Virus record (IMG/VR): IMGVR_UViG_3300044621_002775
Location: 1 to 36,522 of that record
Reading direction: 5' to 3' (one strand)
DNA: 36,522 nt
DNA from: a virus
Positions 1 through 36,522 of this stretch are shown here, one piece after another. Position 1 is the stretch's first letter, and each line of letters opens with the position of its first letter. The notes under the pieces are model-generated. The model saw only the letters and a program-made list of their open reading frames with translations, searched no databases and was not told the DNA's origin. Both the position numbers and the translations under genes were made by a program.

Positions 1-127
1 GGTGGTCCGCCGCTTCCTCGAGGCGGGCCTGGAGGCGAACCCGCTGAGCGAGACGGAGCTGGCTCGGGTGCGAGCGACTCGAGCGCGTCGAGGGCAGGGA
101 CTCGTGATCCCGATGGCCCCGGTGGCG
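1..127. repeat. Terminal duplication, left copy (circular-contig overlap)
   Basis: These 127 bases are identical to 36396-36522. An exact overlap of an odd, k-mer-like length at both contig ends is the usual signature of a circular molecule or circularly permuted phage genome cut open by a de Bruijn assembler. The cut lies inside one open reading frame that reads in phase across the join. The unique genome is therefore 36,395 bp. A genuine packaged 127-bp terminal repeat cannot be excluded from sequence alone, but is less likely because it lies inside a coding region. Confidence 0.93.
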
Positions 128-235
128 TCGGCGACCCCGGCCCCTGTGACCGGGGCCGCCGACGAAGTGGAGAAGATGGGGATCGAACGCAGGCTCCTGC
201 GCTCTGCCCCGAGACACTTCGCGCGCGCCGCCTAA
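2..235 (+). CDS. Ribbon-helix-helix regulator (3' part of the gene that starts at 36298)
   Basis: This is the C-terminal 77 codons plus TAA stop (233-235) of the gene that begins at 36298. Bases 2-127 are the duplicated copy. The GTG at 2-4 is an internal valine codon in the second RHH helix (VVRRFLEAG), not a start. The tail is low-complexity, with Ala/Pro/Val-rich sequence around codon positions 100-165 and a basic end (RRLLRSAPRHFARAA). Spacing to the next gene is 33 bp. Confidence 0.8.
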   Translation: MVRRFLEAGLEANPLSETELARVRATRARRGQGLVIPMAPVASATPAPVTGAADEVEKMGIERRLLRSAPRHFARAA

Positions 236-268
236 ACCCTGCCCGTACCTGGAACGAGGCAAGCGGTT

Positions 269-1258
269 ATGAGGGTCAACGTCGCGCAATGTGCGTCGGT
301 CCCGACGACGGTCGGTGACGCTCTGCTCGTGGTGCTCGAGCGCTCGGCGGCGAGCGGAAGCGCGAGCGCGTACGACATCGAGAGCCGCGCCCGGCATCTC
401 GTCGAGCACACGCTCCGCCCGATCGCGACCATCACCCCCGGGTGGCTGGCGGCGCAGCTCCGCGCCCTCCACCGCACCGGGCTCGCGCCAAGCACGGTCC
501 GCGGCGTGGCCAGCCTGTGGCTCGCGGTGCTCGCCGAGGGCGAGATCGTCATCGACTCGCGCCTGCTCCGCCTCCCGCGCGTCGAGCGGCGCTCGATCGC
601 CGAGCGCGCCCCGCTGCGGCTCGACGAGCTCGCGCGCGTCGTGCGGTCGGTGGCGCTGCCGCTCTGGCGCCTAGCCCCGGTCGTCGCGGGGTGCCTGACG
701 GGGGCCCGCGCCGGCGAGCTCTGCGGCTGGCGGGTGCGCGACTACGACCCGGTCGACCGCGTGCTGCGGTGGTCCGAGCAGCTACGCCAGCGCGGCCGCC
801 GCGTCCGGTCCGCCACGAAGGACAAGTCGGCGCGCGAGGTGCCCGTGCACGCCGAGCTCGTGCCGATGCTCGACGAGCTGCGCGAGGGCCGCGGCGCGGA
901 CGACCCGCTCCTGTGGCGCCTGGCGCGCGGCCGGCGCGCGCCGTGGTCGGGCAACGAGCTCATCCTCGCGTGGCGTGACGTCTGCGCGGCGCACGGGCTC
1001 GAGCGCCGCACGCCGCACGCCGGCCGCTACACGCTCCCGACCCTGCTCCTCGAGGCGGGCGCCGCGCCGATCGCGGTGCGCTCGCTGACCCACCCCGGCA
1101 CCGTCGGGCGCGCCGCCGAGGGCGGCGTGCGCGCTGGCTACGACGGGGCGTGGGGGCGCTACGTCGCGCCGACCCTCGACGCCCGGCGCGAGGCGATCGG
1201 CCGCCTCCGCCTGCCCCTCGCCCCGGTCACGCCGGCGGCGCAGCTCGACCTGTTCTGA
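269..1258 (+). CDS. Tyrosine recombinase, atypical integrase-like
   Basis: A 329-residue protein with the catalytic signature of the lambda-integrase family: R147 in LTGARAGELCGWRVRDYD, a beta-hairpin lysine (K184 or K186), H250-x-x-R253 in TPHAGRYTLPTLLLEAG, H275 in LTHPG and Y298 in WGRYVAP. Residues 10-110 look like a SAM-like core-binding domain. It cuts and rejoins DNA at specific sites through a 3'-phosphotyrosine. The region around HAGR (normally HDLR) and the arginine-rich stretch before the nucleophile (GRAAEGGVRAGYDGAW) are unlike common integrases. A second, more classical integrase is encoded at 5424. Possible jobs are genome-dimer resolution, circularisation or alternative integration. 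The ATG has an upstream GGAACGAGG (251-259). Confidence 0.8.
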   Translation: MRVNVAQCASVPTTVGDALLVVLERSAASGSASAYDIESRARHLVEHTLRPIATITPGWLAAQLRALHRTGLAPSTVRGVASLWLAVLAEGEIVIDSRLLRLPRVERRSIAERAPLRLDELARVVRSVALPLWRLAPVVAGCLTGARAGELCGWRVRDYDPVDRVLRWSEQLRQRGRRVRSATKDKSAREVPVHAELVPMLDELREGRGADDPLLWRLARGRRAPWSGNELILAWRDVCAAHGLERRTPHAGRYTLPTLLLEAGAAPIAVRSLTHPGTVGRAAEGGVRAGYDGAWGRYVAPTLDARREAIGRLRLPLAPVTPAAQLDLF

Positions 1259-1272
1259 CCACGGAGGACCCC

Positions 1273-1467
1273 ATGCTGCCGCGACTCCACGCCACCGGCC
1301 ACGTCGACCCCGAGCGCGCGTACGAACGCGCGCGGCGCCGCTCGCGCGCGCTGCAGGACCTTGAGACCGAGCGCGAGCGGCGGGCCGCCCGCGTGACCCT
1401 CGTGCTGATCTGGGCCCTCGCGGGCGCGCTCGCGACCGGCGCGCTCATCCTGTGGGTGACGTCGTGA
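1273..1467 (+). CDS. Small single-pass membrane protein
   Basis: Encodes 64 residues. Residues 10-42 form a strongly charged helix (ERARRRSRALQDLETERERR) and residues 42-62 one hydrophobic membrane segment (TLVLIWALAGALATGALIL) near the C-terminus. This suggests a cytoplasmic, probably coiled-coil, head anchored in the inner membrane. ACGGAGGA lies just before the ATG and fixes the start. It is expressed early with DNA-binding proteins. The family is not recognised; superinfection exclusion is one possibility, without direct evidence. Confidence 0.65.
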   Translation: MLPRLHATGHVDPERAYERARRRSRALQDLETERERRAARVTLVLIWALAGALATGALILWVTS

Positions 1468-1757
1468 GCCGGCCCCGCACGACCTACCGCGGGCGCACGT
1501 CGCTCGCCGCCGTGGGGCGCGCCATCGAGGCCGGCGATCGGACGGCGGAGCAGATCGCGCTCCGGTACCGGCACGACGTCGCCGACGTGCGGCCCGGCGT
1601 CGCCGAGCTGCTCGCGCGGGGCGTCGTGCGCGACGTCTACGGCGAGCTCGAGTTCACGTCGATCGGCTGGACCTGGGCCGAGAGCGGGTACCGGGCGCTG
1701 TACCGCAGCGTGGCCGAGCAGCGGCGCCTCGGGCCCCGCCGGAGGGTCGCGGCATGA
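1464..1757 (+). CDS. Small winged-helix-like protein
   Basis: Encodes about 97 residues from a GTG that overlaps the previous stop as GTGA; a GTG at 1452 in the same frame is an alternative. Residues 12-55 (SLAAVGRAIEAGDRTAEQIALRYRH through VAELLARGVVRDVY) have the helix-helix-helix-wing rhythm of a winged helix-turn-helix domain. The protein is probably a DNA-binding regulator. No family is recognised. It belongs to a tight early operon in which each gene overlaps the next by 1-4 bases, which implies translational coupling. Confidence 0.6.
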   Translation: MSRPRTTYRGRTSLAAVGRAIEAGDRTAEQIALRYRHDVADVRPGVAELLARGVVRDVYGELEFTSIGWTWAESGYRALYRSVAEQRRLGPRRRVAA

Positions 1758-1912
1758 GGCCGCTCAAGACCTCTCGCGCTCGGTGGTGGGCGATCCCTCG
1801 CACGGCGCCGCGGACCGCGCTCGAACGCGTCGGTGAGGAACTCGTGCGGCTCGGGACGCGCGCCATCGCCGCGCAGGCGATCGCCGAGCTGGCGAAGCGG
1901 AGGCGCCGATGA
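1754..1912 (+). CDS. Very small basic protein (52 aa)
   Basis: This short frame starts with an ATGA overlap on the previous stop and ends with an ATGA overlap on the next start. It encodes 52 residues with a basic, Trp-containing N-terminus (TSRARWWAIPRTAPRT), a central amphipathic helix and a KRRRR end. It is too short for homology to be visible by eye. The perfect two-sided start/stop overlap supports it as a real coupled gene; nucleic-acid binding is guessed from charge only. Confidence 0.55.
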   Translation: MRPLKTSRARWWAIPRTAPRTALERVGEELVRLGTRAIAAQAIAELAKRRRR

Positions 1913-2304
1913 CCCTCGATCTCGTCGAGCAGATCGAGGCCGAGGCGGTCACCGTCCTCGCCCTCGCCGAGCTCCTCCGTGAGCATCCCCTTCCCCGGCA
2001 GCGCGTGATCCTGGGTCGCGTCGCCGAGGACCTGTTCGGCACGCCGACGTCCCACGGCGCGCTGACGGTGCGTGGCAAGGCGCGGGGCCGCCGGCGGAGC
2101 GGTCACGCCGGCGCCCCGCGCCCGGCCCAGGAGCGGGACGAGGAGGCCGTGCTCGTCGCGCTGAGCGACGGCTGCGATGTCCGCTTGGCGACGCTCGTGC
2201 AGCGGACGGGGCTCAGTGGCGACACGGTCTACGACACGTTGATCCGCCTGGCGCGTCACGGCCGGGTGTTCTCGACGGCCGAAGGCTGGCAGAGCGTGCC
2301 GTGA
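1909..2304 (+). CDS. Winged-helix DNA-binding protein
   Basis: Encodes 131 residues. The N-terminal 45 residues form an acidic, leucine-rich helical region (MTLDLVEQIEAEAVTVLALAEL). A basic linker (GKARGRRRSG) follows, and residues 78-130 look like a winged helix of MarR/IclR style: DEEAVLVALSDG, RLATLVQRTGLSGDTVYDTLI, then RLARHGRVFSTAEGW as the wing. Its place among other small HTH genes suggests control of early transcription. The target is unknown. Confidence 0.6.
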   Translation: MTLDLVEQIEAEAVTVLALAELLREHPLPRQRVILGRVAEDLFGTPTSHGALTVRGKARGRRRSGHAGAPRPAQERDEEAVLVALSDGCDVRLATLVQRTGLSGDTVYDTLIRLARHGRVFSTAEGWQSVP

Positions 2305-2552
2305 GCGTCGCCGTGCATCACCCCTCGGAGAGCGCGGTGCGGTGGGCGCGCTCGGTCCTCGGCCGCGTGTCGGCCGGCTACCCGATCTCGCCCGTCGAGG
2401 CGCGCGGCGGCGTCGCGCTCCGCGTCGCCGAGGTGATCGTGCCGCTCGTCGTCGAGCGCCTCGAGGCGCAGCTCGTCGCCGAGGGTGGCGTGCTCGCCGA
2501 GCTCGACGCCGAGGGCGCGCGCGTGCGCGCCGCGCTGGGGGCTCGTCGATGA
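2301..2552 (+). CDS. Hypothetical protein (83 aa)
   Basis: Starts at GTG in a GTGA overlap with the upstream gene. The product is helical and Val/Ala/Glu-rich; residues 35-80 (GGVALRVAEVIVPLVVERLE and following) could form a coiled coil. No Cys, membrane segment or recognisable motif is present. Function unknown; it is supported by codon bias and overlap with both neighbours. Confidence 0.55.
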   Translation: MSVAVHHPSESAVRWARSVLGRVSAGYPISPVEARGGVALRVAEVIVPLVVERLEAQLVAEGGVLAELDAEGARVRAALGARR

Positions 2553-2824
2553 GCGGAGGGGACCCCATCGACTGCGGCGCCGTCGTGCTCCGGCGCGTGA
2601 CGGAGAAGGCGATCCTCGTGGAGCACCCGCAGGTCATCGCGGGCGCGAAGCTCATCCCGGCGCATCACCGCTGGATCCCGAAGCGCGCGGTGCACGCGAC
2701 GTCCGAGGTGCACGGGCGGGACCAGACCGCGGGCCACCGCGGCGCGCTCGTGCTGCTGCGCTGGTTCGTCGAGAAGGAAGCCAACAACCACATCGGCCCG
2801 GCGGGCCAGGGGAGAGCAACGTGA
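2549..2824 (+). CDS. Hypothetical protein (91 aa)
   Basis: An ATGA overlap with the upstream gene fixes the start. The protein begins MSGGDPIDCGAVVLRRVTEK, has several short beta-like stretches (KAILVEHP, KLIPAHHRWIPKRAVH), then LVLLRWFVEKEANN. The aromatic and His pattern resembles small phage proteins of mixed alpha/beta fold, but I do not recognise a family. It is coupled to the next gene through GTGA at 2821. Confidence 0.55.
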   Translation: MSGGDPIDCGAVVLRRVTEKAILVEHPQVIAGAKLIPAHHRWIPKRAVHATSEVHGRDQTAGHRGALVLLRWFVEKEANNHIGPAGQGRAT

Positions 2825-3234
2825 GCATGAAGCAACCCACCGTGACCGTGGATGTCGTGACCTCGGAGGTCCCGATCAACGAGATCATCCGCGCGATGGC
2901 GGCGATGGGCCAGGCGCTGGCCGCGCGCGGTGCCGCAGAGCAGCCCGTCGAAGACGTCGCGTCGCTCAAGCTCATGCTCGGCGCCGCGATGCAGAAGGCA
3001 GAGCAGGCGCGCGCCGAGCTCGACGGCGTGAAGCGCGAGCGTGAGATGGCGCGAGCGGAGCGCGACTCGCACATGAAGTCGAACGCCCGGCTTCTCGACG
3101 CGACATCGACGGCCAGCAACGAGCTGCGGCACGCGCTCGAGTTCGCAGAGGAGCCCGTGGTGGCGCGGGGCGCTGTGGTGGCCGCGTATCGGCGCCTGTG
3201 TGCGGTCCTCGGCCTCGAGCCCAAAGACTTCTGA
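2821..3234 (+). CDS. Coiled-coil protein (137 aa)
   Basis: GTG at 2821 is chosen because AGGGGAG (2808-2814) lies six bases upstream and the codon overlaps the previous stop; ATG 2827 is an alternative that removes two residues. Residues 45-90 (LKLMLGAAMQKAEQARAELD, then KREREMARAERDSHMKSNAR) form a long heptad-rich coiled coil. The C-terminus (ARGAVVAAYRRLCAVLGLEP) is a short helix pair. Base composition is somewhat less GC-rich than in neighbouring genes. Function unknown. Confidence 0.6.
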   Translation: MSMKQPTVTVDVVTSEVPINEIIRAMAAMGQALAARGAAEQPVEDVASLKLMLGAAMQKAEQARAELDGVKREREMARAERDSHMKSNARLLDATSTASNELRHALEFAEEPVVARGAVVAAYRRLCAVLGLEPKDF

Positions 3235-3252
3235 CGGCGGGCCGCCATCAAA

Positions 3253-3271
3253 TCCGTGTTCGTCTCGAACA
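3253..3271 (+). promoter_or_regulatory. Operator-like dyad upstream of the 3288 gene
   Basis: The 19 bases TCCGTGTTCGTCTCGAACA contain a perfect dyad GTTCG-TCT-CGAAC (3258-3270). They recur with a single mismatch at 7755-7773. The site sits in one of the few real intergenic gaps, 17 bases before an ATG. It may be a binding site for one of the phage regulators. No convincing -35/-10 pair was seen next to it. Confidence 0.4.
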
Positions 3272-3287
3272 AAACAGAGGCAAAAAG

Positions 3288-3806
3288 ATGAGTGATTCTA
3301 ACCCCCGTGTGCGCGCCGAGAGCGCAACCCAGGACAGCGGTCCCGGTGTTCGGACGGCTGCCGAGGTGGCGGCCCGCGTCGCCCTGGCCGACAAGCTCCA
3401 GCGCTGGGACATCGACGGCCAACTCGGTCTGATGCGCACCGCCGCGCGTGGCGCCTTCGTCGAGTATCAGGACGTGCTCGAGGTCGTGTCCGAGCGGAAC
3501 GCCCGCATCGAGTGGCTGAAGGCCGAGCTTGCTCGGCTTGAGGACCAGGTCGCTCAGCTTCGTAAGATGTACGAGTACGCGGACGAGAGCGCTCTGCGTC
3601 TGCGCCTGCTGGACGGGTGGCACGAGGACTTCAACGTCGGCTTGTTCTGGGCGGCGCCGGTGGATGTCCCACCGTTCGTGGGGACTCCCAACGATACGGA
3701 TTGGCCGTTCGACGACACGCAGACCGTCGTCTGGATCCCGTGTCCGAACCCCGTGACGGACGGATCTGAGTTCCTGTCCTCGACGGTGGCCGGAGGTTCG
3801 TCGTGA
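3288..3806 (+). CDS. Hypothetical protein with central coiled coil (172 aa)
   Basis: ATG 3288 has AGAGG (3276-3280) at suitable distance and follows a 53-bp gap. Residues 24-110 are helical with a coiled coil around VVSERNARIEWLKAELARLE to QLRKMYEYADESAL. The C-terminal third (residues 115-165) is rich in Trp, Pro and Asp (WHEDFNVGLFWAAP, TDWPFDDTQTVVWIPCPNP) and is likely a small beta domain. No family recognised. The gene is less GC-rich than its neighbours, which hints at recent acquisition. Confidence 0.6.
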   Translation: MSDSNPRVRAESATQDSGPGVRTAAEVAARVALADKLQRWDIDGQLGLMRTAARGAFVEYQDVLEVVSERNARIEWLKAELARLEDQVAQLRKMYEYADESALRLRLLDGWHEDFNVGLFWAAPVDVPPFVGTPNDTDWPFDDTQTVVWIPCPNPVTDGSEFLSSTVAGGSS

Positions 3807-4432
3807 CCGTCGACGGCAACGTCCTCGTCGCGCGCCCCGCGCTGTCGGCCTCGCGCCCGCCGCGCAAGCGCGTGCTCCTGTGGCTCGACCTTGAGACGAC
3901 GGGCCTCGACCCCGTCCGCGACGTGATCATCGAATACGCCGCGCGCGTCACCGACCTCGGCGTCGAGCCGCTCACGGCGTGGGCCGAGGGTGTCGTGTCG
4001 CCGGGCGACGACGACGAGATCGCGCTCGCGCTCGAGGTCGCGGTGATGCACGGCGGCCGTGACGGGTTGCTCGCGCAGGCCATCGCGCGGGGCGTCTCCG
4101 TCGCCGAGGCCGAGGGCGCGCTCCTCGCGTTGCTCGAGTCGGCGCGCGGCGCGCTCCCCGGCGTCGAACTCCTGTTCTGCCTGGCGGGTTCCTCGGTCCA
4201 CTTCGACCGCGGGTTCCTCGCGGCGGCGATGCCGCGGCTGCTCGAGCAGCTCTACCACCAACACCTCGACGTCTCGTCGCTGCTGATCGCCGGCGAGGCG
4301 CGCGGGCACGGCTGGCCCCGAGCGCTCGGCGTCGTCCACCGGGCGCGCCCCGACGTCGAGCGCTCGATCGCGAGCTACCAGGCGCACCTGATGCGCATGC
4401 GCGGCCCCGAGGAAGCGGAGCTGCTCTCGTGA
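3803..4432 (+). CDS. DEDDh 3'-5' exonuclease, oligoribonuclease-like
   Basis: The 209-residue protein carries all the DEDDh motifs: D29 and E31 in WLDLETTGLDP (ExoI), D135 in SVHFDRGFL (ExoII), and H179 with D184 in HRARPDVERSI (ExoIII). The segment YHQHLDVSSL matches the place of FHYRYLDVST in oligoribonuclease, and overall length fits that family (about 180-200). Orn degrades 2-5 nt RNAs and pGpG to mononucleotides with two metal ions. A phage copy could recycle nucleotides, change c-di-GMP breakdown, or act as a DNA exonuclease. GTG overlaps the previous stop (GTGA). A ~20-residue N-terminal extension precedes the fold. Confidence 0.8.
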   Translation: MTVDGNVLVARPALSASRPPRKRVLLWLDLETTGLDPVRDVIIEYAARVTDLGVEPLTAWAEGVVSPGDDDEIALALEVAVMHGGRDGLLAQAIARGVSVAEAEGALLALLESARGALPGVELLFCLAGSSVHFDRGFLAAAMPRLLEQLYHQHLDVSSLLIAGEARGHGWPRALGVVHRARPDVERSIASYQAHLMRMRGPEEAELLS

Positions 4433-4653
4433 GGCCGCGTCGTCGTCGTCTCGCCCGGCTGCGCCGCGCCGGGCGGCCCGCGCCAAGCGCGCGTGAGCGG
4501 CGCAGGGCGCGCGTCATGGCTCTGTGCGCTCGCGTGTTCCCGGAGGTGTTGGCCGCGGCGCACCGCGCGGCGGTGCTGGAGGTACTCAGAAACTTGGTGT
4601 CGGATGAGTTTGATAGGTTTCTGCGCATGAGGATCGAAGGGGGTCGCCGATGA
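4429..4653 (+). CDS. Small arginine-rich protein (74 aa)
   Basis: Starts with a GTGA overlap and ends with ATGA overlap on the next gene. Residues 1-30 are extremely basic (RPRRRRLARLRRAG, then RERRRARV); residues 31-70 form a helical, mildly acidic domain (VFPEVLAAAHRAAVLEVLRN, LVSDEFDRFLRM) encoded by visibly AT-richer DNA (4575-4625). A nucleic-acid-binding or interaction protein is plausible. No family recognised. Confidence 0.55.
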   Translation: MRPRRRRLARLRRAGRPAPSARERRRARVMALCARVFPEVLAAAHRAAVLEVLRNLVSDEFDRFLRMRIEGGRR

Positions 4654-5063
4654 AGGCCGCGGTCGTCGAGACGCCGTTCCGCGCGGCGACGGAGGCGGAG
4701 GGCGCGCGGAACCGCGTGTACCTCGGTGCGCTCCTCGAGCACTGCTACGCGTGGGGCCTCTCGCCCTACGCCTCGCACGACGTCGTCCCGCGCATTCTCG
4801 GCGTGCGCGACAACGCCGACGCCGACGTGGAGGCACGCGCCCGCGGGCTCGCCGCCGGCGACGTGTGGGCCGAGCGGGCCGACGTGATCGTGTTCGGTGT
4901 CGACCTGGGTTGGTCGGAGGGCATGTTGCGGCGGCTCCGCCACACATGGCAGCGCGGCGCGCGCGCGCCGCTCCGCGAGGTGCTGTTCGCGCAGCGCAGC
5001 GGTCGGCGCTTCGAGCTCCGCCAGCCGCTCTACCCGGAGATCAAGGGGATCATGGGATGGTGA
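4650..5063 (+). CDS. DUF7768-type, nucleoside 2-deoxyribosyltransferase-like protein
   Basis: The 137-residue protein has the DUF7768 pattern: an N-terminal YLGALLEHCYAWGLSPYASH (family form has a Leu/Gly-P-x-x-SH motif), LGVRDNADADVEARARGLAAG, and AERADVIVFGVDLGWSEGM (family YxDxGxSxGM). The fold is Rossmann-like and related to nucleoside deoxyribosyltransferases and DUF4406. Phage members often lie in nucleotide-metabolism or early regions; the substrate is unknown. CGAAGGGGG precedes the ATG. It overlaps the next start in ATGGTGA (5057-5063). Confidence 0.65.
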   Translation: MKAAVVETPFRAATEAEGARNRVYLGALLEHCYAWGLSPYASHDVVPRILGVRDNADADVEARARGLAAGDVWAERADVIVFGVDLGWSEGMLRRLRHTWQRGARAPLREVLFAQRSGRRFELRQPLYPEIKGIMGW

Positions 5064-5422
5064 CCTGGAGCCTGGCCACGATGGGCCGCGCGCTGCTCCT
5101 GCGCGTCGAGATGGCGGTGCTGTCGCCGACGGAGCGCGTGCCCGAGGGCATGCTGGCCGCGGCGGAGGAGATCTTCCTGGGCGGCGTCGTCGTCGACGTC
5201 GCCGTGTTCTTGGCGGCCGCGCGGCTCCTCGACGACGCGCGCGATCTGCCCGCGCTGCCCCCGTCGTGCGACACCTTCGTCGGCGCCGCGCGGCGGCTCG
5301 GCGTCGACGTCGACACGCCGCTCGCGGGCGCGCTCGCGGTGTTCGCCGCGCTCCGCGCGGGGAAGAGCTTGCGCCCCGCGTACGCCGACCTGGCCGCGGT
5401 CTACGCACGGCGGGAGGCCTGA
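5057..5422 (+). CDS. Hypothetical helical protein (121 aa)
   Basis: Starts at ATG 5057 inside the end of the previous gene and encodes 121 residues. The composition is hydrophobic-alanine-rich with two long helices (AAAEEIFLGGVVVDVAVFL, LAGALAVFAALRAGKSLR) but no clear membrane span because charged residues interrupt them. It ends two bases before the integrase start, so it is probably co-translated with it. Family unknown; an excisionase role is not supported because no HTH is visible. Confidence 0.55.
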   Translation: MVTWSLATMGRALLLRVEMAVLSPTERVPEGMLAAAEEIFLGGVVVDVAVFLAAARLLDDARDLPALPPSCDTFVGAARRLGVDVDTPLAGALAVFAALRAGKSLRPAYADLAAVYARREA

Positions 5423-5423
5423 C

Positions 5424-6608
5424 GTGGCGCGCGTGTTCGTCCGAGGCGCGGTGCTCTGGCTCGAGTACCGCGACGCGCGCGGCAAGCTCCGCCGCGAGTC
5501 GACCGGCTTGCCGAAGTCGAAGAAGAAGGCCGCCCGCGCGATGCTCGCCGAGCGCCACCACGCGAAGTACTCCGCGGGCCGCGGGCGCAAGATGCCGCTG
5601 CTCGGTGAGTACGCCGAGGGCTGGATCTCGAAGCGGATCGAGGAGGGCAAGGCGGTCGAGGCGCAGGCCTCGCGGCTCCGCACGCACGTGCTCCCGGTGC
5701 TCGGCGACCACCGCCTGGACGCGATCACCGTGAGCGACGTGCGCGAGCTCGTGCGCCAGCTCCGCGCCGGGCGCACGCAGACGGGGCGCGCGCTCGCGCC
5801 GCGGACCATCCAGCAGATCGTCCGCGCGCTCGGCGTCGTGTTCAAGGACGCCCGCATCGACGAGGTGCTGCCGGCGGGCCACGCGAGCCCCGTCGTGTTC
5901 CGTTCGGGCGACCTTCCCCCGATGCTGGACGCCGACCCGGACTTCCGCGGGAAGAGCCTGTACACGCGGGAGGAGGCCGATCGGCTGATGAGCGACACCG
6001 CCGTGCCCGAGCACATGCGGCTCGCGTTCGCGGTCCTCTTCCTCACCGGGATCCGCGCGGGCGAGCTCGTCGCGCTGCGCTGGGGCGACCTGCACGAGCG
6101 CGCGCCGCGGTGGTGCCTGCGCATCGCGCGGTCGTGGCAGGAGGCGCGCGGCCGCGAGAAGTCGACCAAGACCGGCGTGGTGCGCGACATCCCGGTGCAC
6201 CCCGCGCTGCTTCCGCGGCTCCTTGAGTGGCGGGACGTCGCGTGGCCGCGCGAGTTTGGTCGCGCGCCGCGCGTCGTGGGCAAGCCGGCCGACACCGATC
6301 TCGTGCTCCCCGCGCCGAAGACGGCGACGGTGCACTACGGGATCAAGAACCTCGCGCTCGCGCGCGCCGATGTTCTGCGGCGCCTTGGGCTGCGCCCGCG
6401 CCGCACGCACGACACCCGGCGCACCTTCATCACGCGGGCGCGCGAAGACGGAGCCGAGCGCGATCGGCTGAAGCGGCTGACGCACGCCCGCGTCGGCGAG
6501 GTGTTCGACCAGTACTCAGAGTTCCCGTGGGCGTCGCTCTGCGCGGAGGTCGACAAGCTGCGGCTCGCCGGGTGGGCTCCGGCCGATACTCAGGGGGACA
6601 ACTCATGA
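5424..6608 (+). CDS. int: Phage integrase, tyrosine recombinase
   Basis: A 394-residue integrase of full domain architecture. Residues 1-55 are an arm-binding-like domain (GKLRRESTGLPKSKKKAARAM), 58-145 a SAM-like core-binding domain (LGEYAEGWISKRIEEG), and 175-390 the catalytic domain. Active-site residues are R211 (LTGIRAGELVALRW), K249 (STKTGVVRDIPVHP), H329-x-x-R332 (THDTRRTFITRA), H354 (RLTHARV) and Y364 (VFDQYSEF). It would integrate the phage into a host att site by strand exchange. The GTG start is one base after the previous stop. No attP core can be identified, and the gene lies mid-operon rather than at an edge. Confidence 0.92.
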   Translation: MARVFVRGAVLWLEYRDARGKLRRESTGLPKSKKKAARAMLAERHHAKYSAGRGRKMPLLGEYAEGWISKRIEEGKAVEAQASRLRTHVLPVLGDHRLDAITVSDVRELVRQLRAGRTQTGRALAPRTIQQIVRALGVVFKDARIDEVLPAGHASPVVFRSGDLPPMLDADPDFRGKSLYTREEADRLMSDTAVPEHMRLAFAVLFLTGIRAGELVALRWGDLHERAPRWCLRIARSWQEARGREKSTKTGVVRDIPVHPALLPRLLEWRDVAWPREFGRAPRVVGKPADTDLVLPAPKTATVHYGIKNLALARADVLRRLGLRPRRTHDTRRTFITRAREDGAERDRLKRLTHARVGEVFDQYSEFPWASLCAEVDKLRLAGWAPADTQGDNS

Positions 6609-7219
6609 CCGCGCCGTTGCCCTTCCGTCTCGGTGGGTACGGCACGATCGTCGCCGACCCACCCTGGCACTACGACGACCAGGCCGGGCGGATGCGCCTC
6701 GGCTACCCGACGATGACCGACGAGGAGATCGTGGCGCTGCCGGTCTCGTCGATCGCGAGCGACCGCGCGCACCTGTACTTGTGGACGACGGACGCGCACC
6801 TTGAGGTCGCGCTTCGCTGCATCCCGGCGTGGGGGTTCACGTTCAAGCGCACGCTTTGCTGGGTGAAGACGCGCGCGCGAGAGCGCATCGCCGCCGCGCT
6901 CGACGCGATCGAGATGGGCGAGCTCGACCGCGCGACGCAGCTCGTCCACGGCGCGCTCAAGCTCCAGATCGGTGGCGGGCACTACCTCCGCGGAGCCCAG
7001 GAACTGTGCCTGTTCGCGGCCCGCGACCAGACCGGGCTCGTGCGCGACGTGCCGAACGTGATCTTCGCGCCGCGCACGCGGCACAGCGCGAAGCCCGACG
7101 AACTGCTCGAGATCGCCGAGCGGCTCTCGCCGGGCCCGCGCCTCGAGATGTTCGCCCGCCGTTCGCGGCCGGGCTGGGTCGCCTGGGGCAATCAGGCGCC
7201 CACGGGAGATGAGTTGTGA
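6605..7219 (+). CDS. MT-A70 family DNA N6-adenine methyltransferase
   Basis: The catalytic motif DPPW is at residues 18-21 (TIVADPPWHYDD). It is followed by the family's GYPTMTDEEIVALPV segment, LYLWTTDAHL, WGFTFKRTLCWVKT and GHYLRGAQELCLFA, then HSAKPDELLEIAERLSPGPRLEMFARR at the C-terminus. These enzymes transfer a methyl group from S-adenosylmethionine to N6 of adenine. Phage versions protect against host restriction or tune transcription. No partner endonuclease is nearby. An insertion (residues 85-120, RARERIAAALDAIEMGELDR) between the W-V-K and GHYLRG elements is helical and not common in the family. Start ATG overlaps the integrase stop (ATGA). Confidence 0.88.
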   Translation: MTAPLPFRLGGYGTIVADPPWHYDDQAGRMRLGYPTMTDEEIVALPVSSIASDRAHLYLWTTDAHLEVALRCIPAWGFTFKRTLCWVKTRARERIAAALDAIEMGELDRATQLVHGALKLQIGGGHYLRGAQELCLFAARDQTGLVRDVPNVIFAPRTRHSAKPDELLEIAERLSPGPRLEMFARRSRPGWVAWGNQAPTGDEL

Positions 7220-8469
7220 TCAAGCCAGATCCCCACGTTCGCGTCCGCCTCTCGCTGCCGAAGCGCCTCGTGCACGCGCTCAAGGTCGTCCACGCCCGCA
7301 ACCAGGCCGTCGAGCGCGACGAGTCGGAGTCGATCTCCACGCTCGTCGCGTGCGCGATCGAAGACTACCTCGCGCAGGGCGCGGGGCCGTTCGACGACGA
7401 GCTCGAGCCCGAGCCCGCGCCGAAGACGAAGCGCCGCCGGGTGAGCGACGAGGACCGCGCGCGGATGCATGCTCTGCGCGTCGAGGGCGCGACCCTCCCC
7501 GCGATCGTCGCGGCGACGGGCGCATCGCTGGGCACCGTGTACCAGGCTGTCCGAGCGGCGCGCCCTGACCTCCAGATGCGCCCCCGGTTGACGGGCGAGC
7601 AGCGCGCGCACGTTCACCAGCTCTACGCCCGAGGCGTCAGCACGAAGGAGATCGCGGCGCGGATGTCGTGCTCGATCCACACCGTCCAGCGCGTCGTGCG
7701 CGCCGCGCGAACCATTCAGCCCGGCTTAACAGTTGCGGCGGAGGGCGCGCCGTTTCCGTGTTCCTCTCGAACATCCGAAGATCCGCGGACCCCTGAAAAA
7801 CAAGGCGAGGACGCACCCGTGTACGGACCCACCGCTCAAGTTCGGGACAGCGACGATAGCCCCCGGACCCACCGCAAGCCGACGCTCCTCGAGGTCGCCG
7901 CGGTCATCTCCCGCCGCGGCCCGACCTGCTTCGTGGGCCAGGTGTTGACCGCGTTCCCCGAGCGCGATGCGCTCAGCGTCCGCGCCGCGCTCGACGAGCT
8001 CGCCGCCCGCGGCGTCATCGAGCGATCGAGCTGGCGCGGGCGCCCGCGCGTGAAGATCGACGTGCACGAGCTCGCGCTCCTCCGTCGCTCGATCGACAAG
8101 GCCCGTCCGCCTCGAGGCGACCGCGCCGAGCGCGCGGACCGGCCCGTCGAGGCCAGCGGCCGCGCGATGAGCGAGGCGGAGCTCGCTGCGCAGAACACGC
8201 TCCGCGCGCAGTGCCTGCGGGCCGAGCTTGACGCGCTCACCGAGGCGGCCGAGCGGGTGCTCGGCGAGTACCAGCGCGCCGAGAGCGCGCGACACCACGG
8301 GCTGCTCCCGAGCCTGGCCGACGAGGGCCGCCGCCTGGCCGCGCGCGCCCGCGAGATCGAGGCGGAGCTTGGCCAGTTCCCGGCCCGGCTCGAACCGACT
8401 GACCGAAAGTCCACGAAGTTTCCCGCGCGCCGAGACGAACAAGTGCGCACGCCGACGGAGGCCGCATGA
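7216..8469 (+). CDS. Multi-domain DNA-binding protein (RHH-like, two HTHs, winged helix); possible gene fusion
   Basis: The 417-residue frame strings together several DNA-binding elements. Residues 8-55 resemble a ribbon-helix-helix (VRVRLSLPKRLVHALKVVHA). Residues 77-117 are an HTH (MHALRVEGATLPAIVAATGA, SLGTVYQAV). Residues 125-165 are a second HTH (GVSTKEIAARMSCSIHTVQR). Residues 220-285 are a winged helix (TLLEVAAVISRRGPTCFVGQ, VRAALDELAARGVIERSSWR). The C-terminus is coiled coil (ALTEAAERVLGEYQRAESAR). Residues ~172-215 read like translated intergenic DNA, less GC-rich and with no fold pattern. This suggests a fusion of two regulators, or a second gene starting at GTG 7819. Start GTG overlaps the methyltransferase stop. 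Confidence 0.6.
   Translation: MIKPDPHVRVRLSLPKRLVHALKVVHARNQAVERDESESISTLVACAIEDYLAQGAGPFDDELEPEPAPKTKRRRVSDEDRARMHALRVEGATLPAIVAATGASLGTVYQAVRAARPDLQMRPRLTGEQRAHVHQLYARGVSTKEIAARMSCSIHTVQRVVRAARTIQPGLTVAAEGAPFPCSSRTSEDPRTPEKQGEDAPVYGPTAQVRDSDDSPRTHRKPTLLEVAAVISRRGPTCFVGQVLTAFPERDALSVRAALDELAARGVIERSSWRGRPRVKIDVHELALLRRSIDKARPPRGDRAERADRPVEASGRAMSEAELAAQNTLRAQCLRAELDALTEAAERVLGEYQRAESARHHGLLPSLADEGRRLAARAREIEAELGQFPARLEPTDRKSTKFPARRDEQVRTPTEAA
7755..7773 (+). promoter_or_regulatory. Second copy of the 3253 operator-like motif, inside the 7216 frame
   Basis: TCCGTGTTCCTCTCGAACA differs from 3253-3271 at one base. It lies in the AT-richer, foldless middle of the 7216 reading frame, 46 bases before a GTG (7819) that has GGCGAGGA upstream. 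The position mimics the first copy, which precedes a gene start. This supports the view that this stretch was once intergenic. Confidence 0.4.
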
Positions 8470-9917
8470 GCTGGTCGAGGACCTACGCCGGCGACACCCG
8501 GCGCCGTCAGGTCGTGGCGCTTCAGCGGGCGCTCGGCTGCTCGCGCGTGCTCGCGGTCGGTTGGGACGCCCTCGTGCGCGACCTGGCGACGGAGCACGAC
8601 GGAGACCTCACCGGATGGGCCTCCGAGGACATCGAGGCGGCCGTGGGCTGGGACGGCGAGGCCGGCGCCCTCGGGGCCGCCCTGCGCGCGTCTGGGCTGC
8701 TCGTAGAGGTCGCGGGCGCGGTGCGCCCGGACCGGTGGGAGGAGCGAGAGGGGTCGGCGCATGAGCGCGCTCGGAAGCGCTCGTGGCGGGCCTCGCGGCG
8801 CGTCCAGAAAGCCGACGTCGCCGAGGTCGGCGGAGGAGCTATTGCCGACACGACCGGGACCACGACGAGACTGTCCCGGGACACGGACGGGACCACGACG
8901 GGACTGTCCCCGCAGCCCTCCCCCCCGGTTCTCCCCGCTTCCTCTCGTTCTCTCCCCACACCCCTCTCTTACTCTCCTTCACCCCTCTCCAGCCCCCCCA
9001 CGGCGTCGCGCGCGGCGGGCGAGAGCGCGCAGGGCGAGCGAGAGCCGGCCCCAGCGGCGGCGCCGACGCCGAGCGGGCCCGAGACGCAGAGCCGCACGGC
9101 GCGGCTGTCGCTCGCGTTCGTCGACGGCTGGAACGCCGTCGTCGCGGGCCGCGGCCAGCACCGCGCGATCGTCGAGATCGACGCCATCGCCCGGGCGCGG
9201 CTGTTCGACTCGGGCCTCGACGAGGCCGGCGTCCGCCGGCTGCTCGAGCGGGTCGCCGGGTCGAAGTTCTTGCTCGGGCTCGGCCAGCGTCGGTTCGTGC
9301 CCTCGCCGCGGTTCATCGCCGACAACGCGGCGAAGATCCTCGCGGGCGACTACGACGACGACCGCCGGCGCGTCGACGCCGAGCTGATCGCCCCGTGGCT
9401 CGCCGCGTGGACCTCGGTCGAGGAGCGCACCGAGCCGTCGAGCGAGCGCACCACGGCGCGCGATCTGGCGCTGACGAGCGCGCTCGAGACGTGGCGCGCG
9501 TCGGCGAGCACGGCGAGCTGGGCGACGCCGGCGGCGGCCCGCGGCGCGGCGCTCGAGGTGCGCGCCCGGCGCAACGCGAGCAAGGCCCCGCTGACGACGA
9601 CGCTCGACGACCTCGTGCGGCGCAAGGCCCTGCTCGAGGAGATCATGCGCGCCGGCGAGGCCCGCACGAAGGCGGCGTCCACGCCGAGCTCGGCGCCGAG
9701 CCCCGCGCCGCCGCCGCCCGAGCGGGAAGAGCTCTCCGTGCAGCAGCAGATCGCGGCGCTTCGCGCGCGGCGTCAGCTCGTGCCCCGATCGTTCACGGAC
9801 GCCGACACCGCGCGCCTGGCCGCGCTCGAGGAGCAGCTCGCCGAGCAGCACGAGCCCACGGCCATCCGCGCGGTGCTCCAGCGGGAGTTCGGCGTGGTGG
9901 CCGAGGGGGCGGCCTGA
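8466..9917 (+). CDS. Phage replication initiator / replisome-organiser-like protein
   Basis: A 483-residue protein in three parts. Residues 10-92 form an N-terminal winged-helix-like domain (VVALQRALGCSRVLAVGWDA, DIEAAVGWDGEAGALGAALR). Residues ~125-210 are a Thr/Ser/Pro-rich linker encoded by tandem repeats and a pyrimidine tract. Residues 218-300 match the C-terminal domain of phage replication proteins: VDGWNAVV, SKFLLGLGQRRFVPSPRFIA, KILAGDYDDD (typical form F-L-L-G...W...ILxGxYD). The remainder is coiled-coil-prone (LDDLVRRKALLEEIM, LSVQQQIAALRARR). It probably binds repeats within its own gene, as lambda O does, and recruits the host helicase. No phage helicase or primase was seen. Confidence 0.72.
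   Translation: MSWSRTYAGDTRRRQVVALQRALGCSRVLAVGWDALVRDLATEHDGDLTGWASEDIEAAVGWDGEAGALGAALRASGLLVEVAGAVRPDRWEEREGSAHERARKRSWRASRRVQKADVAEVGGGAIADTTGTTTRLSRDTDGTTTGLSPQPSPPVLPASSRSLPTPLSYSPSPLSSPPTASRAAGESAQGEREPAPAAAPTPSGPETQSRTARLSLAFVDGWNAVVAGRGQHRAIVEIDAIARARLFDSGLDEAGVRRLLERVAGSKFLLGLGQRRFVPSPRFIADNAAKILAGDYDDDRRRVDAELIAPWLAAWTSVEERTEPSSERTTARDLALTSALETWRASASTASWATPAAARGAALEVRARRNASKAPLTTTLDDLVRRKALLEEIMRAGEARTKAASTPSSAPSPAPPPPEREELSVQQQIAALRARRQLVPRSFTDADTARLAALEEQLAEQHEPTAIRAVLQREFGVVAEGAA
8847..8912 (+). repeat. Two tandem 33-bp repeats (iteron-like, candidate origin)
   Basis: Units 8847-8879 and 8880-8912 match at 29 of 33 bases. Each holds a 22-base core (8856-8877 and 8889-8910; one mismatch) whose ends are inverted: GGGAC and GTCCC. 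The 33-base period keeps the reading frame and yields the repeated peptide GTTTRLS / GTTTGLS. Repeats inside the initiator's linker codons are the arrangement of the lambda origin in gene O. Function as an origin is inference. Confidence 0.6.
8914..9001 (+). other. Long pyrimidine tract next to the tandem repeats
   Basis: The + strand here is almost all C and T for nearly 90 bases (for example CTTCCTCTCGTTCTCTCC at 8938-8955), with few purines. It encodes a Ser/Pro/Leu linker. Such strand asymmetry directly beside iteron-like repeats could be an unwinding, triplex or primosome-assembly element of a replication origin, or only a low-complexity linker. Confidence 0.5.
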
Positions 9918-10126
9918 TGGTCGACTACTCCGAGCTCGCGCCCGACGAGCTGCGCATCATCCGCTCGGAGCACGAGGCGCGGATGCGGCTGATCGGTGAC
10001 CGCCGCGCGGCCGCCGAACTCGTGCGACGATGGGCCGTGAACGGGCAACGGAGCGGCGAGGCCCGCGAGGTGCTGATCGAGGTCGGTCGCATCCTCGGCG
10101 TCATCCCGCGAGAGGAGACACCGTGA
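9917..10126 (+). CDS. Small hypothetical protein (69 aa)
   Basis: TGATG overlap with the initiator gene fixes ATG 9917. The protein is a charged three-helix-like chain (DELRIIRSEHEARMRLIGDR, RAAAELVRRWAVNGQ, REVLIEVGRILGVIP). It sits between the replication gene and the virion-morphogenesis-like gene and overlaps the latter's GTG. A helicase-loader role is possible by position but is not supported by any motif. Confidence 0.55.
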   Translation: MVDYSELAPDELRIIRSEHEARMRLIGDRRAAAELVRRWAVNGQRSGEAREVLIEVGRILGVIPREETP

Positions 10127-10674
10127 GCAACTTCCGAGTGGACGTCGACGTACCCACCACGCTGCGACTGAGGATCAACGGTCGACTCATCGTCGAGAAG
10201 GCCGGGCGCCGCATCGCGCGCCTCATGCAGCAACAGATCCGCGCCGGCATCGACGGCAACGGAGCCCAGGTCCCGAAGCCCAAGCGCGGCAACCGCCCGC
10301 TCGTCGCGACGGGCCAGCTCGCGCGCTCGATCGCGAGCGACCGCGCGCGCAAGGGCCGCGACGGCGGGCCCATCTCTGCGGTGCGCGCGACGGGCTTTCA
10401 CAGCATCCGCGCGGCCGAGCGAACGAAGAGCCGCACGAAGCTCGGGCGCTACGGCCACGGGCGCGGGGGCAAGAAGCGCGAGAGGCCCGCGAACGCGAAG
10501 ATCCTCGCGTCGCAGGCGAAGCGCATGGCGCGCCCGCTGCTCGCGCTCACCGAGGCCAACGCGGCCACGGTCGCCGCCGCGATGAAGGCCGAGCTCATCG
10601 CGCAGGTGAACGCGGGTGGGTTGGTGACCGAGCGACGCACGGCCCGTCGACTGTACGGGGGAGGGCTGTTCTGA
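10123..10674 (+). CDS. Virion morphogenesis-like protein (Mu gpG / P2 gpS type)
   Basis: A 183-residue basic protein. Residues 30-70 (GRRIARLMQQQIRAGIDGNG, then PLVATGQLARSI) carry the pattern of phage virion-morphogenesis and minor tail-completion proteins, which show I..GxDxxG followed by L.xTGxLxxSI. The C-terminal half is helical and Ala/Lys-rich. These proteins help complete tails or join heads to tails. Its place upstream of the terminase rather than in the tail module is unusual. GTG in a GTGA overlap, with AGAGGAGA upstream. Confidence 0.55.
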   Translation: MSNFRVDVDVPTTLRLRINGRLIVEKAGRRIARLMQQQIRAGIDGNGAQVPKPKRGNRPLVATGQLARSIASDRARKGRDGGPISAVRATGFHSIRAAERTKSRTKLGRYGHGRGGKKRERPANAKILASQAKRMARPLLALTEANAATVAAAMKAELIAQVNAGGLVTERRTARRLYGGGLF

Positions 10675-10958
10675 TGACTACGCTCAAGGCTGACATGATC
10701 GAACTCTTGCGTGCGGGGAAGATGCACAGCGAGTTCGATGGCATCATCTGGCATCGAGCCATCGACCAGAGCATCGGCTGCGAACCGTTGGCGATCGTGA
10801 CGTACAGCGAGGAACCTTCGCCGGAGACCGGTCACGTCGGGTGGTGCTGGTGGGCGATGGGGCGGATGGGCGACGCTCCGAGCTTCATCGAGGCGCAGAT
10901 GGCGGCGCAGATGCGGGTGCACAAGATCAAGAGTGGCGAGACCAGCGAGGGCGGCTAA
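10674..10958 (+). CDS. Hypothetical protein (94 aa), lower GC
   Basis: TGATG overlap with the previous gene. The sequence (MTTLKADMIELLRAGKMHSE, RAIDQSIGCEPLAIVTYSEE, GHVGWCWWAMGRMGD) suggests a small alpha/beta protein. The DNA is distinctly less GC-rich than that around it, and codon choice is more relaxed, as in newly acquired cargo genes. No family recognised. Confidence 0.6.
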   Translation: MTTLKADMIELLRAGKMHSEFDGIIWHRAIDQSIGCEPLAIVTYSEEPSPETGHVGWCWWAMGRMGDAPSFIEAQMAAQMRVHKIKSGETSEGG

Positions 10959-10960
10959 GT

Positions 10961-11113
10961 ATGCGAACCCACGTTGACCCTGGACCCATGCCAAGTGCCC
11001 GAAATCATTGGAACGGCCCGAATGAGCTAAGTGCCCGGAATCAGGTGGCAGAATCCTGGGTGGGATTGGCGAGAGCCGTGGGTATGCGTTGCCAACTTCC
11101 GGCCGGAATGTGA
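10961..11113 (+). other. Gap with short direct repeats and a possible 50-codon frame
   Basis: Between 10959 and 11124 no convincing gene is seen. A frame from ATG 10961 to TGA 11113 encodes 50 residues, but it has no Shine-Dalgarno sequence and no recognisable motif. The 15-base sequence AAGTGCCCGAAATCA (10993-11007) recurs with one mismatch at 11029-11043, a 36-base period. A related CCGGCCGGAATG follows at 11099-11110. These repeats just upstream of the packaging genes could be binding sites, for example for terminase (pac) or a late regulator. Confidence 0.35.
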
Positions 11114-11124
11114 GGATAAGCCCC

Positions 11125-11772
11125 ATGGCGAAGAAGAAGCAGCGCCCGGCGCCGCGCGCCGCGCCCGCGGCCAAGCCCGCGAAGAAGCGCAGGAATCGGA
11201 CCGCCGACACCGCGGCGAGGAAGCGAACGACGGTCGCGAAGATCGAGCGGGCCGAGAAGGTCGCCGCGGCGATGGTGAAGGCCGCGGCCGCGATGCAGCC
11301 GTTCGGCGTGCCGGACGAGAAGTGGGAGTCCGCGCGCGCCGCGATCGTCGCTGCGTCGACGCTCGACGGTGAAGAGGCGATCGAGGTTGCCGCCGACGCG
11401 CTGCTCACCGTCGGGAAGTACTTCCGCGACGTGAAGCGCGCGGTCGGCGACGGCGGGCTACACGAGCTCGGGCACGAGGCCCTGCGCGCGACGATGGTCT
11501 CCGTGAAGTCGGTCCCGGCGCTGATCAAGGTGCTGGCGCTGCGGCGCCGGAAGAAGCGGCCGATCGCCGCGCTCGTCAGCGATCTCGGCCAGGAAGTGAC
11601 TCATGCTGTCGACGCGAACCGTGGACGATCGAATCCGGTGGTGCGAGCAGAACCTGCGGATGACCGACGGGTCCCCGTGGAGCATCGCCAGCCGCCCGTG
11701 GGTGAGGGACAAGCTGTTCCTCCCGTCGTACGGGTGGACGATCTCGAGTCGCTCGTCGAGCAGTCCGCCTAA
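11125..11772 (+). CDS. Basic helical protein upstream of and overlapping terminase
   Basis: Encodes 215 residues. Residues 1-40 are Lys/Arg/Ala/Pro-rich (MAKKKQRPAPRAAPAAKPAK), a likely DNA-contacting tail. Residues 40-155 are helical (KIERAEKVAAAMVKAAAAMQ, LDGEEAIEVAADALLTVGKY). The last 56 residues are read from DNA that also encodes the start of the terminase in another frame (11603-11772). Position suggests a small-terminase or packaging role, but no HTH is visible. The true stop could also mean the long tail is non-essential overprint. Weak upstream GTGAGGATAAG precedes the ATG. Confidence 0.55.
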   Translation: MAKKKQRPAPRAAPAAKPAKKRRNRTADTAARKRTTVAKIERAEKVAAAMVKAAAAMQPFGVPDEKWESARAAIVAASTLDGEEAIEVAADALLTVGKYFRDVKRAVGDGGLHELGHEALRATMVSVKSVPALIKVLALRRRKKRPIAALVSDLGQEVTHAVDANRGRSNPVVRAEPADDRRVPVEHRQPPVGEGQAVPPVVRVDDLESLVEQSA

Positions 11773-13345
11773 GCTCTGCGACCGCTGCGGCCGCGTCGCG
11801 GGCCGCGTCGTCGCGTGGTCGCCGGAGCTCGAGGACAAGCTCGACGCGGGGTGCTCGTCGTGCGCTGGGCTCAAGCTCACACCCATTCAGAGCATCGTGC
11901 AGTACTTGCCGCGTCGTGAGGGCAAGACCACCAACCTACTCAGCCTGTGCGTCGAAGAGATGTTCTCCGAGCAGAACCGGCGCACGGTCTACATGGCCGG
12001 GTCGAAGGACCAGAGCGAAGTCATCGGCCTCGAGAACATCCGCGCGTACCTGCGCGACAACGAGGACCTCGCCGACGAGTGGACGATCGTCGGCAACGAG
12101 TTCCGCGTGCCGGAGAACAACAACGTCCTCGAGATCGTGCCGGCGGCGCAGACGTCGCGCGGCCGCGGCGCGACTCGCGTGGTCTTCGAGGAAGCCAAGG
12201 ACGTCCCCGCCACGGCCGTCGCCGCGCTGCTCCCGAGCATCATGGACAACAACGGCCAGACCTGCGTGCGCGGGCACGCGTGGCCGCTGACGCCGCGCCG
12301 GCGCGAGTGCCCGGTGTGCAGCGCGCGCGTGCGCCCGTGGTTCGGCCAGGTGCTGATCGTCGGCACGGGCGGCCTCGACGAAAGCAACGAGGACCTCGCG
12401 TGGTTCAAGCAGTTGGTCGAGCAGCTCGAGCGCGAGCCGAACCCCGCCGCGTTCATCTACGCGTCGAGGGTGTCGCTCAACCCCAAGGTCGCGGGCGAGT
12501 CGCGGCAGATGATCGACAGCGTCTTCGCGAAGGTCCCTTCGCTCTCGGCCGCGGTCAGCGCGGAGCTCGGCAACGAGTTCCGCCAGAAGGGCGACGCGTT
12601 CTTGGGCCAGCGCGAGTGGCGGCGCACCGTCGACCCGGACCTCGAGCTCGGGCTGGGCTCCGATCGACCCGCGATCGCGTTCCTCGACACCTCGCTCTCG
12701 CAAGACGTCACGTCGCTTGTGGTGATGCTCGACGACGACGGCACGCATCCGTGGTGGCGACGCGACAAGGCCGCGACGGAGCCGTGGGAACTGATGAGCG
12801 TTGGCGCGATCGAGGTCTTCGACCCGAAGCTGATGGGCGGCACGATCGACGTCGAGTCCGTCTACGACGCCTGCGCGCGCGTGCTCCCGCTGTACCCCGG
12901 GCTCCGTGAGTTCTGGGTCGACACGCGACTCATGCCCTGGGCACGTGCGTTCGTCGATCGCATCATCAAGGAGCGCTCCGCGTGGGGGCGCTTGGCCAAG
13001 AGGTACGCGCACGGCGGCAAGGAGAACGAGGTCAGAAACCGCGCGTGGGTCGTGTACGAGCAGCGCATCTTGAACGTGACCATCCGGCACCCAAAGCTCG
13101 AACGTCTCGAGCAAGAGATCCTTGGGCTCCGGCGTCACGTCGGAGCCAACGGGTTCGAGGTGCGCGACCGCAACCGCAAGCGCCGCCACGCGGACATCGC
13201 GGAGGCGATCGCGTCGCTCGCGGGCCGCGCGTGGGAGTTGCGCACGCAGCCCCGGCCCGCTAGCGTTGCAGCTCGGAACAGCAGTGCAGAGGCCCGCATC
13301 AGCGCGCTTGTCGCGCGGCGCGGCGCGGTCGATCAGACGTTCTAG
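11603..13345 (+). CDS. Terminase large subunit with two zinc-ribbon insertions
   Basis: A 580-residue packaging motor and nuclease. The N-terminus (WCEQNLRMTDGSPWSI) is typical of large terminases. The ATPase has a Walker A-like RREGKTT (residues 104-110) and a Walker B VVFEEA (193-198). The RNase H-like nuclease has acidic residues D362 (IAFLDTS), D440 (FWVDTR) and D531 (RRHADIAEAIASLA). Two cysteine clusters are inserted: C59-x-x-C62 with C84-x-x-C87 before Walker A, and C221/H225 with C236-x-x-C239 after Walker B, both likely zinc-binding. The ATG lies 170 bases inside the previous gene, in another frame. Downstream is a small winged-helix gene. Confidence 0.88.
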   Translation: MLSTRTVDDRIRWCEQNLRMTDGSPWSIASRPWVRDKLFLPSYGWTISSRSSSSPPKLCDRCGRVAGRVVAWSPELEDKLDAGCSSCAGLKLTPIQSIVQYLPRREGKTTNLLSLCVEEMFSEQNRRTVYMAGSKDQSEVIGLENIRAYLRDNEDLADEWTIVGNEFRVPENNNVLEIVPAAQTSRGRGATRVVFEEAKDVPATAVAALLPSIMDNNGQTCVRGHAWPLTPRRRECPVCSARVRPWFGQVLIVGTGGLDESNEDLAWFKQLVEQLEREPNPAAFIYASRVSLNPKVAGESRQMIDSVFAKVPSLSAAVSAELGNEFRQKGDAFLGQREWRRTVDPDLELGLGSDRPAIAFLDTSLSQDVTSLVVMLDDDGTHPWWRRDKAATEPWELMSVGAIEVFDPKLMGGTIDVESVYDACARVLPLYPGLREFWVDTRLMPWARAFVDRIIKERSAWGRLAKRYAHGGKENEVRNRAWVVYEQRILNVTIRHPKLERLEQEILGLRRHVGANGFEVRDRNRKRRHADIAEAIASLAGRAWELRTQPRPASVAARNSSAEARISALVARRGAVDQTF

Positions 13346-13353
13346 GAGGAGCC

Positions 13354-13596
13354 GTGAAGAAGTACGCCGAGAACGCCCGCAACGTCCGCGAGATGTCGCG
13401 AAGCGAGTTCGCAGACGAACTCAGGATCTCGTACACGACCGTGCGTCGGTGGATCAGCGAAGGTAAGTTCATCCCGGAGGAATCCGTGCGCCAGGACGAC
13501 ATGGGGCGGTACTGGATTCACGAGTCCGCCGTGGAAGAGGTGAAGACGAAGCTGCGCGCGCGCATGGACAACACGCGGATGGATTCCACGTTCTGA
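13354..13596 (+). CDS. Small MerR/Nu1-like winged-helix protein
   Basis: An 80-residue protein with AGGAGG ideally placed before GTG 13354. Residues 15-60 (SRSEFADELRISYTTVRRWI, SEGKFIPEE, DMGRYWIHESAVEEVKTKL) form a MerR-family or excisionase-like winged HTH. The same fold is found in the DNA-binding domain of lambda small terminase Nu1. Sitting between the large terminase and the portal, it is a candidate small terminase subunit; a regulator of the head operon or an excisionase are alternatives. The first of the three pyrimidine-rich elements follows its stop. Confidence 0.65.
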   Translation: MKKYAENARNVREMSRSEFADELRISYTTVRRWISEGKFIPEESVRQDDMGRYWIHESAVEEVKTKLRARMDNTRMDSTF

Positions 13597-13600
13597 GATA

Positions 13601-13632
13601 ATCTCTGTCCTCTCTGTTCTTCCTGTCTCGAC
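13601..13632 (+). promoter_or_regulatory. Pyrimidine-rich intergenic element, copy A
   Basis: A 32-base sequence beginning ATCTCTGTCCTCTCTGT. It matches 17524-17555 at 31 of 32 bases and 28470-28494 at 24 of 25. It starts five bases after a stop codon and exactly 62 bases before the portal GTG (13663), which has no Shine-Dalgarno sequence. No hairpin or standard -35/-10 is visible. It could be a phage-specific promoter or regulator site, a Rho-use-like (YC-rich) site, or a module-boundary sequence. Confidence 0.6.
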
Positions 13633-13662
13633 ACTTGTAGGGCACCCCTCGACCGTGGGCCG

Positions 13663-14940
13663 GTGACCGGCCTCCGCATCACCAATGGGCTGCCGCCCAT
13701 TCGTCTGCAGGGTGTGCAGCGCGACCTGCGCGAGCACAACACGGAGGCGTCCGGCGAGGCCTGGTTCGGCTCCCCGTGGGCGCTGGGTGCGGCCGAAAAG
13801 CTGCGTCGCGACACCTACGCGCAGCGCGCCGTGCAAGGCGTCATCGGGCCGCTGGTGCAGAGCTTCTTCGACTTCGAGCCGGCGTCTCGCACCAACCCGC
13901 TCGACGTCGAGATCGCGCGCTTCTGCGAGCGCAACTTCTTCTCGGGACTTTTCTCGTGGATCGAGGTGCTCGAGCAGGCCCTGGGCTACCTGTGGGACGG
14001 CTTCTCGGTGTTCGAGTGGATCGAGCGCGTCGCGCCTGTGTCGCGCGATGAGTTCCCGCAGCATCCCGGCCGCGGGCTCGGCGTGTGGATCGGGTCGTTG
14101 GCTCACCGGCCTGCTTGGTCCATCACCGCGCTGCACCCGCGCAAGGACGACGCGTCGAAGCTGCTCGAGGCCTGGCAGTACACCCACGACGATGAGTTCG
14201 TGCGGATTCCGGCGAGCAAGGTGCTCCGCTTCGCGTTCAAGAGCGGCGGCAACGACCTGTACGGGTTCGCGCCCGCGCGACCCATGTACGGGCCGCACCG
14301 CGCCAAGGTGCTGCTCTGCGCGCTCGAGATGGTGCAGCACGAGCGTGCTCACGTCGGCACGCCGCAGCTGCTGACCGAAGCCGGAGTCGAAGTCTCCTCC
14401 GAAGACCTCGAGGCCGCCGAGAAGATGCTGGCGGAGCTCCGCTCTGCCGAGCGCGGGTACGTGATCCCGCCCCCCGGCACCAAGGTCGAGTACACGACGA
14501 CGAAGGGCACGACCGACGTCCGCGGCACGATCGAAGACAAGAACCGCGAGATCTTGGCCACGTTCGCGGGCAATCACGAGCTGCTCGGAAGCTCGACGTC
14601 GAGCGGCTCCTACGCCCTCGCCGGCGTCCAGAAGTCGGTCCGCGAGGTGGTCGTCGAGCATCACGGGCAGATCGTCGTCGACACGATCAACTACGGCCGC
14701 GACGGCTGGTCGCCCGTGGAGCGTCTCGTGCGCGCCAACTACGGCCCGGGGGTCGCGCTGCCGCGCGCCGTGCTCCGGTCGACGCCGCTGCGCAACACGC
14801 AGGCGTTGGCCGAGATGACCGAGAAGCTCGTCAAGGCCGGCGTGTGGACGTCGGGAGACGACACCGAGGAGTTCCTGCGCGAGGCGTCGGGCATGCCGCA
14901 GGAGCGGCGCCCGAGGAACAAGGAGATCGCGACGCCATGA
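13663..14940 (+). CDS. Portal protein, DUF935 (Mu gp29-like)
   Basis: A 425-residue portal of the DUF935 family. The family features seen are the early RDTYAQRAVQGVIGPL helix, LGYLWDGFSVFEWIERV (family G-x-S-x-F-E), WSITALHPRK, IPASKVLRFAFKSG, and PPGTKVEYTTTKGTT before EILATFAGNHELLGSSTSSG and VVEHHGQIVVDTIN. Twelve copies form the ring through which DNA enters the head and to which the tail joins. The GTG at 13663 is the first possible start after an in-frame stop at 13594-13596 and lacks a Shine-Dalgarno sequence. Its stop overlaps the protease start (ATGATGG). Confidence 0.85.
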   Translation: MTGLRITNGLPPIRLQGVQRDLREHNTEASGEAWFGSPWALGAAEKLRRDTYAQRAVQGVIGPLVQSFFDFEPASRTNPLDVEIARFCERNFFSGLFSWIEVLEQALGYLWDGFSVFEWIERVAPVSRDEFPQHPGRGLGVWIGSLAHRPAWSITALHPRKDDASKLLEAWQYTHDDEFVRIPASKVLRFAFKSGGNDLYGFAPARPMYGPHRAKVLLCALEMVQHERAHVGTPQLLTEAGVEVSSEDLEAAEKMLAELRSAERGYVIPPPGTKVEYTTTKGTTDVRGTIEDKNREILATFAGNHELLGSSTSSGSYALAGVQKSVREVVVEHHGQIVVDTINYGRDGWSPVERLVRANYGPGVALPRAVLRSTPLRNTQALAEMTEKLVKAGVWTSGDDTEEFLREASGMPQERRPRNKEIATP

Positions 14941-16169
14941 TGGACCTGTGGATGATCGCGAACGACGAGCACGTTCGCACGGCGCTCGCGTCGATCAACG
15001 CGCTCGAGCTGGCTCGCCGGTCAAGCTCGTTCAGCCCGCCGCCGCGCGCGCCAGCGTACACCGTTCGCGGCCGCGCGGCGCACGTCGCCGTGCGAGGCAC
15101 GCTCATCCCCAACGGGCCGGACTGGTTCGAGGAGTTCGGGCTGATGCCGATGCGTCTCGTGCGCGAGCGCATCCGCGCGGCGGACGCTGACAGCTCGGTC
15201 GATGAGATCGTGCTGCTCATCGACAGCCCCGGCGGAACGGTCGCGGGTCTCGAGGCTCTCGTCGCCACGGTGCGCGCGCTGAAGAAGCCGAGCACCTCAC
15301 TCATCGAGACGCTCGGCGCTTCGGCGGCGTACTGGCTCGCGAGCGCGACGCGCTCGATCACCGCCGAGCCCGGCGCGATCGTCGGTTCGATCGGAGTCAT
15401 CGCCAGCGTCGTCGACGCGTCGAAGTACTTCGAGAGCAACGGCCTGAAGCTCCACGTCATCCGCACGGCGCCGGCCAAGGGCGGAATCCAGTGGGGCGAG
15501 GAGGTCACCGCCGAGAACTTGGCGCCCATTCGCGCCCGTGTGACCGAAGCCTTCGCTGCGTTCACGGACGCGGTGCGAGCTGGCCGGAATCTCGACGGCG
15601 ACCGGCTCGAAGCCGTCACCACCGGCGAGACGTGGACTGCGGCGCGCGCGCTCGCGCTCGGACTCGTCGACGCCATCCGACTCACCGATGACCCGGCCGA
15701 GGTCCCGACCGACGCCCCTTTCCCCATCGCCGCGAGCGCGGCCGAGGAGACCATGAGCATCAGCGACACCAAGATCACCGACGACACCAAGGCCGCGCTC
15801 CAGCGCGCGGAGGCCGCGGAGGCCAAGGCCGCCGCCCTCGAGGCGCAGATGCGCGCGCTCAGCGACACCGCGAAGACCCAGCTCATCGAGCAGGCGGTCG
15901 CCGACGGACGCGTGCTGCCCGCCGCGCGTGCGCGGGTCGAGAAGTACGCCGAGTTCGCGGCCCTGGCCGACCTCAAGGCGTTCCTCGAGTCGTTCCCGGT
16001 GTCGGTCAACACCAACCCGGTGGGCAACGTGCCGTCGCGCCCGGCGGCGTCCAGCGGCGCCAACCCGCTCGAGGCGCTGCCCGACGCCGACCGGAAGTAC
16101 TTCGAGGAGCGCGGCATCGCGGACGTCATCAAGCTCGGGATGAGCGACAAGCCGCTCCGCTCGGCCTGA
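14937..16169 (+). CDS. S49-family head maturation protease with C-terminal scaffold
   Basis: A 410-residue protein. Residues 40-240 are an SppA/lambda-C-like serine peptidase: VDEIVLLIDSPGGTVAG, the nucleophile S129 in LGASAAYWLASA, the GSIGV motif (150-154), and a candidate general base K181 (RTAPAKGG). After residue 270 a helical, Ala/Glu-rich scaffold-like region follows (DDTKAALQRAEAAEAKAAAL) and ends in KYFEERGIADVIKLG. In lambda-type phages the protease processes scaffold and portal during capsid maturation, and the C-terminus doubles as scaffold. The start ATG overlaps the portal stop. Confidence 0.87.
   Translation: MMDLWMIANDEHVRTALASINALELARRSSSFSPPPRAPAYTVRGRAAHVAVRGTLIPNGPDWFEEFGLMPMRLVRERIRAADADSSVDEIVLLIDSPGGTVAGLEALVATVRALKKPSTSLIETLGASAAYWLASATRSITAEPGAIVGSIGVIASVVDASKYFESNGLKLHVIRTAPAKGGIQWGEEVTAENLAPIRARVTEAFAAFTDAVRAGRNLDGDRLEAVTTGETWTAARALALGLVDAIRLTDDPAEVPTDAPFPIAASAAEETMSISDTKITDDTKAALQRAEAAEAKAAALEAQMRALSDTAKTQLIEQAVADGRVLPAARARVEKYAEFAALADLKAFLESFPVSVNTNPVGNVPSRPAASSGANPLEALPDADRKYFEERGIADVIKLGMSDKPLRSA
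15753..16169 (+). CDS. Nested in-frame scaffold protein (Nu3-like), probable internal start
   Basis: Within the protease gene, GAGGAG (15744-15749) lies just ahead of an in-frame ATG at 15753. This start would give a separate 138-residue protein (MSISDTKITDDTKAALQRAE onward) made only of the helical scaffold part. Lambda and related phages make Nu3 scaffold from gene C in exactly this way. The sequence shows the start signals; separate production is inferred. Confidence 0.55.
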   Translation: MSISDTKITDDTKAALQRAEAAEAKAAALEAQMRALSDTAKTQLIEQAVADGRVLPAARARVEKYAEFAALADLKAFLESFPVSVNTNPVGNVPSRPAASSGANPLEALPDADRKYFEERGIADVIKLGMSDKPLRSA

Positions 16170-16196
16170 GTCACGGCCAAGAAAGGAACCTAGATC

Positions 16197-16601
16197 ATGG
16201 CGCTTCTTGCACCCATCAGCCTCCCGTACCGCAGCCGCGGCCCGATCCAGACGCGGTCCGTTCCGCTCGCGGCCAGCCAGACCATCCACTACGGCGAGCT
16301 CGTGATGGCCGACAGCTCCGGCCTCGGCCGGTCGTGTGCGGCGCTCGCGAGCAACCGCGGCATCATCGGCATCTGCGTCACCCCGGGGACCACGACGAGC
16401 GGTTCCGTCGAGGTCGCGAGCGGTGAGTTCCGCCTGCCCGCCACCTCGGGCAACCAAAACATGGTGCAGACGGAAATCTTCGGCCAGGCCGACAGCACCG
16501 TCGGGGCGACCGGGACCAACCTTCCGAGCGCCGGCATCTGCACCGAGTTCGAGTCCGCGTCGTGGCTGTGGACCTTGGTCGGTCCCGCGGCCCGCATCTG
16601 A
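16197..16601 (+). CDS. Head decoration-like protein
   Basis: A 134-residue, beta-rich protein. It begins with a stretch that may lie along the capsid (PISLPYRSRGPIQTRSVPL) and continues with ASQTIHYGELVMADSSG, GIIGICVTPGTTTSGSVEVA and ASWLWTLVGPAARI. Its place between protease and major capsid is that of lambda gpD-type decoration proteins, and length fits. AAGAAAGGAA is upstream of the ATG. Sequence similarity to a named family is not certain. Confidence 0.6.
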   Translation: MALLAPISLPYRSRGPIQTRSVPLAASQTIHYGELVMADSSGLGRSCAALASNRGIIGICVTPGTTTSGSVEVASGEFRLPATSGNQNMVQTEIFGQADSTVGATGTNLPSAGICTEFESASWLWTLVGPAARI

Positions 16602-16645
16602 TCTGACATCCGGTCGTGAGTTCGCTCGCGAGATAAGGAGACAGC

Positions 16646-17524
16646 ATGTCGTTCATCAACCACCCGAGCTTGCTCACGCCGTTCATCAAGGGCTTGCTCA
16701 CCAAGGCGCTCGAGGGCGAGCCCCAGGATGGACTCACGCAGTTCATCCAAAGCGACACCAGCACGCAGCGCTTCGAGGACTACGCCGTCGTGGGTGCCGC
16801 GCCGATCCTGCGCGAGTACGTCGGCGACATCCGCACGGAGGGCATGACCGACGCGCAGATCCGCGTCACGCCCGGCCTCTTCCGCACGAAGATCATCGTG
16901 AAGAAGGAAGACCTCGAGGACGATCAGCTCGGCGCGATCCGCCAGCGGGTGAGCGACATCGCCCGCGGTGCGTGGCGCCAGCGGCGCATCGAGCTCATCG
17001 GCGCGGTGATCGGCAACGCCGCGTGGCCCGTCGACAACACGGCGTTCTTCGCCGACGCGCGCCCGGCTCGTGGCTTGGGTGCGGCCTACGACAACAACCT
17101 CGCGGGGTCCGGCACCACGGCGGCCAACATCGGCGGAGACCTGCAGACGGCCATCGCCGCGCTCAGCACGTTCCAGGACGAGCAAGGCCAGCCCTTCAAC
17201 GAGGATGCGAGCACGATCGGCATCCTGGCTCCGCCGAGCCTGAAGGTGCCGTTCATGCAGGTGCTGGGCAACGGGCAGGTCAGCGGCACCAACCAGGTGT
17301 TCGGCGGCATGGCTCGGTTCGTCCCGGTGTTCGACGGCCGGTTGACCGGCAACACGTGGTACGCCTTCAACCTCAGCGGCGCGCAGAAGCCGATCCTGTT
17401 CGTGGATCGGGTGGGTCTCGAGATGGGCGAGTTCTACAAGGACTTCGTCTGGGAGTACTCGTTCCGCGCGCGGAACCGCGCGGCCATGGTGCACCCGCAG
17501 CTCGGCGTCCGCATCAACAACTGA
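16646..17524 (+). CDS. Major capsid protein, Mu gpT-like
   Basis: A 292-residue protein with features of the Mu gpT family of HK97-fold capsids: REYVGDIRTEGMTDAQI early, the E-loop-like FRTKIIVKKEDLEDDQLGAI, a helical spine (VSDIARGAWRQRRIELIGAV), DNTAFFADARPARG, and a C-terminal P-domain (ILAPPSLKVPFMQVLGNG, WEYSFRARNRAAMVHPQ). It forms the icosahedral shell. AAGGAG lies seven bases before the ATG. The following element (copy B) starts on the last base of its stop codon, so the head module ends here. Confidence 0.83.
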   Translation: MSFINHPSLLTPFIKGLLTKALEGEPQDGLTQFIQSDTSTQRFEDYAVVGAAPILREYVGDIRTEGMTDAQIRVTPGLFRTKIIVKKEDLEDDQLGAIRQRVSDIARGAWRQRRIELIGAVIGNAAWPVDNTAFFADARPARGLGAAYDNNLAGSGTTAANIGGDLQTAIAALSTFQDEQGQPFNEDASTIGILAPPSLKVPFMQVLGNGQVSGTNQVFGGMARFVPVFDGRLTGNTWYAFNLSGAQKPILFVDRVGLEMGEFYKDFVWEYSFRARNRAAMVHPQLGVRINN

Positions 17525-17555
17525 TCTCTGTCCTCTCTGTCCTTCCTGTCTCGAC
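17524..17555 (+). promoter_or_regulatory. Pyrimidine-rich intergenic element, copy B
   Basis: Shares 31 of 32 bases with copy A (13601-13632). Its first base is the last base of the capsid stop codon, and it begins 62 bases before ATG 17586, the same distance as copy A from the portal start. The downstream gene again lacks a Shine-Dalgarno sequence. The 30 bases after the element differ between copies, so conservation is confined to the element. Confidence 0.6.
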
Positions 17556-17585
17556 TCATGGCGCGACGACATCAAGCGTTGCGCC

Positions 17586-17951
17586 ATGAGTCTCATTCTC
17601 ACGCAAGCCATGCTCAAGCCCGGCGTGTGGCTCAAGGCCGCCGGACGCGAGGTCAGCATCCGCGATGGCGTCGGGCACGGCGCGCCGATGAAGAAGATCA
17701 CCGCGCGCGAGCCCGTGTGGTTCGACTCGATCGCGCCCGCCAACGTCGCCGGCAACAACGAGGTCTTCATCGTCGACGCGCCTCGGAAGGACTCCGGCGA
17801 CACGCAGGCCGTCGAGCTCGTCGATGCTCAAGCCCTCGAGCTCGCGCTCGTCGAGGCCTCGTCCCGAACGACCAAGCTGGAGCAGGAGAACGAGGCCCTC
17901 AAGGCCGAGCTCGCCAACCTGCGCAGCGGGAAGAAGGGGCGCTCCGAGTGA
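17586..17951 (+). CDS. Head-tail region hypothetical protein (121 aa)
   Basis: First gene after the capsid and after element B. The N-terminal 75 residues form a small beta-like domain (MLKPGVWLKAAGREVSIRDG, REPVWFDSIAPANVAGNNEV, FIVDAPRK) and residues 80-115 a leucine-zipper-like coiled coil (RTTKLEQENEALKAELANLR). Position suggests a connector or minor head protein. Its stop overlaps the next GTG (GTGA). No family recognised. Confidence 0.6.
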   Translation: MSLILTQAMLKPGVWLKAAGREVSIRDGVGHGAPMKKITAREPVWFDSIAPANVAGNNEVFIVDAPRKDSGDTQAVELVDAQALELALVEASSRTTKLEQENEALKAELANLRSGKKGRSE

Positions 17952-18424
17952 CCTTCGGCGCCAGCCATTCCGACGTCGAAGCTCGCCTCGCGCGCGAAGC
18001 GCCCTTCACCGCGTCGACCAGTCCGACCGACACGGAGGTCGACGGGTGGGTCGCGGAAGCCGCGGCGATCGTGCGCCAGACGCTGCGTGCAGTCGGCGTC
18101 GCGCAGGATCCTGCCAGCGGCACCGACGGCGAGATCGTGTGTCGAGCCCTCGTCGTGAAGTACGCACTGGCGCTGACGCTCGAGGTCTTGGCGTTCGCCG
18201 AGGACGCCGCGGTTGGAAGCGAGCGCGCCACCGTACTCATGCAGGAGTTCACGAGCACGCTTGCTGAGTGGCGTTCGATGGGCACCTCGAACCTGGCCTC
18301 CTACCTGTCGCCGACCGGTGCCGTGTCTCCCTCGACGCAGACGCTGCGGTCGCACGTGACGACGGGCGGGCAGGTCCCGCCCGACCCGCGCTACACGCTC
18401 GGCGATCTCGATCGGAGCTTCTGA
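17948..18424 (+). CDS. Head-tail connector protein, gp6-like
   Basis: A 158-residue helical protein. The start (SDVEARLAREAPFTASTSPT, DTEVDGWVAEAAAIVRQTLR) follows the pattern of HK97 gp6-like connectors: 'D-x-x-x-R-L ... S-x-P-T ... V-x-x-W/I-I-x-x-A'. Connectors form a ring under the portal and seal DNA. It sits between the capsid and tail-terminator-like genes, where such proteins are expected. GTG in a GTGA overlap. Confidence 0.6.
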   Translation: MTFGASHSDVEARLAREAPFTASTSPTDTEVDGWVAEAAAIVRQTLRAVGVAQDPASGTDGEIVCRALVVKYALALTLEVLAFAEDAAVGSERATVLMQEFTSTLAEWRSMGTSNLASYLSPTGAVSPSTQTLRSHVTTGGQVPPDPRYTLGDLDRSF

Positions 18425-18425
18425 C

Positions 18426-18938
18426 GTGCCGTCGACGCTCGAGGCGTTCCGCGCTGCTGTGCAGGCGCTGTGGGAGGCGACGGCGCCGCCGAGCGTCGGC
18501 GACACCGGCGACGCCTCGGGCATCGCGTACGCGTTCGTGGACACGCTCGACGAGGAGATGACGCCGGGGCGGCACCGCCAGCTCGTGTGGGGCCGCACCG
18601 CGCAGCACCGCTACATCATGGAGCCCGTCGGCGGGCCCGGCACCGGCCAGGTCGAGTCGGTGATCGACGTGTTCCTGTCGCTCGCGCGCGACCCCGCCAA
18701 CGTCACGCGCACCGAGCGCGCCTTCATCGCCGCGATCGACGTCGAGACCGAGACGCTCGCGCACGCGCTGACGGCCGCGCCCGACCTGGGCGCCGGCGTC
18801 ATCGAGGTCCACCTCGAGGAGATCGTCGACGACACGTCGTCGGTCGCGCCCCCCAAGCCTCGCGCGGGCTCGCCCCGCGCTTCCGTCGGTTCGATCTCGC
18901 GCGTGCGGTTCACGCTGCGCGTTCTGCACGAGGTGTAA
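18426..18938 (+). CDS. Tail terminator-like protein
   Basis: A 170-residue protein with the layout of a tail terminator or minor tail completion protein: an N-terminal helix (TLEAFRAAVQALWEA), then strands (HRQLVWGRTAQHRYIMEPVG, GQVESVIDVFLSLARD), a helix with many threonines, and a last strand (SISRVRFTLRVLHEV). It lies just before the tail tube gene, as terminators do in siphoviruses. Assignment rests on position and predicted strand order, not on a signature motif. Confidence 0.5.
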   Translation: MPSTLEAFRAAVQALWEATAPPSVGDTGDASGIAYAFVDTLDEEMTPGRHRQLVWGRTAQHRYIMEPVGGPGTGQVESVIDVFLSLARDPANVTRTERAFIAAIDVETETLAHALTAAPDLGAGVIEVHLEEIVDDTSSVAPPKPRAGSPRASVGSISRVRFTLRVLHEV

Positions 18939-18942
18939 ACTC

Positions 18943-20154
18943 ATGGCACGCACGAAGAAGATGGCCCTCTACATCGCCTCCGAAGGCAGCAACTTCGGCG
19001 GCGACCCGTCGGGCTCGGGCGCGAACTACCTACCGCTGTGGTGCACCATGATCGCGCTGCGGCAGGATGCGCAGGCCGCGATCGAGACCAACTACATGAC
19101 CGGCCGGAACTGGGACACGCCGGCGATCGCAGGGCCCGACGGCGGCTCGTTCGACTTCGAAATCCCGCTCTGCGGCTACGCGACCGGCGGCGTCGCGGCC
19201 GCGTCGCCGCCCACCGCGGACGCGCTCGACGTACTCATCGCCCACATCATGGGCAACCAGCTCGTGCGCGTCGGCGGCGACGTCTCGAGCGGCACGACGC
19301 CCAACACGCTCGTCGTCGCGTCCGACGTCTACAACGCGGGCGAGCTGGTGCCGGTCTGGGAGGCTGGGTTGCCTTCGACGGCCAACGGCGGCCCGCGCAC
19401 GCAGTGGCACCAGATCATCAGCGACGCCGGGACGGGCACGTACACGGTCGCGCCCGCGCTCGTGCAGAACATCACCACCGCCGCGGTCGGCTACGCGACG
19501 CGCCAGTGGTGGGCCGACGACGACGGCGGCGACAGCGCGGCGTTCGTGCTCATCGAGGACGACCGGCAGATGACGTTCCTCGGCTGTCGCGTGACGGCCG
19601 CGAGCATCGTGTGCGAGGACGCCGCGCGCTCGCTCATCAAGCTGCGCGCGTCGGTCGCCTACGACACCCGCACCATCACCACCAAGGGCTCGCTGCCCGC
19701 GGTGCTCGGCGCGCCGCCGGCGCCGCCGCTCGTGCCGGCGCTCTCGCCGGTGTGGTTCAACGGCACGCGCGTCGCGATGCCGAGCTGGGAACTCGACTTC
19801 GGCATCACCAACGCGGAGATCCGGACGACGGAAAACGTCACGGGCCGGGTGAACAACGAACTCATCGTGATGAGGCCGACCTTCAAGGGCTCGCCGATCC
19901 TGACGACCGCGCTCGAAGACCTCAAGCGCACCGCGGCGACCGGGCAACTGCTCGTGCAGATGGGTGCGGGCGTACTCACCAGCGGGCGGCTCAACACGAT
20001 GGCGGCGTGCTTCGACCTCGCGCAGGTGCGCGAGGCCGCGCCCACCGATGAGAACGGGCGCCTGCGCACCGCGCTCGAGTTCCGCGCGATGGACCCGGTC
20101 GTTGTCGGCGCGACGGCGGTGCCCGCGCGCGTCTTCCACCTGGCTCGCGCGTGA
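18943..20154 (+). CDS. Major tail tube protein
   Basis: A 403-residue, beta-rich protein with GAGGTG at good distance before ATG 18943. The N-terminus (MARTKKMALYIASEGSNFGG) and the repeated polymer-interface patterns (GGSFDFEIPLCGYATGG, PTFKGSPILTTALEDL, RLRTALEFRAMDP near the C-terminus) resemble long siphovirus tail tube subunits. A 40-residue Pro/Ala-rich insert (PAVLGAPPAPPLVPALSPVW) splits the two halves. It stacks in hexamers to form the tube. Position directly before the frameshifted chaperones and tape measure supports the call. Confidence 0.75.
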   Translation: MARTKKMALYIASEGSNFGGDPSGSGANYLPLWCTMIALRQDAQAAIETNYMTGRNWDTPAIAGPDGGSFDFEIPLCGYATGGVAAASPPTADALDVLIAHIMGNQLVRVGGDVSSGTTPNTLVVASDVYNAGELVPVWEAGLPSTANGGPRTQWHQIISDAGTGTYTVAPALVQNITTAAVGYATRQWWADDDGGDSAAFVLIEDDRQMTFLGCRVTAASIVCEDAARSLIKLRASVAYDTRTITTKGSLPAVLGAPPAPPLVPALSPVWFNGTRVAMPSWELDFGITNAEIRTTENVTGRVNNELIVMRPTFKGSPILTTALEDLKRTAATGQLLVQMGAGVLTSGRLNTMAACFDLAQVREAAPTDENGRLRTALEFRAMDPVVVGATAVPARVFHLARA

Positions 20155-20162
20155 GGTCGCCG

Positions 20163-20678
20163 ATGAGCAGCACGATCGCACCCGGCGCTCCGAGCGTCAT
20201 CGAGATCCAGGCCAACGGCGTCACCGCGCGCGCGACGATCGCGCTCGCGACGGTCACTCGGCGCGGCGTCTGGAATGCGAAGATGACCGCCGCGGCCATC
20301 GCCGAGAAGAAGCGCGTCAAGAAACTGCGCGAGCAGTACTCCGCCGAGGAGTGGCCCGGCCTGCACGGCGCGCAGGGCGACGCGGACGTGTTCACCACGC
20401 CCGAGGGCATCGAGGCTTCGGCCGCGCTCTGCACGCAGATCATCGACGAGACGTTGCAGTCGCTGCGGCTCACGCACGAGGACGGCTCCGTCGAGCAGGT
20501 CGATCGCGCGGGCGCCGCGCTCGCGCTCGACAGGCACGGGCTCCTGCAGGCCTTCGGGCTCCAGATCATCCAGGCGCACGCCGTGCGCCCTTCGAGGCCC
20601 TCCTCGCCCGGATCCTCGGGTGGGGAGGGGGCGAGCTCGACGAGCTCGGCCAACTCGACGAGCTCCCCGACGACATAG
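20163..20678 (+). CDS. Tail assembly chaperone, zero-frame product (gpG-like)
   Basis: ATG 20163 is preferred because TGAGG lies six bases before it; GTG 20151 (overlapping the tube stop) is an alternative. The 171-residue product has a beta start (SVIEIQANGVTARATIALAT), a helical middle and a Ser/Gly/Thr-rich tail (GSSGGEGASSTSSANSTSSP). That tail is typical of sequence read past a frameshift site in the wrong frame. Two nested chaperones, G and GT, guide tail tube assembly around the tape measure in long-tailed phages. Confidence 0.7.
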   Translation: MSSTIAPGAPSVIEIQANGVTARATIALATVTRRGVWNAKMTAAAIAEKKRVKKLREQYSAEEWPGLHGAQGDADVFTTPEGIEASAALCTQIIDETLQSLRLTHEDGSVEQVDRAGAALALDRHGLLQAFGLQIIQAHAVRPSRPSSPGSSGGEGASSTSSANSTSSPTT

Positions 20679-21034
20679 CGGAGGCCGTGGGCGTGTACGG
20701 TGACGCGCCGACCTGGCTCGCGGAGGTCTACGACCCCTGGCCGCGGCCCGAGCTCGCTCGCGCCGGCGACGGCGCGGGGGAGGTCGACCTCGGTGCGCTC
20801 GGCGAGCGGGCGGACGGCATCCGCGCGCGGCGGCACCCGGCCGTGCTGCTCCTCGAGGCGCCCGAGTACCTCGTCGAGACCTGGCAGGCGTTCGCGCGCA
20901 CGACCGAGCGCGACCTCCGCCCAAAGGACGCGCTCGAGCGACTCAACGCCCCCGCGGCGGACGCGTGGTGCCTGATGCTCGGCGCGTCGCGGCGCCGCGC
21001 CACGAGCAAGGAGGCCAGCGGTGGCGAAGGCTGA
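20588..21034 (+). CDS. Tail assembly chaperone T extension, reached by -1 frameshift (gpGT-like)
   Basis: The -1 frame remains open from well upstream to TGA 21032-21034. It encodes FEALLARILGWGGGELDELG and a helical domain to the end. It has no convincing start of its own. At 20588-20594 the zero frame reads C CCT TCG. A proline tRNA can slip from CCT back to CCC, joining IIQAHAVRP to FEALLARIL in a fusion of about 290 residues. The -1 direction, the position between tail tube and tape measure, and the short overlap with the tape measure all match the classic G/GT arrangement. Confidence 0.68.
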   Translation, partial: PFEALLARILGWGGGELDELGQLDELPDDIAEAVGVYGDAPTWLAEVYDPWPRPELARAGDGAGEVDLGALGERADGIRARRHPAVLLLEAPEYLVETWQAFARTTERDLRPKDALERLNAPAADAWCLMLGASRRRATSKEASGGEG

Positions 21035-23345
21035 AGTCACGATCTGGGCGGCGCTGAACGACAAGCCCGCGACCGAAGGCCTGCGCCGACTCACGCGTGG
21101 GTTCGCTGACCTTCAGGCCGCGGGCTCGATGATCGGCGCACCCATCGTCGGTGCGCTCGGCGCCATCACCGCGAGCCTGGTGGGTACGACCAAGGTCGCG
21201 GTCGACTTCCAGAAGGCCGTCGCCGAGGTGGGTACGGTCAGCGATCGCGCGCAGTGGTCGCTCGCGAACATCGCCAAGGTCTCCGACGAGATGGCGCGGA
21301 GCTTCGGCACGACCGGCGCGCAGAGCGCGCGGGCGCTGTACGAGGTGATCTCGGCGGGCATCACCGACAGCGCGCGCGCGACCGAGACGCTCACCGCAGC
21401 GCAGAAGCTGTCGGTCGGCGGGCTCACCGACGTGAAGGTCGCCGTCGACGGCCTGACGACGATCCTGAACGCGTACCAGTCGACCGGCGTCACCGCGACC
21501 CAGGTCACCGACGCGATGTTCATCGCGGTGCGCGACGGCAAGACGCGCGCGGAGGAGCTCGCGCAGAGTATCGGCCTCGTCGCGCCCATCGCGTCGGCGA
21601 CGGGCGTGTCGGTCGATCAACTCCTCGCGTCGATCGCGCAGCTCACCACGCAGGGCATCCGCACGAGCACCGCCGCCGAGGGCTTGCGGTCTGCGCTCGG
21701 CAACGTCGTGAAGCCCACGAAGGAGGCCGCCGACGTCGCGGCCGAGCTCGGGATCAACTTCTCGGTGGCCGCGATCCAGTCGCGTGGGTTGTCGGGGTTC
21801 CTCAACGACGTCGTGACCAACTCGGGCGCGACGCGTGAGCAGCTCGGCAAGCTGTTCGGCGACATCCAGGGCTTGACGGCCGTGCTCGCGCTGACCAACG
21901 ACGGCGGCGCGAAGTTCAACGAGATCCTCGACCACATGAGCGAGAAGGCGGGCGCGACCGACGTGGCCTTCAAGGCCATGACGGAGACCGTGGACTTCCA
22001 ACTCTCGCGGTTCGACGCGCTCCGCGAGAGCATCATGCGCGCGTTCGGCGACGGGCTCGTCAACGCCAGCGCGTTCAAGCAGGGCTTGGTCGGCATCAAC
22101 GCGGCGCTCGAGACGACGGGCTCGCGGCTCGGGCGTCTCGCCGGCGAGACCACGGGCACGATCGGCGGCATGGTCGGCATCGGGCTCGCCGGTGCCGGTA
22201 AGTTCGTCGCGAACCTGGTGGGTTCGCAGTCGGTCGCTTCTGCGTTCGACGCGTACGGCCGCGCGCAGGCGCAGGGCCTTCGCAGAGCGCTCGCGCCCAC
22301 GGCGGGCGACGTCGGGATCCCGCTGCTTGAGTACGGCGGCGAGCCCGCGTTGCCGAACCCGGCAGGTGACTACACGTTCTCCGGCATCGGCCGCGATGGG
22401 CCCAGCAGGCCGCCTTCGCCGCGCGCGCAGCGCGGGGCGCGAACCGCCGCGCCGCGCGCGGCGCTCGAAGCGGGCTCGGGCGCGGTCTCGACCGCGTTCG
22501 GCCTCGTCGACACCTTCGTCGAAGCGACGCAGAGCGCGATGGCGCAGTCGATCCCGCAGCTGCAACTCATCTTCACGCAGGCCGAGCGGCTGATCTTCGG
22601 CACCACCGACGCGGACAACGCACGCGAGCAGAGCGCGCGCGCCGACGCGGCGAACTTCTGGATCGTCTCGCAGGCCGACATGGCCGAGGCCGCGATCGCC
22701 CAGGTGCGCGATCGGCTCGGCTCGGCCACGCAGACGCTCGTCGGGATGCTCGCGGGCAACCGAGACTCCATCACCGCGGTCCTCGGCGACATGAGCATGA
22801 AGGCGACCGACGCCGCGACGAACATGTTCGTCGGCATCGGTGACGCGATCGGCACCGGCACGCTCAAGCTCGACTCGATGCTGGGGCAGTTCGCTGGCGC
22901 GATCGTGCGCATGATCGGCGTGCAGCTGATCCAGATGGGTACCGCGGCGCTCGCGCTGTCGGCTCTCTCGTTCATCCCGTTTTTCCAGGGCGTTACGGGC
23001 CCGCCCGGCTTCGCCGCGGGCGCGGGCGCGGTCGCGCTCGCCGCGGGCATCGGGCTCGTCGCCGCGGGCTCTGCGCTCGGCGCCGCCGCGTCGGGCGGCG
23101 CGGGCACCGCGACGTCGACCGCGCGCACGTCAGGCAACCCGGGCGCCGCGCGCGCGCCGAGCTCGAGCTTCACCGGCGGCGTGGGGGCGATCGACACCGC
23201 GGGCATGCGCGGCGCCGGCGGCCCGGTGACGATCAACGTGTCGATGGGCGTCGTCGGCGATCGGCGCGCGGCCGCGCTGCTCGTCGCTGACCTGTACGAC
23301 GAAGCGTCCGCGCGCCAGCTCGGCGCGCGCAGGGGGTTCGCGTGA
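21021..23345 (+). CDS. Tail tape measure protein
   Basis: A 774-residue protein of the TP901-type tape measure family: early helices (FADLQAAGSMIGAPIVGALG), the family core VDFQKAVAEVGTVSD...SFGTTGAQSARALYEVISAG, then QKLSVGGLTDVKVAVDGLTT and EELAQSIGLVAPIASATGVS. Hydrophobic Gly/Ala stretches follow around residues 675-700. It sets tail length (roughly 0.15 nm per residue, so about 110-120 nm by the usual rule) and is ejected during infection. AAGGAGG precedes GTG 21021. It overlaps the frameshifted chaperone by 14 bases. Confidence 0.92.
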   Translation: MAKAEVTIWAALNDKPATEGLRRLTRGFADLQAAGSMIGAPIVGALGAITASLVGTTKVAVDFQKAVAEVGTVSDRAQWSLANIAKVSDEMARSFGTTGAQSARALYEVISAGITDSARATETLTAAQKLSVGGLTDVKVAVDGLTTILNAYQSTGVTATQVTDAMFIAVRDGKTRAEELAQSIGLVAPIASATGVSVDQLLASIAQLTTQGIRTSTAAEGLRSALGNVVKPTKEAADVAAELGINFSVAAIQSRGLSGFLNDVVTNSGATREQLGKLFGDIQGLTAVLALTNDGGAKFNEILDHMSEKAGATDVAFKAMTETVDFQLSRFDALRESIMRAFGDGLVNASAFKQGLVGINAALETTGSRLGRLAGETTGTIGGMVGIGLAGAGKFVANLVGSQSVASAFDAYGRAQAQGLRRALAPTAGDVGIPLLEYGGEPALPNPAGDYTFSGIGRDGPSRPPSPRAQRGARTAAPRAALEAGSGAVSTAFGLVDTFVEATQSAMAQSIPQLQLIFTQAERLIFGTTDADNAREQSARADAANFWIVSQADMAEAAIAQVRDRLGSATQTLVGMLAGNRDSITAVLGDMSMKATDAATNMFVGIGDAIGTGTLKLDSMLGQFAGAIVRMIGVQLIQMGTAALALSALSFIPFFQGVTGPPGFAAGAGAVALAAGIGLVAAGSALGAAASGGAGTATSTARTSGNPGAARAPSSSFTGGVGAIDTAGMRGAGGPVTINVSMGVVGDRRAAALLVADLYDEASARQLGARRGFA

Positions 23346-24172
23346 GCGTTGGCTTCAGCTACCCACTCACGAGCGACGAGCTCGCGCGCACGACGCCCGC
23401 GGCGTCGTACGCGATCCGCCTCGAGATCGGCGGCGTCGCCGAGACCGTGCCATTCCCCGCGAGCGGCACGCTCACCGCGGGCCGCTACTTCTGGAGCCAG
23501 GGCGACCGGCTGCTCGACGCCGATGGTGGCGTGGGCGGCGTGGGTTGCCTGCTGGGCATGCTCGAGACCGCGCTCAACGCGCACAGCTCGACGGCGGTCG
23601 TGTCGATCACGCGCGGCGCCGATGGGCGCTGGACGATCGCGTGCACCACGAACTTCCGCGTGCTCTGGGCCAATGCGGCCACCACGATCGACGCGCGCGC
23701 GTTCGGGTTCACGCAGGTCGACCCGGGCGCCGCCGCGGCGTCGTTCCTCGCGCCCGCGCTCCCGCGAGGCCTGTGGGCTCCCGCGGGCGTGTGGCCGCGC
23801 TTCGACTCGCGCTCGATCGCGGCGCGGCGCGCGGGCACCGCGGTGTCGCTCTCCGGGCGCGTGCGGACCGCGACGTGGGCGAGCGGGCGCGCGCGCCGCC
23901 GCCTGCGCTTCGCGCGCGTGCTCAACGCCTTCGCGCTCACCGAGTACGCCGGCGCGGGCGCGCCCTTCGGCACGCTCGAGCACGTCTGGGACGCGCTCTC
24001 GCGCGGCCGCCCGGTGCGCTACATGGAGGACGTCTCCGTGCCGAACGCGTACACCTTGTGGGCGAGCGAGACGCCGCTCGAGCGGCGCGAGGACTGGATC
24101 CGCCGCGATGAGCTCGCGCCCCAGGTGCGCTGCGAGACCGGCGACCTCGAGCTCGTGCAGGTGACGGCGTGA
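23342..24172 (+). CDS. Tail protein after tape measure (distal-tail-like)
   Basis: A 276-residue, beta-rich protein starting with a GTGA overlap. N-terminal part: SYAIRLEIGGVAETVPFPAS, AGRYFWSQGDRLLDADGGVG. C-terminal part: SLSGRVRTATWASGRARRRL, GTLEHVWDALSRGRPVRYME, ending in YTLWASETPLERREDWIRRD. The position between tape measure and the large hub-like protein is that of the distal tail protein. No defining motif could be confirmed. Confidence 0.55.
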   Translation: MSVGFSYPLTSDELARTTPAASYAIRLEIGGVAETVPFPASGTLTAGRYFWSQGDRLLDADGGVGGVGCLLGMLETALNAHSSTAVVSITRGADGRWTIACTTNFRVLWANAATTIDARAFGFTQVDPGAAAASFLAPALPRGLWAPAGVWPRFDSRSIAARRAGTAVSLSGRVRTATWASGRARRRLRFARVLNAFALTEYAGAGAPFGTLEHVWDALSRGRPVRYMEDVSVPNAYTLWASETPLERREDWIRRDELAPQVRCETGDLELVQVTA

Positions 24173-26457
24173 CGACGCTCGCGCAGGCCGTCGCGCGCGC
24201 CGGCCAGGAGTGGACGATGCGCGTCCGCATCGAGGGCCTCGGGACGTACGCCGACGGGGTCTACATCTGGACGCTCACGATCCCCACGCTCGGCGCGAGC
24301 TCCGCGGCGTACACGCGGCGCGACACGCTGCGCGCGCTGCCGAAGCCGCGCGAGGACCGCGCGCCGCCGCTCGGCGGGATGCCGAAGCTCGGCGGCGTCA
24401 GCGTGGAGCTCGTCGACGTGGGCAACCTGATCACCGAGGCCGCGGCCGTGCAGGTGCTGCCCTCGACGACGCTGACCGCCGCGATCACCGCGACGTCGAC
24501 GACGATCAACGTCGCCGACGGATCCACGCTCCCGTCGAGCAACTTCTTGGTCTACGTCGGCGCGGAGGCGATCCGCGTGTCGTCGCGCTCGGCCAACGTG
24601 CTCACCGTGGCGGAGCGCGGCGCGCTCGAGACGGACGCGCGTAGCCATCCGGTCAACGCGGCGGTGTGGGCGCGGAACCCGCGCTTCGTCGGGCGCCGGC
24701 TATTCCTCGACCTGATGCCGCGCGACGCGGCCACGGACGCCGAGGTGATCGACCTGGGTTCGTTCCTCGTCGAGGACTACGAACTCTCGGACGACCTCGG
24801 CGCGTGGATCATCTCGGGGCCCGGCGAGCTGCGCTACACGTCGCGCGAGCTCGGCGCGTCGATCATGGGTGGGTTCAAGGTCACGAGCGTGTCGGGCACG
24901 CAGCTCACGTGGGCGCCGGTCGAAGCGCTGCAGGGCGAGGTTGCGTTCCCCGGCGCGGGTGAGGACGCGTGGCCCTGGGGCGCCGAGACGACGTTCGCGA
25001 CGGTGAACGACAACGGGCTCGTGCGGCTGTCGTGGGAGCGCTCGCGGAGCGCCGTGCCGACGGTGATCGAGTACGGCGCCGCGTACCGGAAACCCGTCGA
25101 GATCAAGGTCGGCGACATCGTGCGCCCGGTGCTCGCGGCGGATCCGACCTACGGATCGTTCCGCTGGTCTCCAGGCCCGTCGCCGTCGACGTCGCGCTCG
25201 ACGGGCTTCCTCGTGACCGCGCACCCGATCGACGTCTTGCTCTGCCTGATCTTGTCGAGCGCGCACCCCGACGATGGCCTCGAGCTGGTGAACTACAACG
25301 CGAGCGAGGGCAACTGGTCTGGGCTCCCGCCGGGGTACGGCATCGGCATGCCCGTCGCGCGTGTCGACGTAGGCTCGTTCATCGCGGTGCGCGCGCGGAC
25401 CGCGGGCTACCAGCTCCCCGCGCTCGTGGTCGGCGCCGAGGGGAAGAGCTTCGCCGAGTGGGCCGCCGAGCAGATCCTCGAGCCGATCGGCGCGTACCTG
25501 GCCTTCGTCGGCGGGCGGCTGACGTGCGTGCTGCCGCGTACGCCGACCGAAGGCGACACGATCGCGGCCGCGCTGACCCCCGACAACCTGCTCGAGGTCT
25601 CTCGCGTGCGGCTCGCGAGCGAGCTGATGAGCGGCGCGATCCGCTACGTGTTCCGGACGCCGGGCGGCGGCGAAACCTCGCTCACCGTGCGATCGAGCGA
25701 GCTCGCGGCGTTGAACGGCGGGCGCTCGCAGTACACCACCGACGAGCGCGCGACCGTGCTGCGCATCGACGGCGCCGCCGCGGACCAGGGTGGCCTCGTC
25801 AACTTCCTGCGCTCGATCGCGCAGCGCCGGCTGTACCGCACCGCGCGCCCGCTCTGGTCGCTCGAGGTGCGCGTCGGCGCCGAACTCTACGGGCTGCGTC
25901 GCGGCGACATCGTGACCGTCACGCACCCCGACCTGCCGAACAACTTCGGCACGCGCGGCTGGTCGGCGGTCGTCTGCCTGATCACCGACGCGAGCCCGGT
26001 GACCCTCGACGAGCGCATCGGCGCGCAGCGCACGCTCAGGCTCCTAGCCTTCGTCACCGTGCGCTCGGGCCGTGTCGCGCCCGCTGCGCGCGTCACCGCC
26101 GTGTCGCTCGTGAGCGGCACGACCTACGACGTCACCGTCGAGGCCAACCGCTACACCGCGCCCGACGCCGACGACGCCGGCCTCCCCGCCGCCGACGCCG
26201 CGGCCTTCACCGCGCTCGACGCGCTCCGCCTGTGCGGCGCGAACGGTGTGCCCACCGCAGCGACCGTCGCCGTGGTCAGCGTGACGGGCAACGTCGTGCG
26301 GCTGACGTCGAGCTCCGCGCCGACGGTCGGCCAGATCCTCCGCTTCGCCAACTACCCCGACGCCACCACCACGCAGCGGGGCCGCTTCGTCGCCACCGCG
26401 AACGACGCCGCGCAGATCGCGACGGGCGTTGACGCGTGGGAGTACGCGGAGACCTGA
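24169..26457 (+). CDS. Tail tip / baseplate hub-like protein (762 aa)
   Basis: A large beta-rich protein. Segments such as GTYADGVYIWTLTIPT, GGVSVELVDVGNLITEAAAV and a repeated 'beta-tail' style stretch (TATSTTINVADGSTLPSSNF, VYVGAEAIRVSSRSANVLTV) occur in the N-terminal third. The middle has a hub-like region (GKSFAEWAAEQILEPIGAYL, VGGRLTCVLPRT). The C-terminal third has REDIVTVTHPDLP-like (RGDIVTVTHPDLPNNFG) sequence typical of tail-hub proteins that close the tube. It probably forms the tail tip with the 23342 product. Host-binding role possible. GTG in a GTGA overlap. Confidence 0.62.
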   Translation: MTTLAQAVARAGQEWTMRVRIEGLGTYADGVYIWTLTIPTLGASSAAYTRRDTLRALPKPREDRAPPLGGMPKLGGVSVELVDVGNLITEAAAVQVLPSTTLTAAITATSTTINVADGSTLPSSNFLVYVGAEAIRVSSRSANVLTVAERGALETDARSHPVNAAVWARNPRFVGRRLFLDLMPRDAATDAEVIDLGSFLVEDYELSDDLGAWIISGPGELRYTSRELGASIMGGFKVTSVSGTQLTWAPVEALQGEVAFPGAGEDAWPWGAETTFATVNDNGLVRLSWERSRSAVPTVIEYGAAYRKPVEIKVGDIVRPVLAADPTYGSFRWSPGPSPSTSRSTGFLVTAHPIDVLLCLILSSAHPDDGLELVNYNASEGNWSGLPPGYGIGMPVARVDVGSFIAVRARTAGYQLPALVVGAEGKSFAEWAAEQILEPIGAYLAFVGGRLTCVLPRTPTEGDTIAAALTPDNLLEVSRVRLASELMSGAIRYVFRTPGGGETSLTVRSSELAALNGGRSQYTTDERATVLRIDGAAADQGGLVNFLRSIAQRRLYRTARPLWSLEVRVGAELYGLRRGDIVTVTHPDLPNNFGTRGWSAVVCLITDASPVTLDERIGAQRTLRLLAFVTVRSGRVAPAARVTAVSLVSGTTYDVTVEANRYTAPDADDAGLPAADAAAFTALDALRLCGANGVPTAATVAVVSVTGNVVRLTSSSAPTVGQILRFANYPDATTTQRGRFVATANDAAQIATGVDAWEYAET

Positions 26458-27317
26458 TGCCGACGAACATCTACACTCCGGAGTTCCCGTCCGTGACCGG
26501 CGTGCTCGACGAGGAAGCGCTCGTCGTCGGGCACTTTGCCGATGCGCACGTGCTGCGCTCGATCGGCAACGCGAGCAACCGCCTCGCGGGCCGCGGCAAC
26601 TACCTCGTGCACGAGGTCTTTCGACGCGCGGGCAACGACGAGCAGATCGGAACCACCGGGTTCTACATGACCGCGCAGTGGCAGCGCTTGCGCTCGTTCC
26701 CGCTGCTCGAGCGCAAGGCGCATCTGAATCGCGCCGACCTGCGCATCCGCGCACGCATCACGAACGGCGCAACGGTGGTTCTTCAGGCTGAAACAGCAGC
26801 GCTGCGGCACCGTCCAGAAATCCGGCAAGCCGGGGCCAACACCATGCTCGCGGTGGGTACAGGCGGGTTTGAGTTGTACGAGATGCAGATCGAGCTTGGG
26901 CGGGCGTCGGTCGAAGATGTGACCATTTACGCCCTCGGCGACGCCGTGACAGCGCCGCTTATGCCGTCCGCTGTTTACGGCGCTCCAAACACTGGCAACG
27001 TCAACGATCCAGACACCTACTTGTTCGAGGACGGACTTCAGAGATGGCCGACCGGAACATGGAACAGCCAGATCAGGCCGGATAGGATCGTGGTCACTTT
27101 TGCGGATGCGTCCGGAAACTTGCTGTTGGCTCCACTTCGAGTGGGCTGGACGTTTCAGAACATATTGCGTTGGGGTGGCTTTATTGGCGGAGTGTCACTC
27201 ACAAGCGACGAGACGCAGTTGTTGCGAGATTACAACGCCGCGTATTCACTCCGAGCCGTTCCGACTGTTCGGCTAAGCTCGATCACCATCCGCGAGAGAG
27301 ACGCCTATGCCACTTGA
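26457..27317 (+). CDS. Tail-tip associated protein with AT-richer 3' half
   Basis: ATG 26457 overlaps the previous stop (TGATG). The 286-residue product (MPTNIYTPEFPSVTGVLDEE onward) is beta-rich and unassigned. Its first ~100 codons share the high GC of the phage, but from about 26760 to 27310 the GC content falls clearly and codon usage relaxes (LRVGWTFQNILRWGGFIGGV is encoded with A/T-ending codons). This points to replacement of the C-terminal half from another source, as expected for receptor-recognition parts. It overlaps the next ATG by 11 bases. Confidence 0.6.
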   Translation: MPTNIYTPEFPSVTGVLDEEALVVGHFADAHVLRSIGNASNRLAGRGNYLVHEVFRRAGNDEQIGTTGFYMTAQWQRLRSFPLLERKAHLNRADLRIRARITNGATVVLQAETAALRHRPEIRQAGANTMLAVGTGGFELYEMQIELGRASVEDVTIYALGDAVTAPLMPSAVYGAPNTGNVNDPDTYLFEDGLQRWPTGTWNSQIRPDRIVVTFADASGNLLLAPLRVGWTFQNILRWGGFIGGVSLTSDETQLLRDYNAAYSLRAVPTVRLSSITIRERDAYAT

Positions 27318-27921
27318 CGGCTTCCCACACGCATCGCCCGCGTACGTCGCGCCGATCGGCTTTGCTGCGCACTCTCCGTACGCGCCCGATGCCATCTCGT
27401 TTGCTCTGGTCAACGCGTACATGGCGAGCCGCAAGAACGCGCGCGGGCTCATCGAGCAGACCTACGCGCGCTCCGCGCTCACCAACGCCAACAACGGATC
27501 GGGTACTCTGGTCGTGTCCCTGTCGACGGAGCAGCGTATTGCGCGCGGCCGCGCGTACGTCGACGCTCTTACGAATCGCATGCGGGCGATCGTGACGTTT
27601 CAACTCATCGCGCGCGTGTCGTCGCGTGTTCGCCTGCGGATGCGCGCGGTGTTCCCATCCAGTGGCGCTGTCGAAGGTGCTGAGTTCACACACGAAGGCC
27701 TGGGGGCAAGCAACACCACCATCAGCGCCGACGTGTACGGGCCGATCACAGCCGAAGAGCGCGCGTCTGGGTTCTACGTTCGCGACTGCGCCGTGGACAT
27801 CAGCGGCGCCACGCGAGACGCGGTCGCTCGCATCGAGGTGTTCGCGTACGCGGAGAACGGCGCGTTCGCGCTTTCGTTCCGGCCCTGGCGCGTGGTCGTG
27901 TACGGCGACGTGGAGGGCTAG
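27307..27921 (+). CDS. Tail-associated protein (204 aa)
   Basis: Starts inside the end of the previous gene. The sequence is beta-rich with aromatic turns (DGFPHASPAYVAPIGFAAHS, RMRAIVTFQLIARVSSRVRL, ALSFRPWRVVVYGDVEG). No signal peptide, Cys or known motif. It belongs to the run of three tail-end genes before element C, which may build the adhesion apparatus. Confidence 0.55.
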   Translation: MPLDGFPHASPAYVAPIGFAAHSPYAPDAISFALVNAYMASRKNARGLIEQTYARSALTNANNGSGTLVVSLSTEQRIARGRAYVDALTNRMRAIVTFQLIARVSSRVRLRMRAVFPSSGAVEGAEFTHEGLGASNTTISADVYGPITAEERASGFYVRDCAVDISGATRDAVARIEVFAYAENGAFALSFRPWRVVVYGDVEG

Positions 27922-27924
27922 CTC

Positions 27925-28470
27925 GTGGCCAAGGTGGCATCGCAGCAGACCTTATCGCCTTCGGCTGTCTCGCTTGGCGCGCCGGTGCTCAACGCGCACG
28001 TCCGCGCGGCCTCGCGCGCGGTCGCCTACGCGGCGGCGCGGCGCAACGCGCACGTGCACCTGTCGCTCGGCTCGACGGCGGTCGGCTCGATCGATCGCGC
28101 GCCCCTGGGCATCGAGCTCCCCGCGCCCTCGAGCTGGGTCACCGAGATCGAGACGGACGTGTGGATCGACGCGGATACGCAGGTCGTGGAGCTCGGCGCC
28201 GAGGTCACCGTCGCCAGCGGGACGACGGTCGAGATCCGGTGGACGATCGGCGCCGGCACCGTCACGACCTCGCACGCGTTCGCCGCCGTCGGAACCGAGG
28301 TCGTCGGCACGCTCTCGCGCGCGGCCATCGGCGGCGCCGACGGGTGGAAGCTGATGACCGTCGAGGTGCGCGTCGCCGTCGGGACCAACGTCGGCACGCG
28401 GATCGAGACCTTGCGAGTCCAGGACCAGGTCATCGCGGCGAGCGCACTGCCCGACCCACCTATAAGCTAA
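27925..28470 (+). CDS. Tail-associated protein (181 aa)
   Basis: GTG start with GGAGG (27912-27916) upstream, three bases after the previous stop. An N-terminal helix (SAVSLGAPVLNAHVRAASRA) is followed by immunoglobulin-like strands (SSWVTEIETDVWIDADTQVV, VTVASGTTVEIRWTIGAGTV, LMTVEVRVAVGTNVG). The alternating Val/Thr pattern suggests a small beta-sandwich, as found in tail-fibre or decoration domains. It is last in the tail module; element C begins on the last base of its TAA stop. Confidence 0.55.
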   Translation: MAKVASQQTLSPSAVSLGAPVLNAHVRAASRAVAYAAARRNAHVHLSLGSTAVGSIDRAPLGIELPAPSSWVTEIETDVWIDADTQVVELGAEVTVASGTTVEIRWTIGAGTVTTSHAFAAVGTEVVGTLSRAAIGGADGWKLMTVEVRVAVGTNVGTRIETLRVQDQVIAASALPDPPIS

Positions 28471-28500
28471 TCTCTGTCCTCTCTGTCCTTCCTGCCTTGC
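28470..28500 (+). promoter_or_regulatory. Pyrimidine-rich intergenic element, copy C
   Basis: The first 25 bases (28470-28494) are identical to those of copy B; the last part diverges. It starts on the last base of a stop codon and 63 bases before ATG 28533, against 62 for the other two copies. The gene that follows has no Shine-Dalgarno sequence. Here it precedes the export-signal cassette. Confidence 0.55.
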
Positions 28501-28532
28501 TGGCATGAGTCTGTGCATGCGGCCATGACTTC

Positions 28533-29207
28533 ATGCTGCGCATCTTCGCCTTCTTGCTCTTCGCGCTGGTCGCGAGCTTCGGCGCGGAGGCGCAGACTCA
28601 AAACACCAGACCCATCCGCCCGCCAAGTTCAAGCGTCGAAGAGCCGCGGTATCTCGGCGTCGACTTTCCCGCGCACACGATCATCCAGAGCATCACGTCG
28701 ACGCGTGGCGTGTACTTGCGCCGGAACGGCACGAGCGGCGCGCCGCTCTGCGTGCCGTGGGAGACGATCGCGTCGTACCGCTCCGAGCAGTCGGTGTGCG
28801 TGTGCTACGTGCAGTCGCCCTCGCAGCTCACGCTCAGCGGGCCCGGCAGCGCGGGCGGCTGCCAGATCACCGACGGCAACGGCCCGGACGGCACGGGCGC
28901 GTGCTTCGTGCTCAGCGGCGGCGCGCCGCCGGTCTACCGCTCGCCGGCGTGGCAGAGCGTCGCGAACCGCCCCGGCGCGCGCTCGGGCGCGTGCTCGGTG
29001 GCCACGTCGACCACCGTCACGCTCGGAGTCTCGCGGCGGCCGCCGTGCGGCGTCACGTCGGACTGCACCACCGTCGTCGGCTCCGGCACGTGTGACCTGC
29101 TCGCGGGCGCGCCGAACCCGACCGACGTGCGCTACGGCCAGGGCTGCGCGTACGTGCTCGCGCGCGGCGCCGCGACGGGCCTGATGTTCGTCGAGGTGGT
29201 GCGGTGA
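28533..29207 (+). CDS. Exported Cys-rich protein (224 aa)
   Basis: Residues 1-21 form a clear Sec signal peptide (MLRIFAFLLFALVASFGAEA, cut near AEA|QT). The mature part is beta-rich with ten or more cysteines (for example VCVCYVQSP, GGCQITDG, GACFVLSGG, PPCGVTSDCTTVVGSGTCD), which implies disulfides and life outside the cytoplasm. Virion proteins are not normally secreted, so this may be an exported effector or a host-derived gene rather than a fibre. It is coupled to the next gene by a GTGA overlap and heads the cassette after element C. Confidence 0.65.
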   Translation: MLRIFAFLLFALVASFGAEAQTQNTRPIRPPSSSVEEPRYLGVDFPAHTIIQSITSTRGVYLRRNGTSGAPLCVPWETIASYRSEQSVCVCYVQSPSQLTLSGPGSAGGCQITDGNGPDGTGACFVLSGGAPPVYRSPAWQSVANRPGARSGACSVATSTTVTLGVSRRPPCGVTSDCTTVVGSGTCDLLAGAPNPTDVRYGQGCAYVLARGAATGLMFVEVVR

Positions 29208-30886
29208 GACGCGCCCTCGGGCTCGTGCTCGTTGCGCTGGTCGTGCTCGGCGGGCTGGCCGCCGACGCGCTCGGCCGCGGGCGCGGCCGCAGCAACGGCG
29301 CGTCGACGCTGCTCGCACCGCTCGCGCAGACCGGCTCCACGTGGCCCGCGGGCGCGAACGGCCGGTACGACTGGGCCTGGACCGCGGCGAGCAACGGCGC
29401 GACCGCGATGACGATCGCGATCGACTCGGGCACAAATGCGTCTTACCCTTCGCAGGAAGGCCAGTGGATCGGCCGCGATACGACGGGCGCGCAGCAGCAC
29501 ACGCGCGTCACGATCACCACCGCGGGTGGCGTGATCTGGTCGATTGCCACGTCGCTCACGACCGAGGCCACGTGTACGCTCCCCGCAGGCACGTTCTCCA
29601 CCTCGCAGCGACGGCGGCTGTTCTTGTCGTTCGACGGCCTCGCCGCGACCAACGCGCTCCGAGCTCGAGCGCACATCGCCACGGTCGACGCGGGCGGCAT
29701 CGTCGGCGCGCTGTCGGAGGTGACGTGCACGTACGCGGGCACGATCCCCGCCGCGCTGACGGTCTCGACCACCGCGGTGTGGAGCGTGGGCGCGCGGTTC
29801 GGCGGCGCCGTCACCTACGGCCTGCGCAACGTGACCGTCTACGAGATCGCGATCTGGGCTGGCCTCACCGCCGACCCCGCCGACGCGCTCGTCGAGCTCT
29901 CCCGCGCGCGCGACTGGACGGCGACGAGCCTCGGGCCGCCCGACTTCCGCTGGACCTTCAACGGCTCGACGGTCACCGACACCGTCCGCGGCGTGTCGCC
30001 CGCCGTCGTCGGCACCGCGCCGAGCGCGGCGAGCGCGCAGAGCCCACGCAACCGCGCGCCGGTGACGGCCTCGCCGGGCTGCGGCCGCGCGCCGTACTCG
30101 ACGACGGCGACCATCTCGCAGACGTGGGTCATGGCCGTTGGCGAGATCCCGCGATCGGCGCTCGTCGTGTCGCCGGGCAGCGACAACGGGCTCGTCGCGC
30201 GGCCGCCGATGATCATCCCGCACGGCTGCACGTTCACGCCCGCGACGATGCGCGCGGACGAGCTCGCGGCGACTTCCTTCGGCCTCGAGGCGCTCGGGCG
30301 CAGCGCAGCGATCTACGCGTACCCCGCCGGGCTGCCGACGACCGACGTCGCGACGCAGTGCCCGGTGTTGAACCAGACGGGTTGGACGCTCACGCGCACG
30401 AGCACGAACCAAGACTTCGCCTTCATGCGGCGGCTCACGCGCGTCATCGATCACCGGTTCTGCGCGGACACGTCGCGCACGATCGCGGTCGGGCGCTCGC
30501 TGGGTTCGGGCCTCGTCAACGCGATGGCCGCCGCGGACCCGGCGGTGTTCCGTGCGATCGGTTCGCTCGTCGCCGTGTACCCGGTCGGCGCCGCCAACGC
30601 GCCGCTCGGCGCGGTCGCCGGCATTCAGACCGGCAACAACAACGACAACATCGCGCAGGTCGGCGGCGTGTCACTCATCTACACCGCGCGCGATCGATGG
30701 ATCACGGCGAACGGGTGCAGCGCCAGCGCGGCCGAGTCGGGCGTGCCCGACTGCCTCATCTACTCATGCTCGGGCGCTCCGCTGACGGTGTGCATCGCGA
30801 ACCGGCCCGACCACGCGCCTGAGTCCATCGCGCCGAACGACGCGCGCGCAGCCATCGTTCGTGGGCTGCGGCGCCTGGGGTACTAA
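29204..30886 (+). CDS. Exported esterase / PHB-depolymerase-like enzyme with lectin-like N-domain
   Basis: Residues 1-22 are a signal peptide (MRRALGLVLVALVVLGGLAA). Residues ~35-235 look like a LamG/concanavalin-type domain (ending VYEIAIWAGLTADPADALVE). Residues 290-560 fit the CE1/PHB-depolymerase alpha/beta hydrolase family: SPGCGRAPYS, oxyanion PHGC (339-342), nucleophile S432 in G-R-S-L-G, candidate acid D481, the W-x-x-x-NGC motif (499-505) and catalytic H537 (RPDHAPES). Relatives hydrolyse polyester, feruloyl or acetyl-polysaccharide esters. The inferred role is degrading or de-acetylating a host surface polymer. GTG overlaps the previous stop. Confidence 0.7.
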   Translation: MRRALGLVLVALVVLGGLAADALGRGRGRSNGASTLLAPLAQTGSTWPAGANGRYDWAWTAASNGATAMTIAIDSGTNASYPSQEGQWIGRDTTGAQQHTRVTITTAGGVIWSIATSLTTEATCTLPAGTFSTSQRRRLFLSFDGLAATNALRARAHIATVDAGGIVGALSEVTCTYAGTIPAALTVSTTAVWSVGARFGGAVTYGLRNVTVYEIAIWAGLTADPADALVELSRARDWTATSLGPPDFRWTFNGSTVTDTVRGVSPAVVGTAPSAASAQSPRNRAPVTASPGCGRAPYSTTATISQTWVMAVGEIPRSALVVSPGSDNGLVARPPMIIPHGCTFTPATMRADELAATSFGLEALGRSAAIYAYPAGLPTTDVATQCPVLNQTGWTLTRTSTNQDFAFMRRLTRVIDHRFCADTSRTIAVGRSLGSGLVNAMAAADPAVFRAIGSLVAVYPVGAANAPLGAVAGIQTGNNNDNIAQVGGVSLIYTARDRWITANGCSASAAESGVPDCLIYSCSGAPLTVCIANRPDHAPESIAPNDARAAIVRGLRRLGY

Positions 30887-30887
30887 C

Positions 30888-32159
30888 ATGCTCGTCACCC
30901 TCCTGCTGCTGGCCGTCATCCCCGGAGAACGTCCCGGCCCGATCGCGCTCACCGAGCACGTGCGCGTCGCCGAGGACTGCGGGCCCGCGCTGCGCTCGCG
31001 CTTGAGCAACGGCGCGCGCCCGTTCGTCTGCGACATCGCGCCCGCGTTCGCGCGCGCCACCGAGGCGTGCGCTCGCGCCGTCGCGTACACGCCCGCCGAG
31101 GCGCGCCCGCCGGCGTGCGTGCTGGCTCTCCCGCCGGGTGAGTTCGAGCTCTCGCGCCCGCTGCGCTTCGTCTCGCCCGTCGTGCTGCGCGGCGCGGGCG
31201 GCGCGCACTGGGCGACGCCGACCATCATCCGCACGCGCACGTCGACGCACGCGATCGTCGTCGAGGCGTCGGCAGCGGGCTCGGCGATCGAGGGCCTCGC
31301 GCTCGTGAGCGGCCAGTCGAGCCACGCCACGCTCACCGCCGGCGTCGACGTGCGCGGACGCGCGGTGCTTGAGCGGCTCTGGATCCGGCTCTTCGTCGTC
31401 GGCGTGCAGGTGTCGGCCGACGTGAACCGCCGGCCGCCGAGCAACGCCAACGGCTCGCGGCTCCGCGCGCTGACCATCGATCGCACCGAGGGCCCCGCGG
31501 TGCTCGTGCGCGGCGGCGACGCGAACGACGTCTCGATCGTCGAGCTCGAGACGGCGCAGGCCTGCGAGCGCGGCTCCGCGTGGTCCGGGCGGCCCGAGCT
31601 CGTCGGCGCGCCGTGCGCCGCAGTGCTCGATCGCTCGTTCCTCGGGGTCTCGATCTGGGCCGCGCACACCGCGTCGAGCCGCGACCGCGAGACCGGCGCG
31701 CGCTTCGCCGGCTACGACCTCGGCGGCGACTCCACGCGCACGATCTGCGCGGGCTGCTACAGCGAGAGCGACCAGCTTCCGAGTCACGTCGGCCGGCAGT
31801 CGATCGCGATCGGCGGGATCGGCGCGTGGCAGGGCCTCGGGCTGCGCGTCGAGGGCCCGCGGCTGTCGAGCCTGCTCATCAGCTCGCGGCCGCTCGCCGA
31901 CGGGAGCGGCGTCGACCTGGCCGCGGGCGTCGTTGCGGCGCCCGGCGCGGGGCTCGAACTGCGGCCGCTGCGCTCGCCGAGCGTACCCGCGTCGTCGGTG
32001 TTCCGCATCAACCTCGACAGCACGCGCGCCACGTGGACGGCCGACGTGGCCGCGCTCGGTACCGCCGTCGCGTGGCGCGTCGCCGCGCGGTCGACGCCCA
32101 CGCTCGGACTCGGGACGCTCGAGGTGCCCAGGCTCCTCGGCCAGGCGGTGGTCCCGTGA
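30888..32159 (+). CDS. Beta-helix-like protein with N-terminal hydrophobic signal
   Basis: A 423-residue protein. It begins with a short hydrophobic run (MLVTLLLLAVIPGERPGP) that may act as an export signal. The body has the short repeated strands of a right-handed parallel beta-helix: VLALPPGEFELSRPLRFVS, VVLRGAGG, IIVVEASAAGSAIEGLAL-type turns, VDVRGRAVLERLWIRLFVVG, LRALTIDRTEGPAVLVRGGD. Phage tailspikes that bind or cut polysaccharide use this fold, but those lack signal peptides. Its partner upstream is an exported esterase, so joint action on an extracellular polymer is inferred. Confidence 0.6.
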   Translation: MLVTLLLLAVIPGERPGPIALTEHVRVAEDCGPALRSRLSNGARPFVCDIAPAFARATEACARAVAYTPAEARPPACVLALPPGEFELSRPLRFVSPVVLRGAGGAHWATPTIIRTRTSTHAIVVEASAAGSAIEGLALVSGQSSHATLTAGVDVRGRAVLERLWIRLFVVGVQVSADVNRRPPSNANGSRLRALTIDRTEGPAVLVRGGDANDVSIVELETAQACERGSAWSGRPELVGAPCAAVLDRSFLGVSIWAAHTASSRDRETGARFAGYDLGGDSTRTICAGCYSESDQLPSHVGRQSIAIGGIGAWQGLGLRVEGPRLSSLLISSRPLADGSGVDLAAGVVAAPGAGLELRPLRSPSVPASSVFRINLDSTRATWTADVAALGTAVAWRVAARSTPTLGLGTLEVPRLLGQAVVP

Positions 32160-32620
32160 CCGCGCCGGTCGTGTCGCTGCGGCTCCCCGAGGAGATCGAG
32201 CTCTTCCGCCTTCGCGCGGTGCCCGACCGCACGCTCGACGGCGCCGACCTCCCGGGCCGCACGCTCGGTGAGCTGCGCGAGCCCGACGGCAAGCTCATCT
32301 GCCACACGCTCGAGGACCCCGTGCGCGTCGCCAAGATCAAGGCGCGCACGGCCATCCCCGCGGGGCGGTACCGCGTGGTGATGACCCAGAGCCCGCGCTT
32401 CCGGCGGCTGCTTCCGCTGCTCGTGGGCGTGCGCAACTTCGTCGGCGTGCGCATCCACGCTGGCAACGAGCCCGGCGACACGGAGGGCTGCATCCTCGTC
32501 GGGCGCCGCGTCGACGAACGTACTCTCAACCTGGTCGAGTCGCGCGTCGCGCTCGATGACTTCCTGCGGCGGTTCCCGCCGCGTGGGTTGTGGCTGACGA
32601 TCCACGACATCCCGAGGTAA
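32156..32620 (+). CDS. DUF5675 family protein
   Basis: The 154-residue protein shows the DUF5675 signature: a title strand (GELREPDGKLICHTLEDPVR), KIKARTAIPAGRYRVVMTQS, PRFRRLLPLLVGVRNF, and VRIHAGNEPGDTEGCILVG. The family is common in phage genomes, often near lysis genes. Its biochemical activity is not known to me. The conserved H-x-G-N...D-T-x-G-C-I-L arrangement recalls L,D-transpeptidase-like active sites, so a cell-wall role is possible. As no other endolysin is recognised, it is the best candidate for one. GTG overlaps the previous stop. Confidence 0.72.
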   Translation: MTAPVVSLRLPEEIELFRLRAVPDRTLDGADLPGRTLGELREPDGKLICHTLEDPVRVAKIKARTAIPAGRYRVVMTQSPRFRRLLPLLVGVRNFVGVRIHAGNEPGDTEGCILVGRRVDERTLNLVESRVALDDFLRRFPPRGLWLTIHDIPR

Positions 32621-32623
32621 CCC

Positions 32624-32977
32624 ATGGACACGATCGAACTCACCACCACCACCACGGCCGCGGGGCTGCCGGACGTCGTCGCGGGCATCGCGGCGGCGGT
32701 CGGCGCGCGCGACTGGCTCGCGCTGTCGGGCTGGATCGTCGGCGCGCTGCTCTTCATCGGCGACTGGACCGACGTGCTGCGGTTCTTCTCCGGCGTCGGC
32801 CGCACGGTGGCCGTCGCCTTCATCGCCACGGCGATCGCCTACGCGGCCGCCGCGGTGCTCCCGGGGACGACGCTCGTCGCGGTGCTCGGCGCGGCCGCGA
32901 TGGCCGGCGTGTCGGCGGCGCTGCGCCCGCCCGCGATCATCGAGGCGCGCTTCGATCGGCGCCCGGGGGAGCGGTGA
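32624..32977 (+). CDS. Holin-like membrane protein
   Basis: A 117-residue protein with three hydrophobic segments: about residues 32-48 (LALSGWIVGALLFIGDW), 61-80 (TVAVAFIATAIAYAAAAVLP) and 82-100 (TTLVAVLGAAAMAGVSAAL), and a charged C-terminus (EARFDRRPGER). This is the size and topology of class I holins, which open the inner membrane. It sits between DUF5675 and a spanin-like gene. CGAGGTAA precedes the ATG. Confidence 0.62.
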   Translation: MDTIELTTTTTAAGLPDVVAGIAAAVGARDWLALSGWIVGALLFIGDWTDVLRFFSGVGRTVAVAFIATAIAYAAAAVLPGTTLVAVLGAAAMAGVSAALRPPAIIEARFDRRPGER

Positions 32978-33237
32978 GTGCCGTCGTCGTCGCGGTCTCG
33001 GTCGTGCTCGCGTCGATCGGCGCCGCGATCGTGGGCTGGGTGCTCGGCGCCCGCGGCGAGCGCGCGCGCACCGAGGCTGCGTCTCGTGCGGTGCAGGCCG
33101 AGCTTGCGCGGGTCGACGCGGACGCCGAGGCGCAGCTCGAGCGCGACCTGGCCGCGATCCCGCGCCCTGTGGCGCCGGGCCAGGCCGTGAGCGACGATCG
33201 GCGCGCCACGCTGACCGCGCGCTGGGGGCGTCGATGA
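32974..33237 (+). CDS. Spanin-like inner-membrane coiled-coil protein (Rz-like)
   Basis: An 87-residue protein: one N-terminal membrane helix (VVVAVSVVLASIGAAIVGWV, residues 4-23), then a charged coiled coil (RGERARTEAASRAVQAELAR, VDADAEAQLERDLAAIP) and a basic tail. This matches i-spanins such as Rz, which link inner and outer membranes at the last lysis step. GTG overlaps the holin-like stop; ATGA overlap with the next gene. Confidence 0.58.
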   Translation: MSAVVVAVSVVLASIGAAIVGWVLGARGERARTEAASRAVQAELARVDADAEAQLERDLAAIPRPVAPGQAVSDDRRATLTARWGRR

Positions 33238-33551
33238 GCGGGCAGGGCGTCATCCTCGCGCTCGCGCTCGCGGCGGCGCCCGTCGGCGCGGACGAGGCCT
33301 CGTGCTGGCCGATGCTCGACGCCGCCGACGTGCGCGTGGCCGAGCTCGAGGCCGAGGTTCGCGCGCTCCGCCGGCGCCTGGCCGCGCGCACCGCGACCAC
33401 CACGCAACAGCTCTGCGCGCCGTCGCTCGTGTGCCCGCCCGCGGCCGCGTGCGAGCCGCGCCCGCTGATCGTCGATGTGCTCACGATCGGCGGATCCGCA
33501 GCGCTCGGCGCCGTGTTCGGCCGCGCCCTGTGCCCCGTGGGGGGCCCGTGA
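33234..33551 (+). CDS. Exported small protein, possible outer spanin partner
   Basis: A 105-residue protein with a signal-like start (GVILALALAAAPVGADEASC), a short coiled coil (VRVAELEAEVRALRRRLAAR), a Cys/Pro-rich stretch (LCAPSLVCPPAAACEPRP) and a C-terminal hydrophobic segment (LTIGGSAALGAVFG). Outer spanins are often small, Pro-rich and encoded next to the inner spanin. However, no proper lipobox precedes the first cysteine, so the call is tentative. Confidence 0.5.
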   Translation: MSGQGVILALALAAAPVGADEASCWPMLDAADVRVAELEAEVRALRRRLAARTATTTQQLCAPSLVCPPAAACEPRPLIVDVLTIGGSAALGAVFGRALCPVGGP

Positions 33552-34204
33552 GCGGGCCGCGGGAACTCGCCGCGGCGACGCCGCGCCCGTCGATCGCGCC
33601 GCCGCTCGGCGCGGCGCCGCCGCCCGGCCCCGACGGCGTCGACGCTGTCGCCTACGGCGGGCCGGCGCTGACGCTGGTGCTCGCCGCGTGCGCGTTGCTG
33701 CTGCTCACCGGCGCGGAGGGCGACATCCCCGCCGGGCTGGCCGCCGTGGTGTCGGCGCTGGGCTCGATCGGCGCGACGCTCGTGGCCATGCGGTCGCAAC
33801 TCCGGCGCGAGCGCGAGGGCACGCAGGCCGCTGCGTACGCCGCGCTCGACGGCGTGATCGGCACGCTGCACCGGCAGATCGCCGCGCTCGGCACGCAGCT
33901 CTCGAGCGCGCTCGAGGCCAGCGAGGCCGCGCGCGAAGAGACGCAGGCCGCGCGCGAGGAGGCCGCCGCTGCGGCCCGCGAGACCGAGGCGCTGCGCGCG
34001 CAGCTCGAGCGCACGGAAGAAGGCCTGCAGCGGGCCGAGGCCCGGCTCGAGCGCTACGGGCGCGCGGTGGCCGAGCTCCAGGAGCACGAGCGCGCTCGGA
34101 TCGACGCGGCCGTGGCCTCGACGACGCCGAGCTCGGGCGTCGACGCGCGCGCCGGGCTGCTCGTCAGCCTCGACGACAGCAGCCCGGGCGCTGGGCGCCG
34201 ATAA
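33548..34204 (+). CDS. Membrane protein with long C-terminal coiled coil (218 aa)
   Basis: GTG overlaps the previous stop. Residues 1-35 are Pro/Ala-rich. Two hydrophobic segments follow (ALTLVLAACALLLLTG, residues ~40-55, and GLAAVVSALGSIGATLVAM, ~64-82). Then a ~100-residue coiled coil runs from SQLRREREGTQAAAYAALDG to RLERYGRAVAELQEHERARI. This resembles an enlarged spanin or a membrane-anchored lysis or exclusion protein. It ends the rightward late region; a promoter-bearing gap follows. Confidence 0.55.
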   Translation: MSGPRELAAATPRPSIAPPLGAAPPPGPDGVDAVAYGGPALTLVLAACALLLLTGAEGDIPAGLAAVVSALGSIGATLVAMRSQLRREREGTQAAAYAALDGVIGTLHRQIAALGTQLSSALEASEAAREETQAAREEAAAAARETEALRAQLERTEEGLQRAEARLERYGRAVAELQEHERARIDAAVASTTPSSGVDARAGLLVSLDDSSPGAGRR

Positions 34205-34257
34205 CGCTTCGCAATCACGGCGGAATCACGAAAAGCTAAAAAAGAACCAAACAGGTG

Positions 34258-34286
34258 TTGACGGGACCGTGGTCCGATTGTAGTGT
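34258..34286 (+). promoter_or_regulatory. Promoter with dyad operator before the 34338 operon
   Basis: TTGACG (34258-34263) is followed by 17 bases and TAGTGT (34281-34286). A perfect dyad GGACC-GT-GGTCC (34264-34275) fills the spacer, an ideal place for a repressor. Upstream, 34228-34256 is A-rich (AAAAGCTAAAAAAGAACCAA), like an UP element. AATCACG occurs twice (34212-34218, 34224-34230). The TTGACGG start and 17-base spacing match the promoter at 36263, so one regulator may see both. The gap 34205-34337 holds no gene. Confidence 0.6.
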
Positions 34287-34337
34287 CTGCTCATCGACGG
34301 CGCGGTGACGGCGGCGGCGATAGAGGAGACCCAGACC

Positions 34338-35021
34338 ATGACGACCACGAACACCCTGTACATCGCACCCGCCTCGAACCCGGCCGATCGCGCCCTCGCG
34401 ACCGGCGACTGGACCACCAACAGCTTCACCGACGGCGACGCGGCGGTTTCGGCCGCCGAGAGCATGGACGCGACGAACCCCCTCGCCGCTGGCGACGAGT
34501 GGGTGGTCTGCTACCGGGGCGGCCCGGGTGGCAGCATCCTCACGCACGGCGACGCGATCGAGGCCTTCGAGGCTGCCGACACCATCGTCATCGACGCGAA
34601 CGACCCCTTCGCGGACCTGGTGGCACTCGAGGATCGAGAGGGCCTTGTCGGCCAGGTGCGCGAGAAGGGCGCGCGGGTGGTCGCGGTCGAGATCCTCTCG
34701 GCCGCCGCCGCCGCGGGCTGCGGGTCGTGGGACGACGCGGCTCTGACCGCGCTCGTCCGCGCGCTGGAAGAGCACGCGGAGCCCGAGCCCACGCACTGCG
34801 AGTGCGGCGAGTGGTCCGGCGAGCGGTGCGCGTGGTCGGGGCCCGAGACCGAGACGGTGACCGTCGAGTGGATGCCCGAGCAGTACCGCGGCTCGCACAC
34901 GGCCGCGCGCAACGCGGGCGTCTACCCGGCCAACGGCGCGCGCCACCTGCAGGTGCACCGCAAGTGCGCCGCGAGCATGATCGAGCACGACAGCGCCTGG
35001 TGCTCGATCGTCGGGGCCTGA
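34338..35021 (+). CDS. Early protein with Cys metal-binding cluster (227 aa)
   Basis: ATG 34338 has GAGGAG (34323-34328) upstream. The N-terminal 120 residues are an acidic alpha/beta region (NTLYIAPASNPADRALATGD, GDEWVVCYRGGPGG, VVAVEILSAAAAAGCGSWDD). The C-terminal part has C154-x-C156, C164 and C210 (HCECGEWSGERCAWSGP ... HRKCAASM), a probable zinc site around VEWMPEQYRGSHTAARNAGV. Similar Cys/Trp-patterned small proteins occur in plasmids and phages, function unknown to me. First gene after the dyad promoter, so likely early and repressor-controlled. Confidence 0.62.
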   Translation: MTTTNTLYIAPASNPADRALATGDWTTNSFTDGDAAVSAAESMDATNPLAAGDEWVVCYRGGPGGSILTHGDAIEAFEAADTIVIDANDPFADLVALEDREGLVGQVREKGARVVAVEILSAAAAAGCGSWDDAALTALVRALEEHAEPEPTHCECGEWSGERCAWSGPETETVTVEWMPEQYRGSHTAARNAGVYPANGARHLQVHRKCAASMIEHDSAWCSIVGA

Positions 35022-35085
35022 CGACCCCGCGCCAGGCCACCCGAGGTGACTCGGGCGGCCGGCGCAGCGAGAGGAGATCAAGAAC

Positions 35086-35382
35086 ATGACGACGAACACC
35101 TTCCCCTTCGAGGTCCGCCTCCGTCCGGGCTGCCACAACAAGCCGAACGCCCCGGTCGTCTCCCGGCACCGCACGCTCGAGGCCGCGGTCCGCGCTGCGC
35201 GCAGGTCGGACCGCCTCCAGGTCGAGCGGTCGAACGCGCACGGGTGCGTGTGGCACGCGCCGAAGCGCCGCAGCAAGTACGGCGAGGGACTCTACGGGAC
35301 CGGCCCGCAGCCGGGCGAGCCGTCGCTCGCCGAGTGCGTCCGCGAGGCCGTGCAGCGCCTCGCAGCTATGGCCGAGGCATGA
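35086..35382 (+). CDS. Small basic early protein (98 aa)
   Basis: AGAGGAGA is placed well before ATG 35086. The product is beta/alpha and basic (FEVRLRPGCHNKPNAPVVSR, TLEAAVRAARRSDRLQVERS, NAHGCVWHAPKRRSKYGEGL), with an acidic C-terminal helix. The pattern 'strand, x-R-x-L-E-A-A-V-R-A-A-R, strand' is a small modular fold seen in DNA-associated hypotheticals. No family named. It overlaps the next ATG (ATGA). Confidence 0.58.
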   Translation: MTTNTFPFEVRLRPGCHNKPNAPVVSRHRTLEAAVRAARRSDRLQVERSNAHGCVWHAPKRRSKYGEGLYGTGPQPGEPSLAECVREAVQRLAAMAEA

Positions 35383-35744
35383 CCGATCCCACCGAGTACC
35401 AGCCGCGCTCACCGGAGCGCGCGCGCATGGCCCTGCAGCGGTACCTCGCCGGCGTGCCGCTGGCGGAGATCGCGGCCGAGCTCGGCGTCACGACGGCCGG
35501 CCGCGCGTGGCAGGTGGTGGTGCAGGGGGCGCGTTCGGCCGGGATCGATCCGCCCCGGCGGCATCAGATCGTCAGCGACGAGACGCGGGCGCGCGCGGTC
35601 GAGCTGCTCCGCGCGGGCGTGCCCCGTCGCGCGATCGGCGCCGAGCTCGGCCTGTCGAACGGCGTGCTGCACCGGATCCGCGTGGCCGAGCTGGGGCCCG
35701 CCGAGGCCGCGGCGCCCGCGACGAAGAAGCGCCGGCGGCGCTGA
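35379..35744 (+). CDS. Double helix-turn-helix protein (121 aa)
   Basis: Two HTH units are visible: residues 15-40 (ARMALQRYLAGVPLAEIAAE, LGVTTAGRAWQVV) and 65-100 (TRARAVELLRAGVPRRAIGA, ELGLSNGVLHRIRV), with a Lys/Arg end (KKRRRR). Both resemble resolvase/homeodomain-type HTHs and the two HTH units in the 7216 product (GVSTKEIAARMS), so the two genes may share ancestry. A DNA-binding regulator (Cro-like or early activator) is inferred. Its stop is immediately followed by the stop of the opposing lipoprotein gene, in the palindrome TGATCA (35742-35747). Confidence 0.62.
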   Translation: MTDPTEYQPRSPERARMALQRYLAGVPLAEIAAELGVTTAGRAWQVVVQGARSAGIDPPRRHQIVSDETRARAVELLRAGVPRRAIGAELGLSNGVLHRIRVAELGPAEAAAPATKKRRRR

Positions 35745-36197
35745 TCACCGATCTCCGGGGCCTGCGTCGAGGCCGCCGTCGCCGACTCCCCCATCGGGAA
35801 CGCAGTCGAACCGCGGGGCGGTTGTCCGACGCACGGTCGCAAGCTGGCATCCCTCGCCGGCGATCCAGTCCTTGCCGCAGCCGCTGTTGCTGACCCAGCA
35901 CTCGCCGTCGTGGCGTGGGCACGTCTGCACGCAGTAGACGGGTCCATCGCGGTGGCATTCGCGCGGGCCCAAGGAAGTCTCGAAGCGCGTCTCGGCCGTA
36001 CAGCCGTCGTCGTCGATGTATCCAGGAACGTCGCACGCGCCGCGTGAAAAGCCGCGACATGACGTGAACCCGATCCCTCGTTCCGGCAGAGGACACAACC
36101 GCACGCAGAACGGCTCAAGGGGCTGCGCCCTGGGCGGTTCCTCGTTTCCGCACGCCGCGAGCATCACAGCGATCCCGATCCCGATCCCGATCTTCAT
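35745..36197 (-). CDS. Cys-rich lipoprotein (lysogenic-conversion moron)
   Basis: The only minus-strand gene. ATG at 36197 gives 150 residues; an upstream ATG at 36221 would add eight residues and spoil the signal. MKIGIGIGIAVMLAACGNEE is a type II signal peptide with lipobox LAAC. The mature part has twelve further cysteines (CVRLCPLPE, SCRGFSRGAC, CVQTCPRHDGEC, SGCGKDW), enough for six disulfides. The C-terminal tail, PDGGVGDGGLDAGPGD, is of the kind common in myxobacterial surface lipoproteins. It is probably an outer-membrane protein made in lysogens, perhaps blocking superinfection. Three CCCGAT repeats (36174-36191) encode GIGIGI. Confidence 0.75.
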   Translation of the reverse strand: MKIGIGIGIAVMLAACGNEEPPRAQPLEPFCVRLCPLPERGIGFTSCRGFSRGACDVPGYIDDDGCTAETRFETSLGPRECHRDGPVYCVQTCPRHDGECWVSNSGCGKDWIAGEGCQLATVRRTTAPRFDCVPDGGVGDGGLDAGPGDR

Positions 36198-36262
36198 CGG
36201 ACCAGCTTCGGCGCGCGGCACGACAGCGACAAGCCGACCCGCGGGTTTGTTTCTGTGGTGGC

Positions 36263-36291
36263 TTGACGGTCACGTAATCGGAAGATATGAA
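36263..36291 (+). promoter_or_regulatory. Sigma70-like promoter of the RHH gene, predicted leaderless transcript
   Basis: A -35 hexamer TTGACG (36263-36268) is followed by exactly 17 bases and a -10 hexamer TATGAA (36286-36291). Only six bases separate the -10 from the ATG at 36298, which puts the expected +1 on or next to the A of the start codon. No Shine-Dalgarno sequence could fit. The sequence cGGTCAC (36267-36273) recurs as a CGTCAC (36292-36297), a possible pair of half-sites flanking the spacer and -10 for autoregulation. Start-site mapping would decide. Confidence 0.6.
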
Positions 36292-36297
36292 CGTCAC

Positions 36298-36522
36298 ATG
36301 GCGACCAAGGACAAGCTGTTGAGCGTGGCCACCCCCGAGCACACCCTGGAGCGTATCGACGCGCTCGCCGCGAAGCACGGCATCACCAGGAGCGAGGTGG
36401 TCCGCCGCTTCCTCGAGGCGGGCCTGGAGGCGAACCCGCTGAGCGAGACGGAGCTGGCTCGGGTGCGAGCGACTCGAGCGCGTCGAGGGCAGGGACTCGT
36501 GATCCCGATGGCCCCGGTGGCG
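36298..36522 (+). CDS. Ribbon-helix-helix transcriptional regulator (5' part; continues at 128-235)
   Basis: Across the circular join the gene encodes 110 residues. Residues 4-46 have the pattern of a CopG/Arc-type ribbon-helix-helix domain: a short polar strand (KLLSVATPEH), a helix (TLERIDALAAKHG), then ITRSEVVRRFLEAGLEA, the turn and second helix. The remaining ~60 residues are Arg- and Ala/Pro-rich and not recognised. RHH dimers bind DNA as transcriptional repressors (as phage Arc does) or as partition or antitoxin factors. No ParA or toxin gene is adjacent, so a repressor role is inferred. The gene is the first of the long rightward early operon and is divergent from the lipoprotein gene. 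Its ATG sits at the predicted transcription start, as in the leaderless cI mRNA made from the lambda PRM promoter. Confidence 0.8.
   Translation, partial: MATKDKLLSVATPEHTLERIDALAAKHGITRSEVVRRFLEAGLEANPLSETELARVRATRARRGQGLVIPMAPVA
36396..36522. repeat. Terminal duplication, right copy
   Basis: Exact copy of bases 1-127. Joining base 36522 to base 128 restores the ribbon-helix-helix gene that starts at 36298 and stops at 233-235. Confidence 0.93.

Follow-up and report, generated by a model that had tools for sequence, protein, structure and literature searches.

Positions 8845–9002 of the window, by which we mean the whole 36.5-kb stretch of viral DNA analysed (mean GC content 0.718), very probably (we would put it at roughly 0.85) hold the phage's theta-type origin of replication, which, as far as can be judged from sequence, lies within the codons for the linker of the initiator that the phage itself encodes. 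The origins of phages have been mapped in few model phages. Among these, a location inside the initiator gene is established for lambda (PMC5043065), SPP1 (PMC6316719) and the lactococcal phages TP901-1 and Tuc2009 (PMC8965321). The window has two components of an in-gene iteron origin, namely repeats inside the initiator coding sequence and, next to them, an element that is calculated to melt easily. The sequence-only reading had already placed a candidate origin inside the initiator gene, and this placement gains support from the presence of the same phased boxes in the linkers of many initiator families, together with a putative meltable tract on their 3' side. The features of the window that bear on the argument are as follows.

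269–1258, + strand: integrase-family gene, one of two separate ones
5424–6608, + strand: integrase-family gene, the other of the two
7216–8469, + strand: HTH_23/HTH_38 protein, 417 aa (domain E 4e-11)
8466–9917, + strand: replication initiator gene, 483 aa, matching phrog_9474; putative origin-bearing linker between its N- and C-terminal domains
8466–8830, + strand: N-terminal domain, helical with a two-strand wing (winged-helix-like); AF2 mean pLDDT 84
8845–8910, + strand: helix-phased iteron array with a period of 11 bp; its successive 11-mers, starting at 8845, are CCGACACGACC GGGACCACGAC GAGACTGTCCC GGGACACGGAC GGGACCACGAC GGGACTGTCCC
8856–8860, + strand: GGGAC box 1
8867–8871, + strand: GAGAC, degenerate box 2, in 11-bp phase
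8873–8882, no strand assigned: palindrome GTCCCGGGAC, an inverted box followed by GGGAC box 3
8889–8893, + strand: GGGAC box 4
8900–8910, no strand assigned: GGGACTGTCCC, box 5 plus an inverted box, an 11-bp palindrome that closes the array
8911–9002, + strand: pyrimidine-rich tract, candidate DNA unwinding element; 77 pyrimidines of 92 (over 8911–9001, 77 of 91, or 85%)
9081–9362, + strand: C-terminal domain (aa 206–299), common to GGGAC-box initiators; proposed helicase/loader contact
10030–14940: neck-, terminase- and portal-like genes, directly downstream of the initiator gene

The iteron array and the adjoining tract

Two direct repeats of 31 nt (8847–8877 and 8880–8910), 90% identical and 33 bp apart, make up the top-scoring tandem array of the window (score 107; the next scores 79). 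They had been described as 33-bp tandem repeats with GGGAC/GTCCC ends; the spacing and the inverted arms are borne out, but the true period is 11 bp, and 33 bp is its triplet-frame multiple, the distance at which the codon frame recurs. GGGAC starts at 8856, 8878, 8889 and 8900, and GAGAC (8867) and CCGAC (8845) stand in the same 11-bp phase. We define the class by at least four GGGAC copies in 11-bp phase in an initiator linker; here four exact copies span 8856–8904 at positions 1, 3, 4 and 5 of the array, with GAGAC at position 2. The box is read in three codon frames, as Gly-Thr, Arg-Asp and Thr-Gly-Leu, which argues for selection on the DNA rather than on the protein. GGGAC and the overlapping CGGGA are the sole 5-mers of the window with four copies in 11-bp phase within 60 bp. 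Four in-phase copies were reached by 44 of 20,000 synonymous-codon shuffles of the initiator gene, a null model that is conservative because the repeated peptide is kept.

The tract that follows had been described as almost 90 bases of pyrimidines. It is indeed the most strand-asymmetric stretch of the window (its best 60-nt window is 90% pyrimidine, against 72% elsewhere), an asymmetry reached by none of 3,000 synonymous shuffles, but it is less pure than that wording implies, being interspersed with G and A and having a longest pure pyrimidine run of 11. According to nearest-neighbour energies, its least stable core (8939–8978, 55% GC) is such that 0.55% of the 40-bp stretches of the window are less stable. 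The 90 bp 3' of the array were calculated to lie at the 2.8th percentile of instability, compared with the 40th on the 5' side. In this calculation the C/T tract melts easily because it contains few CG and GC steps, which may be how a genome of 72% GC could build a meltable element without AT-richness. The suggestion that a C/T tract is a fit to a GC-rich host does not suffice by itself, as tracts are also found in lower-GC phages, usually with purines on the coding strand.

If the region acts as proposed, the five or six GGGAC boxes, whose 11-bp spacing places them all on one side of the helix, would be bound by N-terminal domains of the initiator. At the centre and at the end of the array, the inverted GTCCC halves (8873 and 8906) would let the protein bind in pairs. 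As the initiator oligomerises, the array would become wrapped, and the resulting torsional strain would pass into the neighbouring pyrimidine tract and melt it; the C-terminal domain would then recruit the host replicative helicase, either directly or via a loader.

The initiator protein

The N-terminus of the predicted initiator (aa 11–135) matches the profile of phrog_9474, annotated as "replication initiation protein" (E 1.5e-6), and not the O-like phrog_345. Residues 243–299 show a weak match (E 0.014) to phrog_10469, a DnaD-like loader, and the protein has no Pfam match at E 0.1. In Foldseek searches of BFVD, the N-terminal domain had matches below E 1e-3 to, among others, "Primosomal protein 1" and "Replisome organizer", the next matches being Lin1244-N and DUF1376 proteins; the PDB gave no match below 1e-3. 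By sequence, this domain matches those of loci L016 and L074, the linkers of both of which carry GGGAC boxes. An HMM made from the C-termini of six other loci (L006, L007, L009, L021, L050 and L101) matched aa 206–299 of the initiator (E 5.8e-6) and no other of the 335 ORFs of the window. Repeats and tract occupy codons 127–178, between the two domains, and the earlier assignment of both to linker codons of the replication protein is thereby confirmed. No close relatives were found, whether viral and genome contigs were searched for protein patterns or phages by tblastn. No separate gene for a helicase or helicase loader was recognised downstream of the initiator gene in the window.

Phased boxes in other initiator genes

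Viral contigs were searched for (GGGACN6)x4, a DNA pattern used alone, with no protein information; being strictly consecutive, it would miss the window's own array, whose position 2 is GAGAC. It returned at least 120 matches. Among the 120 listed, 65 lie in the middle of an ORF of 180–520 aa, the ORFs having been picked by length and their strand possibly being wrong at times, and 62 have clearly diverged spacers; since these loci were chosen by the repeat itself, they are a biased sample and the counts do not measure prevalence. The N-termini that precede the arrays were scanned alone, which avoids circular matches through the linker. Among the matches listed, they correspond to about 19 replication-related PHROGs, including phrog_2514 and phrog_186 (27 of 58 members each), phrog_9474 (6 members), phrog_17768 (5) and phrog_2509 (4), as well as phrog_428, the O-like phrog_345 and single members of many other PHROGs; Phage_rep_org_N and Lin1244_N of Pfam were also matched. 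Sulfitobacter phage pCB2047-A, an isolate reached through protein-based selection of initiators yet closely related to loci found with the pattern, has GGGAC arrays too. Its gene SUAG_00025 (phrog_2514-like, annotated as hypothetical in its record) and loci L040, L076 and L093 resemble the window in having GGGAC boxes at 11 bp in mid-gene, whereas their initiators belong to other families. The class of array is the same in these three loci and in others, and in all three a pyrimidine-rich stretch follows the array directly; in L040 and L076 this stretch is again preceded by a terminal GGGACTGTCCC.

Two control patterns were used. A complete scan for (CAGGGN6)x4 gave 67 matches, of which 47 have identical spacers (minisatellites) and 6 are mid-ORF. 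GGGAC at 12 bp yielded, among the matches listed, mainly coding repeats of tetrapeptides with near-identical spacers and few initiators; a minority of initiators do use the 12-bp spacing. Raw match counts alone are not decisive, because this 12-bp control is also abundant, mostly through repeats such as RDAAWDAA. Several loci (L355, L356, L359, L397 and others) hold long phage ORFs of such tetrapeptide repeats (RDAAWDAA, WDSVRDSV), which produce GGGAC every 12 bp and are unrelated to origins. A complete scan for (GTGACN6)x4 gave 106 matches, 49 of them mid-ORF, and most of the 49 look like initiator linkers when the encoded peptides are read.

A strong tract, defined as a 40-nt stretch with at least 80% purine or pyrimidine, occurs within 90 bp 3' of the GGGAC arrays in 34% of cases, against 1.4% elsewhere (p 9e-10). 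On the 5' side the figure is 8% (3' versus 5' in 90-bp flanks, p 0.014); an earlier test of the two sides, with other settings and another filter, was not significant (p 0.13). The coding strand carries the purines in 15 of 17 tracts; tracts of pyrimidines, the window's kind, are less common and were observed in phages of high GC content, for example L040, L093 and L098. DNA 3' of the GGGAC arrays has a median at the 3rd percentile of instability (p 9e-16). Its stability is below that of the 5' side (p 0.003), where the DNA of this set is itself somewhat purine-rich and unstable. For GTGAC arrays, the 3' DNA lies at the 7.8th percentile and the 5' DNA at the 57th.

Because the pattern-found loci had been selected by the repeat, we added initiators chosen by protein only, consisting of phrog_9474 and phrog_2514 matches in bacterial genomes and phage relatives obtained by tblastn. 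The phrog_9474 matches in 284 + 299 bacterial genomes contained no GGGAC pairs at 11 bp, so that GGGAC is not universal; some of them carry GTGAC or other boxes instead. Seven phrog_2514 loci in 299 genomes had neither GGGAC nor GTGAC pairs. In total, GGGAC pairs at 11 bp were present in 0 of 39 ORFs selected by either profile and G[GT]GAC pairs in 2 of 39, which is not significant by ORF number. Across 42 protein-selected initiator ORFs, repeated 6-mers nevertheless peak at lag 11, with 68 against 13.9 +/- 4.3 in synonymous shuffles (z 11.3). A further excess is seen at lags 22–25 and a weaker one at lag 7; lags 8, 9, 13 and 16 show little. The value of z is 1.0 at lag 9, 2.5 at lag 12 and 2.7 at lag 15.

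Remote relatives picked by protein often keep the layout with another box sequence. In the DnaD-domain gene of Staphylococcus phage vB_SauS_713 (L583, 1201–2094), the linker contains seven copies of ACATCA, spaced at exactly 11 bp, and after them a stretch rich in AT and purines; this is likely to be an origin that shares the layout but uses another box. In nd4, a relative among isolated phages, the repeat is a different one and its copies are 22 bp apart. In L308 and L323, GTGAC/GTCAC boxes at 11 bp run directly into a purine tract. Judging by these comparisons, the helix-phased layout is common in initiator genes and the box sequence varies. Five loci (L308, L318, L322, L323 and L336) have differing boxes (GTGAC, GCGGAC, GCGTTAC) and one purine tail of the type CCAGAGRAGAG, which is conserved across these box classes.

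These data bear on the leading alternative, an improbable one in our estimate, in which the repeats and their Pro/Ser-rich codons are a disordered linker expanded by slippage and the DNA itself has no role. Such linkers are of low complexity and evolve fast, and many initiator linkers encode simple peptides (QEQEQ, REEKRREE). An 11-bp unit, however, is not a multiple of the codon, so that successive copies of one DNA box encode different peptides; in the protein-selected initiators it is lag 11, and not 9, 12 or 15, that stands far above the synonymous shuffles; and one DNA box with its adjoining tract recurs under different protein families.

The recurrence of GGGAC under different initiator families implies that either the DNA-binding domains are deeply homologous or a recognition factor, possibly one of the host, is shared; it also raises the question of why GGGAC and GTGAC boxes are common to initiators of so many families. 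The GGGAC layout is apparently widespread among the phages compared. We give even odds to a broader proposal, a common origin grammar in which helix-phased boxes of 5–6 bp are followed by a strand-asymmetric tract of low stability, inside the linker codons of many initiator families and in phages of about 30 to 70% GC; GGGAC and GTGAC are the most visible boxes, with ACATCA, GCGGAC and others also seen. Under this proposal the origins of many uncultivated phages would be readable from sequence. A rule of 11-bp phased boxes with a 3' low-stability tract would, if true, predict origins across uncultivated viromes, and it would explain the odd simple-sequence linkers of many phage proteins annotated as "hypothetical" or "DnaD-like".

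Known origins and gene neighbourhood

The lambda origin maps within gene O (PMC5043065). As in the window, its iterons lie mid-ORF in the initiator gene (O aa 116–144) and are followed by a melting tract toward the C-terminus, in the same orientation. They are, however, inverted repeats of 18–19 bp, about 20–24 bp apart, which bind O dimers and have AT-rich DNA alongside, whereas the window has 5-bp boxes as direct repeats every 11 bp and a C/T tract. The parallel with lambda drawn in the sequence-only reading holds for in-gene iterons followed by a tract; the iteron unit is 11 bp and not 33 bp. A lambda O origin proper was rejected, since both the iteron type (11-bp GGGAC boxes) and the protein family (phrog_9474 instead of the O-type phrog_345) differ.

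SPP1 oriL consists of direct repeats in gene 38 to which gp38 binds, with a DNA unwinding element next to them (PMC6316719); unlike the window, SPP1 has an AT-rich unwinding element and a separate helicase loader, gp39. In the P335 phages TP901-1 and Tuc2009, a repeat-rich region inside the rep gene is bound by Rep and acts as the origin (PMC8965321); in contrast to the window, neither GGGAC nor GTCCC occurs in the rep gene of TP901-1. Plasmid iterons are known to be phased with the helix, and origins can lose their activity when this phasing is disturbed (PMC5043065). Iteron plasmids of the P1, F and RK2 type share with the window direct, helix-phased iterons beside an unwinding element (PMC5043065) and differ from it in their longer iterons, which usually lie outside the rep coding region, in an AT-rich unwinding element and, often, in the presence of DnaA boxes. 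No description of GGGAC (or GTGAC) 11-bp iterons was found in the openly licensed literature searched, and in that literature the GGGAC 11-bp class appears to be undescribed.

The gene directly upstream, which overlaps the initiator gene by 4 bp, encodes the HTH_23/HTH_38 protein, which could be a regulator or an accessory replication protein. Its position enters into a second alternative, which we consider quite unlikely, that the boxes serve as an operator for autoregulation of early transcription, by the initiator or by a repressor like this HTH protein, with no origin involved. Initiators and HTH proteins often bind inverted repeats, and GGGACTGTCCC and GTCCCGGGAC are palindromic. The array, however, lies about 380 bp inside the gene rather than at a promoter, its helical phasing and 3' low-stability tract are origin-like, and it travels with initiators of many families and not with repressors. 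A site for another process (partition or centromere function, incompatibility or packaging) is very unlikely: iteron arrays do serve partition and incompatibility too, and the neck-, terminase- and portal-like genes begin just downstream, but the ORFs scanned showed no par genes, the terminase is more than 1.6 kb away, and the recurrence is with initiators. A replication origin remains the preferred reading of the array and its tract.

The closest match of the integrase encoded at 5424–6608 is that of Myxococcus phage Mx8 (35%), which suggests, without proving it, a myxobacterial host; p19 of Mx8 has no GGGAC array. The portal protein is closest to those of Gordonia phages (about 26%). No Rfam RNA or tRNA was detected in the window. 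Close to the contig end, at 36170–36192, the hexamer CGATCC is present in 3.8 perfect copies.
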